Source: Lentzea sp. NBRC 102530 (GTDB taxonomy: Bacteria; Actinomycetota; Actinomycetes; Mycobacteriales; Pseudonocardiaceae). From it: a stretch of DNA of 64,000 nt. The stretch spans positions 1 to 64,000 of the forward strand of contig NZ_BSTF01000023.1 of NCBI RefSeq assembly GCF_030269365.1, read 5' to 3'. Positions 1 through 64,000 of this stretch are shown piece by piece. A program made the translations under genes and the position numbers. The notes under the pieces were generated by a model. The model was not told the origin of the DNA and made no database searches. It saw only the letters and a program-made list of their open reading frames with translations. The stretch's first letter is position 1. Every line of letters starts with the position of its first letter.

Positions 1-572
<572 letters not shown>

Positions 573-576
573 ACGC

Positions 577-1887
577 GTGACTGACCCACACGAGCTGGTC
601 GAGAAGCTGGTCGCCTCACTGCCCGATCTGCTCCCGGCGGCGCGGTGGTTCGGCGGCAAGGACCAGCCCATCACGGCCGTCCGTCCACTTCGGACGACGG
701 TGGTGGACGGCGACCTGGTGCACGTGATCTTCGAGGTGGAACAGCCCGGTCGCGTCGAGAGCTACCAGGGCGCGCTGAGCCTGAGCACCGGCGCGTGGGA
801 CGTCCTGCTCGACCCCGAGCACAACGGCGTGCTGCTCGACCGGATCGCCTCGGGCGAGGGCGTCGACGGCATCACGTTCGCGCACGAACCGGGCACGGAA
901 CTGCGCTCGGGCCTGCGCGGACGGCCGATCGGCGTCGAGCAGTCCAACACGTCGCTGATCTACGGCCAGCAGTACATCCTCAAGATCTTCCGCAAGCTCG
1001 CGCACGGCGAGAACCGCGACCTGACGATGCACCGCGCGTTGCGTTCGGTCGGCTGCGAGCACATCGCCCAGCCGCTCGGCGCGATCTCCACGGTCGTCGA
1101 CGGTCAGACGGTGACGCTCGCGATGCTGCAGGAGTTCCTGCCGGACGCCGTCGAGGGCTGGGACATGGCCAAGACCTCGGTGCGCGACCTGATGGCCGAG
1201 GCCGACCTGCACGCGTTCGAGGTGGGCGGCGACTTCGCCGGTGAGGCGCAACGACTCGGCCACGCCGTGGCGAAGGTGCACGCGGACCTCGCCGAGGCGC
1301 TCGGCACGAAGATCGCGGACGAGGACGCGATCTCCCGTGCCATCGCGGGCATGCAACGACGTCTCGGCGTCGTGCTGGAGTCCGTGCCGGAACTCGGCCG
1401 CTACGAGGAACCGCTGCGGGCCGCGTTCGAGGACGCCCGCGCGCACATCGGCGCGTTGCCGATCCAGCACATCCACGGCGACCTGCACCTCGGTCAGGTG
1501 CTGCGGACGGTGCACGGCTGGCTGCTGATCGACTTCGAGGGCGAGCCGGCGGCCAAGGTCGAGGACCGGCTGGCGCTGCGGTCGCCGTTGCGGGACGTGG
1601 CGGGGATGCTGAGGTCGTTCGACTACGCGGCACGGCAGCTGCTCGTCGGTCAGCCCGACGACGACCAGCTCGCCTACCGCGCGATGGAGTGGACGAAGCG
1701 CAACCGGGCGGCGTTCTGCGACGGCTACGCCGAGGTGGCGGCCGACCCGCGGGACAACGCCGTGCTGCTGCGCGCGTTCGAGCTGGACAAGGCGGTCTAC
1801 GAGGTCGCTTACGAGCACGCCAACAGGCCGGAGTGGTTGACGGTTCCGCTGTCGTCGATCGCCCGGATGACTTCTGGAGGAGAGTAA
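577..1887 (+). CDS. mak: Maltokinase (Mak/Pep2)
   Basis: A 436-residue kinase with the aminoglycoside-phosphotransferase-like fold that phosphorylates maltose to maltose-1-phosphate, the precursor of the GlgE maltosyl donor. The catalytic HGDLHLGQ motif lies near residues 299-306 and the Mg-binding IDFEGEP near 317-323, as in actinobacterial Mak. The N-terminal PAARWFGGKD stretch is typical of the cap domain. It starts at a GTG 4 bases after the treS stop, preceded by GAGGTGA, and ends 3 bases before glgB. The spacing indicates one operon making alpha-glucan from trehalose. Length is normal for the family. Confidence 0.93.
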   Translation: MTDPHELVEKLVASLPDLLPAARWFGGKDQPITAVRPLRTTVVDGDLVHVIFEVEQPGRVESYQGALSLSTGAWDVLLDPEHNGVLLDRIASGEGVDGITFAHEPGTELRSGLRGRPIGVEQSNTSLIYGQQYILKIFRKLAHGENRDLTMHRALRSVGCEHIAQPLGAISTVVDGQTVTLAMLQEFLPDAVEGWDMAKTSVRDLMAEADLHAFEVGGDFAGEAQRLGHAVAKVHADLAEALGTKIADEDAISRAIAGMQRRLGVVLESVPELGRYEEPLRAAFEDARAHIGALPIQHIHGDLHLGQVLRTVHGWLLIDFEGEPAAKVEDRLALRSPLRDVAGMLRSFDYAARQLLVGQPDDDQLAYRAMEWTKRNRAAFCDGYAEVAADPRDNAVLLRAFELDKAVYEVAYEHANRPEWLTVPLSSIARMTSGGE

Positions 1888-1890
1888 GCC

Positions 1891-4068
1891 GTGAAGGCCG
1901 ACCTGGACCGACTCCTGTCAGGTGCGCACCACGACCCGCACTCGGTGCTGGGTGTGCACTCCGTCGGCGACCAGGTGATCGCGCGGGCGCTGCGTCCCGG
2001 CGCGACGTCGGTCGCGGTGGCCTGGGGTGACAAGCAGGTCGAGCTGCCGCGCATCGCCGACGCGTTGTTCGAGGGCGAACTGCCCGAGGTGCCGGGCGAC
2101 TACCGGTTGCTGGTCACGTACAACGACGGCCCCGCGGTCGAGGTCGACGACCCGTACCGCTGGCTGCCGACCGTGGGCGAGCTCGACCTGCACCTGATCG
2201 GCGAGGGCCGGCACGAACGGCTCTGGGACGTGCTCGGCGCTCATGTCCGTTGCTACGAAACGGCTTCCGGTGACGTCACCGGTGTGTCGTTCGCGGTGTG
2301 GGCGCCGAACGCGCGCGGAGTGCGGGTGACCGGTGACTTCGACGGCTGGGACGGGCGCGCAAACCCGTTGCGCTCCATGGGGTCCAGCGGCGTCTGGGAG
2401 GTCTTCCTGCCGAACGTCGTGGTGGGGTCGCGGTACAAGTTCCGCATCCTCGGCCAGGACGGCGTCTGGCACGAGAAGGCCGACCCGATGGCGTTCGCCA
2501 CGGAGGTGCCGCCGCAGACGGCCTCGGTCGTCACGCGGTCCGAGTACCAGTGGGAGGACGCGGAGTGGGAGGCCCGGCGCGCGGCGACGCAGTGGGCGAA
2601 CGCGCCGATGTCGATCTACGAGGTGCACCTCGGCTCGTGGAAGCCCGGACTCGGGTACCGGGAGCTCGCGACCGAGCTCGCGGACTACTGCGAGGACATG
2701 GGGTTCACGCACGTCGAGATGCTGCCGGTGGCGGAGCACCCGTTCGGCGGGTCGTGGGGCTACCAGGTCACCTCGTACTACGCGCCGACCTCGCGGTTCG
2801 GGTCGCCGGACGACTTCCGGTACTTCGTGGACACGCTGCACCAGCGCGGCATCGGCGTGCTGGTCGACTGGGTGCCCGCGCACTTCCCGAAGGACGCCTG
2901 GGCGCTCGCGAAGTTCGACGGCACGCCGTTGTACGAGCACGCCGACCCGCGCCGCGGTGAGCAGCTCGACTGGGGCACCTACGTCTTCGACTTCGGGCGC
3001 AACGAGGTCCGCAACTTCCTCGTGGCGAACGCGCTGTACTGGATCGAGGAGTTCCACCTCGACGGACTGCGCGTGGACGCCGTCGCGTCGATGCTCTACC
3101 TCGACTACTCGCGGCCGGAGGGGCAGTGGCTGCCGAACGAGTTCGGCGGGCGCGAGAACCTCGACGCGGTGCGGTTCCTGCAGGAGCTGAACGCGACCGT
3201 GTACCGGCGGCACCCCGGCGTCGTGATGATCGCCGAGGAGTCGACGGCGTGGCCGGGCGTGACGCGGCCGACGCACCTCGGCGGGCTCGGGTTCGGCTTC
3301 AAGTGGAACATGGGCTGGATGCACGACACGCTGCACTACCTGTCGCGTGAGCCGGTGCACCGCTCGTTCCACCACAACGAGATGACGTTCTCGCTGGTGT
3401 ACGCGTGGAGCGAGAACTTCGTGCTGCCGCTGTCGCACGACGAGGTGGTGCACGGCAAGGGCTCGCTGTGGACCCGGATGCCGGGTGACGACTGGAACAA
3501 GGCCGCGGGTGTGCGGTCGCTGCTGGCGTTCATGTGGGCGCATCCGGGCAAGCAGCTGCTGTTCATGGGTGGTGAGTTCGGGCAGCGCGCCGAGTGGTCG
3601 GAGTCGCGGTCGCTCGACTGGCACCTGGTCGAGCAGGAGCCGTTGCACCAGGGCATCCAGTCGTTGATGCGGGACCTGAACTCGGTCTACAAGACCGCTG
3701 CGGCGTTGTTCTCGCACGACGTGACGCCGGAGGGGTTCCAGTGGATCGACGCGAACGACTCGGGCGGCAACGTGCTGTCGTTCCTGCGGATCGGTGAGGA
3801 CGGGTCCGTGCTGACGTGCGTGGCGAACTTCTCCGGGTCGCCGCACCACGACTACCGGGTCGGACTGCCTTCCGCCGGGCGGTGGAAGGAGCTCGTGAAC
3901 ACCGACGCCCAGCACTACGGCGGGTCCGGTGTCGGAAACTTCGGCGGTGTCGAGGCCGAGGCGAAGCCGTGGCACGGGCGACCGTACTCAGCGGTCCTGC
4001 AGCTGCCGCCGTCCGGGGTGCTGTGGCTCGTTCCCGAGGAGCGCGGGGTCCTGGGCGCGGACGACTGA
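1891..4068 (+). CDS. glgB: 1,4-alpha-glucan branching enzyme GlgB
   Basis: A 725-residue GH13 branching enzyme that introduces alpha-1,6 branches into glycogen or capsular glucan. An N-terminal pair of carbohydrate-binding modules (about residues 1-220, with [17 protein letters not shown]) precedes the catalytic barrel. Catalytic residues are visible in [11 protein letters not shown] (nucleophile about D396), IAEEST (about E449) and [10 protein letters not shown] (about D518). The GTG start sits 3 bases after mak with GGAGGAGAG upstream. The last 81 bases overlap a convergent gene on the minus strand. It is the third gene of the treS-mak-glgB operon. Confidence 0.95.
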
Positions 4069-4665
4069 GGAGCCGGGTAGAGCGCCGTTCCAGTAGAGGG
4101 CACCGGTCACCGTGATGGGGCCGGTGCCTTCGCACGTCCGGGTGACCTGGTCCTTCAGGTCGAACGGCGTGGGGTCGCCGCAGCCGGTCAGGGTCAGGTT
4201 CGTCAGGGGTTCGCTGCCGGTGCTGGTGACGGTGACCTGGCCGGTTCGGTGCGTGGCCGCGTAGGCGGACACCCTGAGGTAGACGCAGTCCCAGTGGATC
4301 TCGGTGGTCGTGGTGGCGAAGAACCGCGCGGTGGTCGTTCCGGGAGGGGCGATCATGCCGTAGCTGTTCAGGCGCTTCAGCTGTCGTTCCGGATTGAGGG
4401 TGTAGGTCCTGAGCGGGGTGCCGGAGGCGTTCGAGAACTGGAGCCCGGTGGCGGTCGCCGGTCCCGGCCTGCGGCTACCGGCCCAGACCGACAGGTCGTA
4501 GACGCCGCCTTCGACCGCTTCGAGGCTGGCGCCGGTCGTGCCGGGGCCGACGATCACACCGGCGCGGGGCTCCGGGGCGACGCCTCCCGTGCAGCCGGGC
4601 ATCCCCGGATCCGCCCCGGTGGGAGGGCCGAGGAGCAGCACCGCCGCGCACAGCAGTTCGCGCAC
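3988..4665 (-). CDS. Hypothetical secreted protein, tail-to-tail overlap with glgB
   Basis: About 225 residues. The N-terminus ([21 protein letters not shown]) looks like a signal peptide and is followed by a mature region rich in Thr, Gly and aromatics with four or five cysteines, suggesting an exported beta-sandwich protein. The GTG at 4665 is the best start because the hydrophobic segment begins there; upstream sequence in the frame is low-quality. The frame stays open 81 bases into the 3' end of glgB on the other strand, and the last residues look like antisense of glgB, so the original stop may have been lost. The family was not recognised. Confidence 0.6.
4099..4128. terminator. Weak hairpin downstream of glgB
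   Basis: GGCACCGG (4099-4106) pairs with CCGGTGCC (4121-4128) around a 14-base loop, 31 bases after the glgB stop. It lies inside the convergent coding sequence, so it may only be a coding by-product. A role as glgB terminator is inference. Confidence 0.3.
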
Positions 4666-4797
4666 GACGGAAATGTAAGTCGATCGGGCGGCTCCGGCTC
4701 GGTGAACCTGATCAGCCCGCGGCACGTTGAGCTTTGTATGCGCCTGAGTTGGACGAGTAGCACGCCCGCGCGCCCGGACGGCAGGCACAATGGGTCC

Positions 4798-6168
4798 ATG
4801 CGGCACCGGAGCATCGCGTTGATCGTCGCCACCGCCCTGCTCGCGGTGGGTTGCACCGCCGAGATCCCAGGGCGCCCGCGTGCGGCCAAGGTGGTGAAGA
4901 AGGACGCGTCGAGCGCCACCGTCCAGGTGCGTGGCTCGGACAACGGCCCGATCGACAAGCTCGCCGCCACCGCGCTGACGGACATCGAGGAGTTCTGGAA
5001 GGACTCCTTCCAGGAGACCTTCAACAAGCCGTGGAAGCCCCTGAGCGGCGGCTACTTCTCCGTCGACACCGCGGACTCCACCGCGAAGCCGCCGCCCTGC
5101 ACCCAGAAGGCCGCCGACGTGGAGGGCAACGCCTTCTACTGCCCGGCCGCCGACGCCATCGCCTGGGACAGGGCTTCGTTGCTGCCCGTCCTGCAGGACC
5201 GCTTCGGCGACGCGGCCGTGGTCGTCGTGCTGGCCCACGAGATCGGCCACGCGGTGCAGAACCGCATGGGCATCACGCCCGAGGCGGAACGCCGCGAGCC
5301 GGACAAGTACCCGACGATCCTGACCGAGGCGCAGGCCGACTGCTTCGCCGGCTCGTTCGTGCGGTACGTGAGCGACGGCAAGTCGCCCCGGCTGGACATC
5401 AACGCCGACGCTCTCGACAAGGCCCTGGGTGCTTTGATCACGTTCCGCGACCCGGTGGGCACCTCGCCCGAGGACGAGCAGGCGCACGGGTCCGCTTTCG
5501 ACCGCGTCGCTGCGTTCCAGGACGGGTACGAGCAGGGGAACAAGTTCTGCGGGGCCATGTCGGTGCAGAACCGGCAGTTCACACAGCGGGCGTTCACCAG
5601 CACCAAGGACCGGGCCAACGGCGGGAACCTGCCGTTCTCGGACATGTTGGAGAACGTGACTCCCGACCTGGACGGGTACTTCAAGGGGCTGGCGACGGCG
5701 GCCGGCAAGCAGTGGCCCGCGGTTCGGGCCGAGGCCGCGCAGTCGGAGCCGACGTGCTCCGGGGATCAGGGGCCGGTTGCTTACTGTCCTGATTCGAAGT
5801 CGATCCAGATCGACACGAAGGACGAGTTGCCCGCGTTGCACAAGGAGCTCGGGGACTACGCGACCGGCACGTTGATCGCCACCCGGTACGCGATGGCCGA
5901 GCTGGCGGTGCAGGGGAAGGGCACCGAGGGGGAAGCTGCCTCTGCTGCGGCGCTGTGCCTGGCTGGGGCTTACACGGGGGCGGTGTTCCAGCGGCAGGAC
6001 GGGTTCGGGTTGTCGCCCGGCGACTTCGACGAGGCTGTGACCGTGTTGCTGCAGTTCGACTACGCGGCTCGGGACTCGAAGGGGCGGGATCCGGTGGATC
6101 CCGGGTTCGCTCGGGTGGCCCGGTTCCGCGAGGGCGTGTTCGAGGGTCCCAAGAAGTGCGGGCTCTGA
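4798..6168 (+). CDS. Zinc metallopeptidase lipoprotein (PF04228-like), paralogue 1
   Basis: A 456-residue lipoprotein: signal peptide with lipobox LLAVGC, then a predicted neutral zinc metallopeptidase. The metal motif LAHEIGHAVQ places H147, E148 and H151, and a downstream EAQADCFAG (about 177-185) supplies the further ligand typical of this HExxH family. The ATG at 4798 begins the signal peptide; the frame is open further upstream but without a better start. Cysteine pairs in the second half suggest disulphides outside the membrane. A paralogue with the same architecture lies at 8171-9613. The substrate is unknown. A strong hairpin follows at 6219-6253. Confidence 0.82.
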   Translation: MRHRSIALIVATALLAVGCTAEIPGRPRAAKVVKKDASSATVQVRGSDNGPIDKLAATALTDIEEFWKDSFQETFNKPWKPLSGGYFSVDTADSTAKPPPCTQKAADVEGNAFYCPAADAIAWDRASLLPVLQDRFGDAAVVVVLAHEIGHAVQNRMGITPEAERREPDKYPTILTEAQADCFAGSFVRYVSDGKSPRLDINADALDKALGALITFRDPVGTSPEDEQAHGSAFDRVAAFQDGYEQGNKFCGAMSVQNRQFTQRAFTSTKDRANGGNLPFSDMLENVTPDLDGYFKGLATAAGKQWPAVRAEAAQSEPTCSGDQGPVAYCPDSKSIQIDTKDELPALHKELGDYATGTLIATRYAMAELAVQGKGTEGEAASAAALCLAGAYTGAVFQRQDGFGLSPGDFDEAVTVLLQFDYAARDSKGRDPVDPGFARVARFREGVFEGPKKCGL

Positions 6169-6218
6169 TCCTGGGAGTTGCGTTCGTCGCGGTTCCAGCG
6201 GGGTTGGGTGCTCGAGCG

Positions 6219-6253
6219 GAAGCCCGCACCGGCTCTGGCCTGGTGCGGGCTTC
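6219..6253. terminator. Bidirectional terminator hairpin
   Basis: Perfect 12-bp stem: GAAGCCCGCACC (6219-6230) pairs with GGTGCGGGCTTC (6242-6253) around an 11-base loop. It lies between the convergent genes ending at 6168 (+) and 6252 (-). Confidence 0.8.
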
Positions 6254-6956
6254 AGCGTCGTGACACGGGTGCCTGGTCCGAGACCACGGAGATCCTCGCG
6301 CCCGGGATCTTCAGCGTGCCCCCGATCAGGTCCGTGTTGCGCACGGTGACCTCGGTGAACGTCACGAACGGCACGTTCAGCGGCGGCGGGTGGGCCGCGG
6401 TGTAGTCCACCGGGATCTTGATCCCGAGGAGGTCCAGGTTGCCCTTGAGCTGGACGGTGAAGAGCTCGATCCGGCCTGGTGAGACCGTCGAGGTGCTGCC
6501 GGGGCGTGCTGCGGTGACGAGTTTGACGCCCGGTGAGACCTCGGCCGTCTGGACCAGGTCCTTGATCTTCATGTCCGACGCGGTGAACTTCAGGACCTTG
6601 AGGACCTGGCCGTTCACCAGCGCGTCGACCACTCCCACGAAGTTGAGGCCTCCCAGGTCCAGGCGGGAGGCGGTCAGGGTCCACTCCCTTCCGCCCGCCG
6701 CCACCGGGGCAGGGGCCGGTGGCGGGGGTGCCGGTGTCGAGGGCGGCTCCGCGGTGGGCGGTGTGGACGGCGCGGACGACGACGCCGGCGGCGGGGTGCT
6801 GCTGACGGGTGGCTCCGACGACGGAGGGGTCGTGTTCGTTGTCGTCGGGGCCGACGAGCTGGGTGTCGAGGTTGGTGCCGGTTCCGTGCTCGACGGGGGT
6901 TGCAGCGCCAGGACCGCGACCATCGCCACGGCGGCCAGGGGCTGTGTTCGCATCAT
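6252..6956 (-). CDS. Secreted protein with Ser/Thr/Pro-rich linker, DUF6230/DUF6114 operon
   Basis: About 234 residues: signal peptide (MMRTQPLAAVAMVAVLAL), a low-complexity Ser/Thr/Pro stretch (about residues 20-95) and a C-terminal beta-rich domain beginning at REWTLTASRLDLGG. The ATG at 6956 overlaps the stop of the upstream DUF6114 gene in an ATGA junction, which fixes the start and implies translational coupling. The linker resembles those that carry exported domains through or away from the wall. The C-terminal domain was not assigned to a named family, but its layout resembles the neighbouring DUF6230 protein. Confidence 0.7.
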   Translation of the reverse strand: MMRTQPLAAVAMVAVLALQPPSSTEPAPTSTPSSSAPTTTNTTPPSSEPPVSSTPPPASSSAPSTPPTAEPPSTPAPPPPAPAPVAAGGREWTLTASRLDLGGLNFVGVVDALVNGQVLKVLKFTASDMKIKDLVQTAEVSPGVKLVTAARPGSTSTVSPGRIELFTVQLKGNLDLLGIKIPVDYTAAHPPPLNVPFVTFTEVTVRNTDLIGGTLKIPGARISVVSDQAPVSRR

Positions 6957-7408
6957 GTGGGGTGAACCCTCTGGGTCGGTTCCGGCTCGTGCTGCCGGTT
7001 CGAGTCCTGTGCCTTCTCCGACCCCTTCGCCTCCTTCGGCTTCTTGGGCTCGTCGGTCCAGGCCACGGCCAGCGCGCCGCCCAGCAGGGAGAGGATCGTG
7101 CCCACCAGGAAGCCGCCCAGGTTGGTCACGACCAGCGCCACGAGTGACAGCAGGACCGTCACGATGCCCGCTGCCAGGCGGAACTTGGGCTGCAGCCACA
7201 GGGTGGCCGCGCAGATCGCCAGCAACGCGCCGATCAGCAGTGCCGACACGCCGCCGAGCGTCTGGATCGAGATGACCATGTCGCCGAGCTTCACGCCCAC
7301 GAAGGGCGGGAACAGGATGATCAGTGCGCCGCCCGCCACGAAGAGACCGGCCCAGAAGGGCCGGCCACGTCGCCACGCGGTGAAGCCGCGCCAGGCCCTC
7401 AGAAGCAC
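6953..7408 (-). CDS. DUF6114 family membrane protein
   Basis: A 151-residue integral membrane protein with about four hydrophobic helices (GLFVAGGALIILFPP, ALLIGALLAICAATLWL, IVTVLLSLVALVV, LGGFLVGTILSLLGG) and a charged, Lys/Glu-rich C-terminal tail. This pattern next to a DUF6230 gene is characteristic of the DUF6114 family of actinomycetes, whose function is not established. The GTG start overlaps the DUF6230 stop by 10 bases and the stop overlaps the next gene by 4, so the three genes are one coupled unit. Confidence 0.75.
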   Translation of the reverse strand: MLLRAWRGFTAWRRGRPFWAGLFVAGGALIILFPPFVGVKLGDMVISIQTLGGVSALLIGALLAICAATLWLQPKFRLAAGIVTVLLSLVALVVTNLGGFLVGTILSLLGGALAVAWTDEPKKPKEAKGSEKAQDSNRQHEPEPTQRVHPT

Positions 7409-7989
7409 TCTTGCTTCCCCTGGCGGATGGTCAGGTTCATGCCCTTGAACCTGATGGTCTGGGCCGTGGTGGCCCAGGCGGTCTGCTGCAGCGAGGTGAT
7501 GTTGGCCGTGTCGGCCTGCAGGCCGAACGAACCGGGGAGGCCCCTGAGGTTCTCCGGGCCCTTGGTCACCTTGCTCGCGTCGATGCCGATCTCGGGGTTG
7601 CCGAGGACCAGGTCGCCGTTGAGGTCCGTGAGGTTGACGACCAGGTTGTCGGCCGACATGCCGCCCACGCTGTCCGCGGTGATGCGCATCGTGACGTCAC
7701 CGACGATCGGCATGCCGGGCACGAACACCGACTGGCAGAACTTGTCGAGCCTCGCCGTCTTGAACCCGCTGACCGCGACGACGTGCACCTTGCCCGCACC
7801 CGCGTCGACGCCGCCGAACTGGACGAATCCCTGGCCCGTCAAGTTGTCGGCGGACACCTTGAAGTTGGTGCCGGACACCGCGAACGAGGCGGCCAGCGCT
7901 CCCTGGGACATGCCGAAGAGGAGGGCACCGGCGCCGACAGCGCCGATGCCGAGCACTCCGACGAACCGTGCCCAGCGCGTTCTACCCAT
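7399..7989 (-). CDS. DUF6230 family secreted protein
   Basis: A 196-residue exported protein. It starts at an ATG 9 bases after AAGGAG, giving MGRTRWARFVGVLG and a hydrophobic signal segment ending near ALAASFAV. The remainder is beta-rich with two conserved cysteines (KFCQS and QECF). Databases sometimes label such proteins cholesterol esterase, but no catalytic triad is visible, so I treat it as a DUF6230 protein of unknown role. It is the first gene of a three-gene overlapping operon (DUF6230, DUF6114, linker protein) that reads away from the divergent metallopeptidase at 8171. Confidence 0.75.
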   Translation of the reverse strand: MGRTRWARFVGVLGIGAVGAGALLFGMSQGALAASFAVSGTNFKVSADNLTGQGFVQFGGVDAGAGKVHVVAVSGFKTARLDKFCQSVFVPGMPIVGDVTMRITADSVGGMSADNLVVNLTDLNGDLVLGNPEIGIDASKVTKGPENLRGLPGSFGLQADTANITSLQQTAWATTAQTIRFKGMNLTIRQGKQECF

Positions 7990-8170
7990 ACCGCCGAACT
8001 CCTTCCACACTGAAGGCTTGCGGAACGGACTTTGCGCTTCGAAACATCGGCAGGACAACGAAAACGAGCCCGCGCCGTCTTGAAATCACCCCTGGGAGTG
8101 AGACAGTTTCACGTTTGGCCGCAGGTCCTTGCCGAACGGCCCAAGAACGCACTTAGTAGGGTCTGACCTC

Positions 8171-9613
8171 ATGGGATTCGGACGAATCGCCGTCGCGCTG
8201 GTCGTGACCGCTGCCTTGACCGCGTGCGCCACCGTGGTCGAGGGCGAACCGAAGGGCGAGCGCCCCGACCCCACGAAGGTCGCGGGCCTCGAGATCTCCA
8301 ACGGCCCGTCCGGCCCCAAGCAGGGCGTGCCCGACGCTGACCTGAGCGTCGAGAACGGCGACGGCGGCGAGATGGACCGGCTGGCCATCAACACCCTCGC
8401 CGACGTGCAGGAGTTCTGGAAGGAAGAGCTGCCCCGCTCGTTCGGCGGCAAGACGTTCGAGCCGGTCAAGCGGTTCCTGTCCTACGACTCGAACGGCAAG
8501 GGCGTCGAGGTCTGCAAGCTCAACACCACGGGCATCGCCAACGCGTTCTACTGCGCGCTCGACGACAGCATCACGTGGGACCGCGGCGAACTCCTGCCGA
8601 TGCTCAAGGACTCGTTCGGCCCGATGGCCGTGGTGACGGTCCTGGCGCACGAGATGGGCCACGCGGTCCAGTACAAGCTCGGCCCGGCGTCGAACATCGG
8701 CGCCAACACGCCGTCGATCGTCAAGGAGCAGCAGGCCGACTGCTACACCGGCGTGTTCATGCGCTGGGTGGCGGAGAACAAGTCGAAGCACTTCGAGCTC
8801 TCCACCGGCGAGGGCCTCAACCAGATCATGCAGACGATGTTCTTCATCCGCGACAGCGCGGGAACGTCGTTCGAGAAGCAGGGCGCGCACGGCAGCGCGT
8901 TCGACCGCGTGTCGGCGTTCCAGTTCGGCTTCACCCGCGGCGCGGCCCGCTGCGCCGAGATCAACGAGGCCGAGATCAGCAAGCGCATCACCGAGCGGCC
9001 GTTCGCGCTCGACGACGTCGACGCGGGTCAGGGCCGCGGCAACGCCAAGATCGACGAGGACAAGTACCAGCGCGCCCTGGAGGAGTCCCTGCGCGACGCC
9101 TACAAGTCGAGCGGCGCCGCCTTCCCGGCCTTCGACCGGACGGGCGTCAAACCCTGCCCGGACGCGCAGACGACGTCGCCCGCCACCTACTGCCCCGCCG
9201 TGAACCAGCTCCAGCTCGACCTGCCGGCGCTGGTGAAGATCGGCACGCCCCCGAAGCGGGGTTCGAAGGGCGGCATCGGCGACTTCGCGGCGTTCGCGGT
9301 CATCGCCTCGCGCTTCTCGCTCTCGATCCAGCACGCCACGGGCTTCAAGCTGGACGACGACGCGGCCGGCCAGCGCACCGCGTGCCTCACGGGTGCCTGG
9401 GCGGGCCTGACGAACCGGCCGGACGCCGCCGCGGGCCTGCGCCTGTCCCCCGGTGACCTGGACGAGGCCGTGGCGGAGCTGCTGGCCGACGACAGCCTCA
9501 TCGCGGCGGACGTGAACGGCAAGGCCGTGCCGTCGGGCTTCGCGCGGGTGGAGGCGTTCGGCGACGGGTTCTTCCGCGGGCTCTCGTTCTGCGTCAAGAA
9601 GTACTCGGTTTGA
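8171..9613 (+). CDS. Zinc metallopeptidase lipoprotein (PF04228-like), paralogue 2
   Basis: A 480-residue lipoprotein with lipobox LTAC and the same architecture as the protein at 4798-6168: EFWKEELPRSFGGK, a cysteine-bounded segment, LAHEMGHAVQ (H160, E161, H164), KEQQADCYTG, then a second half ending in GLRLSPGDLDEAV. The ATG at 8171 is chosen because it opens the signal peptide. It is divergent from the DUF6230 operon, with 181 bases between the starts. The function is a probable cell-surface neutral zinc protease; the substrate is unknown. Confidence 0.82.
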   Translation: MGFGRIAVALVVTAALTACATVVEGEPKGERPDPTKVAGLEISNGPSGPKQGVPDADLSVENGDGGEMDRLAINTLADVQEFWKEELPRSFGGKTFEPVKRFLSYDSNGKGVEVCKLNTTGIANAFYCALDDSITWDRGELLPMLKDSFGPMAVVTVLAHEMGHAVQYKLGPASNIGANTPSIVKEQQADCYTGVFMRWVAENKSKHFELSTGEGLNQIMQTMFFIRDSAGTSFEKQGAHGSAFDRVSAFQFGFTRGAARCAEINEAEISKRITERPFALDDVDAGQGRGNAKIDEDKYQRALEESLRDAYKSSGAAFPAFDRTGVKPCPDAQTTSPATYCPAVNQLQLDLPALVKIGTPPKRGSKGGIGDFAAFAVIASRFSLSIQHATGFKLDDDAAGQRTACLTGAWAGLTNRPDAAAGLRLSPGDLDEAVAELLADDSLIAADVNGKAVPSGFARVEAFGDGFFRGLSFCVKKYSV

Positions 9614-9645
9614 TTCTTCCATCGACCCGGATCGATACTTGACCG

Positions 9646-10440
9646 GTGCTAACCGATGAAGCCGCGACCTACGCCTCGTGGTTCTCCACGCTGTCCGACG
9701 CGACGAGGGTGCGCCTGCTGCACCACGTGGCCTCGTCGCCGGTCCCGGTCACCGTCGGCGAACTGACCACCCTGCTGGGCGTGAGCCAGTCCACCTGCTC
9801 GCACCACGTCCGCAAGCTGGCCGAGGTCGGCTTCCTGCACGTGCAACGCGAGGGCACGACGACGCTCGTCACGGTCAACCCGGCCTGCTGCACGGGCCTG
9901 CCGCACGCGGCGGACGCCGTGATGGGCGCGCTGGCGTCGGGTTCGGTCCGGCCGGTCGACGGCGTGACGATCAGGGCCATGACCGCCGCCGACTGGCCCG
10001 AGGTGCGGCGCATCTACGGCGAGGGCATCGCCTCGGGCAACGCCACGTTCGAGACCGAGGTCCCGTCACGCCGGACGCTCGAGTCGAAGTGGCTGCCGGA
10101 CCACCGCTGGATCGCCGAACTGGACGGCAGGGTCGCAGGATGGGCGTCGGCCGCCCCCGTCTCGCCGCGCGAGTGCTACTCGGGCGTGGCGGAGACGTCG
10201 ATCTACGTGGCCGACGCCTCGCAGGGCAGGGGTGTCGGCAAAACCCTGCTGCACCACCAGGTCTCGGCGGCGGACGCGGACGGCCTGTGGACGTTGCAGG
10301 CGGTGGTCTTCCCGGAGAACCGGGCCAGCATCGCGTTGCACCACAAGGCGGGCTTCCGCACCGTGGGGCTGCGCGAGCGGATCGCGCAGCACCACGGCGA
10401 GTGGCGCGACACCGTCCTCTTGGAACGGCGTCGCGACTAG
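9646..10440 (+). CDS. ArsR-type regulator fused to GNAT acetyltransferase (ArsN1-like)
   Basis: 264 residues with two domains. Residues 1-90 are an ArsR/SmtB winged helix (SDATRVRLLHHVA, STCSHHVRKLAEVGF) ending in a vicinal cysteine pair (C81, C82) in NPACCTGLPHAADAVMG, a position used for As(III) sensing in some ArsR proteins. Residues about 108-264 are a GNAT enzyme of the phosphinothricin/arsinothricin N-acetyltransferase type, with YVADASQGRGVGKTLL as acetyl-CoA loop and HHKAGFRTVGLRERI. The GTG start lies 32 bases after the previous stop. No other ars gene is visible nearby. Domain calls are solid; the substrate is inference. Confidence 0.85.
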   Translation: MLTDEAATYASWFSTLSDATRVRLLHHVASSPVPVTVGELTTLLGVSQSTCSHHVRKLAEVGFLHVQREGTTTLVTVNPACCTGLPHAADAVMGALASGSVRPVDGVTIRAMTAADWPEVRRIYGEGIASGNATFETEVPSRRTLESKWLPDHRWIAELDGRVAGWASAAPVSPRECYSGVAETSIYVADASQGRGVGKTLLHHQVSAADADGLWTLQAVVFPENRASIALHHKAGFRTVGLRERIAQHHGEWRDTVLLERRRD

Positions 10441-10474
10441 CGACCAAGCAGGTGACCGGAAGTCTTGTCCGCAC

Positions 10475-10579
10475 CGCGAACCTGCTTCACGTTTCCTTGC
10501 CGCACGCGGGGACCTTTCGTGTAGTCACAGCGAACGAAAGGTCCCCGCGTGCGGTCCGGCAACGTGAAGCAGGCTCGCG
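10475..10579. repeat. Long inverted repeat, 46-base arms
   Basis: Left arm 10475-10520 and right arm 10534-10579 match at 41 of 46 positions as reverse complements around a 13-base loop. The inner 21 bases next to the loop pair perfectly. It lies between the convergent ArsR-GNAT gene and the thioredoxin-like gene. It could act as a bidirectional terminator, but it is much longer than the other terminators here, so a palindromic repeat element is equally likely. Confidence 0.8.
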
Positions 10580-10608
10580 ACAGTGGACGGGAGTTCGGGG
10601 CCGGGCGC

Positions 10609-11577
10609 TCAGTACAGCGCCGACGCCAGGTTGCGGCGGGCGGCGGCCACGCGCGGGTCGTCGGCCGGGAACAGCTCGAACAGCCCGACCAGGTGCTGCC
10701 GGACGCGGTCGCGGTCGTCCCCGTACACCCGGCGGACGGTGTCGACGAGACGCTTGAACGCCTCCTCGACCAGCTGCCCGGCGACCTGCGCGTCGGCGGC
10801 GGCCAGCTGGGCGTCGATGTCCTCGGGCGCGCCGTCGGCCTTGGCGATCACGGCCGGGTCGACGCTCTCGGCCCGTTCGGCGAACTTGGCCTGCGCGAGG
10901 CCTTCCTTCGCGAGTTCGTTGGCCGGCTCGGACGCCAGGATCTCCGAGTAGAACCCTTGCGCGGCAACGTAGTCGCCACGTTCGAAGGCCTCCTCGGCCG
11001 CGACGATGCGCGGGTCCTCGGGGATCTCCTCGGGCTCGACGGGGCCTCCGGCGCGGGCCTCGCCGGCGCGGATGCCGGGCAGGCGGTCGCGCAGGGCGTC
11101 GAGCAGGCGGGCGATCCACTGCGACAGCTCGGCGTCCGCGATGGGGCCGGCGAACGCGTCGATCGGCTGGCCGGCGGCGACGGCGACGGTCGTGGGCACG
11201 GACTGCACCCCGAACGCCTGGCCGATGCGCGGCGCGGTCTCCAGGTCGACGCGGGCGAGGATCCACGCGCCCCCGGACGCCTGGGCGTAGCGGGTGAGCG
11301 ACGCGGCCAGTTGCTGCGACTCCGGGCTGTAGGAGGCCCCCAGCAGCACCACGACGGGCACCTGCAGGGACTGCTCGACCACGGCCTGGAACGAGGCCTC
11401 GGTGACGTCCACGATCCACGGCGCGGACCCGTTGTCGGGGGTGGGGGCAGCAGCGGTGGCGGGCGCCGCGGCGGCGGTGCGGGCCGCGTCGGCCCGTGCC
11501 TTCAGGGCACCCAGGTCGACGGCGCCCGAGAGCGCGGCGGACAGTGCGGCGGTCTTGCGAGGATCAGGCCTTGTCAC
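10609..11577 (-). CDS. Thioredoxin-fold/TPR protein (YbbN/CnoX-like), no active-site cysteines
   Basis: About 322 residues: Ala-rich N-terminus, a thioredoxin-like domain (about residues 52-165, with the cis-Pro loop SVPTTVAV) and a C-terminal tetratricopeptide-like helical region ending FPADDPRVAAARRNLASALY. Where thioredoxin has WCGPC, this protein has SYSPES (about 82-87), so it cannot do thiol-disulphide exchange. In the YbbN family such proteins act as holdases or co-chaperones. The GTG at 11577 overlaps the upstream stop (GTGA); an ATG at 11586 is the alternative, but AGG touches it directly. Confidence 0.85.
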   Translation of the reverse strand: MTRPDPRKTAALSAALSGAVDLGALKARADAARTAAAAPATAAAPTPDNGSAPWIVDVTEASFQAVVEQSLQVPVVVLLGASYSPESQQLAASLTRYAQASGGAWILARVDLETAPRIGQAFGVQSVPTTVAVAAGQPIDAFAGPIADAELSQWIARLLDALRDRLPGIRAGEARAGGPVEPEEIPEDPRIVAAEEAFERGDYVAAQGFYSEILASEPANELAKEGLAQAKFAERAESVDPAVIAKADGAPEDIDAQLAAADAQVAGQLVEEAFKRLVDTVRRVYGDDRDRVRQHLVGLFELFPADDPRVAAARRNLASALY

Positions 11578-12407
11578 GTGTTCCATCCTGGCACGGCTAG
11601 TTCCCGGACCGGGTCCAGGGCCATCGGGTTGACGCGCATCGCCTCGTTGGCCGCGGCGATGCGTAGAGCGAGCGGTGTCATCAGTTCGACGAACCGCGCG
11701 GTGCCGGTCTCCCCCAGCGCTTCCCACGGCGCCGTGGCGGCGGCATCGGTCGCCGCTTCCACCGCGGGGAGGTCGCCGGGCAGGTCCGCCACCTCTTCCC
11801 ACTCCTCGACAGTCCAACCACGCGCGGCGCGCATGTATGCCGGGTCGAGAGAATGTTCACGCGCGTAGAGCGCAAGCGCTTGGCAAGGTCCGATGCCGGC
11901 GGCCACCAGCGCGGCGACGTGACCGTCGCCCCGAGCCTCGCGCAAGATCGTGCAGGCGTGCCACAGTGCCAGGTGAGGCTGCTCGGGCCAGGGCAACGCG
12001 CGGTTCGCCGCCGCCAGCGGGCGACCACCCAGCGGTGCCGCCAGCGCCGCCTCGCGGGCGAGGACCGCCGCCTCCTCGACCTCCGGCGCGTCCACCGGGC
12101 CGAGCAGGCGCCGCAACGCCCCGTCCACGCCCTCCAGCCGCACCCGCAGGAACTCCTCGGGTGACGCGACCGCCCACGCGTCCGGCAGCGCACGGCGGAC
12201 CATGCGCGGCGCGAAGTTGTAGAAGACCGCCTCCACCAGTTCCGGCGACGCCGCACCGAGCGGGGCGGCCCGCAGGCCGAAGTAGCCCATCCAGCCGCCC
12301 TTGCAGCCCAGCGCGTCGGTCGCCGCCCTGGACTCGGGCGTGAAGTACGTGACGTCGTGGTAGGGCTCGAACCTCAACCACAGCTGCCTCGCGTCCACGC
12401 CAGACAC
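11574..12407 (-). CDS. SCO6745-like (SalK-type) protein
   Basis: A 277-residue soluble helical protein resembling the actinobacterial SCO6745/SalK family: CKGGWMGYFGLRAAPLGAASPELVEAVFYNF near residues 34-65 and TPLALRIAAANEAMRVNPMALDP at the end. The biochemical role is not established. The GTG start (MSGVDARQLW) is the first in the frame with reasonable context, and the stop is coupled to the thioredoxin-like gene by a GTGA overlap. No signal peptide or membrane helix is seen. Confidence 0.65.
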   Translation of the reverse strand: MSGVDARQLWLRFEPYHDVTYFTPESRAATDALGCKGGWMGYFGLRAAPLGAASPELVEAVFYNFAPRMVRRALPDAWAVASPEEFLRVRLEGVDGALRRLLGPVDAPEVEEAAVLAREAALAAPLGGRPLAAANRALPWPEQPHLALWHACTILREARGDGHVAALVAAGIGPCQALALYAREHSLDPAYMRAARGWTVEEWEEVADLPGDLPAVEAATDAAATAPWEALGETGTARFVELMTPLALRIAAANEAMRVNPMALDPVRELAVPGWNT

Positions 12408-12557
12408 GCTAGCCCAGCCCGCAGCGCCGCACGGGTCCGCTCACCGGGGCGGCGTAGAGCCGTTCCGCCATCCGTGGACGACACGTCCGCGACCCGCCGC
12501 GTTCCCACATCCTGGACAGTGCGGCCGGGCCCGCAGATGATCTTCAAACGCCGGTCG

Positions 12558-12863
12558 TCAGGGGGTGTCCGAAAGCTGCTCCTCGATCCGTTCGACCTTG
12601 GCCCTCAGTTGCCCGGAGTACCCGGGACGGATGTCCGCCTTGAGCACCAGGGACACCCGCGAAGCACTGGCCTGCACGGCCTCCGTCGCCCGCTTGACGA
12701 CGTCCATCACCTCGTCCCACTCCCCCTCGACCAGCGTGAACATCGCGTTGGTCTCGTTGGGCAGGCCGGAGGACCGCACGATCCGGACGGCCTCGGCGAC
12801 GGCCTTGGCGACACTTCCGGATTCGTCCGAACCGGACGGGGCAACACTGAACGCGACGAGCAC
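12558..12863 (-). CDS. MTH1187/YkoF-type thiamine-binding protein
   Basis: A 101-residue ferredoxin-like-fold protein of the MTH1187/YkoF (formerly DUF77) family. It begins MLVAFSVAPSG and carries SSGLPNETNAMFTLVEGEWDEVM and a C-terminal RVSLVLKADIRPGYSG, the usual family landmarks. Members bind thiamine or related molecules; no enzymatic role is claimed. The start is the GTG at 12863, with AGGAGG five bases upstream; an earlier in-frame GTG overlaps that ribosome site. It is divergent from the MarR gene. Confidence 0.8.
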   Translation of the reverse strand: MLVAFSVAPSGSDESGSVAKAVAEAVRIVRSSGLPNETNAMFTLVEGEWDEVMDVVKRATEAVQASASRVSLVLKADIRPGYSGQLRAKVERIEEQLSDTP

Positions 12864-12899
12864 GCGCACCTCCTGGTGATCCACAGGTGTACTGACTGG

Positions 12900-12913
12900 T
12901 AGCTTCGGTGCCC
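12900..12913 (+). promoter_or_regulatory. Possible -10 box of a leaderless marR transcript
   Basis: TAGCTT at 12900-12905 lies 8 bases before the ATG at 12914, and no Shine-Dalgarno sequence is visible. This spacing fits leaderless transcription, which is common in actinomycetes. No convincing -35 is seen. Confidence 0.35.
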
Positions 12914-13411
12914 ATGACACCGCTGCCGTTCGATCCGATCGCCCGCGCGGCCGAACTGTGGGACGACCGGGTGGGTTCGTCGACGTCGATGGCCGCCGTC
13001 ACGAGCGTCATGCGGGTCCAGCAAATCATCCAGTCCGCCGTGGACGCAGCCCTCAAACCGCACGGGCTCACGTTCGCGCGCTACGAGGCGTTGGTGCTCC
13101 TCTACTTCTCCCGCAAGGGCGCGCTGCCGATGCGGGTGATGGGCGAACGCCTCCAGCTGCACCCGACGAGCGTCACGAACATCGTCGACCGGCTGGAGAG
13201 CGACGGCCTCGTGCGCCGCACGCCGCACCCGACGGACCGCCGCACCACGCTGGTCGAGATCACCGACGCCGGGTTGCAGCGGCGGGAGAGCGCGACCGCG
13301 GCCGTGGTCGACGTGAACCTCGGGCTCAAGGGCCTCACGGACCGGCAGACCGAGCAGCTCACCGACCTGCTCGCGAAGGTGCGCCGGGCGAGCGGCGACT
13401 TCGAGGACTAA
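12914..13411 (+). CDS. MarR family transcriptional regulator
   Basis: A 165-residue dimeric winged-helix regulator. An N-terminal helix region (DPIARAAELWDDRVG) leads into the MarR core: LTFARYEALVLLYFSRKGALP, LQLHPTSVTNIVDRLESDGLV (recognition helix) and the wing RTPHPTDRRTTLVEITDAG. The ATG at 12914 is preferred to the GTG two codons earlier because of the -10-like TAGCTT just upstream. Target genes are unknown; candidates are itself and the divergent thiamine-binding-type gene 50 bases away. Confidence 0.88.
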   Translation: MTPLPFDPIARAAELWDDRVGSSTSMAAVTSVMRVQQIIQSAVDAALKPHGLTFARYEALVLLYFSRKGALPMRVMGERLQLHPTSVTNIVDRLESDGLVRRTPHPTDRRTTLVEITDAGLQRRESATAAVVDVNLGLKGLTDRQTEQLTDLLAKVRRASGDFED

Positions 13412-13452
13412 TTCGGTTGGGCGGTCGGGCCGTTCTGTGGCCTGATGGGCCC

Positions 13453-14508
13453 ATGTCGGAACGACCGGATCGCGTGGCCGTCGCGCTTGTCAGCACCCCC
13501 GGTGGGTTCATCGGCCGCACCAGCCCGTTCGCCGTCGAGACCCCGATGTGGAACCACGTCGAGCCGGTCAACGCCGCGCTGCACGACCTGCTCGGCGTGC
13601 GGACGAGCGTGCTGCGGCTGGTCTCGGTCCAGGGTGGCGACGTGCCGTTCGGCGGGGTCGTCACGTATCACGTCGAAGCGCACGAAGAGCCTGATCACGG
13701 TCTCCTCGAACCCGTGCGGGCACCCGAACCCGATGCCGACCACCGGTTGCCGTGGGCGCGACTCGGCGGACCCGCCGAGCTGGTCGAGTGGGCAGGCGCG
13801 ACGATCACCCGTACCGGCCCTGCCGTGCAGGTGCGGACGTGGAACCTGTCGAGCGTGCACCGGCTGCCCACCGCGAACAGACCGGTGTGGCTCAAGGCCG
13901 TGCCGCCGTTCTTCGCCGACGAGGGCTCGGTGATCAGGATGGTCGCCGAGCACGACCCGTCCCTCGTGCCCGAGGTGCTCGCGTCCGCGCCGCACCGGGT
14001 GCTGATGAGCCAGGCGGAGGGCACCAAGTGCTGGCCGGTCGACGCCGCGCACGTCAAAGCGGTCGTACCGCGCTGGGTGGCGGTGCAGCACGCGCTGGCG
14101 GGCGAGCCCCGGCTCAGGCCGTCCGCCGTGCCGATGCCGGACTTCGGCTTGCCCGACACGCTCACGCACGGCGACTTCCACCCCGGCAACTGGCTGAGCA
14201 GCGGCGTGGTCATCGACTGGTCCGACGCCGTCTGGGGCCATCCGGCGCTCGACGCGGCCCGGCTCATGGAGTACGCGGACCGCGGCCTGCACGACCTGAT
14301 CCGGACCGTGTGGAGCGAGGCGTGGCTGACGCACCGCCCGGACAGCGATCCGCTGGCGGCGCTGGAGATCGCGCCGCGCGCGTCCCGGCTGCACAACGCC
14401 GTGAAGTACCAGCAGTTCCTCGACAACATCGAGGAGTCCGAGCGGATCTACCACGAGGGCGACCCGCAGGTGGAGCTGCGCGAGGCGCTGAAGCTGGTGT
14501 CCGGGTGA
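13453..14508 (+). CDS. APH-fold phosphotransferase, tandem copy 1
   Basis: 351 residues. The C-terminal half is an aminoglycoside-phosphotransferase-type kinase domain: LTHGDFHPGNWLSSG (catalytic Asp) and VVIDWSDAVWGHPALDAARL (Mg-binding Asp). The N-terminal third begins VAVALVSTPGGFIGRTSPF and has no recognised domain; it may take the N-lobe role. The next gene is a close paralogue joined by a GTGA overlap, so this is a tandem duplication in one operon. The substrate is unknown; the fold covers sugar, amino-alcohol and antibiotic kinases. Confidence 0.78.
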   Translation: MSERPDRVAVALVSTPGGFIGRTSPFAVETPMWNHVEPVNAALHDLLGVRTSVLRLVSVQGGDVPFGGVVTYHVEAHEEPDHGLLEPVRAPEPDADHRLPWARLGGPAELVEWAGATITRTGPAVQVRTWNLSSVHRLPTANRPVWLKAVPPFFADEGSVIRMVAEHDPSLVPEVLASAPHRVLMSQAEGTKCWPVDAAHVKAVVPRWVAVQHALAGEPRLRPSAVPMPDFGLPDTLTHGDFHPGNWLSSGVVIDWSDAVWGHPALDAARLMEYADRGLHDLIRTVWSEAWLTHRPDSDPLAALEIAPRASRLHNAVKYQQFLDNIEESERIYHEGDPQVELREALKLVSG

Positions 14509-15548
14509 GCGAGCGGTCGTTCGTCGCCCTGGTCAGCACGCCGAGCGGGTTCGCGGGCCGCACGGACGTGATCGAGGTCGGGTCGCGCTGGTGGCCCGAC
14601 ACCGAACCCGTCAACGAGGCGCTGCAACGGCTGCTGGGCGTCGAGACCGACGTGCTCCGGCTGGTGTCGGTCGAGGGCGGGAGGGCACCCGCCGGCGGCC
14701 TGGTCACCTACCACGTCGAGACGCGCGCGGAACCGGATCGCAGTTGCCTGAAGCCCGCCGACGAGCCTGCCGCGGACGCCCCGCACCGGTTGCCGTGGGC
14801 GCGTCTCGGCGGCCCGGCCGAGCTGCTGAACTGGGCTGATGCGCACGTGGAGCGCACCGGCCCCGCCGTGCAGGTGAAGTCGTGGAACCTGTCGAGCGTG
14901 CACCGGCTGCCCACCGCGAACGGACCGGCGTGGCTCAAGGCCGTGCCACCGTTCTTCGCGAACGAGGGCGAGGTGATCGGGATGGTCGCCGCGCACGACC
15001 CCGGCCTGGTGCCCGAGGTGCTCGCCTCGGCGCCGTTGCGCGTCCTGCTCGGCCAGGCGGACGGTGAGGCGTGCTGGGACACGAGGCCCGAGCACATCAC
15101 GGAGGTCGTGCCGCGCTGGGTCGCCGTGCAGAACGCGCTCGCGGGTGAGCCTCGAGTGCGGCCGTGCCCGGTGCCGATGCCGGACTTCGGACTGCCGGAC
15201 ACCTTGGTGCACGGCGACTTCCACCCCGGAAACTGGTTCGACAGCGGCGTCGTCATCGACTGGTCCGACGTCGTGTGGGGCCACCCGGCGCTGGACGCGG
15301 GCAGGCTCATCGAGTTCTGCCGTCCCGAACTGGGCGACCTGATCCGCGAGGTGTGGAGCGAGGCGTGGCTGCGGCACCGGCCGGAGAGCCGCCCGCTCGC
15401 GGCCCTCGACACCGCCCGCCGGGCCGCGCACCTGCTGCTCGCGGTGCAGTACCAGCAATTCCTCGACAACATCGAGGAGTCCGAGCGGATCTACCACGAG
15501 GGTGACCCGCAGCGGCACCTCAGAGCTGTTCTGCCGCCGGCTCGGTGA
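14505..15548 (+). CDS. APH-fold phosphotransferase, tandem copy 2
   Basis: 347 residues, collinear with the preceding protein across its length: FVALVSTPSGFAGRTDVIEVG at the N-terminus, SWNLSSVHRLPTANGPAWLKAV in the middle, LVHGDFHPGNWFDSG and VVIDWSDVVWGHPALDAGRL in the kinase core, and the shared ending QFLDNIEESERIYHEGDPQ. The GTG start overlaps the previous stop. Both copies keep their catalytic residues, so neither looks decayed. The 3' end overlaps the convergent DUF3817 gene by 29 bases. Confidence 0.78.
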   Translation: MSERSFVALVSTPSGFAGRTDVIEVGSRWWPDTEPVNEALQRLLGVETDVLRLVSVEGGRAPAGGLVTYHVETRAEPDRSCLKPADEPAADAPHRLPWARLGGPAELLNWADAHVERTGPAVQVKSWNLSSVHRLPTANGPAWLKAVPPFFANEGEVIGMVAAHDPGLVPEVLASAPLRVLLGQADGEACWDTRPEHITEVVPRWVAVQNALAGEPRVRPCPVPMPDFGLPDTLVHGDFHPGNWFDSGVVIDWSDVVWGHPALDAGRLIEFCRPELGDLIREVWSEAWLRHRPESRPLAALDTARRAAHLLLAVQYQQFLDNIEESERIYHEGDPQRHLRAVLPPAR

Positions 15549-15843
15549 GGCGGCCGGTCTTCGACGCCCAGCGCTCGAAGAGGACGGTGCCGAACGGCGG
15601 GATGCTCGCGAGCAGCGCGAGGACCGTCGTGCGCGCGTCCCACTTGAGCGGCGCGACGGCCATCAGCGTCACCAGCACGTAGCCCACGAAGACGATGCCG
15701 TGGATCGGGCCGAAGACCTTCACGCCGATCTCGTTCTGCACGACGACGTACTTGAAGAACATCCCGAGCAGCAGGCCGGCCCAGGAGAGGGCCTCGGCCA
15801 GGGCGAGGATGCGGAACCGTCCGACCACGCTGGAGAACGTCAT
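15520..15843 (-). CDS. DUF3817 membrane protein
   Basis: A 107-residue membrane protein with about three helices (ILALAEALSWAGLLLGMFF, IVFVGYVLVTLMAV, TVLALLASIPPFGTVLF) and the conserved GPIHGIVFVGYV segment of DUF3817. Members are common in actinobacteria and have no established function. The ATG start sits a few bases from the edge of a degraded ABC-transporter region. The last 29 bases overlap the convergent kinase gene. Confidence 0.8.
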   Translation of the reverse strand: MTFSSVVGRFRILALAEALSWAGLLLGMFFKYVVVQNEIGVKVFGPIHGIVFVGYVLVTLMAVAPLKWDARTTVLALLASIPPFGTVLFERWASKTGRLTEPAAEQL

Positions 15844-15903
15844 GGTTCCCCATCATGAACCGTGACCGGCAGCACAGGACCACCGGGTCTGTACCGGTAT
15901 GTC

Positions 15904-16381
15904 CTATTCCTCCCATTTGAGGACGCGGGAGGCGAGGAACCCGACCACCAGCGAGAAGCCCACCAGGATCGCCGCCGGGACCGCCGGCGCCTCGATCCCC
16001 TTGCCGCGCACCAGCACGCCGTCGAGCGCGGCAGCGTCCACAGCGGACAGAACGCCCTTCTGCAACGTCACGTGCGTCGGTGCGTCGAGACCGCGCACCA
16101 GCACGGCGGGCGCGTCCAGGGCGGGTCGAGCGCCGCGGTCGGTTCGTCGAGGAACAGATGTCCGGGTCGTGCACGAGCGCGCACGCGATCGAAAGCCGTT
16201 GGCGTTGCCCGCCGGAGAGCTTCTCGAAGAACGACGACGCCCGGAGCTGAACCCCGATGCGCGGCAACAACTCCACGTTGCGCAGCCAGGGGATCTCCAG
16301 CGTGGTGGTCCTGCCGACGCCGTTCGGCCCGAGGATGCCGAAGAACTCGACCTCGGCCACGGCGAACGAGACGCCGTCCAC
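15904..16381 (-). pseudogene. Decayed ABC transporter: ATPase remnant joined to a permease C-terminus
   Basis: Reading leftward from 16381, one frame gives VSFAVAEVEFFGILGPNGVGRTTT (Walker A with the catalytic Lys replaced by Arg), then fragments resembling NVELLPRIGVQLRASSFFEKL and LSGGQRQRLSIACALVHDPD. The Q-loop region and the segment before the signature are missing. At about 16160 the frame shifts; one base over it reads LFLDEPTAALDP. Shortly after, another frame gives a permease-like C-terminal helix, ILVGFSLVVGFLASRVLKWEE, ending at the stop at 15904. At least two internal deletions, a frameshift and a fusion make it non-functional. Confidence 0.8.
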
Positions 16382-16451
16382 CGCTGGGTCAGCGCCAGGT
16401 GGCCGGCGGCGCGGAACGACGAAAGTCGCCGCGAAGTCGAGACGGAAGAGT

Positions 16452-17246
16452 TCAGCCGCCCGCGACGAGCAACGGGCAGGCGGTGTAGACGTCGTTCAAC
16501 CTTCGCAGCGCGGCGGAGAACTGCTCGAAGCGGGCGCGCGGAACGGCCGCCCGCACCTCGCCGACCACCTGCCACAGGTAGCGGTGCTCGTCGGTCTCGA
16601 CGACCGGCAGCGGCGAGCCCTCCGGCACGTCCGCGGCGAACGCGAGCGCCACCGCGGCGGCCCGCAGGCACGCGGTCGCGAGCGTCACGCAGTCCTCGAC
16701 CAGGGTGCGGTCGTCCTGCGCGCGCACGACCCCGCTGACGGCGAACCGGACGGCCTGCATCAGCGCGAGGTAGAGGCGCTGACCTGCCTGGATGCGCTCG
16801 AGCGGCAGGCTCTCGGTGCCGCAGCCGGGAGGCATGACGGTCATGCCGACCTGGGGGCGGCGCAGCACGTGGTCGAAGAGGGCCGTGGGGGCCCAGAGCA
16901 GGGTGCGCCAGGAGTCCTCGGTGATCGAGGTGCGCATGCGCGCGGCGTTCTCGAGCACGTCGAGGTAGGCGATCAGGACGCCGGAGAGGAAGATCCCGCC
17001 GCGGTCGCCGCCGACCCGCACGACACCGAAGCGGTCGTCGAGGTCGCACTCCTGCGTGCGGTAGCCGGGCGTCCACTCGATGACGCCGCTGCTCGCGAGC
17101 ACGACGCGGGCCAGGCGCTGGTGCACGGGCGACGCCGAGAGCACCGTGTCGTCCAGGCCCATCTGGACGAGCATGGACGCGGCGTGCTGCAACGACTCGC
17201 GCCGCTGGGGCACGAGGTCGGGGTGCAGCAGGCGGAACGGTTCCAC
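16452..17246 (-). CDS. Hypothetical protein, 264 residues
   Basis: No family was recognised. The protein is soluble-looking, mostly helical and has no signal peptide. Visible segments include EPFRLLHPDLVPQRRESLQ at the N-terminus and a Leu/Ala-rich middle (RIQAGQRLYLALMQAVRF). It starts at a GTG. The upstream neighbour on the same strand is the large LuxR regulator (stop at 17354), 107 bases away; downstream is the ABC pseudogene. Codon use matches the neighbours, supporting a real gene. Confidence 0.6.
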   Translation of the reverse strand: MEPFRLLHPDLVPQRRESLQHAASMLVQMGLDDTVLSASPVHQRLARVVLASSGVIEWTPGYRTQECDLDDRFGVVRVGGDRGGIFLSGVLIAYLDVLENAARMRTSITEDSWRTLLWAPTALFDHVLRRPQVGMTVMPPGCGTESLPLERIQAGQRLYLALMQAVRFAVSGVVRAQDDRTLVEDCVTLATACLRAAAVALAFAADVPEGSPLPVVETDEHRYLWQVVGEVRAAVPRARFEQFSAALRRLNDVYTACPLLVAGG

Positions 17247-17353
17247 GTCGCCCCCTCCCCTTGTCCGGTGTTGTACTCACCATGAACGGCAGGGGGCGGG
17301 AAGTCATCCGGATGAACCGCAGCGTTACGTCTCAGTTGGACGTGGCGTGCGCC

Positions 17354-19600
17354 TCAGTGCGTTTGGGCCCAAGTCTTGAGCTGCGCGCGAGTGGACAGGT
17401 TCAGCGCGGTCTTCACGTTGTGCACGTGGGATTCCACCGTGCGGTGCGAGATGCCGAGCTTGGCCGCGACCTGCGCGTTCGTCATCCCCAGGGCGACGAG
17501 TTCGACCACCGTGCGCTGCCGGTCGCTCAGCACCGCGTCCTGCACGATCTCCTTGTCCAGGGCGGTTTCCAGGGTGTGCCGGACGTCCATCGCCTCGCCC
17601 GACTTGAACGCTCGTCCAAACGCGGCGGGCGACAGGTTTTCCCGCGCGAGGTCCAGTGCGGCGGCCATCTTCCGCCGCCACCACGGTTCGGCCGCGACGA
17701 CCCACACCACCCGCATCTGTCGGCAGGCGGCCAGAAGCCGCACGCCGAGCTCGTGCCGTCCGGACGCCATCGCGACCAGGCCGCGCCCCTCGATCGAGTC
17801 CAGCAACGCCCTCGGCGTCTCCGACGTCATGCGCGCGCCCTCGGCGAACCACGCGCCCGCCGTCACCAGGTCACCGCGTTCCAGGGCGATGGCACCGGCC
17901 GTGTGCACCACGCGCGCCACGACGTCGGGCCGCGCGTGGGACCTGATCACCGGCAACGCTCTGTCGACCAGTGCCGCCGCCCCCTCGGCGTCGCCCTGGA
18001 CCAGCAGCTGCCAGGCCAGGTTCTGGCTGGACACGGCGACACTGACGTCGTTGCCGTTGCGCACGCCGTGCTCGATCGATCGGCGCAGCGCGGCTGCGGC
18101 GTTCACCAGGTCCCCCAACCCGTCGTAGGCGTTGGCCACCGTGCGGTACAGGCGGCACATGATCACGTCCTGCCCGCCGGCCACCGCCACCGCGACCGCC
18201 TCCCGGGCGAGCCGCAGCCCTTCCTCGTGCTGCTCCTCGTAGCCCGCGAGCCAGGACGCGTACTCCAGCGCGAGGATCCGGTAGCGCGTGTCGGCGGGAG
18301 TGGAGTCCAGCACCTGTCTCAGCACGGCGCCCGCCTGCGCGAAGTAGCCGCGGTCCAGGCACACCCTGAGCAGCATGGTGGCGAGCATCAGGCGCCGGCC
18401 GTCGTCCGGTGCGACCAGATTGGCGAACGCGTACGCCACGTTGTCGTACTCCTGGTGCTGCGCCTGCACCTGCTCCGGCCGCAGGATCGACGACGTGACG
18501 CCGGGTTCGCCCTTCTCGCACAGCCACGCGAGGATGCGTTCGGCGGTGGTGTGGTGCTCGCCGTGCTCCTTCAGCCGTTCCTCGGCGTACATGCGGACGG
18601 ATTCGAGCATCCGGAACCGGCCGTCGTGTTCGCGCACCACCAGCGACTTCGCCTGCAACGCCGTGAGCAGCCCGATCACCGGCGCGCCGTGCACGACCTG
18701 CGCGATGTCGAGCCCGAACCCGCCGGGCAGCAGCGCGAGTCTGCGGAACAGCTCCTGCTCGGCCGTGGTCAGCAGGTCGTGGCTCCAGGCGATGGCGGTG
18801 CGCAGGCTCTGGTGGCGTTGCGTCGTGTCGGCGTCGCTGAGCAGGTCGAGGCGCTGGTCGAGGCGGTCCGCGAGCTCGTCCAGCGGCACCTCCCTGCTCA
18901 GCCGCGCGGCCAGTTCGACGGCCAGCGGGACGCCGTCCAGCCTGGCGCAGACGGCCGCGACGGCCTCCTCGTCCCCCTTCGTCCCGGCGCGTGCGGCGAA
19001 CAACCTCGGCGCGTCCGCGGCCATGCCGTGCAGCGGGTAGACGACCTCACCGACGGCCCTGAGCGCCTCCCTGCTGGTCGCGAGGACCTGCACGTGCTGG
19101 CACCGGGCGAGGACCTCGTCCACGACCTCGCAGCACTCCTCGACGAGGTGCTCGCAGTTGTCGACGAGCAGCAGGATCCGCCGGTGCGCCAACTCCTGGA
19201 TCAACGTCGTGCTGAGGGAGACCCCCGCGTGTTGATACGCCCCAACGGCTTCCGCGAAGGCCTGCACGACCTGCTCGGGCCTGCTCAACCGCCCCAGCTC
19301 GACCGTGCGCACCTCGGCCCGCCGGGACCGGCGCGCGAGTTCGGCCGCGAGCCGCGTCTTCCCCACCCCCGCCGATCCGACGAGCGTCAGCAGCCTGTGC
19401 TTGCGCAGCAACGGAAGGAGCTCGCCCAGCTCCCGGTCCCTGCCGACGAACGCGTCGTCGTAGGCAGGCAGCTCGGCGACCACAATGGACGTACCGGCCG
19501 AACGCTGCCGGTAGGCACGCTGACGGCACGCGTTCGAGCAGTAGCGGGCGCGCGACGGGAGCGGCGCGAAGCCCGTGCCACAGCTCGCGCAGATGCCCAT
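17354..19600 (-). CDS. Large NB-ARC/LuxR-type regulator with N-terminal zinc ribbon
   Basis: 748 residues. The N-terminus carries a zinc-ribbon-like CASCGTG..RYCSNACRQRAYRQR (Cys 4, 7, 21, 25). A STAND-type ATPase follows, with P-loop GSAGVGKT (75-82) and Walker B ILLLVDNCEH. Then come a helical repeat region and a C-terminal LuxR helix-turn-helix (LSDRQRTVVELVALGMTNAQVAAKLGIS begins the last 70 residues). Such proteins are ATP-dependent transcription activators gated by an inducer. The ATG at 19600 is chosen because it begins the zinc ribbon. It lies 28 bases downstream of the mannosidase stop and could be co-transcribed. Confidence 0.85.
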   Translation of the reverse strand: MGICASCGTGFAPLPSRARYCSNACRQRAYRQRSAGTSIVVAELPAYDDAFVGRDRELGELLPLLRKHRLLTLVGSAGVGKTRLAAELARRSRRAEVRTVELGRLSRPEQVVQAFAEAVGAYQHAGVSLSTTLIQELAHRRILLLVDNCEHLVEECCEVVDEVLARCQHVQVLATSREALRAVGEVVYPLHGMAADAPRLFAARAGTKGDEEAVAAVCARLDGVPLAVELAARLSREVPLDELADRLDQRLDLLSDADTTQRHQSLRTAIAWSHDLLTTAEQELFRRLALLPGGFGLDIAQVVHGAPVIGLLTALQAKSLVVREHDGRFRMLESVRMYAEERLKEHGEHHTTAERILAWLCEKGEPGVTSSILRPEQVQAQHQEYDNVAYAFANLVAPDDGRRLMLATMLLRVCLDRGYFAQAGAVLRQVLDSTPADTRYRILALEYASWLAGYEEQHEEGLRLAREAVAVAVAGGQDVIMCRLYRTVANAYDGLGDLVNAAAALRRSIEHGVRNGNDVSVAVSSQNLAWQLLVQGDAEGAAALVDRALPVIRSHARPDVVARVVHTAGAIALERGDLVTAGAWFAEGARMTSETPRALLDSIEGRGLVAMASGRHELGVRLLAACRQMRVVWVVAAEPWWRRKMAAALDLARENLSPAAFGRAFKSGEAMDVRHTLETALDKEIVQDAVLSDRQRTVVELVALGMTNAQVAAKLGISHRTVESHVHNVKTALNLSTRAQLKTWAQTH

Positions 19601-19628
19601 CCCGCGAGCGTACGACCGTTCCGGCGTC

Positions 19629-21836
19629 TCAGTTGGAAAGTGTGTGGAGATCAACCTCGAGCGTGGTGCCCGACTGGAGCTCCGCGAGCTCGATCCGGTC
19701 CTTCGCCTTCGAGAGCCAGCCGCTGCGGATCCGCTGCACCACCTGGGTCACGCCGGTGTCGGCGTTCTCCGCCTTGATCACGACGTCCTTGCCGTTCTCC
19801 AGGTGGATCACGGCCTTCGTGAACCGCGGCGCGTGCGGCACGAACTCACCGGTGCCGGGCACCGCCGGGTACATCCCGAGCGCGCTGAACACGTACCAGG
19901 CGGACATCGTGCCGAGGTCGTCGTTGCCCGTGACACCAGCCGGACCGTTGACGAACAACGTCTGCGCTGCCCGCACGACCACCGAGGTCTTCTCCGGCCT
20001 GCCGATCAGCGCGTACATCCACGGCGCGTGCAGGTCCGGTTCGTTGTTCGGGTTGTACCGGAACTGGTTGTAGTAGTCGTACGGTCCGACGACCCACTTT
20101 TCCCTCACGGTGCGCTTCGGGTCGATGAGCAGGTCCTGGTAGGCGAAGAAGTCGTCCAGCCGCGCCTCGGCCTGCGCCCTGCCGCCCACCGCGGTGATCA
20201 GCCCGTCGACGTCGTGCTGGCAGAGCCACTGGTACTGCCAGGCCGTGCCCTCGTGGAACCCGTCGGGCCCCTGCGGCGTGAAAGGCGTGAGCCACGACCC
20301 GTTCTGCAGCTTCGGCCGCGGGAACCCGGTGAACCCGCGGTCGGTGACGCTGTTGTCCCACAGCGCCCGGTGGTTGAGGCCGCGTTGCCGGAAGCGTGCC
20401 GCGTCCTCCTGGTGCCCGAGCGCCTCGGCCATGATCGCCAGCGTGGCGTCCGCCAGCGCGTACTCGAGGGTGGCCGACGCGCCGTGGTGCGGGTCGGTGT
20501 CCTGCCCCTTCTTCGGGAACCGCTTGTCGTACTGGACGAATCCCCTGGCGAGGTACGTGGGGTTGCCGGACCTCCCCTGGAACCTGCTCGCCTCCGGCGG
20601 AATGCCGTCCGCGTTCTGCTTCAACGCCTGGTAGGCCTGTTCCTCCAGGCCCTGGAGGTGCCCGAAGCGCCAGAGGTCGACCAGGAACGGCGTGACCGGG
20701 TCGCCGGTCATGCAGTTGGTCTCCTGGTTGGCGAAGGCCCAGCGCGGCAGCCACCCGCCCTGCTCGTGGATGGCGAGGACGCTGCGCGCGATGTCCTTGC
20801 TGCGCTGGGTGCGGATCAGCGCCAGCAGTTGGTTGTGCGCGCGGTACGTGTCCCACAGCGAGTAGTACTCGTAGTAGGTCCAACCCTGCGTTTCGTGGAT
20901 CTTGTTGTCGAACCCGCGGTACCGGCCGTCCACGTCGCTGCCGGTCAGCGGCTGGAGCAGCACGTGGTAGAGGGCGGTGTAGAAGACCGCGCGCTCGTCC
21001 CAGTCGTCCGTCTCGATCTCGATGCAGCTCAGCTCCTGGCGCCAGATGTCCTGGGCCTCGTTGCGGAGTTCGTCGAAGGTCTTGGTTTTCGTCTCCTGGT
21101 CGAGGTTGTTCAGCGCGCCCTGTTCGTCCACTTGGGAGAGTGCGGTCGCGGCCGTCACCTGGCCCGGTTCGAACGTCACCCAGGCTCCCCTGAGACCGGC
21201 GCCGCCCGCGGATTCACGCTGGCCCGGCTTCGGCCCCGTCGGGCCCCAGGTGCCGAACTGGGTGATGGGGCGGTCGAACCTCGTTGCGAAGTAGGTGATG
21301 TAGGGGCGGCCACCGCAGAACGCCTGCGTCTCCACGGTTCCCGTGATGGTGCGGTCGTCGAGGACCTTGACGGAGCTGGCGCTGACCGGTTCCTTGTCGT
21401 TGGCCTGGCCCACGTTGACGAGCAGGGTGGGCATCGCGACCGCCGGGAACGTGTAGCGCTCCACGCCCGCCCTGGTGGTGGCGGTGCACTCGACGGTGAT
21501 GCCGCGGTCCAGCTTCACCTTGTAGTAGCCGGGTTTGCCCACTTCGCCGTCGTGGGAGTAGGTGGTGGCGTACCGCTTGTGGTCGAAGGACTGCGGGAGG
21601 GACGTGACCGGGAGGATCGAGACCAGGCCGCCCTGTTCCCAGCAGCCGGCGCCGGACAGGAAGAAGTGGCCGAAGCCGCGGATCTGCTGGTCGTCGTAGC
21701 GGTAGCCGGCGTAGTGCGAGCCTATTGGGCTGCTGTGGGCTTTGCCGAAGGGCAGGGACGCGCCGGGGAACGTGTTGCCCTCGTCCTTTGTGCCGATGAA
21801 GGTGTTGACCGACTCAATGGGGTCCAGTGCGTCCAC
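19629..21836 (-). CDS. GH92 alpha-mannosidase
   Basis: A 735-residue glycoside hydrolase of family 92, a calcium-dependent exo-acting alpha-mannosidase family. Landmarks are VNTFIGTKDEGNTFPGASLPFG at the N-terminus, GFGHFFLSGAGC near residue 55 and the C-terminal NDDLGTMSAWYVFSALGMYP. No signal peptide is present, so it probably acts on imported mannosides in the cytoplasm, unlike many secreted GH92 enzymes. It is divergent from the LacI-manA-ABC operon, and an operator-like palindrome lies between them. Linkage preference is not visible. Confidence 0.9.
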   Translation of the reverse strand: MDALDPIESVNTFIGTKDEGNTFPGASLPFGKAHSSPIGSHYAGYRYDDQQIRGFGHFFLSGAGCWEQGGLVSILPVTSLPQSFDHKRYATTYSHDGEVGKPGYYKVKLDRGITVECTATTRAGVERYTFPAVAMPTLLVNVGQANDKEPVSASSVKVLDDRTITGTVETQAFCGGRPYITYFATRFDRPITQFGTWGPTGPKPGQRESAGGAGLRGAWVTFEPGQVTAATALSQVDEQGALNNLDQETKTKTFDELRNEAQDIWRQELSCIEIETDDWDERAVFYTALYHVLLQPLTGSDVDGRYRGFDNKIHETQGWTYYEYYSLWDTYRAHNQLLALIRTQRSKDIARSVLAIHEQGGWLPRWAFANQETNCMTGDPVTPFLVDLWRFGHLQGLEEQAYQALKQNADGIPPEASRFQGRSGNPTYLARGFVQYDKRFPKKGQDTDPHHGASATLEYALADATLAIMAEALGHQEDAARFRQRGLNHRALWDNSVTDRGFTGFPRPKLQNGSWLTPFTPQGPDGFHEGTAWQYQWLCQHDVDGLITAVGGRAQAEARLDDFFAYQDLLIDPKRTVREKWVVGPYDYYNQFRYNPNNEPDLHAPWMYALIGRPEKTSVVVRAAQTLFVNGPAGVTGNDDLGTMSAWYVFSALGMYPAVPGTGEFVPHAPRFTKAVIHLENGKDVVIKAENADTGVTQVVQRIRSGWLSKAKDRIELAELQSGTTLEVDLHTLSN

Positions 21837-21931
21837 CTGGCCCAGGCTAGTTGGGTTTCGGGCGGGTTGGGTGGGTCCCGGCGTGGTCCGGTCGGGTGGT
21901 CACGCCGGCAGTGCGGTGGTCGTGCAGACCA

Positions 21932-21970
21932 TGACGAGCTTGGGTTTCGGCATCGTCGCTCCGCGACGAT
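21932..21970. repeat. 39-nt intergenic repeat, copy 1
   Basis: Matches 51320-51358 at 35 of 39 positions, in the same orientation. It contains the hairpin GCATCGTCGC / GCGACGATGC (21950-21972). It lies in the divergent region between the mannosidase and lacI. Confidence 0.75.
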
Positions 21971-21972
21971 GC
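21950..21972. repeat. Short perfect hairpin
   Basis: GCATCGTCGC (21950-21959) and GCGACGATGC (21963-21972) form a perfect 10-bp stem with a 3-base loop. It ends the 39-nt repeat. The role is unknown. Confidence 0.6.
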
Positions 21973-22016
21973 TCGCGTTCTGTCGGCCTCGCCCCTGCCG
22001 CCGCTGGGGTTAGGGA

Positions 22017-22060
22017 CCGGGCCGGGGTGCAACCGCCGCCGCATGCGCACCCCGGCCCGG
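22017..22060. repeat. GC-rich 14-bp inverted repeat
   Basis: CCGGGCCGGGGTGC (22017-22030) pairs perfectly with GCACCCCGGCCCGG (22047-22060) around a 16-base loop. It sits in the 413-base divergent region between the mannosidase and lacI starts. It could be a leader hairpin or terminator of an unannotated transcript. Confidence 0.6.
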
Positions 22061-22085
22061 GGGCCTTCGCACGGCCAGCGGTTCC

Positions 22086-22097
22086 GACAACGCTGTC
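22086..22097. promoter_or_regulatory. LacI-type operator candidate 1
   Basis: GACAACGCTGTC differs by one base from the perfect palindrome GACAACGTTGTC found at the lacI start. It is placed to act on the divergent mannosidase promoter. Confidence 0.5.
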
Positions 22098-22211
22098 CGT
22101 CACCGGAAGACTGCGGAGCGCACACGGGCAAGGTCAAGAGGGTCGCGGGCTCTTGTCCAGTTCTGGACATGAAGCAACGGAATGGGCCGGGCCTTTACCG
22201 GTCGGGAACTG

Positions 22212-22245
22212 TTGACAAGGGCGTAAAGCCGGGGTGAGATACGGC
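22212..22245 (+). promoter_or_regulatory. Candidate promoter of lacI-manA-ABC operon
   Basis: A perfect -35 TTGACA (22212-22217) is followed after 17 bases by TGAGAT as a possible -10, a few bases before the ATG at 22250. An operator palindrome overlaps the start codon. The -10 match is weak. Confidence 0.45.
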
Positions 22246-22249
22246 CACT

Positions 22250-23293
22250 ATGACAACGTTGTCCCCCAGCGGGCCCGTAGCCGGTCAGCGCAAGGTACGT
22301 CGCGCGACGATGAACGACGTCGCGCGGCTCGCGGGCGTGAGCATCAAGACCGTCTCGCGCGTGGTCAACGACGAGCCGGGCGTGCACCCGTCCACCGCCG
22401 AGCGCGTGCTCGCGGCCATCGACCAGCTCGGGTTCCGGCGGAACCTGAGTGCCCGCAACCTGCGCCGGGGTTCGTCCACCGGCACGATCGGGCTGGTGCT
22501 GGAGGACGTCGGCAACCCGTTCTACTCCGGCGTGACGCGTGCTGTCGAGGAAATCGCCAGACTTCGGGGCCGCCAGGTGATCTCCGGGTCGTCCGACGAG
22601 GATCCCGGGCGTGAGCGGGAGTTGGCGCTCGAGTTCTGCAGCAGGCGCGTGGACGGGCTGTTGATCGTGCCCGCCGGGTTGCAGCACAGCTACCTGGTGC
22701 CCGAGATGCGGGCCGGGACGCCGGTGGTGTTCCTGGACCGGCCCGCGGGTGACGTCGTGGCCGACACGGTGCTGGTGGACAACATCGGCGGGACCGTCGA
22801 GGCGGTCACGCACCTGGCCGCGCACGGGCACCGGCGCATCGCGTTCCTCGGGGACGCACCGGACATCTTCACCGCCAACGAGCGGCTTCGCGGGTATCGC
22901 GAAGGGTGTGTGCGGGCCGGGATCGGGTACCACGAGGAGCTCGTGGCGATGGGACCGCACGACGAGAGCAGCGTCGCGACCACCCTCCAGCGGTTGCAGA
23001 GCATGCGTGAGCCCGCGACGGCGATCGTGGCCGGCAACAACCGCATCACCGTGCACATCCTGCGGACGCTCGCGGGAACGACCGAACGGCCCGCGCTCGT
23101 GGGCTTCGACGACTTCGAGCTCGCCGACCTGCTGTCGCCGCCGGTGACCGTGATCGCGCACGACGCGAGCGCGCTCGGCAAGGCGGCCACCGATTTGTTG
23201 TTCGCCCGACTGGACGGCGACAACTCACCACCGCGCCGCGTCGTGCTGCCGGTGCGCTTGGTGCCACGAGGATCCGGGGAGGTCCACGCGTGA
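22250..23293 (+). CDS. LacI family transcriptional regulator of the mannoside locus
   Basis: 347 residues: a LacI-type helix-turn-helix (MNDVARLAGVSIKTVSRVV beginning near residue 21) and a periplasmic-binding-protein-like effector domain (GTIGLVLEDVGNPFYSGV, DGLLIVPAG, TPVVFLDRPAGD, RIAFLGD). It is likely a sugar-responsive repressor. The ATG overlaps the palindrome GACAACGTTGTC, so autoregulation is likely. The stop overlaps manA (GTGA). Context predicts control of the mannosidase, the isomerase and the ABC transporter; the effector is unknown but probably mannose or a mannoside. Confidence 0.9.
   Translation: MTTLSPSGPVAGQRKVRRATMNDVARLAGVSIKTVSRVVNDEPGVHPSTAERVLAAIDQLGFRRNLSARNLRRGSSTGTIGLVLEDVGNPFYSGVTRAVEEIARLRGRQVISGSSDEDPGRERELALEFCSRRVDGLLIVPAGLQHSYLVPEMRAGTPVVFLDRPAGDVVADTVLVDNIGGTVEAVTHLAAHGHRRIAFLGDAPDIFTANERLRGYREGCVRAGIGYHEELVAMGPHDESSVATTLQRLQSMREPATAIVAGNNRITVHILRTLAGTTERPALVGFDDFELADLLSPPVTVIAHDASALGKAATDLLFARLDGDNSPPRRVVLPVRLVPRGSGEVHA
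22251..22262. promoter_or_regulatory. LacI-type operator candidate 2 (perfect palindrome at lacI start)
   Basis: GACAACGTTGTC is a perfect 12-bp palindrome overlapping the lacI start codon. Three near-copies lie at 22086, 23463 and 25108. The layout fits autoregulation. Confidence 0.65.
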
Positions 23294-24306
23294 GTTCTGG
23301 TGTTCTCCACCAGCCTGTCAGCTTGCCCGCCAACCAGCCGAAGCAGTTCTACCGCGGCGGTGAGGCGATCGCCGCGCTGCGCGGCGGGACGAGCGGCGAC
23401 TTCGGGCCCGAGGACTGGGTGGCGTCGACGACCACGCTCTACGGGCGCAGCGACGCCGGGCTGACAACGTTGCCAGACGGCGTGCTGCTGCGGGACGCGG
23501 TCAAGGCCGACCCGACCGGGTGGCTCGGCGCGGAGCACGCGGCCAAGTTCGGCGGCGACACGGCGTTGCTCGTGAAGCTGCTCGACGCCGGGCAGCGCCT
23601 GCCGGTGCACTGCCACCCCTCGAACGCCTTCGCGGCGTCGCACCTGAACTGCCGCCACGGCAAGACGGAGGCGTGGATCGTCGTCGGCACGACCGGGCCG
23701 GACCCGACCGTCTACATCGGATTCCGCGACGACGTGCCCGCGGCGACGGTGGCCGAGTGGGTCGCGAACCAGAACACGAGGGCGATGCTCGACGCGCTGA
23801 ACCCGGTGTGCGTCCGGCCCGGTGACACGGTCTTCGTGCCCGCCGGTGTGCCGCACGCGATCGGCGAGGGCGTGTTCATCGTCGAACTCCAGCAGCCCAC
23901 CGACTTCTCGGTGACGCTGGAGTGGGAGGGCTTCCTCGCCAACGCCGACATCGGTCACCTCGGGCTCGGCTACGACGTCGCCCTGGACTGCGTGGACCGC
24001 CGGGGCTGGAGCGGCAGGCTCGAGGAACTGGTGCGCCAGACCTCCGAGAAGTGGGCGCCGTCGGTCGACCTGCTCGGCCCCGACGCCAACCCGTTCTTCC
24101 AGGCCGACCGCCTGCACGTCGAGGGCTCCTTCTCGCTGGAGCCGTCGTTCGCCGTGCTGGTCGTGCTGGAGGGCTCGGGCAAGCTCGGCGAGCTGGAAGT
24201 GCACAAGGGCAGCACGGTCGTCGTGCCGCACGCGGCCGGTGAACTGGGACTGTCCGGTGACCTGGTGGCGATCCGCTGCCGTCCGCCCGTTCTGTCCGCT
24301 GTGTAG
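23290..24306 (+). CDS. manA: Mannose-6-phosphate isomerase, class I
   Basis: A 338-residue cupin-fold zinc enzyme that interconverts mannose-6-phosphate and fructose-6-phosphate. Metal-site landmarks are LPVHCHPSNAFA (about residues 98-109), KTEAWIVVG and FVPAGVPHAIGEGVFIVELQQPTDFS. The GTG start overlaps the lacI stop, so it is translationally coupled. With the mannosidase and importer it completes a route from mannoside to glycolysis; a mannose kinase is not seen in the window. A near-perfect LacI-type operator lies inside the coding region at 23463-23474. Confidence 0.9.
   Translation: MSSGVLHQPVSLPANQPKQFYRGGEAIAALRGGTSGDFGPEDWVASTTTLYGRSDAGLTTLPDGVLLRDAVKADPTGWLGAEHAAKFGGDTALLVKLLDAGQRLPVHCHPSNAFAASHLNCRHGKTEAWIVVGTTGPDPTVYIGFRDDVPAATVAEWVANQNTRAMLDALNPVCVRPGDTVFVPAGVPHAIGEGVFIVELQQPTDFSVTLEWEGFLANADIGHLGLGYDVALDCVDRRGWSGRLEELVRQTSEKWAPSVDLLGPDANPFFQADRLHVEGSFSLEPSFAVLVVLEGSGKLGELEVHKGSTVVVPHAAGELGLSGDLVAIRCRPPVLSAV
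23463..23474. promoter_or_regulatory. LacI-type operator candidate 3 (inside manA)
   Basis: GACAACGTTGCC differs by one base from the perfect palindrome at 22251. An intragenic position could serve looping or roadblock repression. It may be chance, but the flanks (TGACAACGTTGCCA) extend the symmetry. Confidence 0.4.
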
Positions 24307-24326
24307 TCCATGGAGGATGTGACGCG

Positions 24327-25091
24327 ATGAGCCAGCCTCTGCTGGAGGCTCGTGATCTCACGAAGAACTACGGCACCGTGGAAGCTCTCCGCGGTGCCTC
24401 GTTCACCGCCTACCCCGGCGAGGTCGTGTCGCTGATCGGCGACAACGGCGCGGGCAAGTCCACCCTGGTGAAGTGCCTGTCCGGGGTGGAGCGGCCGACC
24501 GGCGGCACGCTGACGTTCGACGGGAAGCCGCTGGTGCTCGACTCCCCCAACGACGCCCGCGACCTGGGCATCGAGACGGTCTTCCAGGACCTCGCGGTCG
24601 CGCCGGACCTCGACCCGGCCGCGAACATGTTCCTGGGCAGGGAGATCCTCAAGCCCGGCGTGCTGGGTTTCTTCGGAGTGCTCGACAAGAAGGCCATGCG
24701 CAGGCAGGCCACCGAGCACTTCACGCGGTTCGGCGCGACGCTGCAGAGCATCGACGTGCCGATAGCGGCGCTGTCCGGTGGTCAGCGCCAGTCCGTCGCG
24801 GTCGCGCGGTCGGTGGCGTGGGCGTCGAAGCTCGTGTTCATGGACGAGCCGACGGCCGCGCTCGGCGTGGTCCAGCGGGAACGCGTGCTGGACGTGATCA
24901 AGCGCGTCCGCGACGAGGGCATCGCCGTCGTGCTGATCTCGCACAACATGCCCGAGGTGCTCTCGGTCTCCGACCGCGTCGAGGTGCTGCGCCTCGGCCG
25001 TCGCGTGGCCCGGTTCAAGGCCTCCGAGACCAGCGTCGAGGAACTCGTCGGCGCGATGACCGGCGCGCTGACCCAGGAGGACGCGGCCTGA
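24327..25091 (+). CDS. Sugar ABC transporter ATP-binding protein
   Basis: A 254-residue single-domain ATPase of the ribose/fructose-type carbohydrate uptake class. Walker A GDNGAGKST at 38-46, signature LSGGQRQ near 153, Walker B LVFMDEPTAAL and the switch His in LISHNMPEV. Unlike RbsA or MglA it has one nucleotide-binding domain, as in FrcA. The ATG is about 10 bases after GGAGG. Its stop overlaps the permease start (ATGA-type TGATG). It powers import of the locus sugar, probably mannose or a mannoside. Confidence 0.9.
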   Translation: MSQPLLEARDLTKNYGTVEALRGASFTAYPGEVVSLIGDNGAGKSTLVKCLSGVERPTGGTLTFDGKPLVLDSPNDARDLGIETVFQDLAVAPDLDPAANMFLGREILKPGVLGFFGVLDKKAMRRQATEHFTRFGATLQSIDVPIAALSGGQRQSVAVARSVAWASKLVFMDEPTAALGVVQRERVLDVIKRVRDEGIAVVLISHNMPEVLSVSDRVEVLRLGRRVARFKASETSVEELVGAMTGALTQEDAA

Positions 25092-26128
25092 TGACCACCG
25101 ATGAGAAGACAACGATGTCATCTCTGCCGGACGAGCACCGCACGCCGTTGCTCAAGCGGCTGACCGGCGCGAACACGCTCTGGATCGGCCTGGTGCTGCT
25201 GGTCCTCGTCGCCACGTTCGGCGCGATCCGCCCGGACGCGATCTTCCAGGTGACGACGCTGCAGTTCCTGCTGGCGGAGACCGCGGTGCTGCTGGTGCTG
25301 TCGGTCGGCATGACGTTCGTGATCATCACGTCCGGCATCGACCTGTCCGTCGGCTCGGTGCTCGTGTTCGCTTCGGTGTCGAGCGCGCTGGCCATGAACG
25401 CGGTGTCCGGCGGTGACGCGACGAACGCGGGCTGGGGCGTGATCGGGTTCGGCCTCGTCGTCGCGCTCGTCAGCGGCGCGGTCTGGGGCCTGCTGAACGG
25501 CCTGCTGATCTCGCGGGCCAAGATCCCGCCGCTGATCGTGACGCTGGGCTCGTTCGGCGCGGCGCAGGGCGCGGCCCTGTTGCTGAACAACGGTTCCAAC
25601 GTGTCCGGCATCCCCGACAAGCTGAACCGCACGTTCGGTTCCGGCACGTACTTCGGCATCCCGAACATCGTGATCGTGGCCGCGGTCGTCACGGCACTCG
25701 GCGCGTTGTTGTTGTCCACCACGCGATTCGGCCGCTACACGTACGCGGTCGGGTCGAACGAGGAGGCGGCGCGGCGCGTCGGCATCTCCGTGCGCGGTCA
25801 CCTGACGAAGGTGTACCTGCTCGCCGGCACCCTCGCGGGGCTCGCGGGCTTCATGGGCAACGCGTTCTTCCGCGTCGCGGTCGTCACCGGCCACGAGACG
25901 GACAACCTGAACGCGATCGCCGCCGTCGTGCTGGGCGGTACCAGCATCTTCGGCGGCATGGGCTCGGTGCTGGGCACGGTCTTCGGCGTGTTCATCCCGG
26001 CGGTGTTGGAGAAGGGCCTCGTGATCATCGGGGTCAGGGAGTTCTGGCAGCCGATCGCCGTGGCGATCGTGCTGGTGGCCGCCGTGTGGCTGGACCAGGC
26101 ACGGCGTCGGGCGCGCAACCAACGTTAG
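25091..26128 (+). CDS. Sugar ABC transporter permease (RbsC/FrcC-like)
   Basis: 345 residues, about eight to ten membrane helices, of the branched-chain/ribose permease class. Landmarks are TFVIITSGIDLSVGSVLVFAS, the cytoplasmic-loop segment AVGSNEEAARRVGISV (ATPase contact) and LAGLAGFMG. The ATG overlaps the ATPase stop. An operator-like GACAACGATGTC lies at codons 6-10. It forms one importer with the ATPase before it and the lipoprotein after it. Confidence 0.9.
   Translation: MTTDEKTTMSSLPDEHRTPLLKRLTGANTLWIGLVLLVLVATFGAIRPDAIFQVTTLQFLLAETAVLLVLSVGMTFVIITSGIDLSVGSVLVFASVSSALAMNAVSGGDATNAGWGVIGFGLVVALVSGAVWGLLNGLLISRAKIPPLIVTLGSFGAAQGAALLLNNGSNVSGIPDKLNRTFGSGTYFGIPNIVIVAAVVTALGALLLSTTRFGRYTYAVGSNEEAARRVGISVRGHLTKVYLLAGTLAGLAGFMGNAFFRVAVVTGHETDNLNAIAAVVLGGTSIFGGMGSVLGTVFGVFIPAVLEKGLVIIGVREFWQPIAVAIVLVAAVWLDQARRRARNQR
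25108..25119. promoter_or_regulatory. LacI-type operator candidate 4 (permease 5' end)
   Basis: GACAACGATGTC differs by one base from the palindrome at 22251, with GACA/TGTC arms intact. It is inside the permease coding region, so it could be chance or an internal regulatory site. Confidence 0.35.
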
Positions 26129-26143
26129 GAAGGTGCTGGACCA

Positions 26144-27118
26144 ATGAAGATCCGCTCCGCAGTGGCCGTCTCAGCCGCTTTCCTGCTCGCCGCCTGTGGC
26201 GGAGGCGGGCAGATCGGTGACTCGAACTCGGGCAGCTCCGCCGCGAACAAGAAGATGGTGCTGATCCCCGGCATCACGGCCGAGCCGTTCTACATCTCGA
26301 TGCAGTGCGGTTTCGAGGAGGCGGCGAAGGCCGCGGGCTACGAGTTCGACACGCAGGCCCCCGCGAAGTTCGACGCGGCCCAGCAGACCCCGATCGTCAC
26401 GGGCATCCTCGCCTCCAAGCCGGCGGCGGTGCTGATCGCGCCGACCGACGACAAGGCCATGGCCGGCCCGATGAAGCAGCTCAAGGACGCGGGCATCAAG
26501 GTCGTCGAGGTCGACACCAAGCTCCAGGACACCTCCATCGGCGTCTCGTCGATCTCCTCGAACAACGAGCAGGGCGGCAAGCTCGCCGCCGAGACGCTGA
26601 ACAAGCTCGCGGCCGGCAAGTCCGGCTCGGTGCTGGTGCTCAACACCAAGGCCGGCACGTCCACCACCGACGCGCGCGCCAAGGGCTTCGAGGACGCGAT
26701 CAAGGCGTTCCCGAACCTCAAGTACATCGGCCAGCAGTACACCGACAACGAGCCCGCCACCGCGGCCTCGAAGGTGACCGCGACGCTGGCCGCGAACCCC
26801 GACCTGATCGGCGTGTTCGCGACCAACCTCAACACCGGTGAGGGCGCGGCGACCGGCCTGCGCAACGCCGGCAAGACCGGCACGGTGAACCTGGTCGGCT
26901 TCGACGCCTCGCCGAAGCAGGTCGAGGACCTGAAGGCGGGCACCGTGCAGGCGCTGATCGCGCAGGACCCGGGCACGATCGGCAAGCAGGGCGTCGAACA
27001 GGCCGTGGCGGCGATCGACGGCAAGGAGAACAAGCGCGACATCGAGACGGACCTCGTCGCCATCACGAAGGACGACGCCGACGCCAACTCGAAGTACTTC
27101 TACAAGCAGTCCTGCTGA
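26144..27118 (+). CDS. Sugar ABC transporter substrate-binding lipoprotein
   Basis: A 324-residue lipoprotein: lipobox LAAC with C18, a short Gly/Ser linker, then a type-I periplasmic-binding-protein fold (MVLIPGITAEPFYISMQCGFEEAAKAAG, VLIAPTDDKAMAGPMKQLKDAGIKVVEVDT, LVGFDASPKQVEDLKAG), closest to the fructose/ribose-binding class. It captures the locus sugar outside the membrane. The start is 15 bases after the permease stop, preceded by AGGAAGG. A good terminator follows, closing the operon. Confidence 0.9.
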   Translation: MKIRSAVAVSAAFLLAACGGGGQIGDSNSGSSAANKKMVLIPGITAEPFYISMQCGFEEAAKAAGYEFDTQAPAKFDAAQQTPIVTGILASKPAAVLIAPTDDKAMAGPMKQLKDAGIKVVEVDTKLQDTSIGVSSISSNNEQGGKLAAETLNKLAAGKSGSVLVLNTKAGTSTTDARAKGFEDAIKAFPNLKYIGQQYTDNEPATAASKVTATLAANPDLIGVFATNLNTGEGAATGLRNAGKTGTVNLVGFDASPKQVEDLKAGTVQALIAQDPGTIGKQGVEQAVAAIDGKENKRDIETDLVAITKDDADANSKYFYKQSC

Positions 27119-27133
27119 TCCCCAGCTGACGAC

Positions 27134-27166
27134 GAAGGGCCTTTCCCACCTCGGGGACGGCCCTTC
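27134..27166 (+). terminator. Terminator of the mannoside ABC operon
   Basis: GAAGGGCC (27134-27141) pairs with GGCCCTTC (27159-27166), 16 bases after the substrate-binding-protein stop. There is no U-tract, as is normal in actinomycetes. Confidence 0.65.
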
Positions 27167-27198
27167 CGCTCGCGCACCCCAGGGCTCCACCTACGGGT

Positions 27199-27216
27199 CC
27201 ATGACGCATGTCATGG
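27199..27216. promoter_or_regulatory. 18-bp palindrome upstream of secreted peptidase
   Basis: CCATGAC (27199-27205) and GTCATGG (27210-27216) form a perfect inverted repeat with a 4-base spacer, 111 bases before the peptidase start. The core TGACGCATGTCA resembles TGGCACATGTCA at 57821. It is a likely regulator site; the regulator is unknown. Confidence 0.45.
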
Positions 27217-27326
27217 CCACTTGGCCGCGTTGGGCTAAGACCCAAGTTGTACGACGCAGTCATCCTTCAGCCGATGTTCGGCTTCCCCGAAACCGATGAG
27301 CTATAGGCACATTGGAGGGGGCTCGA

Positions 27327-28850
27327 ATGCGACGAAGGACGATCGCGGTGGCACTCGCCGTCGCGACAGCGACATCTCTGCTCATCGCTCCACAGGCGTC
27401 AGCGGCACAACAGATCCAGTGGCAGCAGTGCTTCGAACCGGGGACACCAGGCCTGCCGCCCGGCGGCGAACGCCTGGAGTGCGGCAGCTTCACCGCGCCG
27501 ATGAACTGGAACAACCCGCGCAACGGCAAGACCATCACCATCGCGGTCAGCCGCCTGAAGCCGAGGAACGGCACGGCGAAGCAGACCATCTTCACCAACC
27601 CGGGCGGGCCCGGCGCGCCCGGTGTCACGTTGCCGCTGGTCTACCTCGACCGGCCGAAGCTGAGCGACAACGCCGAGATCATCGGCATCGACGTCCGCGG
27701 CACGGGCGCGAGCAGCAACGTCACCTGCGACGGCTTCGACGCGGAGGGCGTGACCGATCCGCGCGACCGCGGCAGGGCCAACCTCGACCTGCTGTACGGC
27801 AGCATGAAGAAGCAGGCCGAGCTGTGCCAGGCGCGCTCCGGCGAGTTCGGCCGGTTCGTCACGACCGACCAGACCGTGAAGGACCTCGACCTGCTTCGCC
27901 AGCTGCTGGGCAAGCGCAAGGTCAGCTGGCTCGGGTACTCCGGCGGCAGCTGGGTCGGCGCCTACTACGCCACGTACTTCCCGAAGACGCTGGACAAGAT
28001 CGTGCTGGACTCCAACGTCGAGTTCACCGCGCCGTGGCAGGACTCGTTCGACGACTGGGGCATGGGCTTCGAACGCCGCTTCCGCACGGACTTCCTGCCG
28101 TGGGTGGCGAAGTACGACAGCACCTACCACCTGGGCAAGACCGCCGAGGAAGTGCGGCAGTCCTACGAACGTGCCCGCGTCAAGCTCAACAAGGAACCGG
28201 TGACGCGGCCCGAGGGCGTTTACAACGGCGTGCAGCTCGACCTGCTGCTGCGCGCGGTCATGTACCGGTCGAAGGACTTCCCGCTCGGCGCGCAGATCTT
28301 CGCGGAACTCGCCGGTGCCACCCCGGCACTGCTGAAGGCGCAGGCCGGCTACCCCGACGCGGCGAACGCCACGGCGTACTCGCTGTTCTGCAACGACACG
28401 AAGTTCCGCGGTGGGCGCGAATTCCTCGAACGCGAGTCCGCGGCCAACGGCGCCAAGTGGCCGCTCGTCGGCTACTACCAGGTCATGGGGCCGTGCGCGT
28501 TCTGGGATCGGCCGAACGTGCACCTCAAGCACCCCAACGGGATCGGGGCGCCCAAGACGTTGATGGTGCAGTCGGTGCGCGACCCCGCGACGCCGCTGGA
28601 AGGTGCGCAACGGGCCCACCAGCGCTTCACCAACTCGGTGCTGCTCACCGTTGAGAACGAGGGGGACCACGGCATCTACGGCGTGGGCAGCAACAGCTGC
28701 GTCAACGACGTCGTCGAGAGCTACTTCATCGACGGCGTCACCCCGGCGAAGGACCTGACGTGCCAAGGGGTTCCGCTCCCGGTTCCCGGTGAGGTCGCGC
28801 CGAACCCGGCGGAGAACGCACGTCAGCTCGCCGCGCACATTCGTCGTTAG
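27327..28850 (+). CDS. Secreted alpha/beta-hydrolase, tripeptidyl-aminopeptidase (TAP) type, copy 1
   Basis: 507 residues with signal peptide (RRRTIAVALAVATATSLLIAPQASA cleaved near residue 27). The mature enzyme resembles the Streptomyces tripeptidyl aminopeptidase/SlpD family: oxyanion segment NPGGPGAPG, nucleophile loop LGYSGGSWVG (S205), Asp in VRDPATPLEGAQ and His in NEGDHGIYG within the TAP C-terminal domain. GYSGGSW is a variant of the usual GxSYGG loop. The ATG at 27327 follows GGAGGGG by six bases. A paralogue follows 12 bases downstream. It probably digests extracellular peptides. Confidence 0.85.
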   Translation: MRRRTIAVALAVATATSLLIAPQASAAQQIQWQQCFEPGTPGLPPGGERLECGSFTAPMNWNNPRNGKTITIAVSRLKPRNGTAKQTIFTNPGGPGAPGVTLPLVYLDRPKLSDNAEIIGIDVRGTGASSNVTCDGFDAEGVTDPRDRGRANLDLLYGSMKKQAELCQARSGEFGRFVTTDQTVKDLDLLRQLLGKRKVSWLGYSGGSWVGAYYATYFPKTLDKIVLDSNVEFTAPWQDSFDDWGMGFERRFRTDFLPWVAKYDSTYHLGKTAEEVRQSYERARVKLNKEPVTRPEGVYNGVQLDLLLRAVMYRSKDFPLGAQIFAELAGATPALLKAQAGYPDAANATAYSLFCNDTKFRGGREFLERESAANGAKWPLVGYYQVMGPCAFWDRPNVHLKHPNGIGAPKTLMVQSVRDPATPLEGAQRAHQRFTNSVLLTVENEGDHGIYGVGSNSCVNDVVESYFIDGVTPAKDLTCQGVPLPVPGEVAPNPAENARQLAAHIRR

Positions 28851-28862
28851 AGGGAGGAACGC

Positions 28863-30383
28863 ATGCACCGCAAGCGAACAGCGGCGGCACTCGCCGTCGT
28901 CACCGCGACATCGCTCCTGATGGCACCACAGGCACAGGCCTCGACCGGCCTGGCGCAGCAGGAAATCAAGTGGCAGCAGTGCACCGACGAGCCGGGGTTC
29001 GAACGGCTCCAGTGCGGCAGCTTCACCGCGCCGATGGACTGGCACAACCCGCGCAACGGCAAGACCATCACGATCGCCGTCAGCCGCACGGTTCCGTCGT
29101 CCGGCAAGGCGAAGAGCGCCGTCTTCACCAACCCCGGTGGACCGGGCGGTGAGGGCCGCACGATGCCGATGCTGTTCCTGCAGCGGCCGAAGCTCAGCGA
29201 GAACGCCGAGGTCTACGGCATCGACGTGCGCGGCACGGGCGCGAGCGACAACGTCACGTGCGGCGAGTACCAGCACCGCCTCTCCGCCGACTGGCGCGAC
29301 CGCAGCAGGGCGAACCTCGACCTGATCTACGGCGGGATGGAGCTGCAGGCCAAGTTCTGCCAGACCCGCTCCGGTGAGCTCGGCCGGTACATCACGACCG
29401 AGCAGACCGTGCGCGACCTGGACCTGCTGCGCCAGGTCATCGGCAGGCAGAAGGTGAGCTGGCTCGGTTACTCCGGCGGCAGCTGGATGGGCGCGTACTA
29501 CGCCACCTACTTCCCGAAGACGCTCGACAAGGTCGTGCTCGACTCCAACACCGAGTTCACCGAGTCGTGGCAGAAGGTCTTCGACAACCTCCCGCCCGGC
29601 GCCGAACTCCGGTTCCGCACGGACTTCCTGCCGTGGGTCGCGAAGTACGACAGCGCGTTCCACCTCGGCAAGACCGCGGAGGAGGTGCGCCAGACCTACG
29701 AACGCACCCGCGCCAGGCTCGCCGAGCAGCCCTTCACGTTGCCGGACGGCACCGTCGTCACGTCCGTGGTGCTGGACGCCCTGATCTTCACGGGCCTCTA
29801 CAGCAAGGACTCGTTCGAGCCGACCGCCCAGCTGTTCGGCCTGATCGCCAACCCCGGCGTGGCCACGCTGGCGGCACCGAAGCAGTACCCGGACCGCGTG
29901 ATGGGCACGCAGACGTCGATCATCTGCAACGACACCCCGCACCGCGGCGACCGGAGGTCGCTGGAGCGCGAGGGCAACGCGAGCGTCAGGAAGAACTCGC
30001 TCGTCGGCGGCTACCAGATCACCGGGCCGTGCGCCTGGTGGGACCGGCCGGACGTGAACCTCAAGCGTCCCACCGGCAAGGGCGTCGACTCGGCGCTGAT
30101 GGTGCAGTCGGTGCGCGACCCCGCCACGCCGCTCGCCGGCGCGCAGCGGGCGCACGCCAAGTTCGCGAACTCCCGCCTGCTGACCGTGCGGGACGAGGGT
30201 GACCACGGCATCTACGGGTTCGGCAACGCCTGCGTCAACGACGTGGTCGAGCGGTACCTCGTCGACGGCGTGGTGCCGCGCAAGGACCTGAGCTGCCCTG
30301 GCATCCCGCTGCCGGAGCCCGGTCAGAGCACCGGCAACCCGCTCGCCAAGGCGCGGGAGCTGGCGGTTCAGCTCGGCTGGTGA
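28863..30383 (+). CDS. Secreted alpha/beta-hydrolase, TAP type, copy 2
   Basis: 506 residues, collinear with the preceding protein throughout: signal peptide, WQQCTDEPGFERLQCGSF, NPGGPGGEG, LGYSGGSWMG (S204), VRDPATPLAGAQ and DEGDHGIYG. The two genes form a tandem duplication in one operon (12-base gap, GAGGGAGG upstream). All catalytic residues are present in both copies, so the pair may differ in substrate. A perfect 12-bp hairpin follows at 30391-30419. Confidence 0.85.
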   Translation: MHRKRTAAALAVVTATSLLMAPQAQASTGLAQQEIKWQQCTDEPGFERLQCGSFTAPMDWHNPRNGKTITIAVSRTVPSSGKAKSAVFTNPGGPGGEGRTMPMLFLQRPKLSENAEVYGIDVRGTGASDNVTCGEYQHRLSADWRDRSRANLDLIYGGMELQAKFCQTRSGELGRYITTEQTVRDLDLLRQVIGRQKVSWLGYSGGSWMGAYYATYFPKTLDKVVLDSNTEFTESWQKVFDNLPPGAELRFRTDFLPWVAKYDSAFHLGKTAEEVRQTYERTRARLAEQPFTLPDGTVVTSVVLDALIFTGLYSKDSFEPTAQLFGLIANPGVATLAAPKQYPDRVMGTQTSIICNDTPHRGDRRSLEREGNASVRKNSLVGGYQITGPCAWWDRPDVNLKRPTGKGVDSALMVQSVRDPATPLAGAQRAHAKFANSRLLTVRDEGDHGIYGFGNACVNDVVERYLVDGVVPRKDLSCPGIPLPEPGQSTGNPLAKARELAVQLGW

Positions 30384-30390
30384 AGGTCAT

Positions 30391-30419
30391 CCGCGGCGGC
30401 CGCTCACCGGCCGCCGCGG
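30391..30419. terminator. Terminator after the TAP pair
   Basis: CCGCGGCGGCCG (30391-30402) pairs perfectly with CGGCCGCCGCGG (30408-30419) around CTCAC, 8 bases after the stop of the second peptidase. Confidence 0.75.
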
Positions 30420-30668
30420 TCACCGGCCGCGGCGTCCACGAGGTGAGCAGGTGCCGCAGCCCTCGATGGCGTACATCGTCCGCTCGGTGTTGCGCGGATC
30501 CCACTTCTCGTCGGCCGGGGACGGTGGTGGACCGACGCGCGTGATCAGGCTCTCGACCTCCGCCTCGGACACGCGGGTGTTGAGGAACCACTCGCGGTAC
30601 CTCTTGCCGGCGGGAACCCGGCCGCGCACCGGGTCGAAGATCGTCTCCCGCTCGCCCTCGACGCGCAC
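30420..30668 (-). CDS. Small hypothetical protein or C-terminal gene remnant
   Basis: An 82-residue frame beginning at a GTG (MRVEGERETIFDPVRGRV) and containing YREWFLNTRVSEAEVESLITRVGPP and IEGCGTC. The composition looks like a real protein rather than antisense: charged, with few Arg/Ala runs until the last residues. The frame is open upstream only to a TGA at 30713, so it may be the tail of a gene whose 5' part is lost. No ribosome-binding site is evident. Function not recognised. Confidence 0.4.
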   Translation of the reverse strand: MRVEGERETIFDPVRGRVPAGKRYREWFLNTRVSEAEVESLITRVGPPPSPADEKWDPRNTERTMYAIEGCGTCSPRGRRGR

Positions 30669-30765
30669 GACCGCCGGCGGGCCGGCGACCGGGTGGCCGG
30701 TGTCCCCCGCTCAGAACGACGTGGAATCTCGTACAGGCCCCCGGACCAGTCGAGACCCGACACTG

Positions 30766-31383
30766 TCAGCTCGGCGGCGAAACCTCCAGCACGGCTTTCA
30801 CGAACGTCGTGTACCAGGGGCTTTCGGTGAACTTCGGCCCTGTCTCCTCGCCGAGGTAGAGGTCGACGTGCCGCTCCCCGCCGAGGCCGGGGGTGAACTC
30901 GTCGGTGATCTCCCACGACGAGGCCGCGAGCTTCTGGCACACGGCGCGGTCCACGTTCCCGCCCTCGGGCGTCTGTCCACACGAGACCAGCTTGATCCGG
31001 GAACCCGTCCGCACGCCGTCGGCGGCGGCGGACACGAACGGCTTCAGCGGTTTGCCGAACGAGTCGCGCGGCTCGCTGTCGAGCCAGTAGCCCTTGTCGT
31101 GGGACCAGTTGAGGTACCGGCCGTCCGCCGTGCGGCCGGTGCCCTCGTCCTCGACGGCCTTCGAGAACGACTGCGGGAACGTGCCGAGCACGTCGTCGCC
31201 GTTCTCGCAGTCGATGACCGGACAGCCCCGCACGACCGCCGACGGTCCACTGTGGAACGCCTCGACGGCCGTGTAGTAGACGGTGACCCGCCAGCCCTCG
31301 TCGGTCGACGGCGGCTCCTGCGGGGCGCCGGGCGACGAGCACCCGGCGAGCAGGAGCACCGGCACGGCCAACGCCCAGCGCAC
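30766..31383 (-). CDS. Hypothetical lipoprotein
   Basis: 205 residues. The GTG start has AGGAGG five bases upstream and gives MRWALAVPVLLLAGCSSPG, a lipoprotein signal with lipobox LAGC. The mature part contains paired cysteines (RGCPVIDCENGD; VSCGQ and AVCQK) and ends WYTTFVKAVLEVSPPS. The layout with SRIKLVSCG and GERHVDLYLGEE suggests a small beta-barrel domain, possibly related to the 3D/double-psi barrel, but this is weak. It lies 56 bases downstream of the DUF2334 gene on the same strand, with a terminator between them. Confidence 0.7.
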   Translation of the reverse strand: MRWALAVPVLLLAGCSSPGAPQEPPSTDEGWRVTVYYTAVEAFHSGPSAVVRGCPVIDCENGDDVLGTFPQSFSKAVEDEGTGRTADGRYLNWSHDKGYWLDSEPRDSFGKPLKPFVSAAADGVRTGSRIKLVSCGQTPEGGNVDRAVCQKLAASSWEITDEFTPGLGGERHVDLYLGEETGPKFTESPWYTTFVKAVLEVSPPS

Positions 31384-31398
31384 AACGACCTCCTGGTC

Positions 31399-31429
31399 GG
31401 CCGGGAGACCCCGCAGAGGTCTCCCGGCC
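31399..31429. terminator. Terminator after the wecB-DUF2334 operon
   Basis: GGCCGGGAGACC (31399-31410) and GGTCTCCCGGCC (31418-31429) form a perfect 12-bp stem with a 7-base loop, 10 bases past the DUF2334 stop. Confidence 0.8.
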
Positions 31430-31439
31430 TGTTTCGGGA

Positions 31440-33212
31440 TCAGCCGGCCATCACGGTGCCGACGGACACGAACGTGTAGCCCGCGCCCTTCAGCCCCGAG
31501 ACGGTCTGCTGGAGGAAGCTCGTACCGAGGTACGGGTGGTAGAAGAAGCTCGCGACGCCATCATCGACCACTTTGAGCTGGTTCGCCGTCTTGACCAGGT
31601 CGGCCGGCAGGCGGGCCGGGTGGTTGTTGAACGGCTCGGGCTCGACGTTGCCCACCGCCTCGGGCGCCACGACGGACCCGTAGACGTCGCGGACCAGGTA
31701 CGGGAAGTACTGGCCGTAGATCTTGTCGTACTGCGGGGCCCCGGTGCCGCACGCGCCGCCGGGGCAGTAGCCGCCGAAGTACAGACCCCGGTCGTAGCGC
31801 TTGCCGAAGTTCTGCTGGATGACCTGGTAGTCCACGGCGGACGCGGCGTAGTGCGGCGGTTCGAAGATGGTCGGCTTCGAGAAGCCGGCCAGCGCGAACT
31901 GGGTCGTCGCCGAGTTGATCCTGCCCTGCATCCACGCCGCCGAGTCGCCGGGGACCGGGCCGTCGTAGATCACGCTGTCGTTCGCGTCGACGTGGGCCGT
32001 GTAGAACTCGAAGTCGTTGCCGCTGCGGCCGTCGTACGGGTTGATCGCCTTGCCGAACTGGTGCGTGTAGCCGTGCATCAGGATCGTGCCGCCGCGCTGG
32101 GTCATGTACCGCAACGCGCTCATGACCTGCGGCCGTTGCGACAGGTTCGCCGCCTCCGCGACGCCGTTGTTGTCGGCGCCCAGCGGGTTCTCGTAGCGCG
32201 GGTAGACCGCGATGGAGAACGGCACCTTCTGCGCGTAGAGGTAGTCCGCGACGGCGCGCAGCTCGGCCGGGTCGGCGTCGGGGCCGACGTCCTCGATGCG
32301 CACCAGGGCGCGCTTGCGGTCGGCCATGGCCGGGTTCGAGATCTTGCTGATCAGGTCCGCCGCGGCCAGGTAGCGGTCGCCGTGGTCGACGTAGCTGAAC
32401 GGGATCTCGCCGATGTAGGTGAGGTTCTTCGCCTTGGTGGCCCAGTTGATCGGGCCGGACGCGGACCCCGTGGCGACGGCGGGCGCCGACGCGATCGCCG
32501 GGTCGGTGATCGAGGTGACCATCAGGCCGGACGGCGTCGCGAGGGGGTTGCGGCCGAGGTCGGTGTTCTCGTACCGGACCGTGGTCGCGGCGCCGAAGTC
32601 GTACTGGACCCAGTTCCAGCCGTAGGTGGCGGCGAAGCTGGGCGCGCGGGCCGTGAGCTGCCAGATGTTGTGCGCCATCCACAGCACCGGCTTGTTGCCC
32701 GCGAGCACGTCGTCGAGGAACGCGACGGGAATCGGCTCGTCGTAGGTCGACCCGAGGTAGATCACGCCGGTGTAGGCCGACATCTCACCGGCCACATAGG
32801 ACCCGACGGGGTGCATGACGTACGAGCTGCCGTGCGAGACGAGGTTGCCCGTCTGCACCGCGTACGCCTCGCCGAGCCAGGCCCACGGGCCGGTGTTGTC
32901 GTAGAGCACCAACGTCTTCTGCGTCGACTTCGCGCCGGGCGCGCCACCGCCGTTCGTGCCGGTGGCCGCCGCCGCGAGCGCCTGCGTGCCGACCGCCGAC
33001 GACACCGCGGTGGGCTGGGTCGTGCGCTTGGCGATCCGCGTGCTGCTCGTCGAGGGTGTGGCCGGCGGCTTCGGAGGCGCCGGCAGCGTGTTCTCGACGA
33101 GCTCGCCGACCGGCTCCAGGGTGAGCGAGAGGGGCGCCGCGTAGGCGGGCGCCGGGACCATCGCGACCGCGAGCGCCACTCCCGCCGCGGCCTTGAAGAG
33201 TCGGCTTCTCAT
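31440..33212 (-). CDS. DUF2334 (polysaccharide deacetylase-like) secreted protein
   Basis: 590 residues: signal peptide (FKAAAGVALAVAMVPAPAYA), a Pro/Thr-rich linker to about residue 90, then a long exported region with a deacetylase-type barrel. Landmarks are RALVRIEDVGPDADPAELRAVADYL and GGTILMHGYTHQFG, the His-containing motif of DUF2334 proteins. The family is related to NodB-type polysaccharide deacetylases and occurs in exopolysaccharide loci. The ATG overlaps the wecB stop (ATGA), tying it to UDP-sugar supply and, by context, to the divergent GT2 synthase. It may trim or deacetylate the exported glycan. Confidence 0.8.
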   Translation of the reverse strand: MRSRLFKAAAGVALAVAMVPAPAYAAPLSLTLEPVGELVENTLPAPPKPPATPSTSSTRIAKRTTQPTAVSSAVGTQALAAAATGTNGGGAPGAKSTQKTLVLYDNTGPWAWLGEAYAVQTGNLVSHGSSYVMHPVGSYVAGEMSAYTGVIYLGSTYDEPIPVAFLDDVLAGNKPVLWMAHNIWQLTARAPSFAATYGWNWVQYDFGAATTVRYENTDLGRNPLATPSGLMVTSITDPAIASAPAVATGSASGPINWATKAKNLTYIGEIPFSYVDHGDRYLAAADLISKISNPAMADRKRALVRIEDVGPDADPAELRAVADYLYAQKVPFSIAVYPRYENPLGADNNGVAEAANLSQRPQVMSALRYMTQRGGTILMHGYTHQFGKAINPYDGRSGNDFEFYTAHVDANDSVIYDGPVPGDSAAWMQGRINSATTQFALAGFSKPTIFEPPHYAASAVDYQVIQQNFGKRYDRGLYFGGYCPGGACGTGAPQYDKIYGQYFPYLVRDVYGSVVAPEAVGNVEPEPFNNHPARLPADLVKTANQLKVVDDGVASFFYHPYLGTSFLQQTVSGLKGAGYTFVSVGTVMAG

Positions 33213-34465
33213 GCCACATCCACCTCTCCGGACACGCGCACGGTGGCGCTGCCCGCGTAAGGAGCGAACTCAACGGGTCGCTGCTGTTGCAGGCCCAGCA
33301 GCCAGGCCAACGCCTGTTCGGTGCGCACGGAGGCGAGCCCGTCGCCGAACGGGTTGCCGTCGGCGGTCATGGCCTCGCGCGCGGCGGGGTTGTCGAGGAG
33401 CTGGAGGGTGAGCGACGTGATGCGCTCGCGGTCGGTGCCGACGAGGACGGCACAGCCCGAGTTCACGGCCTCCATGCGTTCGGTCACGTCCCGCAGCACC
33501 AGCGCCGGAACGCCGAACGACGGCGCCTCCTCCTGGATGCCGCCCGAGTCCGAGAGCACCAGCGTGCACTGCGCGAGCAGCCGCGCGAGCTGCGCGTACG
33601 GCAGCGGGTCGGTGATCAGCACGCGCGGGACGCCACCGAGGACGTCCAGCACCTGCCGCCGCACGGCGGGGTTCGGGTGCGCGGGCAGCACGACCTCGAC
33701 GTCCGGCCGGGAGGCGACGATGTCCGCGACGGCGTGCAGCACGCGGTCGAGCGGCTCGCCCCAGGACTCGCGCCGGTGCGTGGTGACGAGCACCAGCCGC
33801 GACTGTCCGCGGTGGACCCGGTTCTCGATCTCCTGCAGCCGTGAGTCGCCGTAGGGCGCGCGGCGGGCGGCGACGTCCAGCACGGCGTCCACGACGGTGT
33901 TGCCGATCGTCAGGACGTTGTTGCCCCGCAACGACTCCGCGGCGAGGTGTGCGGCGGAGTCCGCGGTCGGGGTGAGGTGCAGCGACGCCAGCTGGCCGAC
34001 CATCTTGCGGTTCCCCTCCTCGGGGAACGGCGAGGTGAGGTCGTGCGAGCGCAGCCCGGCCTCCAGGTGCACGACGGGGATCTGCTTCCAGAACGCGGCG
34101 AGCGCGCCCGCGAGCGTCGTCGTCGTGTCGCCCTGGACGAGCACGGCGCCGGGCACGCGTTCGGTGAGCAGCCGGTCGAGCTCCTCGATCAGCTGGCTCG
34201 TCAGCTCGGCCTGCCCGCCGGACACGCGGTTCAGCTTGAGCCTGACGTCCGCCGCGAAGCCGAACGACTCCAGCGCCTGGTCGACCATCTCGGGGTGCTG
34301 GCCCGAGTTCACCAGCACGGGACGAATGCGACCGCCCGCGAACATCGCGGCGGCCACGGGGGCCATCTTCACAGCTTCCGGGCGCGTTCCCGCTACCAGG
34401 AAAACCTCCGGAACCTCGTCCACGCAGAACTGCCGAGGGCCGGGCACCAGGGCACTTGGTCCCAT
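33209..34465 (-). CDS. wecB: UDP-N-acetylglucosamine 2-epimerase (non-hydrolysing)
   Basis: A 418-residue GT-B-fold enzyme that converts UDP-GlcNAc to UDP-ManNAc in the cytoplasm. Landmarks are VAGTRPEAVKMAP, VQGDTTTTLAGA, VVHLEAGLRS, FPEEGNRKM, TTHRRES and the C-terminal SDSGGIQEEAPSFGVP. The ATG at 34465 has AGAGG six bases upstream. It is the first gene of an operon with the DUF2334 protein and is divergent from a membrane GT2, suggesting an amino-sugar surface polymer. The last residues (PVEFAPYAGSATVRVSGEVDVA) are an unusual tail. Confidence 0.92.
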   Translation of the reverse strand: MGPSALVPGPRQFCVDEVPEVFLVAGTRPEAVKMAPVAAAMFAGGRIRPVLVNSGQHPEMVDQALESFGFAADVRLKLNRVSGGQAELTSQLIEELDRLLTERVPGAVLVQGDTTTTLAGALAAFWKQIPVVHLEAGLRSHDLTSPFPEEGNRKMVGQLASLHLTPTADSAAHLAAESLRGNNVLTIGNTVVDAVLDVAARRAPYGDSRLQEIENRVHRGQSRLVLVTTHRRESWGEPLDRVLHAVADIVASRPDVEVVLPAHPNPAVRRQVLDVLGGVPRVLITDPLPYAQLARLLAQCTLVLSDSGGIQEEAPSFGVPALVLRDVTERMEAVNSGCAVLVGTDRERITSLTLQLLDNPAAREAMTADGNPFGDGLASVRTEQALAWLLGLQQQRPVEFAPYAGSATVRVSGEVDVA

Positions 34466-34548
34466 CTTTTACCTCTTTGGACTCTTCCAGGCACGCGCGG
34501 CGAACGTGCGCCGACACCACAGCGGTTGATCTCCGCTGACAATCAATT

Positions 34549-34633
34549 GGTACCCGCCTCACTGGGGTACCGCCATATCGGTGATCACAATGCGAGCCTT
34601 GTGTAACGAAGGTCTATTCGTCCCCGATATGGC
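34549..34633. promoter_or_regulatory. Inverted repeats in the wecB/GT2 divergent region
   Basis: GGTACCC (34549-34555) pairs with GGGTACC (34565-34571). GCCATATCGG (34572-34581) pairs with CCGATATGGC (34624-34633) across 42 bases. Two nested palindromes in a 342-base divergent region suggest operator sites controlling polysaccharide genes. The regulator is unknown. Confidence 0.45.
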
Positions 34634-34635
34634 CG

Positions 34636-34664
34636 TTGACGCTCTGCTCAGCTAGCCCTAGTCT
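34636..34664 (+). promoter_or_regulatory. Candidate promoter of the GT2 gene
   Basis: -35 TTGACG (34636-34641), a 17-base spacer and -10 TAGTCT (34659-34664), giving a leader of roughly 140 bases before the ATG at 34808. The leader also holds CTTCGTTAC (34721-34729), the complement of GTAACGAAG at 34602-34610. Confidence 0.5.
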
Positions 34665-34807
34665 CGCCTCGAACACCAGCTCCCGGCCCTGCTGTCTGGT
34701 ATCTCGCACCAGCCAAGCGCTTCGTTACCAGGAGCCGAAATGAGTCAACTTCACACTTCATTCCCTGTTGTTGCCCCCGCAAGCGCTTTTGTAGACAGGT
34801 TTGTCTC

Positions 34808-36127
34808 ATGACAGACACCACGCAATTCGCGACGTTCATGCTCGTCCTACTGGTGTTTTGGCCCAGTTACAACCTCGTGCTCGCCGTGTTCGTCTGGTGG
34901 CGCCCGAAACCGGGCGGCCCCGGCGTTCCCTCACGGCATCCGCTGGAGTACTGGATCATCATTCCGGCATTGAACGAAGAACGTGTCGTGGCTAACACGG
35001 TGCGTTCCGCACTGGCATTGGACGGCGCGCGCACGCCCGTTCAGGTCGTCGTTGTCGACGACGGTTCCGACGACGGCACGCCACACGTGCTGGCCGAGAT
35101 CGACGACCACCGGCTGCACGTCCTGCGGCGCGAACTCCCCCACGCCCGGCAGGGCAAGGGCGAGGCGCTGAACCACGCGTTCGCCTACGTCCGCGGACTG
35201 GCCGAGGAGGCCGGCAAGGTCCACCGCACGATCGTCGGCGTGATCGACGGCGACGGCCGCGGTGAGCCGGGGATGCTGTCGGAGATCAGCGCGTACTTCG
35301 GCGCGCGGGCCGTCGGTGCCGTGCAGTGCCGCGTGCGCATCCACAACCGCACGAACCTGTTGGCGTTCTTGCAGGATCTGGAGTTCAGCTGCGTGGTCGA
35401 CGCTTCGCAGTCGTTGCGGGACGTCGTGGGCACGGTCGGGCTCGGCGGCAACGGGCAGTTCGTGCGGTTGAAGACGTTGATGGACCTCGGCGACGCGCCT
35501 TGGTCGGCGTGCCTGGTCGAGGACCTCGAACTCGGGTTGCGGGTGCACCTCGGCGGGCAGCGGATCCGGTACGCGACGCACGCGACCATCACCCAGCAGG
35601 GGCTGGTCGACGTTCAGCGGTTGCTGCGGCAGCGGACCCGGTGGGGGCAGGGGAACCTGCAGTGCCTTCGCTACGTGCCCCGGTTGATCCGGGCCAAGCA
35701 CGTCGGGTCGGTGGCGTTGCTGGAGTTCCTGCAGTACCTGCTGACGCCCTGGTTGGTGGCGCCGATGACGTTGCTGGTGACCCTGTTGGTGGGGATCAAC
35801 TTCTACGCCCAGTTCACCGGGGACTCGTTCGGCGGGTTCACCGCCAACGGCGGGAACACCCTGCTGGCGTTGGGGATCTGGCTCGTGGCGCTGGTGCTGC
35901 CCGGGCTGATCTGGGGTGTGGTGCACCGGCTCCGGCACGGCGATGAGCCGCTGTGGCGGTGTTTGCTGGTGGGGCTCACCTATCCGCTCTTCTTGATCCT
36001 CGGGTCTGTTTCGACGTTGCGGGCGTTGTACCGGCACTTCGCCGGGCGGAACACCTGGGCCAAGACGGAACGGTTGGTGGAGAAGGAGGTTCCGGTGGTT
36101 GGCCAGCCGGTGCCGAAGATCGCATGA
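34808..36127 (+). CDS. Membrane glycosyltransferase family 2 (processive polysaccharide synthase-like)
   Basis: 439 residues: an N-terminal membrane helix, a cytoplasmic GT-A domain and three or four C-terminal helices. The GT2 signature is complete: VVDDGSDDGT (about 79-88), GVIDGDGRG (about 145-153), the acceptor-site Asp in VEDLELGLRV and QRTRWGQGN (QxxRW), as in hyaluronan/chitin/PNAG-type synthases. This arrangement usually makes and exports a polymer. Together with WecB and a deacetylase-like protein it suggests an amino-sugar exopolysaccharide. AGG lies eight bases before the ATG. Confidence 0.88.
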   Translation: MTDTTQFATFMLVLLVFWPSYNLVLAVFVWWRPKPGGPGVPSRHPLEYWIIIPALNEERVVANTVRSALALDGARTPVQVVVVDDGSDDGTPHVLAEIDDHRLHVLRRELPHARQGKGEALNHAFAYVRGLAEEAGKVHRTIVGVIDGDGRGEPGMLSEISAYFGARAVGAVQCRVRIHNRTNLLAFLQDLEFSCVVDASQSLRDVVGTVGLGGNGQFVRLKTLMDLGDAPWSACLVEDLELGLRVHLGGQRIRYATHATITQQGLVDVQRLLRQRTRWGQGNLQCLRYVPRLIRAKHVGSVALLEFLQYLLTPWLVAPMTLLVTLLVGINFYAQFTGDSFGGFTANGGNTLLALGIWLVALVLPGLIWGVVHRLRHGDEPLWRCLLVGLTYPLFLILGSVSTLRALYRHFAGRNTWAKTERLVEKEVPVVGQPVPKIA

Positions 36128-36258
36128 GGTTCTTGCTGGGGTGCGGCTTGGGTGCGGCTTGGGTGGGCTGGTGCCGGTTCCAGCGGGGTTGGTCGCGTTT
36201 TGTTGGTCGGGCTGCGGTTGCGAGGGTGCTTGCGCGGGTCGGTTCGACCATGTGGGGT

Positions 36259-36381
36259 GCGATTGGGGCTTGACCTTGAGCCTCTGGCGGGATGCGTATC
36301 GGCCTCAAAAGCCGGGGTGAAAGGCGCCCCGGCCGGTCTGACATGGTGGCATCCCGCCCCTCAAGGTCAAGCCCCAATCGC
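36259..36381. repeat. 123-nt palindromic element, copy A
   Basis: The outer arms 36259-36280 and 36360-36381 are perfect 22-base reverse complements. An inner stem 36286-36295/36349-36358 is a perfect 10 bp. A central hairpin pairs GCCGGGG (36311-36317) with CCCCGGC (36327-36333) around TGAAAGGCG. It lies 131 bases after the GT2 stop, between convergent genes. The second copy (51360-51482) is exactly as long and differs by compensatory changes. Confidence 0.85.
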
Positions 36382-36487
36382 CCAGAGCGGTGGAACCGGC
36401 TGGGTGATGAGGATCGGCCCGTTCGGGCTCGCTCCGCTTCGCCACGCCAGGACCCGTAGGTGGCTGGCTTACGTCTGTGGCTGTCCG

Positions 36488-36592
36488 GTTGGCACCGCGC
36501 GCCAGGCTTGCGTGCGTGGTCGCCCTGCATCGGCGATCGCAGTTGGCACCGCGCCAGGCTTGGGCGGTCGTCGGCCTGCATAGGCGGCTGCG
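36488..36592. repeat. Imperfect direct tandem repeat, about 52 nt
   Basis: 36488-36541 and 36542-36592 both begin GTTGGCACCGCGC and share CAGGCTTG and CCTGCAT segments, in the same orientation. With the preceding palindromic element, this is what the 547-base gap between the GT2 gene and the response regulator holds. No gene was recognised in the gap. Confidence 0.6.
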
Positions 36593-36674
36593 GTTGGGCG
36601 GGAGTGTCAGACCCCGCCGGTACGTTGGGTCGCGGGGGAGCCAAAACCCGAGGTGACCCTTGCGGGAGCGTGCG

Positions 36675-37328
36675 TCAGAACGTGCCTGGGTGGGTGCGTC
36701 TGCGCCGGGCCGCGTAGACGCCCGCCTCGGTGCGGCGGTCGAAGCCGAGTTTGTGCAGCAGTGAGGACACGTAGTTCTTCACGGTCTTCTCCGCCAGGAA
36801 CAGGCGGTTCGCGATCTGCCGGTTGGTCATGCCCTCGGCGATCAGGTCGAGGATGCGGCGTTCCTGCGGGCTCAACGCGGCGTAGCGCGGGTCTTCCTCC
36901 GGGCCGCCCCGAAGCCGTTGCAGGACGGTGGCCGTCACGCCGGCGTGCAGGAGGCTGCCGCCTGAGGCGAGGGTGCGGACGGCCGCCACCAGGTCGTTGC
37001 CGGAGACCTCCTTGAGCATGTAGCCCGAGGCGCCCGCCATGATCGCGCCGAAGAGGGCCTCGTCGTCCGAATAGGACGTCAGCATCAGGCAGGCCGGCGG
37101 GGGCTGGACCAGGCTCCGGATCTCCCGGCACACCGTGACGCCGTCGCCGTCGGGGAGGCGGACGTCGATGATCGCCACGTCGGGCTTGAGGTGTGAAGCC
37201 TGGGCTATCGCGGCGGCCGCGCTGTCCGCCTGGCCCACGACGTCCACGTCCTCCGCTTGTGCCAGCAGTTGGACGAGGCCTCGTCTCACGATCTCGTGGT
37301 CGTCCACCAAGAGCACCGCTATCGCCAT
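36675..37328 (-). CDS. NarL/LuxR family response regulator (DevR/DosR-like)
   Basis: 217 residues: receiver domain with acidic pair D9/D10, phospho-acceptor about D55 in IIDVRLPDGDG, conserved Thr in MLTSYSDDEA and Lys in GYMLKEV. The C-terminal LuxR HTH is LSPQERRILDLIAEGMTNRQIANRLFL. It is closest in layout to actinobacterial DevR/DosR. The ATG overlaps the 3' end of the sensor-kinase gene by 10 bases, so the pair is coupled. It probably controls a hypoxia or redox response; the target genes are not seen here. Confidence 0.88.
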   Translation of the reverse strand: MAIAVLLVDDHEIVRRGLVQLLAQAEDVDVVGQADSAAAAIAQASHLKPDVAIIDVRLPDGDGVTVCREIRSLVQPPPACLMLTSYSDDEALFGAIMAGASGYMLKEVSGNDLVAAVRTLASGGSLLHAGVTATVLQRLRGGPEEDPRYAALSPQERRILDLIAEGMTNRQIANRLFLAEKTVKNYVSSLLHKLGFDRRTEAGVYAARRRRTHPGTF

Positions 37329-38866
37329 CTCGCCTCCTGCAGCACCAGTGGGACGAACCAGGTGACGCTCACCCCCGCGCCGGGGATCGAGTCCACGGCG
37401 CAGTCGCCGTGGTGGCGGCGTGCTCGCGCCGCCATGTTGGCCAGTCCTCCCGCGTGGTGGGGTTGGCCCGCGGAATCGTCAGACAACGGCAAGCCGCGGC
37501 CGTCGTCCTTGACGAGCAGTTCGAGGCTCGACACCGTGCGGTCGACGGTCACGGCCACGGCCACGTGTTTCGCGCGCGCGTGGCGGACCACGTTGGTGAG
37601 CGCTTCGCGGAGGGTGGCCAGGAGGTCGGGTCTGACCTGGTCCGGGACCACCGTGTCCAACGGCCCTTCCAGGGAGACGTCCGGTTCGAAGCCGAGGAGG
37701 CGGGCTGAGTCGTGGACGGCGTTGAGGAGCTGGCCGCGCAGGCTCGTGCTGCCGGACGGGGGTTCCTGCAACGAAAAGATGGTGCGGCGGATCTCCCGGA
37801 TCGTGTGGTCCACCTCCTCCACGAAACCGCTGATCCGTTCCACGACCTGGGGTCTACCGCTGCTCATGCCGGTGAGGCCCTGCAGGCCGAGGCCCAGGCC
37901 GAAGAGGCGTTGGATGACGAGGTCGTGCAGGTCTCTTGCAATGCGGTCGCGGTCCTCGAGGACTGCCAGGCGTTCGGTGTCTCCTCTGGCCCTGGTGAAT
38001 TCGAGGACCAGGGCGGCCTGGGCGGCGAAGGTCTCGATCAGGTCCGGGTCGTCGAAGCTCGGTTCGTCCGGCAGGCGGGTCACCAGGAGCACGCCGATGG
38101 TGCGGTCGCCCACCTTCATCGGGACGACCGCGCACGGGCCCGGCACCTCGGGGAGCGTGCCCTCGTCGTGGCACTCGCCCATGCCCGACTCGTAGACGCG
38201 GTACGTGGCGGTGCCCTCCTTGGGCACGCGCATGCCTTCGGCGTCGTAGGTGCCGCCCACGGTCACCTCGATGACGAGGTCGCCGTTGTGATCGGGCAGG
38301 ACCAACGCCGCGAAGTCCGCGTGCGCTGTCCTTCGCGCGGCCTTCACCACGCGGTAGAGGGCGTCACGGCCGTTCGTGCCCAACAGCAGGTCGGTGGTCA
38401 CTTCTGCTGCGGCGCGCAGCCAGACCTCGCGTTTGCGGGTTCGTTCGTAGCGGTCGAGGTGGCCGACGGCGCTGCCCGCCGCGGTGGCGAGTGCGTGCAG
38501 GACGTCGCGGTCCTGGCTGGTGAACTCGGCCTTGCCGCTCAGGAAGAGGTTGCCGAACGTCTCGTCGTGGACCTTGATCGGTGCGCCCAGGAAGTCGGCG
38601 GCGGTGATCGAGCGCGGGTCTCCCGAGGTGATCTGGACCTGGCCGTCGTGGCGGGCGGTGAACTCGGTGAGTTCGCGGTGGCCGTCGATCACCGATAACG
38701 CGCCGTAGGGGGCACCGACGAGTTCACAGGCCGATTCGACGACGTGGCGGAGGAGTTCGGGGAGCGTGTCGTCCTCGGCGAAGGACAGCACGACGTCCAG
38801 AACCCGCTGTTCTGTGCTCACGTTGCCGCCCACGGCCTTCACCCCTTTGGGGGTTAGAAGTGACAC
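37319..38866 (-). CDS. GAF-domain sensor histidine kinase (DevS/DosS-like)
   Basis: 515 residues (start uncertain): two tandem GAF domains (about 20-160 and 180-325), a HisKA_3 dimerisation segment RDRIARDLHDLVIQRLFGLGL with the phospho-accepting His, and a HATPase domain (EALTNVVRHARAKH, VKDDGRGLP, GGLANMAARARRHHG). The architecture matches DosS/DevS, where GAF-A binds heme; heme binding here is not demonstrable from sequence alone. In-frame GTG codons at 38842, 38833 and 38821 are alternative starts. It is upstream of and overlaps its cognate regulator gene. Confidence 0.87.
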   Translation of the reverse strand: MSLLTPKGVKAVGGNVSTEQRVLDVVLSFAEDDTLPELLRHVVESACELVGAPYGALSVIDGHRELTEFTARHDGQVQITSGDPRSITAADFLGAPIKVHDETFGNLFLSGKAEFTSQDRDVLHALATAAGSAVGHLDRYERTRKREVWLRAAAEVTTDLLLGTNGRDALYRVVKAARRTAHADFAALVLPDHNGDLVIEVTVGGTYDAEGMRVPKEGTATYRVYESGMGECHDEGTLPEVPGPCAVVPMKVGDRTIGVLLVTRLPDEPSFDDPDLIETFAAQAALVLEFTRARGDTERLAVLEDRDRIARDLHDLVIQRLFGLGLGLQGLTGMSSGRPQVVERISGFVEEVDHTIREIRRTIFSLQEPPSGSTSLRGQLLNAVHDSARLLGFEPDVSLEGPLDTVVPDQVRPDLLATLREALTNVVRHARAKHVAVAVTVDRTVSSLELLVKDDGRGLPLSDDSAGQPHHAGGLANMAARARRHHGDCAVDSIPGAGVSVTWFVPLVLQEARWR

Positions 38867-38933
38867 CGCACGAACGACTGAGGGTAACTCCCCTGAGTAG
38901 TCAAGGGGGAGACCATCACTGCAAACAGTGAAC

Positions 38934-38942
38934 TTTGGGACT
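38934..38942. promoter_or_regulatory. DosR-box-like half-site upstream of the two-component operon
   Basis: TTTGGGACT matches one half of the known DosR/DevR consensus (TTSGGGACT). The other half is poorly conserved. A second inverted pair, GAGTAGTC (38895-38902) and GACTACT (38939-38945), overlaps it. It lies about 70 bases upstream of the kinase start, suggesting autoregulation. Confidence 0.4.
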
Positions 38943-38983
38943 ACTGAGAGTAGAGAGGCGTCTTGGATGGCGGATCGTCACGC

Positions 38984-39592
38984 TCAGTGCAGGCCGACGG
39001 TGAAGCCCTCGTCGATCACGCCGCGGTAGATCTGCGGGGCGAACGTCCGCAGTCCCTGGTCGATCGGGGCGATGAACCCCGCCGAGTCACCGAGCGGCAG
39101 CCGGTAGCCGTTCTGCACGCGGTGGAACTCCCACATGGGCTCCATCGTCGGGTGCGCCGGGCGGAACCGCTGTGGGTCGCGCGGGTGCAGGTCTACGCGG
39201 ACCAGCGTGCGGCGCACCAGGGCGTCCGCGAGCTGCACGGCGCGTTCCTGCGTGCGGGAGATCGAGATCGCGCCCAGTTCCTGCCAGGCCACGGCCCACG
39301 GCGCGCCCTGCGGGTCGTCCAGGCGGATGCCCTGCTGCTCGATGATCAGCTTGCGCGGGCGGGAGATCGTCTTCCACTTCACCACGGCCATCACGCCGAT
39401 GAAGGTGAACGCGATGCCGATGACGGCCGCGATGCTGCCGCCGACGGGCTCGCCGTCGAGGAACGCCGTGACCGCGCCGACCAGGGCGAGGATGCCGAGG
39501 ATTCCGGCGACCGAGCCGCCGATCAGGACTTTGCGGGTGTCGCTCTTGCCGAGGTCGATGATGACGGGCGGAGGCGGTCCCCAAGCGGTCAT
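38984..39592 (-). CDS. Hypothetical membrane protein with PH-like domain
   Basis: 202 residues with two membrane helices (VLIGGSVAGILGILALVGAV and AAVIGIAFTFIGVMAVV), then a soluble domain (RPRKLIIEQQGIRLDDPQGAPWAVAWQELGAISISRTQER) resembling bacterial PH-like domains that follow helix pairs. The ATG overlaps the meaB stop (ATGA), so it is coupled to meaB. No link to acyl-CoA metabolism is obvious from sequence. Function unknown. Confidence 0.7.
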   Translation of the reverse strand: MTAWGPPPPVIIDLGKSDTRKVLIGGSVAGILGILALVGAVTAFLDGEPVGGSIAAVIGIAFTFIGVMAVVKWKTISRPRKLIIEQQGIRLDDPQGAPWAVAWQELGAISISRTQERAVQLADALVRRTLVRVDLHPRDPQRFRPAHPTMEPMWEFHRVQNGYRLPLGDSAGFIAPIDQGLRTFAPQIYRGVIDEGFTVGLH

Positions 39593-40539
39593 GGCCGCAG
39601 GTTACCGCTGATCAACTGCTCGGCCGCGGCGAACGGGTCGAGTTCACCCGCGACGACGCGCTTCGCGAGCTCGTCCGTTCCGCCGAACCGGGTGCGGACG
39701 CGTTCCACCGCGATCACCTCGATCTCGGCCCCCGCGCGGCGCAGGCGGCGCTCGTGGAGTTCGCCGTGCTCGGCCATCCACGCGTGGTGCTCGCCGATCG
39801 CGGTGACGACCTGGTCCAGGCCCTCGTTGCGCGCGGCCACGGTCTTCACGACGGGTGGGCGCCACAGCGGGCCTTCGCGGTCGCGGCGGCCCAGCGAGAT
39901 CATGTACTTGAGGTCGCGAGCGGTCTGGTCGGCGCCGTCGCGGTCGGCCTTGTTGACCACGAAGACGTCGGCGATCTCCAGGATGCCCGCCTTCGCGGCC
40001 TGGATGCCGTCGCCCATGCCGGGCGCGAGCAGCACGATCGTCGTGTCGGCGAGCGCCACGATCTCGACCTCGGACTGGCCGACGCCGACGGTCTCCACGA
40101 GGACGACGTCGAAACCGGCCGCGTCGAGCACCCGCAACGCCTGCGGGGTCGCCCACGAGAGTCCGCCGAGGTGGCCGCGGGTGGCCATCGAGCGGATGAA
40201 CACGCCGGGGTCCGTCGCGTGGTCGCCCATCCGCACGCGGTCGCCCAGCAGGGCGCCGCCGGAGAACGGGCTGGACGGGTCGACGGCGATGACCGCGACC
40301 CGCTTGCCCTGGTCCCGGAAGGCCCGCACGAGGGCATTGGTGGAGGTCGACTTGCCGACCCCCGGAGCCCCGGTCAGGCCGATGACCTGGGCGTGCCCCG
40401 TGTGGGGCGCGAGCGCGGCCGCCACCTCGGGCAGCGCCTCGCTCGCCTGTTCCACCAGGGAGATCAGCCTGGCGACCGCGCGCGGCTCGCCGTCACGCGC
40501 GCGGTCGACCAGTCCTTCTACGTCAACGGCTTTGGCCAC
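39589..40539 (-). CDS. meaB: Methylmalonyl-CoA mutase-associated GTPase MeaB
   Basis: A 316-residue G3E-family P-loop GTPase that protects and reactivates the B12-dependent methylmalonyl-CoA mutase. Landmarks are Walker A TGAPGVGKSTSTNAL (about 54-68), VDPSSPFSGGALLGDRVRM, FIRSMATRGHLGGLS, the Mg-loop ETVGVGQSEVE and the base-specificity motif NKAD. The GTG start is 11 bases downstream of the thiolase stop. The mutase subunits are not in the window. Its place between a thiolase and a methylmalonyl-CoA epimerase fits propionyl/methylmalonyl-CoA metabolism. Confidence 0.93.
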   Translation of the reverse strand: MAKAVDVEGLVDRARDGEPRAVARLISLVEQASEALPEVAAALAPHTGHAQVIGLTGAPGVGKSTSTNALVRAFRDQGKRVAVIAVDPSSPFSGGALLGDRVRMGDHATDPGVFIRSMATRGHLGGLSWATPQALRVLDAAGFDVVLVETVGVGQSEVEIVALADTTIVLLAPGMGDGIQAAKAGILEIADVFVVNKADRDGADQTARDLKYMISLGRRDREGPLWRPPVVKTVAARNEGLDQVVTAIGEHHAWMAEHGELHERRLRRAGAEIEVIAVERVRTRFGGTDELAKRVVAGELDPFAAAEQLISGNLRP

Positions 40540-40550
40540 AGCCGAGGAGA

Positions 40551-41741
40551 TTAGGCCTTGGCGGGCACGCGGATGATCAGAGCGTCGCCCTGACCACCAC
40601 CACCGCACAGCGCCGCGGCACCCACGCCGCCACCACGCCGCTGCAGCTCGAGAGCGAGGTGCAGGGCGATGCGGGCGCCGGACATGCCGATCGGGTGGCC
40701 GAGCGCGATGGCGCCGCCGTTGACGTTGACCTTGTCCTCGGAGATCCCGAGCTTCTTCGTGGAGACGATGCCGACCGCCGCGAACGCCTCGTTGATCTCG
40801 ATCAGGTCGAGGTCGGCGGGGTCGATGCCCTCCTTGGCGCAGGCGGCCCTGATGGCGTTGGACGGCTGCTCGTGCAGCGAGGCGTCGGGACCCGCGACGA
40901 CGCCGTGGGCGCCGATCTCCGCGATCCACTCCAGGCCCAGTTCCTCGGCCTTGGCCTTGCTCATCACCACGACCGCCGCGGCACCGTCGGAGATCTGCGA
41001 CGCCGAACCCGCGGTGATCGTGCCGTCCGCGGCGAACGCAGGGCGCAGCTTGCCGAGGGTCTCGGTGGTCGTGTCGCCGCGAACGCCCTCGTCCGTCGAG
41101 AACAGGATCGGGTCGCCCTTGCGCTGCGGGATCGCGACCGGCGCGATCTCGGCGTCGAACACGCCGTTCTCGGCGGCCTTCGCGGCGAGCTGGTGCGACC
41201 GCGCGGAGAACGCGTCCTGCTCCTCGCGCGTGACGCCGTAGCGCTCGTTGTGCTTCTCCGTCGAGACGCCCATCGCGACCTGGTCGAACGCGCAGAACAG
41301 CCCGTCGTGCGCCATGTGGTCGAGCATCGTCACGTCGCCGTACTTGAACCCGCCGCGCGACTTCGGCAGCAGGTGCGGCGCCTGCGTCATCGACTCCTGG
41401 CCACCGGCCACGACGACGTCGAACTCACCGGCGCGGATCAGCTGGTCGGCCAGCGCGATCGCGTCGATGCCGGACAGGCAGACCTTGTTGATGGTCAGCG
41501 CCGGCACGTTCATCGGGATGCCCGCGGCCACGGCGGCCTGGCGGGCGGGGATCTGGCCCGCGCCGGCGGTGAGCACCTGACCCATGATCACGTACTGCAC
41601 CTGCTCGGGGGCGACGCCCGCGCGTTCCAGTGCCGCCTTGATCGCGACGCCACCCAGCTGGGCGCCCGAGAAGTCCTTGAGCGATCCCAGCAGTCGGCCC
41701 ATCGGGGTGCGCGCCCCGGCGACGATCACGGAACCGGACAC
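40551..41741 (-). CDS. Acetyl-CoA C-acetyltransferase (thiolase)
   Basis: A 396-residue type-II thiolase, condensing two acetyl-CoA or cleaving 3-ketoacyl-CoA. The nucleophile is C88 in NKVCLSG; the C-terminal catalytic motifs [17 protein letters not shown] and [10 protein letters not shown] are intact. The GTG at 41741 is preferred because GGAGG lies five bases upstream; the longer reading begins 12 bases earlier over that site. Together with the crotonyl-CoA carboxylase/reductase and 3-hydroxyacyl-CoA dehydrogenase in this window it could feed C4 acyl-CoA synthesis. Confidence 0.92.
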
Positions 41742-41866
41742 AACTGCCTCCATTGGAAGAGCGAACGGTCGTTAACTAGGCACCATACCTGCGCCTACTG
41801 GGCGGTAATCGTGTGAGACCCCGCACAGGGGCACCTGCACCGATCAGGTAGATACCCTTCGCCTCC

Positions 41867-42313
41867 ATGAACGCAGACATCGCTCGATTCGTGACCGCGG
41901 TCGACCACGTGGGCATCGCGGTGCCAGACCTCGACGTGGCCATCGCGTTCTACGTCGACAACTTCGGGCTGGAAGTGGCGCACGAAGAGGTGAACGAGGA
42001 GCAGGGTGTGCGCGAGGCGATGCTGCACGCGCCCGGTGACGCCGCCGGCACCGCGATCCAGCTGCTGGCGCCGTTGAACGAGGACTCCACGATCGCCAAG
42101 TTCATCGGCCGGTCCGGCCCCGGCCTGCAGCAGCTCGCGTACCGGGTGTCCGATGTGGACGTTGCCGCCGACGCACTGCGGGCCAAGGGGCTGCGGTTGC
42201 TCTACGACCAGGCGCGGCGCGGGACGTCGAACAGCCGGGTGAACTTCGTGCACCCCAAGGACGCGGGTGGCGTGCTCATCGAGCTGGTCGAGCCCGCCGC
42301 GTCAGCGCACTAG
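41867..42313 (+). CDS. mce: Methylmalonyl-CoA epimerase
   Basis: A 148-residue vicinal-oxygen-chelate-fold enzyme that interconverts (R)- and (S)-methylmalonyl-CoA. Metal ligands are seen in VDHVGIAVPDLD (His, about residue 13), GLQQLAYRVSDVD and VLIELVEP (Glu near the C-terminus). The ATG start is divergent from the thiolase with 125 bases between. The 3' end overlaps the convergent TetR gene by 12 bases. It supports a methylmalonyl-CoA role for the cluster together with MeaB. Confidence 0.92.
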   Translation: MNADIARFVTAVDHVGIAVPDLDVAIAFYVDNFGLEVAHEEVNEEQGVREAMLHAPGDAAGTAIQLLAPLNEDSTIAKFIGRSGPGLQQLAYRVSDVDVAADALRAKGLRLLYDQARRGTSNSRVNFVHPKDAGGVLIELVEPAASAH

Positions 42314-42850
42314 GGCGCCGGCGACGAAGTCCAGCTCCCTGTCGATCGGGTCGTCCTCGGCGCTGTGCCGGGCCACCGAGTGCCGGTAGCTGACGGCGAG
42401 GGCGAGCAGGGCCGCGGCGGCCTCGACGTCCCTGAGCGCGACGGCCGCCCCGCCCGCGGCGAGGATGACCTGCTTGATCTGCGCGGCGACGTTCGCGTAG
42501 CGGGCGTGCATGGCGTCGCGGACTGCCTCGTGCGTGTCCGCTTCCCGCCACAGCAGGTGCGAGAGCAGCGGCGAGGCGTTCAGACGGGCGTCGAGCGCGG
42601 CGACGAGCCTTCTCAACGACTCCGCGACGTCTCCCGCGACGACGACCCTGCGGTGGTCGACCGTGCTGTCCGGCAGGCGTGCGACCAACGCGGCCAGCAG
42701 GTCCTTCTTGCGGTTGAAGTAGTAGTGCACCAGGCCCTTGGGCACGCCGGCGCGTTCGGCGATCTTCGACGTCGGCGTGGCGTCGAAACCCCCGTCGGCG
42801 AAGAGCTCCTCGGCCGCGGTCAGGATGCGCTCCCTGGCCGAATCCTCCAC
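42302..42850 (-). CDS. TetR family transcriptional regulator
   Basis: About 182 residues: TetR N-terminal DNA-binding domain (ARERILTAAEELFADGGFDATPTSKIAERAGVPKGLVHYYFNRKKDLL, residues 4-52), then a helical ligand domain ending VAGALVR. The GTG at 42850 has GGAG/GGAGG upstream; a GTG at 42865 is possible. Any earlier start would run through the hairpin at 42871-42900. Neighbouring acyl-CoA genes make it a candidate regulator of thiolase, ccr or hydroxyacyl-CoA dehydrogenase genes, which share an 18-bp palindrome. Confidence 0.87.
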   Translation of the reverse strand: MEDSARERILTAAEELFADGGFDATPTSKIAERAGVPKGLVHYYFNRKKDLLAALVARLPDSTVDHRRVVVAGDVAESLRRLVAALDARLNASPLLSHLLWREADTHEAVRDAMHARYANVAAQIKQVILAAGGAAVALRDVEAAAALLALAVSYRHSVARHSAEDDPIDRELDFVAGALVR

Positions 42851-42870
42851 GCGCTCCGCCTCCACGGTGG

Positions 42871-42900
42871 TGCGGGCCCAAGAACGGTCCTGGGCCCGCA
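42871..42900. terminator. Hairpin between the SPW-repeat gene and tetR
   Basis: TGCGGGCCCA (42871-42880) pairs perfectly with TGGGCCCGCA (42891-42900) around a 10-base loop, 16 bases after the SPW-repeat stop. Confidence 0.7.
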
Positions 42901-42915
42901 GGTTTGCTTGCCTGA

Positions 42916-43275
42916 TCAGTGCGGTTGTGCCGCCGCCGAGTGCGCGGCGTTCGCGGAGGGCATCGCCAGCGCCCCCGCGGCCACGGTGAGCACGCCACCG
43001 ACCCAGGAGACCCACGAGGCCGCCATCAGGTCGCTGTAGCCCATCACCCACGGCGAGATGAACAGCAGTGCGCCGAGCACCATCTGCACGTACTCCCCGT
43101 AGATCAGCGCGGGCACGGCCAGGTCGACGAGTCCGTCGATCGCGATGAGCGCGCCGAGCACGATCATCGTCCACATGGCCGCGTTCGAGGTGTCCACGAC
43201 GAGCGGAGACAGCAGCACCAGCACGCCGATCGCCACCTCGGCCCAGTCCTGCCACCTGGTCCACGCCTTGGTCAT
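42916..43275 (-). CDS. SPW-repeat membrane protein
   Basis: A 119-residue membrane protein with four helices arranged as two SPW repeats: a first repeat with WAEVAIGVLVLLSPLVV and a second with MVLGALLFISPWVMGYSD. SPW proteins are widespread in actinobacteria and rhizobia, with no established function. The ATG at 43275 is used, with AGGAGG eight bases upstream; two GTG codons just before it are alternatives. A hairpin downstream separates it from tetR. Confidence 0.8.
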   Translation of the reverse strand: MTKAWTRWQDWAEVAIGVLVLLSPLVVDTSNAAMWTMIVLGALIAIDGLVDLAVPALIYGEYVQMVLGALLFISPWVMGYSDLMAASWVSWVGGVLTVAAGALAMPSANAAHSAAAQPH

Positions 43276-43376
43276 CTCCACCACCTCCTCCTTCTCGACA
43301 CCCTCGATGCTCCTCCTTGGTTGGCCGCCCGGTCAACTCTTCCGAGTGGAATCCCTCACAAGCGGGATTCTGAATC

Positions 43377-43394
43377 GGTTACTACTGAGTAACC
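43377..43394. promoter_or_regulatory. 18-bp palindrome upstream of ccr (shared motif, site 1)
   Basis: GGTTACT-actg-AGTAACC is a perfect inverted repeat with a 4-base spacer, 44 bases before the ccr start. Related sites at 51104-51121 and 56677-56694 give GGYTACY-N4-AGTAACY. The form suits a TetR-type dimer. Confidence 0.55.
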
Positions 43395-43438
43395 TCCGGC
43401 AACCTGCGACTATCCCTCACTCGGGAAGGAATGCCGCC

Positions 43439-44752
43439 GTGCAGAAGATCCTTGACGCGATCCTGGCCGACGAGCTGGACGCGATCGGTTCGTTGGACGT
43501 TCCGGAGAGCTATCGGGGCGTGACCGTGCACGCGGACGAGGCCGAGATGTTCTCAGGCCTTGAGACGAGGGACAAAGACCCTCGCAAGTCGCTGCACGTC
43601 GACGAGGTCGCCACGCCCGAACTGGGGCCGGGCGAGGCGCTGGTCGCGGTCATGGCGTCCGCGATCAACTACAACACCGTCTGGACGTCGATCTTCGAGC
43701 CGGTCTCGACGTTCGGGTTCCTGAAGAAGCTGGGCGGCAAGCACCACCTGCCGTACCACGTCGTGGGCTCGGACCTGGCCGGTGTCGTCGTGCGCGTCGG
43801 TCCCGGCGTCACCGCCTGGAAGCCGGGCGACCGCGTCGTGGCGCACTGTCTGGACGTGCCGCTGGAGGCGCCGGACGGGCACAACGACACGATGCTCGAC
43901 CCGCAGCAGCGGATCTGGGGTTTCGAGACGAACTTCGGCGGCCTCGCGGACCTCGCGCTGGTGAAGTCGAACCAGCTGATGCCGATGCCGCGCCACCTCA
44001 CGTGGGAGGAGGCCGCGTCTCCCGGTCTCGTGAACTCCACGGCGTACCGGCAGCTCGTGTCGACCAACGGCGCGAACATGAAGCAGGGCGACACCGTGCT
44101 GATCTGGGGCGCGTCCGGCGGGCTCGGTTCCTACGCCACGCAGTTCGCGCTGAACGGTGGCGCCACGCCCGTGTGCGTCGTGTCGTCGCCGGAGAAGGCG
44201 GAGATCGTTCGTTCCATGGGCGCCGAACTGATCATCGATCGTTCGGCGGAGGGCTACAAGTTCTGGAAGAACGAGCACGAGCAGGACCCGCGCGAGTGGA
44301 AGCGGTTCGGCGCGAAGATCCGCGAGCTGACCGGCGGCGAGGACCCGGACATCGTGTTCGAGCACCCCGGCCGCGAGACGTTCGGCGCATCGGTGTTCGT
44401 GGCGCGCAAGGGCGGCAAGATCGTGACGTGCGCGTCGACCTCCGGGTACATGCACCAGTACGACAACCGCTACCTCTGGATGAACCTCAAGCACATCCTC
44501 TCCTCGCACTTCGCGAACTACCGCGAGGCGTGGGAGGCGAACCGGTTGATCGCCAAGGGAAAGATCCACCCGACTGTGTCCAAGGTGTACTCAATGGACG
44601 AAACGGGCCAGGCCGCGCACGACGTGCACCGCAACGCCCACCAGGGCAAGGTCGGCGTGCTCTGCCTTGCGCCGGAAGAAGGTCTTGGTGTGTTGGATCA
44701 CGAACTGCGCGCGAAGCACCTCACAGCTATCAATCGATTCCGGGGTGTGTGA
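43439..44752 (+). CDS. ccr: Crotonyl-CoA carboxylase/reductase
   Basis: A 437-residue zinc-less MDR-family enzyme that reductively carboxylates crotonyl-CoA to ethylmalonyl-CoA with NADPH, the key step of the ethylmalonyl-CoA pathway and a source of polyketide extender units. Landmarks are ASAINYNTVWTSIFEPVSTFGFL, HVVGSDLAGVVVRVGPGV, WGASGGLGSYATQFALNGGA and CASTSGYMHQYDNRYLWMNLKHIL. The GTG start has GGAAGGA eight bases upstream. A perfect palindrome lies in the promoter. It fits functionally with the nearby thiolase, MeaB, epimerase and 3-hydroxyacyl-CoA dehydrogenase. Confidence 0.93.
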   Translation: MQKILDAILADELDAIGSLDVPESYRGVTVHADEAEMFSGLETRDKDPRKSLHVDEVATPELGPGEALVAVMASAINYNTVWTSIFEPVSTFGFLKKLGGKHHLPYHVVGSDLAGVVVRVGPGVTAWKPGDRVVAHCLDVPLEAPDGHNDTMLDPQQRIWGFETNFGGLADLALVKSNQLMPMPRHLTWEEAASPGLVNSTAYRQLVSTNGANMKQGDTVLIWGASGGLGSYATQFALNGGATPVCVVSSPEKAEIVRSMGAELIIDRSAEGYKFWKNEHEQDPREWKRFGAKIRELTGGEDPDIVFEHPGRETFGASVFVARKGGKIVTCASTSGYMHQYDNRYLWMNLKHILSSHFANYREAWEANRLIAKGKIHPTVSKVYSMDETGQAAHDVHRNAHQGKVGVLCLAPEEGLGVLDHELRAKHLTAINRFRGV

Positions 44753-44788
44753 CCTTCCGGGGTTACCCGAACGGGTAGCGTGAAGGTC

Positions 44789-46144
44789 ATGGGCCTCGCC
44801 GACGACCGTGACCTCGTCCCTCTGGGATCCGGCTTCGACATCGTCAAGCGCGGTTATGACCGCGCCCAGGTCGAGGATCATCTCGAACGCCTCGACTCGG
44901 ACCTGCGGCTGCTCGCCGCGGACCGCGATGCCGCCGTGTCCCAGACGTCAGATCTGGCGCGCCAGCTGGAAGCCGCCCGCTCGGAGATCACCGAGATGCG
45001 CAACCAGGTGGAGCGCCTGTCGCTGCCGCCGACGACGCTGGAGGGGCTCTCCGAGCGCCTCCAGCGCATGCTGCGGCTGGCCCAGGACGAGGCCAACGAG
45101 ATCAAGGCCCGCGCCGAAGCCGAGGGCGGCCACATCCGCGCCAAGGCGGAAGCCGACGCGAGCGTCCTGCGCCAGCGCTACGAGAAGCTGATCGCCGAAC
45201 TCGACGAGCGCCGCGCCGCCATGGAGGCGGAGCACAAGGGCGTCCTCGAGACCGCGCGCTCCGAGGCCGAGAAGATCGTCTCCGAGGCCGAGAGCGCCGC
45301 CCGCAAGATCGCCGACGAGTCCGAGCAGCGCCGCGTGACCGTCGAGGAGGACTTCGAGATCGCGATGGCCGCCCGCCGCTCCGAGGCGATGGCCACCCTC
45401 GCCACCCAGGAGGCCACCTCCAAGAGCGAGGCGGACCGCCGTCTGCGCGAGGCCGCCGAAGAGGCCGCCCGCGTCCGCGCTCTCATCGCCCAGGAGCAGG
45501 CCACCTCGAAGGCCGACGCCGAACGCCGCATCCGCGAGGCCACCGAAGAGGCCAATCGCCGCCGCCACGACTCGGTCACCGAGGCCACCGCGCGCATCCA
45601 GGAAGCCACCGACGAGGCGAACCGCCGCGTCCGCGAGGCCACCGAGGAAGCCAACCGCCGCACGACCGCCGCGACCCAGCGGGTCGACCAGCTCCGCAAC
45701 CTCCGCAACCGCCTCTCGCACCAGCTCCACAACGTGCGCACGGCGTTGCAGGAGGTCGTGCCGCTGCTCGACCCGGTGGAGGAGGAGAAGGCCGCGGCAC
45801 AGGCGGGCCCGGTGCCGCCGGCGCAGACCGCTCCGGGCGCTCCGGCACCTGCCCAGGCCGTTCCGGCACCTGCGCCCACCCAGGCCGTTCCGGCACCTCA
45901 GGCGCATCAGGCACCGGCCCAGCCTGCGGCAGCCGCACCGGCCCAGGCCTCGGCTCCGGCATCCCAGGCACCAGCCCAGGCTCCGGCACCTGCAGCCGCA
46001 CCGGCTCAGCCCAAGCAGGCCGCGCCCGCTCAGCCCCAGCCTCCGCAGGCCCAGCCGGCGGCGCAGAACAAGCCCGCCCAGGCACCTCAACTGGACGGTC
46101 CCACGGCCAAGCTCGCCCGGCCGCAGACCGCCAAGAAGCCCTGA
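44789..46144 (+). CDS. DivIVA-like coiled-coil protein with Pro/Ala/Gln-rich tail
   Basis: 451 residues. An N-terminal DivIVA-type segment (FDIVKRGYDRAQVEDHLERLD) is followed by a long coiled coil (about 30-330) rich in repeated EATEEANRR-type heptads. The last 110 residues are low-complexity, dominated by Pro, Ala and Gln (repeats such as APAPAQAVPAPAP). Such proteins resemble polarity or cytoskeletal scaffolds (DivIVA/Wag31, Scy). The ATG at 44789 is used; a GTG at 44780 is possible. Expression ends at a strong terminator at 46196. Confidence 0.8.
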   Translation: MGLADDRDLVPLGSGFDIVKRGYDRAQVEDHLERLDSDLRLLAADRDAAVSQTSDLARQLEAARSEITEMRNQVERLSLPPTTLEGLSERLQRMLRLAQDEANEIKARAEAEGGHIRAKAEADASVLRQRYEKLIAELDERRAAMEAEHKGVLETARSEAEKIVSEAESAARKIADESEQRRVTVEEDFEIAMAARRSEAMATLATQEATSKSEADRRLREAAEEAARVRALIAQEQATSKADAERRIREATEEANRRRHDSVTEATARIQEATDEANRRVREATEEANRRTTAATQRVDQLRNLRNRLSHQLHNVRTALQEVVPLLDPVEEEKAAAQAGPVPPAQTAPGAPAPAQAVPAPAPTQAVPAPQAHQAPAQPAAAAPAQASAPASQAPAQAPAPAAAPAQPKQAAPAQPQPPQAQPAAQNKPAQAPQLDGPTAKLARPQTAKKP

Positions 46145-46195
46145 CGTCCTGAGCTGAAGCCCCGACACCCGGAAGCCCGGAAGCCCAAGCTCACG

Positions 46196-46224
46196 CAGGG
46201 GTCCCCCGCCCAGGGGGACCCCTG
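46196..46224 (+). terminator. Strong terminator after the DivIVA-like gene
   Basis: CAGGGGTCCCCC (46196-46207) pairs perfectly with GGGGGACCCCTG (46213-46224) around GCCCA and is followed by ATTTCAATTA. It lies between convergent genes. Confidence 0.85.
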
Positions 46225-46263
46225 ATTTCAATTATCCCAGCCGGCACCGACAATTTTCGGCGC

Positions 46264-46791
46264 TCAGGCCGTGACCTCGTAGATCGCGGGCATGGGCATC
46301 GCGCGCCACGAGTCGAAGTCGGCGTGCCGCCCCACCGCGATCAACGCACGCGACACGAACGTCCCGTGCGACCCCACGAGCACCGTCACGTCCGGGTACT
46401 CGACCCCGATGCGCGCCAGAGCGTCCCCGGCGCGCCTGGTCAGCGCGTCCAGGCTCTCCCCCGCCCCGTACACCCACGACGGGTCGGCCCAGCTGCGCGC
46501 GTAAAGCACCTCCCAGTCCGGCGTCGGCAGCAACCCCGGCTCCCACTCGCGCAGCTCGGGCCACGTGACGACCGGGAGTCCCAGCGCGTCGGCCGTGGGC
46601 CGCACGGTCTGCACCGCTCGCATCTGCGGGCTGGACAGCACCACCGCCGGCTCGTAAGGCACGAGCCGCGACACCAACTCGTCCGCCGCCACCAGTCCGG
46701 CCGGTGCGAGGGGCCGGGTGTCGTCGTCGTCCTCGCCGAAGCGCGGCGGGACGGATTGCGCGTGACGCACCAATACGATTCGTGTGGGCAC
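46264..46791 (-). CDS. Histidine phosphatase family protein
   Basis: A 175-residue phosphoglycerate-mutase-like phosphatase. The catalytic N-terminal motif is VLVRHAQS (RHA rather than RHG), with LSSPQMRAVQTVRPTA as the second phosphate-binding segment and VLVGSHGTFVSRAL carrying the distal His. The GTG start is divergent from the GNAT gene, 24 bases away. The substrate is unknown; RHA variants occur in several phosphatase subfamilies. Confidence 0.82.
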   Translation of the reverse strand: MPTRIVLVRHAQSVPPRFGEDDDDTRPLAPAGLVAADELVSRLVPYEPAVVLSSPQMRAVQTVRPTADALGLPVVTWPELREWEPGLLPTPDWEVLYARSWADPSWVYGAGESLDALTRRAGDALARIGVEYPDVTVLVGSHGTFVSRALIAVGRHADFDSWRAMPMPAIYEVTA

Positions 46792-46815
46792 AACTCACCA
46801 TCTTGGGGGAACAGG

Positions 46816-47364
46816 ATGTTCGTGAAGTCGCTGGGTGACGACGGCGCCGAGCTGCGGCCGTTGGAACCGTGGCGGGCCGAGGAGTTCTTCGCGCACATGG
46901 AGCGTGGACGGGACTACATCGGCGAGCACATCGGGTTCGCCAACGCCGCCAAGGACCTGGAGAGCGCGCGCACCCTGTTGCAGGGGTACGCGGACAAGGC
47001 CGCGGCCGACGTCGGGCGGATCTTCGGGATCTGGGTCGACGACGAACTGGTCGGCGGTGTGCTGTTCCGGATAATGGACATCCCGCAGGGGCGCGTGGAG
47101 GTCGGGTGCTGGCTGGAACCGTCGGCCACGGGGCGCGGCCTGGTCACGCGGGCGGCGAGCGTGTTGATCGACTGGGCGATTCGCGAGCGTGGCGTGCATC
47201 GGGTTGAGTGGATGGTGTCGTCGCGCAACGAGTCCAGCATCGCGGTCGCGCGGCGGCTCGGGATGACCCGGGACGGAGTGCTGCGCTCGCACCACGAGTA
47301 CCGCGGGGTCCGGCAGGACCTCGAGGTGTGGTCGGTGCTGGCGCCGGAGTGGGAGAGCCGATGA
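46816..47364 (+). CDS. GNAT family N-acetyltransferase (RimJ/RimL-like)
   Basis: 182 residues of the RimJ/RimL class: LRPLEPWRAEEFFAHMERGRDY at the N-terminus, IWVDDELVGGVLFRIMD, then the acetyl-CoA loop region VEVGCWLEPSATGRGLVTRAASVLIDWA and RVEWMVSSRNESSIAVARRLGMTRDGVLR. The ATG at 46816 follows GGGGGAACAGG. The stop overlaps the next gene by ATGA, so the two are coupled. Substrates of this class include protein N-termini and small amines; none can be named here. Confidence 0.85.
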   Translation: MFVKSLGDDGAELRPLEPWRAEEFFAHMERGRDYIGEHIGFANAAKDLESARTLLQGYADKAAADVGRIFGIWVDDELVGGVLFRIMDIPQGRVEVGCWLEPSATGRGLVTRAASVLIDWAIRERGVHRVEWMVSSRNESSIAVARRLGMTRDGVLRSHHEYRGVRQDLEVWSVLAPEWESR

Positions 47365-48053
47365 ACGACCTGGTGCTGCTGCACGCCTTTCCGCTCGACG
47401 CGCGGATGTGGGACGTGCCGGGTGCGCTGACGCCGTCGTTGCGCGGCCACGGCCAACCCGACCTCGGCACCGTGGCGGACCAGGTCCTGGGTGTGCTCGA
47501 CGAACGCGGCCTCGAGAAGGTGCTGCTCGGTGGGTGCTCGATGGGCGGGTACGTGGCGATGGCGTTGCTGCGGCGGGCGCCGGAACGCGTGAAGGGCCTG
47601 GTCTTCGTCGACACCAAGCACACCGCGGACGCACCCGAGGCCGTCGCGAACCGGCACGCCATGGCGGACCGCGTCGAACGCGACGGCGTCGGCGAGTGGC
47701 TCGTCGAGGCGATGCTGCCGAACCTGCTCGGCCCGGACGCCTCGGACACGGCGCGGGCGTTGGTCCGCACCATGGTCCTGGAACAGCGCGCCGAGGACGT
47801 GGCGTGGTGGCAGCGCGCGATGGCGAAGCGGCCGGACTCGACGGACCTGCTGGAGTCGTTGGACGTCCCGTCGCTGGTGCTCGTCGGCGAGCACGACCGG
47901 ATCACGCCTCCGGACGTGGCCGCGAAGCTCGCCGTGACGCTCCGCCGCTCGACCAGCGAACGCATCGAGAACGCCGGGCACCTGCCGCCCGTCGAGCAAC
48001 CCGGCGAGTTCCGGGCCCGGCTCGAGCGGTGGCGCGGACAGGTGGGGATTTAG
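47361..48053 (+). CDS. Alpha/beta-fold hydrolase
   Basis: A 230-residue hydrolase with nucleophile elbow GGCSMGGYVAM (Ser near residue 66), acid in LVLVGEHDRITPP and His in IENAGHLPPVEQP, a complete triad. The oxyanion segment is LHAFPLDARMWD. The short lid is typical of RsbQ/BioH-like esterases. The ATG overlaps the acetyltransferase stop. The substrate is unknown. The next gene is convergent, 4 bases away. Confidence 0.85.
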   Translation: MNDLVLLHAFPLDARMWDVPGALTPSLRGHGQPDLGTVADQVLGVLDERGLEKVLLGGCSMGGYVAMALLRRAPERVKGLVFVDTKHTADAPEAVANRHAMADRVERDGVGEWLVEAMLPNLLGPDASDTARALVRTMVLEQRAEDVAWWQRAMAKRPDSTDLLESLDVPSLVLVGEHDRITPPDVAAKLAVTLRRSTSERIENAGHLPPVEQPGEFRARLERWRGQVGI

Positions 48054-48057
48054 GCCG

Positions 48058-48357
48058 CTACCAGCGGCGCGCGGTCGGGCCACGCCGGCCGCGCGAGTCC
48101 CAGCACGCCTGGTGCCAGTGCCTGCGTTCGTCGACCGAGCCGGACTCCTGCGCGGGCCACGCCACGACGTGCGCGACGCCGGGGCGGATCTCGTGGTCGC
48201 AACCCGGGCACCGGTAGGTCTTCTGCGCCTGCGCGCCGGAGATGGCGCGGACCAGCCACTCGCCGTCCGGACCCGACTCGGCGCGCGCCCAGCCGACACC
48301 GCCCCCGAGGGGCCGGGGTTCTTCTGGCTTGGGACTGTTACGACGAGGCACGGCCAC
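48058..48357 (-). CDS. Small zinc-ribbon protein
   Basis: 99 residues. The middle contains YRCPGCDHEIRPGVAHVVAW followed by RRHWHQACW, a Cys/His cluster (CPGC and HWHxxC) suited to one zinc ion. The N-terminal 35 residues are basic and Pro-rich. Actinobacterial homologues are often annotated ATP/GTP-binding protein without support. The GTG start is 27 bases from the divergent FmdB-type gene. No function is assigned. Confidence 0.65.
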   Translation of the reverse strand: MAVPRRNSPKPEEPRPLGGGVGWARAESGPDGEWLVRAISGAQAQKTYRCPGCDHEIRPGVAHVVAWPAQESGSVDERRHWHQACWDSRGRRGPTARRW

Positions 48358-48372
48358 AACGGTAATCGCTCG

Positions 48373-48384
48373 TAGAATCAGCTC
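48373..48384 (+). promoter_or_regulatory. Candidate -10 box, leaderless FmdB-type gene
   Basis: TAGAAT (48373-48378) lies 6 bases before the GTG at 48385, spacing typical of leaderless actinobacterial transcripts. No Shine-Dalgarno sequence and no convincing -35 are seen. Confidence 0.45.
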
Positions 48385-48597
48385 GTGCCGACCTACGAGT
48401 TCCGTTGCCGAACCTGCGACGACACCTTCGACGTGCAGCGCCCGATGAGCGAGTCCTCATCGCCCGCGAACTGTCCCGAGGGCCACCCCGACACGGTGAA
48501 GTTGCTGTCCATGGCCGGGATCGGGGGCACGCAACAGGCCGCGCCCGGTGGTGGCGGCGGCGGTGGCGGGTGCTGCGGTGGGGGCTGCTGCGGCTAG
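48385..48597 (+). CDS. FmdB-type zinc-ribbon protein with Gly/Cys tail
   Basis: A 70-residue protein of the FmdB/CxxC_CxxC_SSSS family: MPTYEFRCRTCDDTFDVQRPM followed by a second CPEGHP knuckle and VKLLSMAGIGG. The C-terminal 17 residues are almost only Gly and Cys (eight Gly, then CCGGGCCG), an unusual extension that could bind metal or be unstructured. FmdB proteins are described as putative regulators, but the role is not settled. Confidence 0.8.
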   Translation: MPTYEFRCRTCDDTFDVQRPMSESSSPANCPEGHPDTVKLLSMAGIGGTQQAAPGGGGGGGGCCGGGCCG

Positions 48598-48643
48598 ACG
48601 GCCGTGCGGCTGAGGGTGCGGCTGCCGGGGCGGCTGGGCCCGG

Positions 48644-49246
48644 TCAGGCGGTCTCGCGGTCGATCATCACTTCGGCGATCTTGCGGCCCTGGTCGCAGAC
48701 GCTGCCGAACTTGCCCGTCGAGTCGATGACGATGATCCCGAGCCCGCCGCCGTTGTAGGGCAGGGCGACCACGCAGGACGGTTCGACGTCCTCCTCGCCC
48801 GTGCGGTCGAGGTACGAGACCTTGTGGTCCTTCACGTCCCACTCGCCGGTGGTGCGCTCGATGGTGATCTGCTTGCCCTCGCGGACGCGCAGCGAGACGC
48901 CGACCTCGACGTTGTCGACCTTCGTGGTCCACCGGCACGACTCCTCGAACGTCGAGTCGTAGTTGATCTGGGTGGGCGGCGTCTCGGCCTTGGCGCCGGG
49001 GTAGGGCAGGTCCGTCCACTTGAGCTTGGCGCAGGTGGGCGTGATCTCGCCGTCGATCGGCGCGTTCTCGGGGTCCTCCGGGTTGTCCGGGTCCTCGGAC
49101 TCGCTCGAGTCGGTGCCGGGGTCCTTCTGCTCGAAGGGCGAGGCGACGTCGAGCACCGGTTGCGCGACGGGACTGCCCTCGACGGTCGTCCGGGCACACC
49201 CGGACGCGAGCACGAGGACAGCCAACAGGAGCACCAGTCGACGCAT
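48644..49246 (-). CDS. DUF3558 lipoprotein
   Basis: A 200-residue lipoprotein: lipobox LASGC near residue 18 (MRRLVLLLAVLVLASGC), an acidic Ser/Asp/Glu-rich linker (about 35-65) and a DUF3558 domain with CAKLKWTDLPYPGAK, SFEESCRW-like (TFEESCRWTT) and a C-terminal SVCDQGRKIAEVMI. DUF3558 lipoproteins are actinobacterial surface proteins of unknown function. The ATG at 49246 opens the signal peptide. A larger DUF3558-like protein lies at 56753-57763. Confidence 0.8.
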   Translation of the reverse strand: MRRLVLLLAVLVLASGCARTTVEGSPVAQPVLDVASPFEQKDPGTDSSESEDPDNPEDPENAPIDGEITPTCAKLKWTDLPYPGAKAETPPTQINYDSTFEESCRWTTKVDNVEVGVSLRVREGKQITIERTTGEWDVKDHKVSYLDRTGEEDVEPSCVVALPYNGGGLGIIVIDSTGKFGSVCDQGRKIAEVMIDRETA

Positions 49247-49290
49247 GGCACCCACGATGCCAGACACGACATGGTGCCCCTGTGAGCGGC

Positions 49291-51066
49291 TCACGAGTAG
49301 TCGCGGAACCCCTTGCCCGTCTTGCGGCCGAGCCGACCGGCCGTGACCAGGTGTTCCAGCAGCGGCGCCGGCGCGAACCCGGGCTCGCGGAACTCGTTGT
49401 AGAGCGTCCGCTGGATCGCCAGCGACACGTCCAGCCCCACGACGTCGAGCAGCGCGAACGGTCCCATCGGCAACCCGCAGCCGACCTTCATGGCGTTGTC
49501 GATGTCGTCGGCCTCGGCGTAGTGGGCCTCCAGCATCTTCACCGCGTCGTTGAGGTAGGGGAACAGCAGCGCGTTCACGATGAACCCGGCCACGTCCCCG
49601 CAGTGCACGGGGTGCTTGCCGAGGTCGAGGCAGATCTTGCGGGCCGTCGCCACCACGTCGGCGCTGGTGGAGATCGTCTCCACGACCTCGACCAGCTTCA
49701 TGACCTGCGCGGGGTTGAAGAAGTGCAGGCCGACGACGTCCGCAGGCCTGCTCGTGGCCGCCGCGACCTCGATGACCGGCAACGACGACGTGGTCGTCGC
49801 GAGCACCGCACCCGGCTTGCACACCTCGTCGAGCGCCGCGAAGACCTCCTTCTTGATCCCGATCTCCTCGGCCACCGCCTCGACGACCAGGTCGCAGTCC
49901 GCGAGTTCCACGAACTCCACCGCGGGCGAGATACGCGCGAGCGTCGCGTCGCGGTCGGCTTCCGCGAGTTTGCCCTTGCTGACCGCGCGGTCCAGCGACT
50001 TGCGCACCGCGCCGATCGCCTTCTCCGCCTTGTCGAGACCCCGCGCCCTGAGGACCACGTCGTACCCGCGCTTGGCGAACACCTCGGCGATGCCGGTCGC
50101 CATCGTGCCGGTGCCGATGACACCGACCCGTTGGACGTCCCGGGTTTGCGTCGATGCGTCCTTTTTGGACGGAGTCTGCGCGTCTTCGACGACGGTCGGC
50201 GAGTCCGGCCCGTCGTAGGTGTAGAAACCGCGGCCCGTCTTCCTGCCCAGGAGACCGGCCGTGATCATCTGCTTGAGCAGCGGCGCCGGCGAGTGCAACC
50301 TGTTGCGCGACTGGTGGTACATCGTGTCGAGGATCTCGTACGCAGTGTCGAGACCGATGAGGTCCAGCAGCGCCAACGGTCCCATCGGATAACCGCAGCC
50401 GTACCGCATGGCCGCGTCGAGGTCCTCACGAGTGGCGTACCTGGACTCCAGCATCTTCACGGCGTGGTTGAGGTACGGGAACAGCAGCGCGTTCGCGATG
50501 AACCCGGCCCTGTCGCCGATCACGACCGGCGACTTGCCGAGGCTCTCGGTGAACGCGACCACGTCCGTGATCACGTCGGGCTCGGTGACGACCGTGCGCA
50601 CGACCTCGACCAGCTTCAGCACCTGCGTGGGGTTGAAGAAGTGCAGGCCCACGACCTTGCCTGGCCGCTTCGTCACCACGCCGATCTCGGTGATGCTGAG
50701 GGACGAGGTGTTGGACGCGATGATCGCTTCCGGGTCGAGGATCTCGTCCAGTTCCTTGAAGATCCTGGTCTTGAGCTCGACGCTCTCCGGGACCGCCTCG
50801 ATGACGAGGTCGCAGTCCTTGAGGGTGCTCAGGTCGAGGCTCGTGGTGACGCGGGCGTGGAGTGCGGTTTTGTCCTGCGGGGTGAGCTTTTCGCGCTTCA
50901 CGGCTCGGGCGGTGGAGTGCTCGAGGTGGTCGAGGCCGCGGTCGATGCCGACGGTGTCCGCTTCCACGACCTTGACCGTCAGGCCGGTGCGCGCCAGTAC
51001 CTCCACGATGCCCGCGCCCATGGTTCCGAAGCCGACGACTCCGACGGTGGTGATCTCGCGCGCCAC
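49291..51066 (-). CDS. 3-hydroxyacyl-CoA dehydrogenase, two full copies fused
   Basis: 591 residues containing two complete 3-hydroxybutyryl-CoA dehydrogenase-type units. Each has a Rossmann domain (GVVGFGTMGAGI near residue 9 and GVIGTGTMATGI near 325), the catalytic LHFFNPTQVLKLVEVV / LHFFNPAQVMKLVEVV segment and a C-terminal domain (YPMGPLALLDLIGLD / LPMGPFALLDVVGLD). The enzyme oxidises 3-hydroxyacyl-CoA with NAD(P). The GTG at 51066 has GGAGG five bases upstream. An 18-bp palindrome lies 38 bases upstream of the start. It fits with the thiolase and crotonyl-CoA reductase. Confidence 0.92.
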   Translation of the reverse strand: MAREITTVGVVGFGTMGAGIVEVLARTGLTVKVVEADTVGIDRGLDHLEHSTARAVKREKLTPQDKTALHARVTTSLDLSTLKDCDLVIEAVPESVELKTRIFKELDEILDPEAIIASNTSSLSITEIGVVTKRPGKVVGLHFFNPTQVLKLVEVVRTVVTEPDVITDVVAFTESLGKSPVVIGDRAGFIANALLFPYLNHAVKMLESRYATREDLDAAMRYGCGYPMGPLALLDLIGLDTAYEILDTMYHQSRNRLHSPAPLLKQMITAGLLGRKTGRGFYTYDGPDSPTVVEDAQTPSKKDASTQTRDVQRVGVIGTGTMATGIAEVFAKRGYDVVLRARGLDKAEKAIGAVRKSLDRAVSKGKLAEADRDATLARISPAVEFVELADCDLVVEAVAEEIGIKKEVFAALDEVCKPGAVLATTTSSLPVIEVAAATSRPADVVGLHFFNPAQVMKLVEVVETISTSADVVATARKICLDLGKHPVHCGDVAGFIVNALLFPYLNDAVKMLEAHYAEADDIDNAMKVGCGLPMGPFALLDVVGLDVSLAIQRTLYNEFREPGFAPAPLLEHLVTAGRLGRKTGKGFRDYS

Positions 51067-51103
51067 TGCGACCTCCCTGCGGTCTTGCATGGGCTTTCTG
51101 GTG

Positions 51104-51121
51104 GGCTACCAAGGAGTAACT
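51104..51121. promoter_or_regulatory. 18-bp palindrome (shared motif, site 2) upstream of 3-hydroxyacyl-CoA dehydrogenase
   Basis: GGCTACC-aagg-AGTAACT, with the same length and spacing as the perfect site at 43377. Twelve of 14 arm bases fit GGYTACY-N4-AGTAACY counted as a dimer site. Confidence 0.45.
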
Positions 51122-51319
51122 TGCGGGCGACTATGCCACTCATGGTGGGTCGTGGGGTCGTGAGCTTCGCCATCGGGATCGAAACAGTTATCGGTCTAGG
51201 AAACGGCCAGATCCGGGGTTTCGCCTGTTGAACCCGTGTGGGGGAACGCTTGTGTTGGGCTGATCGGGGTGGCTCTGGTCCGTCACCTCTGGGAGTGGGC
51301 GGGTTTGGTGCAGAGACTT

Positions 51320-51358
51320 TGACGAGCTTTGGTTTCGTCATCGCCGCTTCGCGACGAT
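51320..51358. repeat. 39-nt intergenic repeat, copy 2
   Basis: Matches 21932-21970 at 35 of 39 positions, same orientation, and directly abuts the 123-nt palindromic element at 51360. The preceding bases (GTGCAGA) also match upstream of copy 1. Confidence 0.75.
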
Positions 51359-51359
51359 A

Positions 51360-51482
51360 GGGATCGGGGCTTGACTTCGGGGCCCTTGCGAGGCGCTGGT
51401 CGGACCGGAAAAGCCGGGCTGAAAAGCGCCCGGCCGATCCGCGAGGGGTAGCACCTCGTACCCGAAGTCAAGCCCCAATCCC
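51360..51482. repeat. 123-nt palindromic element, copy B
   Basis: Outer arms 51360-51381 and 51461-51482 pair at 21 of 22 positions. An inner stem 51388-51397/51450-51459 pairs with two G-T wobbles. A central hairpin pairs GCCGGGC (51413-51419) with GCCCGGC (51428-51434) around TGAAAAGC. Identical in length to 36259-36381. The rest of the 558-base gap to dhaM (51483-51679) holds short imperfect repeats such as GCCTCGCCTGCGGCAT (51551 and 51624) and no recognised gene. Confidence 0.85.
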
Positions 51483-51679
51483 TTCGGGTGCATGGCTGGG
51501 TTGAGTGCGTACGTCACCACACCGGCTCGACGGTCCAGCCAAGACTGACGCCTCGCCTGCGGCATTGCCGTTGGGTCTTGGCGGGCTCGGCTGCGCCATC
51601 GCGATGCTTTACGACTCGGTCGGCCTCGCCTGCGGCATCGTTGCGCTCGAGCCACTGGGCGCCTCGCCCTGTGCGGCGT

Positions 51680-52372
51680 TCAGTCGTCGAAGCCCCTTTC
51701 GGCCAGCTCCTCGATTCGGCGCACCGCCTCCGCCGCGTCCTTGCCCGTGGCCACCACCGTGATGGACTTGCCGCCTGGTGCGCTCAGGCCCATGAGTGCC
51801 AGGACGCTGGCTGCGTTGGCCTCTTCTGTGCCGTAGCGGATGGTCACGTCGGCATCCAGCTCTGCCACGGTGCGGGCCAGCAGGGCTGCTGGGCGGGCGT
51901 GCAGGCCCACCTCGTTGGTGAGCAGGACTTCTGCCGTCGTGGCGTCTGGGACCAGGTGTAATGCTGGGCGTTGGGGTGTGGGGGCCGGGGTTTCTCCTGA
52001 GGCCCCCTCTGCTGTGGTGGCCACGTCGGCAAGGGTGGCGCCGCCTTGGGCCGCTACGGCTGCGGCTACCGCTCCTTCGACGAGAGGGGCGTCCACCACT
52101 GCGTAGCGGGTCGGGTCGTCTGCTGACTCGACGGCCATCTCCGCTGTCATCTTGGCGCTGCCCAGGTCGTAGAGGACCACTACGCCCGCGCCTGCGTCGG
52201 CGTCTGTCAAGGCCTCGACCACTGCGTTGTAGTCGGTGCCGAGGCCTCCCTCTTCTGTGCCGCCCACTGGGATCACTGTGGTGTCCGGGGCCATTTGGGT
52301 TGCCAGTTCGGCCACGCCGTTGGCCAGCATGTCGCTGTGGGAGACGACGACCAAGCCCACACGGGCGGTCAT
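51680..52372 (-). CDS. dhaM: PTS dihydroxyacetone kinase phosphotransfer subunit DhaM, fused to HPr
   Basis: 230 residues. Residues 1-125 are the EIIA-mannose-type DhaM domain (VGLVVVSHSDMLANGV, active His12). Residues about 145-230 are an HPr domain (TNEVGLHARPAALLAR, His158, and the Ser-site region KSITVVATG). In the dihydroxyacetone kinase system DhaM passes phosphate from PEP/EI to ADP on DhaL. E. coli DhaM also carries an EI-like part, absent here. The ATG overlaps the dhaL stop (ATGA). Confidence 0.92.
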   Translation of the reverse strand: MTARVGLVVVSHSDMLANGVAELATQMAPDTTVIPVGGTEEGGLGTDYNAVVEALTDADAGAGVVVLYDLGSAKMTAEMAVESADDPTRYAVVDAPLVEGAVAAAVAAQGGATLADVATTAEGASGETPAPTPQRPALHLVPDATTAEVLLTNEVGLHARPAALLARTVAELDADVTIRYGTEEANAASVLALMGLSAPGGKSITVVATGKDAAEAVRRIEELAERGFDD

Positions 52373-52995
52373 GACTTGGCTGCCGTGTCTGCGAAGGAGC
52401 GGAGCAGGAGGGCCGTCGACCTCGAGCCCGGGTCCATGTGGCCCGCGCTCCGCTCGCCCAGGTAGGAGGCCCGGCCCTTGCGGGCGACCATCGGGACCGT
52501 GGAGTTGGCTCCTTCTGCTGCCGCGTCCGCTGCTGCGGCGAGGGCCGCCGCCACCGTGCCTTCGGCGCAGGAGGCCGCTGCCACGGCTGGGGTCAGGGCG
52601 TCGACCATCGTTTTGTCGCCCACCGCGGCTTTGCCTCTGGCTATCACGCCGTCGAGGGCTGCCTGCAGGGCTCGGGCCACTGTGTCGCAGTCCAGTTCGG
52701 ACGCATCGCCCACGGCTGAGGCCGCTCGCAGGAACGCCGTGCCGTAGAGCGGGCCCGCTGCTCCGCCCACGGTGGAGATCAGGGTGGTGGCCACCAGTTT
52801 GAGGACCTTGCCCGGGGTGTCCGGGGGTTCTGCGTCCAGGCGGGCCACCACGGCGGTGAAGCCGCGCTTCATGTTCTCGCCGTGGTCGGCGTCGCCGATG
52901 GCTTGGTCCAGGCGCACCAGTTCGTCGCGGTGGTCCTGGATCACGACCGCTGCCGCTCGTACGGCCGTGATCACGTCTTGTGCCGTGCAACCCAC
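52369..52995 (-). CDS. dhaL: Dihydroxyacetone kinase subunit DhaL
   Basis: A 208-residue ADP-binding subunit. Metal/ADP-site landmarks are LDQAIGDADHGENMKRGF (three Asp/His ligands near residues 30-38), STVGGAAGPLYGTAF, GDKTMVDALTPAV and KGRASYLGERSAGHMDPGS. It uses its bound ADP/ATP to phosphorylate dihydroxyacetone held by DhaK. The GTG start is one base after the dhaK stop. The order K-L-M is the standard PTS-dependent operon. Confidence 0.94.
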   Translation of the reverse strand: MGCTAQDVITAVRAAAVVIQDHRDELVRLDQAIGDADHGENMKRGFTAVVARLDAEPPDTPGKVLKLVATTLISTVGGAAGPLYGTAFLRAASAVGDASELDCDTVARALQAALDGVIARGKAAVGDKTMVDALTPAVAAASCAEGTVAAALAAAADAAAEGANSTVPMVARKGRASYLGERSAGHMDPGSRSTALLLRSFADTAAKS

Positions 52996-52996
52996 T

Positions 52997-53989
<993 letters not shown>

Positions 53990-54075
53990 CGAACAGCCCC
54001 TTCCGATCGCCGGTGACCGTGTTCCTTCTTACTCCGGGGGTCTGACACTCGGAACCGGCAAAGGACCCGGCTACC

Positions 54076-54090
54076 GTTAGCCTGCCCTAA
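54076..54090. promoter_or_regulatory. Iron-box-like site (IdeR/DmdR type)
   Basis: GTTAGCCTGCCCTAA matches 12 of 15 bases of the core of the known iron-box consensus (GTTAGGCTAACCTAA). It lies 45 bases before the start of a siderophore-binding lipoprotein gene. Iron repression is inferred. Confidence 0.55.
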
Positions 54091-54134
54091 GAAATGCAGG
54101 TCAACATCACGTTCCGTAGTGGAGGAACAACGTC

Positions 54135-55127
54135 GTGTCCAAGACAGCCGCGCTGCTCGTCGCAGTCGCCCTGACCCTGACCGCGTGCTCCAGCACGCCG
54201 GACAAGCCCACCGTCGCCCAAGGTGGCGAGGACTTCGGCAAGGCGAACGAGCTGAGCAACGGCTTCGGCACGACCTCCAAGCCCGGCGAGTTCCCCCGCA
54301 CCGTCAAGCACGCGATGGGCGAGACCAAGCTCGACAAGAAACCCGAACGGGTGGTCGTGCTCGACACCGGCGAGCTCGACAACGTCGTGGCGCTCGGCAT
54401 CAAGCCCGTCGGCATCGCCTACACCGACGGCTCCCCCACCATGCCGTCCTACATCGGCGACAAGGGCGGCACGCCGGAGAACGTCGGCACCACCAACAAC
54501 CTCAACCTCGAAGCGATCACCAAGCTGAACCCGGACCTGATCCTGGGCTCGCAGCTGCGCGCGGAGGCCCTCTACCCGAAGCTCGCCGCGATCGCCCCCA
54601 CGGTGTTCTCCGTGCGCCCCGGCTACGTGTGGAAGGAGAACTTCCTCCTCAACGCGGCCGCGCTCGACCGCCAGGCCGACGCCGCGAAGATGCTCGAGGA
54701 CTACACGAAGAAGGCCACCGAGACCGGTGACGCCGTCGAGAAGAAGCTCGGCGTGCGCCCCACGGTGACCGCGCTGCGCTTCATGCCCGGCCGCATCCGC
54801 CTGTACGCCAAGAAGTCGTTCATCGGCACGATCCTGATCGACGCCAAGATCGGCCAGCCGACCCCGTCCCAGGTGGACGACCTCGCCGCCGAGGTCAGCG
54901 CGGAGGAGATCGGCAAGGCCGACGGCGACTTCATCCTCTACTCCACCTACGGCGACCCGGCCAAGACCGCGCAGGCGTCCGTCCTCGGCGGTCCGTTGTG
55001 GACGAAGTTGAACGCCGTCAGCACGGGCAAGGCCAAGCCGGTCGCCGACGAGACCTACTTCCTCGGTCTCGGCGTGCTCGCCGCGAACGTCGTGCTGGAC
55101 GACATGAAGAAGCAGCTGGGCGTCTAA
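54135..55127 (+). CDS. Siderophore ABC transporter substrate-binding lipoprotein
   Basis: A 330-residue lipoprotein with lipobox LTAC (C18), then a FecB/FhuD-type TroA-fold binding domain: KPERVVVLDTGELDNVVALGIKPVGIAY, NVGTTNNLNLEAITKLNPDLILGS and LAAIAPTVFSVRPGY. It captures ferric siderophores outside the membrane. The GTG start has GGAGG nine bases upstream. No permease or ATPase gene is adjacent, so it must use a system encoded elsewhere. An iron-box-like site precedes it and a strong hairpin follows. Confidence 0.9.
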   Translation: MSKTAALLVAVALTLTACSSTPDKPTVAQGGEDFGKANELSNGFGTTSKPGEFPRTVKHAMGETKLDKKPERVVVLDTGELDNVVALGIKPVGIAYTDGSPTMPSYIGDKGGTPENVGTTNNLNLEAITKLNPDLILGSQLRAEALYPKLAAIAPTVFSVRPGYVWKENFLLNAAALDRQADAAKMLEDYTKKATETGDAVEKKLGVRPTVTALRFMPGRIRLYAKKSFIGTILIDAKIGQPTPSQVDDLAAEVSAEEIGKADGDFILYSTYGDPAKTAQASVLGGPLWTKLNAVSTGKAKPVADETYFLGLGVLAANVVLDDMKKQLGV

Positions 55128-55138
55128 GAGCTCCGGAA

Positions 55139-55183
55139 CGCGGATGCTCTTCGGAGCGGCTCAGCGACCGAAGAGCATCCGCG
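55139..55183. terminator. Bidirectional terminator, 16-bp stem
   Basis: CGCGGATGCTCTTCGG (55139-55154) pairs perfectly with CCGAAGAGCATCCGCG (55168-55183) around a 13-base loop, 11 bases after the lipoprotein stop. Its right arm encodes the last codons of the convergent aldehyde dehydrogenase. Confidence 0.85.
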
Positions 55184-56666
55184 CCAGGCGCAGCATCTGC
55201 TTGCCCGCCATGGACGACCGGTCGAACGTCGCCATGTCGATCAGCGACTTGAACTTCAGCTTCGTCACGGCCTTGGCGTAGGCGAACTCGCGCAGCCCGT
55301 CCTCGCCGTGGATGCGCCCGAACCCCGAGTCGCCGACACCGCCGAACGGCAGCCCCGGGATCGCCGCGTAGGTCAGCACCGAGTTGACCGACACCATCCC
55401 GACCCGCAGCTGGGCGGCCAGCTCCTCACCGCGCGACTTAGAGAACACCGCGGCCCCCAGCCCGTACTTGGACTGGTTCGCGAGCCGCACGCCCTCCAGC
55501 GCGTTCGGCACCCGGTTGATCACCACGGTCGGCCCGAAGGTCTCTTCGGTGACCGCCAGCGAGTCCTCCGGCACGTCCGTCAGCACCACCGGCTCGACGT
55601 ACGGCGGCCTGATCGAGTCCGGTCCGCCGACCAACGCCTTGCCACCGCGGTCCAACGCGTCCTGCACGTGCGAACGGATGATCTCCACCTGCGACGGCAT
55701 GGTGATCGGCCCGAGGTTCGCGTTCGGCTCCCCGCCGGGCTTGAGCTTCTTCGCCCGCTTCACCAGGACCTCGGTGAACGCGTCGGCGACGTCCTCGGCC
55801 ACGTAGATCCGCTCCACGCCCGCGCACGTCTGGCCGGCGTTCGACACCGCGCCCCAGATCGCGGCCTCGGCGGCGGCGCTCAGGTCGGCGTCCGAGTCGA
55901 CGATCAGCGCGTCCTTGCCACCGCACTCGACCAGCACCGGCGTCAACGAGACGGCCGCGGCGGCCATGACCTTCTTGCCGGTCCGGGTGGACCCGGTGAA
56001 CGCGATCTTGTCGACCCCGGCGGACACCAGCGCCGCGCCCGTCTCACCGAAGCCCGTGACCACCTGGAACACCGGGTACTCCGGCACCGCCTCGGTGAAC
56101 GTCGACGCGAGGAACGTGCCGACGCCCGGCGTGAACTCCGACGGCTTGAACACCACGGCGTTGCCCGCCGACAGCGCGTACGAGATGGAACCCATCGGCG
56201 TGTGCGCGGGATAGTTCCACGGCCCGATGACGCCGATGACGCCCAACGGCCGGTACTCCAGCGACGCACTGTGGTTGAACATCAGCATGCCGGAGGACAC
56301 ACGGCGCTTGCCCAGCACACGGCCGGCGTGCCGCGAGGCCCAGTGCAGGTGGTCCATCACCAGCGCGACCTCGACGCGGGAGTCGTCGGCGGGCTTGCCG
56401 GTCTCCGCGCTGATCAACGCGATGAACTCGTCTGAGCGCTGCGAGAGGATCTTGCGCCAGGCGTCGAGCTTGGTCCTGCGCCCTTCGAAGCCCAGCCCGG
56501 CCCACCACGCCGCGGCCTCGCGCGCCGACGCCACCGCGTCCTCGACCTCTTCGGCCGTGTGGATCGGGTGGTGTGCGACGACCTCGCCCGTGCGCGGGTC
56601 CAGTGAAGCGAACCGCCGCTGCTCGCCATCGGCCGACAGCGCGCTGTCCGAAGCGGTCTGCGTCAT
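55161..56666 (-). CDS. Aldehyde dehydrogenase (succinic-semialdehyde type)
   Basis: A 501-residue NAD(P)-dependent aldehyde dehydrogenase. Visible are IGPWNYPAHTPMGSISYAL (cofactor site), KPSEFTPG, FTGSTRTGKKV, the general-base Glu in LVECGGKDALIV and the catalytic Cys in NAGQTCAG. The C-terminal half has EETFGPTVVINR and PFGGVGDSGFGR. The substrate is uncertain; actinobacterial relatives are named succinic-semialdehyde dehydrogenase. The ATG follows GGAGGAGC. A site resembling the 43377 palindrome lies just upstream. Confidence 0.88.
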   Translation of the reverse strand: MTQTASDSALSADGEQRRFASLDPRTGEVVAHHPIHTAEEVEDAVASAREAAAWWAGLGFEGRRTKLDAWRKILSQRSDEFIALISAETGKPADDSRVEVALVMDHLHWASRHAGRVLGKRRVSSGMLMFNHSASLEYRPLGVIGVIGPWNYPAHTPMGSISYALSAGNAVVFKPSEFTPGVGTFLASTFTEAVPEYPVFQVVTGFGETGAALVSAGVDKIAFTGSTRTGKKVMAAAAVSLTPVLVECGGKDALIVDSDADLSAAAEAAIWGAVSNAGQTCAGVERIYVAEDVADAFTEVLVKRAKKLKPGGEPNANLGPITMPSQVEIIRSHVQDALDRGGKALVGGPDSIRPPYVEPVVLTDVPEDSLAVTEETFGPTVVINRVPNALEGVRLANQSKYGLGAAVFSKSRGEELAAQLRVGMVSVNSVLTYAAIPGLPFGGVGDSGFGRIHGEDGLREFAYAKAVTKLKFKSLIDMATFDRSSMAGKQMLRLARMLFGR

Positions 56667-56676
56667 GGTGCTCCTC

Positions 56677-56694
56677 CGGTACTCGCCAGTAACC
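56677..56694. promoter_or_regulatory. 18-bp palindrome (shared motif, site 3) upstream of aldehyde dehydrogenase
   Basis: CGGTACT-cgcc-AGTAACC; the right arm is identical to the perfect site at 43377 and the left arm matches 5 of 7. It lies 11 bases before the start of the minus-strand gene. Confidence 0.4.
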
Positions 56695-56752
56695 TCGACA
56701 CTAACGCGTACTCGAAGAACTTTCAGCCCCCGCCTGGCCCCGCAGGAGGACC

Positions 56753-57763
56753 TCAGGCCTGGGGCAGCGAGGGAAGGACCGCCTTGGCGAACGCCTGCGC
56801 CGCCACGCAGCGGTCGATCCCGTTCTCCTTCGAGGCCGCGACCGTGAACTCCACGATCTCACCCGCGTCGGACTGGTCCTTCGTCCGCACCACGACGAGC
56901 TCGCACGTCGGGAACGGGCCGTCCTTGAACGCCTGGTAGCCCTTCACCCCGCCGAGGTCGACCTCGACCGACCTGGTGTCGAACTTGCCGTCCTTCGGGA
57001 TGCGCGCCGTCTTGAACTCGATCTGCATCTGCGCGCTCTGCCCCGTCCAGGAGCACTGGTGCAGACCGAACGGCAGCGCGCGCGGCGAGGCACCGAGCAC
57101 CGGCGAGAGCACCGACCGCTCCACGATCGCGCACGGGTCGACCTCGACCGGCGACCCCTTGGGCGGGGTGTACTTCTGCGGGTTGCCCTTGAGCTTGCGG
57201 ACCGCGCCCTCCAGCACCTTGCGGCCGGGTTCGCACGCGTCGTTGCCGTCGTTGCCGGTGCCGACCTGCACGCGCACGGCCTGGCCCGGGTTCTCCATCG
57301 TGACGGCCGAGATGAAGCACGCCGAGGCGTTGAGCTTCTGCTCGCCGCTCTTGAGGCCCGCGATCTGCTTGGTGGCGTTCTTGAGCTCCGTGGACGTCAG
57401 CGTGTAGCCGATGTCCAGCGTGATGTTGAGCGTCTTGCCCGCCTTGTCCTTCATGTAGTTGGAGCAGCGCGTGTAGGAGGTGCTCGAGTACTTCGACGGC
57501 GTGCCGACCGTCTGCAGGACTTCCTTCTCGATCAACGCGCACGGGTTGACCAGCCGCAGCCGTTCCGCGGCGAACGCCGGGTCGACCGGCTTGCCCGCCT
57601 GCGAGGACGGTTTGGTCGACGGATCGGTCGTCGTGGTCGCGTCGGCACCCGCCTGCACCGTGCGGCGCGGCGAGTTGGTCTTGGCAAGACCCGGCCCTGT
57701 CGCACAGCCGGCCATCAGCAACGCGGCGGCGGCGACCACAGCGGTGGCACGAAAACGAGGCAC
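56753..57763 (-). CDS. DUF3558-like lipoprotein with two repeats
   Basis: About 336 residues: lipobox LMAGC (ATAVVAAAALLMAGC), a Thr/Ser/Pro linker and two DUF3558-like modules, one opening at LVNPCALIEKEVLQTVG and one at VDPCAIVERSVLSPVLG, each with a later Cys (SYTRCSNYM; LHQCSWTG). The protein ends in CVAAQAFAKAVLPSLPQA. The GTG at 57763 begins just before the signal peptide; 57772 is an alternative. Function unknown. A shorter DUF3558 lipoprotein lies at 48644. Confidence 0.75.
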   Translation of the reverse strand: MPRFRATAVVAAAALLMAGCATGPGLAKTNSPRRTVQAGADATTTTDPSTKPSSQAGKPVDPAFAAERLRLVNPCALIEKEVLQTVGTPSKYSSTSYTRCSNYMKDKAGKTLNITLDIGYTLTSTELKNATKQIAGLKSGEQKLNASACFISAVTMENPGQAVRVQVGTGNDGNDACEPGRKVLEGAVRKLKGNPQKYTPPKGSPVEVDPCAIVERSVLSPVLGASPRALPFGLHQCSWTGQSAQMQIEFKTARIPKDGKFDTRSVEVDLGGVKGYQAFKDGPFPTCELVVVRTKDQSDAGEIVEFTVAASKENGIDRCVAAQAFAKAVLPSLPQA

Positions 57764-57820
57764 GACGTGCACGGTAGCGGCCTTCGCGGGCGTTTGTGGG
57801 CGGTACCCCGAGTTACCCAG

Positions 57821-57832
57821 TGGCACATGTCA
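57821..57832. promoter_or_regulatory. Palindromic site TGGCACATGTCA
   Basis: Near-palindrome sharing 10 of 12 bases with TGACGCATGTCA at 27202-27213. It lies between the DUF3558 gene start and the candidate small ORF at 57904. Purpose unknown. Confidence 0.3.
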
Positions 57833-57903
57833 CCCAGAGCTACGGGAACGATTCAGAAGATCAACGCGATGTACCTGGTGAAGACCCCGACCGAAGGAGA
57901 GAC

Positions 57904-57996
57904 GTGCGAAACCGAATTCGCCGCGCATTCAACTGGCTCGACGCGTGGACGATCGAGGCCTTCAACCCTGTTTACCCTGGTCGTCCCCAGTCATAG
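57904..57996 (+). CDS. Candidate small protein, 30 residues
   Basis: GTG start preceded by AAGGAG (57894-57899) with a 4-base spacer. The frame encodes an amphipathic, Arg- and Trp-rich peptide beginning MRNRIRRAFNWLDAWTIEAF, then NPVYPGRPQS and a TAG. It overlaps the 3' end of the minus-strand membrane-protein gene by six bases. The strong ribosome site and non-random composition support a real small ORF; no family was recognised. Confidence 0.45.
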   Translation: MRNRIRRAFNWLDAWTIEAFNPVYPGRPQS

Positions 57997-58227
57997 CTCC
58001 TTGAGCGGCTCTTTGTCCGTGTCCGCGAACTGAGGCCGCAGCGTCGCCCAGGCAGCGAACGCCGCCGACAGCACCACCATGGCGATGCCGGCCCACAGGT
58101 TGATGTTGACCCCTTCGGCCTTCTTCAGGTCTTCGTCGGACGTGAAGCCGAGCCCGATGACGACCAGTACGACGCCGTACAGGCCGAAGAGGAAAGCGAT
58201 GATCAGTCGCAGGTCGAACAACCTCAT
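57991..58227 (-). CDS. Small two-helix membrane protein next to a symporter
   Basis: 78 residues with two membrane helices (LIIAFLFGLYGVVLVVIGLGF and LWAGIAMVVLSAAFAAWATL) joined by a short acidic loop (TSDEDLKKAEGVNIN). Such proteins often sit beside solute:sodium symporter genes in actinomycetes; here the symporter is 11 bases upstream in the same operon, so a subunit or accessory role is likely but unproven. The ATG start gives MRLFDLR. Confidence 0.75.
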   Translation of the reverse strand: MRLFDLRLIIAFLFGLYGVVLVVIGLGFTSDEDLKKAEGVNINLWAGIAMVVLSAAFAAWATLRPQFADTDKEPLKEL

Positions 58228-58238
58228 GGCGGCCTCCC

Positions 58239-59930
58239 TCAGCCGAAGATGAAGTAGAGAACGGTGGTCAGGGCCAGCACGCCGCCACCGAGCAGTGCGG
58301 GCGAGCGGTACCAGCCCGCGTCCTCACCGGTGGTGGAGTGCGCCCTGTCTTCCTTGGGCGTGAGGCTGTAGACCAGGCCGCCGAGTTCGCTGTCCGGCTT
58401 CGGCCGTGTGACGAGGCTGACCGCGAAGCTCACCACGATGTCGACCACGAACGCGAGGCCCGCGCCGAGGAAGCTCGCGCCCTGACCCGGCAGTTGCAGC
58501 CACTCGATGCCGAACGACGGCTCCGAGATCGCGTAGATGAAGATCGCGGTGAACGTGCCCGCGAGCAGACCGACCCACCCGGCCGTCGGCGTCATCCGCT
58601 TCCAGAACATGCCCAGGATGAACGTCGCGAACAGCGGCGCGTTGAAGAACGAGAACAGCGCCTGGATGTAGTCCATGATGTTGGACCCGCCGAGCGCCGC
58701 CGCGATGAACGCCGTGCCGATCGCGAGCACACACGCACCGACCGTGGCCAGGCGTCCGACGCGCAGGTAGTACTCGTCGGGACGGTCCTTCTTCACGTAG
58801 TCCTGCCACAGGTCGTACGTGAAGACGGTGTTGAACGAGCTGACGTTCGCCGCCACACCGGCCATGAAGCTCGCCAGCAGACCCGTGATCGCGATGCCGA
58901 GGATGCCGTTGGGCAGAAGGTCGCGCATCAGCAGCGGCAGCACGTTGTTGTAAACGACGCCACTGCTCGTATCACCGGCCTTGAGCTGCGCCATCTCCGG
59001 CACGATCACCGCGGCGATGATGCCGGGGATGATGATGATCGCCGGGATCAACGCCTTCGGGTACGCGCCGATGATCGGCGTGCGCTTGGCCGCGGACATC
59101 GACTTGGCGCTCATCGCGCGCTGGACCTCGGCGAAGTTCGTCGTCCAGTAGCCGAACGACAGCACGAAGCCGAGACCGAACACCAGACCCACAACACTCC
59201 ACACCGGACTGTTGATGCCGGTGAGTTCCGTGGCGGGCCAGGCGGACAGCTGTTCCTGGTCGGTCACCTTCTCGACCAGGCCCTGCCAGCCGCCGACCTT
59301 GATCAGGCCGACGATCGTCAACGGCGCCAGCGCGGCCACGATGACGAAGAACTGCAGCACCTCGTTGTAGATGGCGGCGCTGAGGCCGCCCAACGTCGTG
59401 TACGCGAGCACCACCAGGGCCGCGACGCAGATCGACACCGGCAGCGGCCACCCGAGCAGCGCGTCGATGATCACCGCGAGCGCGAACAGGTTGATGCCCG
59501 CGATCAGGATCTGCGCGACGGCGAAGCTGATGGCGTTGACGAGGTGCGCGGGCTTGCCGAACCGGCGGCGCATGAACTCGGGAACGCTGCGCACTTTCGA
59601 GCCGTAGTAGAACGGCATCATCACCAGACCGAGGAACACCATCGCGGGGATGGCGCCGATCCAGTAGTAGTGCACGGTCGCCATGCCGTACTGCGCGCCG
59701 TTCGCCGTCATGCCCATCAGTTCGAGGGCACCGAGGTTCGCGGAGATGAACGCGAGACCGGTGACCCACGCCGGCAACGACCGCCCGGACAGCAGGAAGT
59801 CGAGGCTGGAGGAGACGGATCGTCGTGCCATCACGCCGATGCCGAGAACCACCACGAAGTAGATCAACAGCAACGCGTAGTCGATCGGCCCCGCGTCGAG
59901 CCGCAGGTCCGCCTCGGCCAAGATCGACAC
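58239..59930 (-). CDS. Solute:sodium symporter (SSS family)
   Basis: A 563-residue protein with about 14 membrane helices, of the SSS family of sodium-coupled sugar, acetate or proline transporters. Landmarks are DYALLLIYFVVVLGIGVMARR, FISANLGALELMGMTANGAQYG, the sodium-site region VYNNVLPLLMRDLLPNGILGIAITGLLASFMAGVAANVSSFNTVF and the C-terminal ALFSFFNAPLFATFILGMFWKR. The GTG at 59930 has GGGAGG six bases upstream and is preferred to the longer reading. The best substrate guess from the sequence is a sugar; it is not certain. Confidence 0.88.
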   Translation of the reverse strand: MSILAEADLRLDAGPIDYALLLIYFVVVLGIGVMARRSVSSSLDFLLSGRSLPAWVTGLAFISANLGALELMGMTANGAQYGMATVHYYWIGAIPAMVFLGLVMMPFYYGSKVRSVPEFMRRRFGKPAHLVNAISFAVAQILIAGINLFALAVIIDALLGWPLPVSICVAALVVLAYTTLGGLSAAIYNEVLQFFVIVAALAPLTIVGLIKVGGWQGLVEKVTDQEQLSAWPATELTGINSPVWSVVGLVFGLGFVLSFGYWTTNFAEVQRAMSAKSMSAAKRTPIIGAYPKALIPAIIIIPGIIAAVIVPEMAQLKAGDTSSGVVYNNVLPLLMRDLLPNGILGIAITGLLASFMAGVAANVSSFNTVFTYDLWQDYVKKDRPDEYYLRVGRLATVGACVLAIGTAFIAAALGGSNIMDYIQALFSFFNAPLFATFILGMFWKRMTPTAGWVGLLAGTFTAIFIYAISEPSFGIEWLQLPGQGASFLGAGLAFVVDIVVSFAVSLVTRPKPDSELGGLVYSLTPKEDRAHSTTGEDAGWYRSPALLGGGVLALTTVLYFIFG

Positions 59931-60119
59931 CGTCCACCTCCCAAAGACTTCGAACAAAGTCGAACACAACCGACCAGGAGAGGACATTACTCCAGGTGCA
60001 GCGGGTCTTACCCCGTGTGGATGATCACCAAACCACGGTGTGACAGGGGGCGCTCACTGAAGTCGGCGGGCTGGGAAATGCAGGTGCGGTGGACGGCCCG
60101 CGAAGCTGAAACTCAGGGC

Positions 60120-60392
60120 ATGACGAGCACCCCTGAGCTGGTGGCGTGGACCTGCCCCGGCTGTGGCGAGACCACGAACGGCAGCCGCACGAACGTCGGC
60201 GACCTCTGTCTGTGGTGCGGCGCGAAGCAGAACTGGGTGGAGATCCCCGGCGCGGTCCGCGAGGAGATCACCGAGTTGCTGGCGACCGGGAGGACGATCC
60301 TGGCGGTCAAGCGGATCAGGGAGGTGACCGGCTGCGGTCTCGCGCAGGCCGTCGAGCTCGCGAACCTCCCCGTCCACCGAGAGCAGGCGTGA
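60120..60392 (+). CDS. Zinc-ribbon protein with L7/L12-like C-terminal domain
   Basis: 90 residues. The first half is a zinc ribbon (WTCPGCGETTNGSRTNVGDLCLWCG, two CxxC knuckles). The second half (EEITELLATGRTILAVKRIREVTGCGLAQAVELANL) closely resembles the C-terminal domain of ribosomal protein L7/L12, a domain also found detached in actinobacterial small proteins. It may bind a translation GTPase or another partner. The ATG at 60120 begins the conserved region; upstream sequence in the frame is antisense of the symporter. A hairpin follows the stop. Confidence 0.7.
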   Translation: MTSTPELVAWTCPGCGETTNGSRTNVGDLCLWCGAKQNWVEIPGAVREEITELLATGRTILAVKRIREVTGCGLAQAVELANLPVHREQA

Positions 60393-60413
60393 CCGGCACG
60401 AGCCCCACCCGCG

Positions 60414-60441
60414 GCTCCTCGACTGACTCTGGCCGAGGAGC
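60414..60441. terminator. Hairpin between convergent genes
   Basis: GCTCCTCG (60414-60421) pairs with CGAGGAGC (60434-60441) around a 12-base loop, 21 bases after the L7/L12-like gene and 9 before the nucS stop. Confidence 0.55.
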
Positions 60442-60450
60442 TGACCACCG

Positions 60451-61110
60451 TCAGAACAGCCGGAACTCGTCCGGCTCGATCCCGCGCAACGCGTCGTAGT
60501 CCAGCACCACGCACCGGATCCCGCGGTCCTCGGCCAGCGTCCGCGCCTGCGGCTTGATCTGCTGCGCCGCGAACACGCCCTGCACCGGCGCGAGCAACGG
60601 GTCGCGGTTCAGCAGCTCCAGGTACCGGGTCAGCTGCTCGACGCCGTCGATCTCGCCGCGCCGCTTGATCTCGACGGCGACCGAGACGCCCGCGCTGTCG
60701 CGGCACATCAGGTCGACCGGGCCGATGGCGGTCGGGAACTCGCGCCGCACCAGCGTCCAGCCGTCGCCCAGGGTCGTGACGTGCTCGGCGAGCAGCTTCT
60801 GCAGGTCGGCCTCGACGCCGTCCTTCTGCAGGCCCGGCTCGGGGCCGAGTTCGTGCTTGGAGTCCTGCAGGACCTCTTCGAGGGTGATGATCAGTTTCTC
60901 CCCCGCCTTGTTCTGCACCGTCCAGATGTCCGGGTCCTCGATCAGCCAGCAGGGCGGGCTCATCCAGTTCAGCGGCTTGTAGGCGCGGTCGTCCGAGTGG
61001 ATCGACACCGAGCCGTCGGCCTTGATCAGCAGCAGCCGCTGGGCCATGGGCAGGTGGGCGGTGAGTCGGCCTACGTAGTCGACCTTGCAGCGAGCGATGA
61101 CGAGACGCAC
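60451..61110 (-). CDS. nucS: Mismatch-specific endonuclease NucS/EndoMS
   Basis: A 219-residue DNA repair nuclease that provides non-canonical mismatch repair in actinobacteria, which usually lack MutS/MutL. It has the N-terminal dimerisation domain ([21 protein letters not shown]) and a C-terminal RecB-like nuclease core with GPVDLMCRD (catalytic Asp) and [13 protein letters not shown] (Glu-x-Lys), then a C-terminal tail ending FRLF, the usual region for beta-clamp binding. Length and motifs are normal. It is divergent from the NUDIX gene. Confidence 0.93.
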
Positions 61111-61164
61111 CGCGACAGGCTACGGGGTGCGTCCAGAATCCGGACGTTAGGTACGGTCCGTGGC

Positions 61165-61701
61165 GTGGAGAGCCTCGGCACCCGAGAGGTGTACGCAAAC
61201 CCGTGGATGACCGTTCGCGAGGACGAGATCCGGCGCGCTGACGGTTCGAGCGGTATCTACGGCGTGATCGACAAGCCCGACTTCGCGCTGGTCATCCCGC
61301 TCGACGGCGAACGCGTCCGGCTCGTCGAGCAGTTCCGGTACCCGATCGGCCTGCGCCGCTGGGAGTTCCCCCAGGGCACCGCTCCCGACCGCGCCGACGT
61401 GGACCCGTTGCAACTCGCCGCGCGCGAGCTGCGCGAGGAGACCGGGTTGCGCGCCGGGCGGATGACGTCGCTGGGGCTGCTCGACGTCGCGCCGGGCATG
61501 TCGTCGCAGCGCGGGCACGTGTACCTCGCCACGGAACTCACCGAGGGCTTCCACGAACGGGAGCACGAGGAGCAGGACATGCGCTCGGCGTGGTTCCCGC
61601 GCGCGTCGTTCGAGGCGATGATCGCGAAGGGCGAGATCACCGACGCCCAGTCGATCGCCGCCTACACGCTCCTCCTGCTGCACGAACACTCCCAGCCCTA
61701 G
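61165..61701 (+). CDS. NUDIX hydrolase
   Basis: 178 residues of the ADP-ribose-pyrophosphatase class: SGIYGVIDKPDFALVIPLDGERVRLVEQFRYPIGLRRWEFPQG, then a Nudix box whose second half LAARELREETGL is intact. The first half is unusual: 15 rather than 13 residues separate its Gly from the RE pair. The GTG at 61165 is 7 bases after TACGGT, a possible -10 of a leaderless transcript. It likely hydrolyses a nucleotide sugar or ADP-ribose. The stop shares a CTAG with the convergent regulator. Confidence 0.85.
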   Translation: MESLGTREVYANPWMTVREDEIRRADGSSGIYGVIDKPDFALVIPLDGERVRLVEQFRYPIGLRRWEFPQGTAPDRADVDPLQLAARELREETGLRAGRMTSLGLLDVAPGMSSQRGHVYLATELTEGFHEREHEEQDMRSAWFPRASFEAMIAKGEITDAQSIAAYTLLLLHEHSQP

Positions 61702-62615
61702 CGCTGGAACGCCGTCCGGTAGCTCTGCGGTGAGGTGCCGGCGATCCGCTTGAACCTGTCGCGGAACGCCGTCGCCGACCCGAACCCGACCCTGCTCGCG
61801 ATCAGCTCCACCGGCTCCTTCGTGGTCTCGAGCAGGTGCTGCGCCTGCCGGACGCGTGCCCGGTGCAGCCACTGCAACGGCGTCGTGCCGGTCTGCTCGC
61901 GAAAGCGCCGGTTCAACGTGCGCGTGCTCATGCCGGCCTGCCGCGCCAGGTCCTCCAGCGTCAGCTCCCGCGCCGCGTTGGCCTCCATCCACCGCAGCAA
62001 CGGTTCGAGCTCCACCCCTTGCGGCGCAACGGGTGGCGTGACGATGAACTGGGCCTGCCCGCCTTCTCTCTCCAGGGGCATCACGGCGTGCCGCGCCGCG
62101 TCGGCGGCCACTGCGGACCCGTGGTCGCGCCGGATCATGTGCAGGCACAGGTCAAGCCCGGCAGCCGCGCCCGCGGACGTGAGGAACTGCCCGTTGTCGA
62201 CGTAGAGCACGTCCGGGTCGACCTCCAGCGCCGGGAACCGTCGGGCCAGCTCCTGCGCGCCCAGCCAGTGCGTGGTCACCCGCAGCCCGTCGAGCAGCCC
62301 GGTCGCCGCGAACACGAACGCCCCCGTGCAGATCGACGCTATCCGCGCGCCTCGCGCCGCCGCCTGCCGCAGCGCTTCGATCAACGGCTTCGGCACGACC
62401 ATCCCCGGGTCGTGCCCCGGCAGCACGATCGTGTCCACTTCGGACAACAACTCCAAGCCGTGCGGCACCTTGATCGCGAAGCAGCCCGCGTCGACCGTCC
62501 TCTTCGGACCGCAGACGCGCACCCGGTACCGCCCGGCCCAGTTGAACGCGTCGACCGGCGTCGCGAAGTCGAACGGGACGACGCTGTCCATCGCTACCAC
62601 TGCCACCTCGTGCAC
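61698..62615 (-). CDS. GlxA family regulator (DJ-1-like domain plus AraC HTH)
   Basis: About 305 residues: an N-terminal DJ-1/PfpI-like domain (VAVVAMDSVVPFDFATPVDAF, ASICTGAFVFAATGLL with the elbow Cys) and a C-terminal AraC domain with two helix-turn-helices (LTLEDLARQAGMSTRTLNRRF and PVELIASRVGFGSATAFRDRFKR). It is divergent from a stand-alone DJ-1-like gene whose ribosome site overlaps an 11-bp inverted repeat, a probable target. The GTG at 62615 is used; starts at 62621, 62624 or 62657 are possible. Confidence 0.88.
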   Translation of the reverse strand: MHEVAVVAMDSVVPFDFATPVDAFNWAGRYRVRVCGPKRTVDAGCFAIKVPHGLELLSEVDTIVLPGHDPGMVVPKPLIEALRQAAARGARIASICTGAFVFAATGLLDGLRVTTHWLGAQELARRFPALEVDPDVLYVDNGQFLTSAGAAAGLDLCLHMIRRDHGSAVAADAARHAVMPLEREGGQAQFIVTPPVAPQGVELEPLLRWMEANAARELTLEDLARQAGMSTRTLNRRFREQTGTTPLQWLHRARVRQAQHLLETTKEPVELIASRVGFGSATAFRDRFKRIAGTSPQSYRTAFQR

Positions 62616-62687
62616 GTCCACCACCGTAGCTGGCGAGAATCCGTTGGAACATGGCATTCCAGCCAGTTCCCCCCGGGATCCGGCCAC

Positions 62688-62717
62688 CCTACGGTTTCGA
62701 TCACCGGAAACCGTAGG
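62688..62717. promoter_or_regulatory. Operator-like inverted repeat over the DJ-1 gene ribosome site
   Basis: CCTACGGTTTC (62688-62698) and GAAACCGTAGG (62707-62717) are perfect 11-base complements with an 8-base spacer. The right arm overlaps AGGAG (62715-62719), the ribosome site of the gene starting at 62725. It fits an operator for the divergent regulator or an RNA hairpin hiding the ribosome site. Confidence 0.6.
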
Positions 62718-62724
62718 AGTCGCA

Positions 62725-63303
62725 GTGAAAGCTCAAGTGGTGTTGTTCGACGGCTTCGACCCGTTGGACGTGATCGGCCCGTACGAGACGCTGACCGCGG
62801 GCGGGATCCCGGCCGAGCTGGTGACCGTCGAGGGAGCCCGCGAAGTGCCTGCGGGCTTGGGCCTGCTGTCTCTGAAGGCGACCGCGCGGCTCGATCCGGG
62901 AGCCGGGCTCGTCGTGGTTCCCGGTGCGGCGGCCCTGCGAGACGACGAGGTGTTCGACCTGCTCACCGCGGGTGCCGCCACGGTCGGTCCGGCGCTGAAG
63001 GACACGAGCGGGATCATCGCGACCGTCTGCGGTGGCTCGCTGCTGCTGGCCATCGCCGGCCTGATCAAGGGCCGCAACGCCACCACCAACCACCTCGGCC
63101 TGCAAGCGCTGGAGTCCATGGGCGTCAACGCCGTCCGCGCGCGGATCGTCGACGACGGCGACCTCGTCACCGCCGCCGGTGTCACCTCCGGCGTCGACCT
63201 CGGCCTGCACCTGCTCGAACGCCTGGCCGGCGCGCACAAGGCCGTGGAGATCGAGGAGCTGTTCGCCCACGAGCGCCGCGGCACCGCGTGGAGGGCCGCG
63301 TGA
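62725..63303 (+). CDS. DJ-1/PfpI family protein
   Basis: 192 residues of the DJ-1/PfpI superfamily: VVLFDGFDPLDVIGPYETL at the N-terminus and the nucleophile elbow TVCGGSLLLAIAGLI (Cys near residue 102), followed by a conserved HLGLQALESMG. Members are isonitrile hydratases, glyoxalases or chaperone-like proteins; the activity cannot be chosen here. The GTG start has AGGAG five bases upstream, and the stop overlaps the next gene (GTGA). Probably controlled by the divergent GlxA/AraC regulator. Confidence 0.87.
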   Translation: MKAQVVLFDGFDPLDVIGPYETLTAGGIPAELVTVEGAREVPAGLGLLSLKATARLDPGAGLVVVPGAAALRDDEVFDLLTAGAATVGPALKDTSGIIATVCGGSLLLAIAGLIKGRNATTNHLGLQALESMGVNAVRARIVDDGDLVTAAGVTSGVDLGLHLLERLAGAHKAVEIEELFAHERRGTAWRAA

Positions 63304-63707
63304 GCAAGCTGTTCCTCTCCCTGCACGTCCTCGCGGCCATCATCGCGATCGGCCCGGTCACCGTCGCCGCCAGCATGTTCCCGAAGGCCGTGACCACCCC
63401 CGGCAACCCCGAACTGCTGCACCGCATCTGCCGCGTCTACGCGCTCATCGGCATCTCGGTGCCGGTGTTCGGGTTCGCGACGGCCGGCGTGATGGGCGTG
63501 ACCGGCCACCCCTGGGTGATCGTGTCGATCGCGCTCACCACCGCCGCCGCGTTCGTGCTGGCGCTGAAGATCCTGCCCGGCCAGGAGAAGGCGCTGAAGA
63601 CCAAGGACGTCAAGCACCTCGCCGTGTACACGGGGATCTTCAACCTGCTGTGGGCCGCCGTCACCGTGCTGATGATCCTGCGACCCGGCTCGACGACCGG
63701 CGCCTAG
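63300..63707 (+). CDS. DUF2269-like membrane protein
   Basis: A 135-residue membrane protein with four helices (LFLSLHVLAAIIAIGPVTVAAS, YALIGISVPVFGFATAGVMG, WVIVSIALTTAAAFVLALKIL, YTGIFNLLWAAVTVLMILR). The layout of the first and second helices resembles DUF2269-type proteins. The GTG start overlaps the DJ-1 gene stop, so the two genes are coupled. Function unknown. The stop shares CTAG with the convergent SDR gene. Confidence 0.7.
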   Translation: MSKLFLSLHVLAAIIAIGPVTVAASMFPKAVTTPGNPELLHRICRVYALIGISVPVFGFATAGVMGVTGHPWVIVSIALTTAAAFVLALKILPGQEKALKTKDVKHLAVYTGIFNLLWAAVTVLMILRPGSTTGA

Positions 63708-64000
63708 CGTTGGCTCACCGGCCGCACCACGATCTCGTTGACGTCGACGGACTCGGGCTGCGAGATCGCGTACGCGATGGCGTCACCGATGGCGGACGCC
63801 GGCAGCGCGATCTTGCGGAAGTCCTCCATCAGCTCGGCCGCGAAGTCCTCGGTGATCGTGTCGGCGAGCTCGGACTCCGTGACACCGGGCGAGATCACCG
63901 TGACGCGCAGGTCGTCGCGTTCCTGCCGCAGTCCCTCGGAGATCGCCCACACCGCGTACTTCGTGGCGCAGTAGACGGCTGCGGTCGGCATGACCATGTG
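63704..64000 (-). CDS. Short-chain dehydrogenase/reductase, C-terminal part (5' end outside window)
   Basis: About 98 residues of an SDR enzyme. The catalytic YCATKYAV (YxxxK) is present near the left edge of the visible part, followed by the cofactor segment VTVISPGVTESELAD and a C-terminal helix region ending in VVRPVSQR. The start, the Gly-rich nucleotide site and the catalytic Ser lie beyond the window. The substrate is unknown. Confidence 0.88.
   Translation of the reverse strand, partial: HMVMPTAAVYCATKYAVWAISEGLRQERDDLRVTVISPGVTESELADTITEDFAAELMEDFRKIALPASAIGDAIAYAISQPESVDVNEIVVRPVSQR

Follow-up and report, generated by a model that had tools for sequence, protein, structure and literature searches.

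The two 123-nt palindromes present in the analysed stretch of Lentzea sp. NBRC 102530 DNA (the window, 64,000 nucleotides; its genome is called G000 below) are solo members of a palindrome family that is linked to DUF222-HNH genes. They seem to be pieces of a previously undescribed type of mobile DNA and not a regulatory RNA. Judged from sequence comparison, palindromes of this family probably form the end, or a cis-acting module, of DUF222-HNH mobile elements of the 13E12/REP13E12 type. The link to the nuclease gene was invisible to the first-pass annotation because the copies in the window genome stand alone: no DUF222-HNH gene was found beside or inside either window copy, and G000 carries two DUF222 matches, neither of them near any of its palindromes. 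The following features were assigned in the window.

36259..36381, + strand: palindrome copy 1, type B, solo, arms GCGATTGGGGCTTGACCTTGAG
51360..51482, + strand: palindrome copy 2, type A, solo, arms GGGATCGGGGCTTGACTTCGGG
36150..36597, + strand: approximate type-B repeat unit around copy 1, from matches in other Lentzea genomes
36128..36674, no strand assigned: lineage-specific insertion of 547 bp containing copy 1, from comparison with other Lentzea genomes
36166..36184, + strand: small outer motif GGCTGGTGCCGGTTCCAGC, recognised by eye, with a further occurrence close to the outer edge of full element L030
51340..51358, + strand: small outer hairpin ATCGCCGCTTCGCGACGAT adjoining copy 2, recognised by eye
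51281..51658, + strand: longest segment spanning copy 2 with a repeat elsewhere in the genome (86% identity)

Fold, family and sites of the window palindromes

The first-pass annotation had described two palindromes of exactly 123 nt with 22-bp outer arms, an inner 10-bp stem and a central hairpin. Both palindromes are real. Copy 1 is near-perfect, with perfect 22-bp arms and the 10-bp inner stem, while in copy 2 the arms carry one mismatch (96% complementary over 23 nt) and the inner stem is interrupted. The arm differences between the copies are compensated at outer positions 2, 17, 19 and 21, as had been claimed, but position 6 (T-A versus C.A), which was overlooked, is not compensated. The compensated change in the central stem (GCCGGGG/CCCCGGC versus GCCGGGC/GCCCGGC) had been read correctly. 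The motif GGGGCTTGAC occurs four times in the window, every time inside the arms of the two copies, against an expectation of 0.11. Folding z-scores of both copies on both strands ranged from -8.9 to -10.0 for RNA and from -7.6 to -9.0 for DNA, none of 200 shuffles reached the stability of either fold, and the plus and minus strands folded about equally well. No Rfam family reached its gathering score in the window and a tRNA search gave no match; for lack of an Rfam match the reading as a riboswitch or other known RNA family was rejected. A T-tract is absent 3' of both hairpins.

A search of G000 with a covariance model built from 21 copies revealed 38 distinct places (68 hits over both strands), six of which are cut at contig ends. 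These belong to two main types, A (including copy 2) and B (including copy 1). With a strict pattern, matches were found in 17 out of 24 Lentzea genomes, from 1 to 33 per positive genome, where counts of 1-3 may be due to chance because a reversed-pattern control gives 0-2. Most copies are 119-126 nt long. For the analysis of covariation 29 diverse copies were aligned, namely 28 of 31 non-redundant copies (L214:4667-4790, L189 and L188 being left out) and the second window copy. Standard pairs were found in 94.9% of the 864 cells (30 pairs, 29 copies), with about 44 cells unpaired. Double changes were seen in 12 of the 30 pairs (76 cells), and one-sided wobble cells on the plus strand numbered three, a scarcity that supports conservation at the DNA level. 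The covariation score was 0.222 compared to 0.090 for shuffled alignments and 0.028-0.056 for slid alignments; 0 of 500 shuffles reached 0.222, a count that is not a p-value because the copies are related. Twenty further pair types in the same alignment did not rise above the shuffles. The double changes and the shuffles bear out the earlier claim of a structure conserved beyond sequence. Many further covarying copies, which the first-pass annotation had named as support for its claim, do exist, and they uphold its suggestion of a cruciform or REP/MITE-like repeat family.

Arm mismatches were counted in 105 copies, after eight of 113 distinct copies had been dropped for poor arms. There were 94 A.C/C.A cells versus 8 G.T/T.G cells; 70 of the 94 are a C.A mismatch at outer position 19, found in 70 of the 105 copies, and since they fall at one position they probably go back to one inherited change.

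The insertion that contains copy 1 lies between two convergent ORFs, one glycosyltransferase-like (+) and one resembling a LuxR response regulator (-), and extends between their stop codons; both labels go by sequence appearance. From the match end of one flanking gene to that of the other there are 553 nt in G000 but 2-35 nt in 13 of the 23 other Lentzea genomes; two genomes have about 1 kb of other sequence at this site, and in eight the left gene is absent from the stretch examined. Two other Lentzea genomes, G016 and G004, together contain four matches to the type-B unit, aligned over query positions 551-998; the edges of the unit differ among copies, and copies within G000 align over shorter stretches. 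The surroundings of copy 2 match G000:C23:78180-78552 (query 982-1359). At copy 2, 18 orthologous gaps were examined and no palindrome was found in any of them; the sequence between the orthologous genes is too variable there for the insertion edges to be placed.

Pairing with DUF222-HNH genes in Lentzea

In other Lentzea species many copies form inverted pairs, 1.5-2.2 kb apart in 12 pairs examined. The gene between them encodes a DUF222-HNH protein of about 400 aa ("13E12"/REP13E12 type), and in three cases tested by Pfam the ORF was confirmed as DUF222 plus HNH (PF02720, PF01844). In L. nigeriaca the pairs have GGCGCTTGAC or GGTGCTTGAC arms, some of the differences being compensated on the opposite arm. 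In the full Lentzea elements inspected, the palindromes are preceded by a sequence nearly identical to ATCGCCGCTTCGCGACGAT (by eye).

The association was counted in L. aerocolonigenes (G001), L. alba (G003), L. nigeriaca (G015) and G006. Within 1.5 kb of a DUF222 match lie 58 of the 69 palindromes (25/26, 18/19, 13/17 and 2/7, respectively), compared to a chance expectation of 0.4-0.8% in three of the four genomes. All 58 show the same arrangement, + to the left of the gene and - to its right, as judged by inspection. Conversely, a palindrome was found within 2.5 kb of 17/22, 11/16, 7/9 and 1/4 DUF222 matches, after merging of split matches in G001 (23 to 22) and G015 (10 to 9). With up to 23 matches per Lentzea genome, DUF222 itself is a dispersed multi-copy repeat. 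Seven of the 11 palindromes without a near DUF222 match are no more than 1.3 kb from the end of their contig (G001:C17, G003:C5, G006:C9, C11 and C12, G015:C21 and C31), so that the partner gene may be cut off; one more is 1.8 kb from its DUF222 match, and around three others (L440-L442) no HNH ORF was present in the stretch examined.

Starting from the gene, 59 Lentzea DUF222-HNH loci were drawn from the best 80 of 548 matches. An inverted repeat between the flanks was present at 37 of them, a few of these repeats being only 31-77 nt long; four others have a palindrome on one side, two are cut by contig ends and at 16 none was detected. For the full element L030, a contiguous empty site was found in L. 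indica (G012), where 4 nt stand in place of an insertion of 2.22 kb and no target-site duplication could be recognised. Since G009 and G020 carry an element at the same site, this insertion is not recent.

The model of the L027 DUF222-HNH protein predicted by AlphaFold had a pLDDT of 81.4 and a pTM of 0.41. Among the best 50 of 117 Foldseek matches none reached E<=0.001, the most plausible weak ones being HNH domains such as 4h9d, and no credible solved relative of the DUF222 part appeared. A PDB sequence search gave nothing at E<=1, and defence-system models matched none of three proteins. The CAPRI paper, considered as a lead on DUF222, proved a false one, as the excerpt of PMC10841881 concerns DUF2220. 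Of 24 Lentzea genomes, 11 have hits to the Y1 transposase (PF01797). No such hit was found in G000 or in palindrome-rich genomes like G008, G016, G017 and G019, and a RAYT link is thus unsupported for the palindromes of G000.

Other palindromes, other genera and DUF222 genes of the order

The same layout recurs with different palindromes. The DUF222-HNH genes of Lentzea sp. NBRC 105346 (52-56% identical) have an unrelated 62-nt palindrome; among five loci, three carry it inverted on both sides and a fourth has it on a single side. As in other Lentzea elements, a small hairpin precedes it (by eye). In Amycolatopsis a 65-nt palindrome, also preceded by a small hairpin, lies 5' of the gene in eight of 12 loci inspected by eye; of these eight, one is shortened, one comes from another strain and some are near-duplicates. 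The Amycolatopsis units end shortly 3' of the DUF222-HNH gene. At the Amycolatopsis loci L230-L246, DUF222-HNH copies show a near-fixed 3' edge and variable 5' truncation, some being without palindrome.

In G134, a genome of another genus of the same family, 28 copies out of 56 matches to the gene were examined, and 27 of them have a palindrome just upstream (one match being partial). It resembles the Lentzea kind (GGCTTGACCTGGGGCCCCTTGCG), with 68% identity to copy 2 versus 53% for shuffled sequence. Two DUF222 subfamilies share it: their proteins are 25% identical over 285 aa, and the palindromes have a median identity of 95%. The 90 nt after the palindrome are 55% identical between subfamilies versus 52% when shuffled, and 61-68% within each. 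In the 375-aa gene type, for which DUF222 was reached and the HNH match is weak, shared sequence stops at the stop codon with none visible beyond; in eight copies of the other subfamily BLAST matches end within about 35 nt of it. The left edges of the G134 units often come after a stop codon (by eye). When 12 G134 units were searched for duplications, nothing but scattered 7-9-mers turned up; at all the sites inspected (copy 1, L030 and the G134 units, not a systematic set) no target-site duplication was recognised. Many G134 palindromes (L398-L415) adjoin arrays of GGCTGGTTCCAGC-like small hairpin repeats, variable in number.

Solo palindromes are not restricted to the window genome. G017 has many of them and zero DUF222 hits. 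G019 has 23 solo places, where eight of nine copies inspected are nearly identical, and its DUF222-HNH genes inspected (five of 17 hits) carry other palindromes. In the genus g69, a strict pattern matched a related palindrome, with arms such as GTGCGGCCGGCTTGACTTGGGG, 21 times in G162 and 70 times in G194; one locus per genome (L394, L395) was inspected and showed no HNH ORF. Near many of the G019 solo palindromes (L249-L276), arrays of TTGGCTGCCGGT..GTGCGTGGTCGCC-like small hairpin repeats of variable number were seen. The small outer hairpin there has the variants GGCGCCTTCGGCGCC and ACGCGCTTCGCGCGT, which are paired with different downstream variants, and this mixture suggests recombination between copies.

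DUF222 hits were obtained in 100 of 121 sampled genomes of the order, often with several genes per genome. An isolated palindrome of score at least 14 was found at one of 30 order-wide loci, and one of score at least 13 at seven of 20 further regions; none of these 50 loci has a matched palindrome pair. A tolerant scan of the flanks revealed an upstream palindrome at 0 of 72 loci (the 50 above and 22 in three other genomes of the same family) and no palindrome at 16 Lentzea DUF222 loci. This absence at the 72 loci is weak evidence where interrupted palindromes are concerned, because of the known positives the scan recovers 14/14 in Lentzea but 12/20 and 1/8 in G134 and 1/12 in Amycolatopsis. 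That palindromic ends are general to all DUF222 genes is an unsupported idea, with 0/72 in a scan that is poor at interrupted palindromes.

Explanations and related systems

We infer from the arrangement of gene and palindromes that the nuclease drives mobility. The DUF222-HNH protein would recognise the palindrome folded into a hairpin or cruciform of DNA, and the bulge would make the palindrome asymmetric and hence directional. A direction given by the bulge could be likened to that of the imperfect REP palindromes of E. coli, which are processed by TnpA-REP according to an excerpt of PMC8266576. By nicking or cutting at the palindrome, the nuclease may drive the copying of the unit. The solo copies would then be non-autonomous derivatives spread in trans, as REPINs supposedly are by RAYT, and the window genome may since have lost its cognate nuclease. 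Conservation of the palindrome would come from DNA recognition or hairpin-templated correction, and not from an RNA product. Against this explanation speak the 0/72 upstream palindromes, in a weak scan, and the solo copies in genomes without a cognate nuclease. In a wider form, put forward here as a tentative proposal for which the odds are somewhat against, DUF222-HNH proteins would be the mobility nucleases of hairpin-ended elements, REPtron-like with HNH instead of HUH, whose large palindromes serve as recognition ends that can be exchanged between subfamilies and spread solo.

An independent REPIN/MITE-like miniature element moved by another transposase, with the DUF222-HNH genes as passengers or homing beside existing palindromes, is a rather unlikely explanation. 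It would account for the solo copies without a near cognate gene in G000, G017 and G019, for the g69 loci without HNH ORF in two genomes with 21 and 70 copies, and for arms that resemble 22-bp terminal inverted repeats. The two G134 subfamilies share the palindrome and not the downstream sequence, which also fits genes landing beside pre-existing palindromes. The uniform orientation around the gene (58/58) argues against such an element, as do the layout kept even with unrelated palindromes, the Lentzea repeated unit reaching beyond the palindrome and the lack of a PF01797 hit in G000 and the palindrome-rich genomes named above.

The structured non-coding RNA of the first-pass annotation, or a cis-regulatory RNA, is very improbable. 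The very stable fold and the covariation would suit it, and the C.A at outer position 19 would pair as U-G in an RNA transcribed from the minus strand, in line with the excess of A.C/C.A over G.T/T.G cells; most of that excess is, however, the single position. Both strands fold about equally, Rfam gave no match, and on the plus strand three one-sided wobble cells stand against 76 double changes, mostly Watson-Crick. The copies are dispersed, with copy 1 in a lineage-specific insertion, no palindrome in the 18 copy-2 gaps or at the other orthologous sites examined, and pairs around a DUF222-HNH gene elsewhere, so the RNA reading is left unsupported. Bidirectional transcription terminators or insulators maintained by selection at gene ends are the least probable of these explanations. 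GC-rich hairpins, the position of copy 1 between convergent genes and the G134 edges after stop codons would agree with them. The window hairpins are not followed by a T-tract, though, the paired layout would be left unexplained, and the neighbours of solo copies are convergent in five cases, tandem in seven and divergent in two (14 assignable of 28, by a rough GC-based gene finder).

The DUF222-HNH elements favoured here share features with several known systems. REP13E12 loci of mycobacteria, which we take to be the 13E12/DUF222-HNH repeats (in part following an excerpt of PMC10589994), have the same domains (PF02720 and HNH) as the genes between or beside the palindromes and are likewise multi-copy and dispersed; the annotation of one plasmid relative reads '13E12 repeat family protein'. 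According to an excerpt of a 2026 preprint, REP13E12 loci are among the main hotspots of gene conversion and have no defined biological function (PMC13061034). Flanking palindromes are a difference, being unmentioned in the excerpts of PMC10589994 and PMC13061034, and the 50 order-wide DUF222 loci gave no detected palindromes in the flank scans, which have limited sensitivity. No published account of palindromes flanking DUF222-HNH/13E12 genes was found in the open-access PMC literature.

Excerpts on REP/REPIN-RAYT systems ('REPtrons') describe intergenic palindromes, some bulged, many of them apart from the gene and presumed non-autonomous (PMC3116915, PMC8266576). The palindromes studied here are likewise intergenic, bulged and in many cases solo, with presumed non-autonomous copies and a nuclease or transposase gene nearby, and inverted palindromes stand beside the nuclease gene; this is a likeness in the way of working and not membership. 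REPs measure 20-40 nt in an excerpt of PMC3733652, in contrast to mostly 119-126 nt, or 62-66 nt, for the palindromes studied here. The nuclease is of the HNH and not the HUH type, the DUF222-HNH gene also occurs in multiple copies, and G000 has no Y1 hit. Elements of the IS200/IS605 kind also have hairpins near their ends, and the target-site duplication unseen here is a further likeness; they differ in that the ORF between the palindromes is DUF222-HNH and no Y1 transposase, and in that the ends of the Lentzea elements are inverted copies. Like MITEs, the window copies are short, non-coding, solo and lineage-specific with inverted-repeat ends, and unlike them they have a complex three-tier conserved core, with no target duplication recognised at the sites inspected. 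Should the wider proposal hold, some or all of the REP13E12/DUF222 family, long unexplained, would gain a function. The covarying DNA hairpin tied to the DUF222 gene provides a testable substrate, and with it a parallel, HNH-based answer to how intergenic palindromes may spread.

A separate observation was made at six contig ends of G000 (L433-L438; contigs C2, C15, C11 at both ends, C10 and C23). All six share one junction, at which ..CACAGCTTGACAATCCATAGGAGCAT, resembling the end of an insertion sequence, is joined to the same base of the type-A palindrome, as if a multi-copy element inserted at a fixed position within it. IS elements that target REPs are known.
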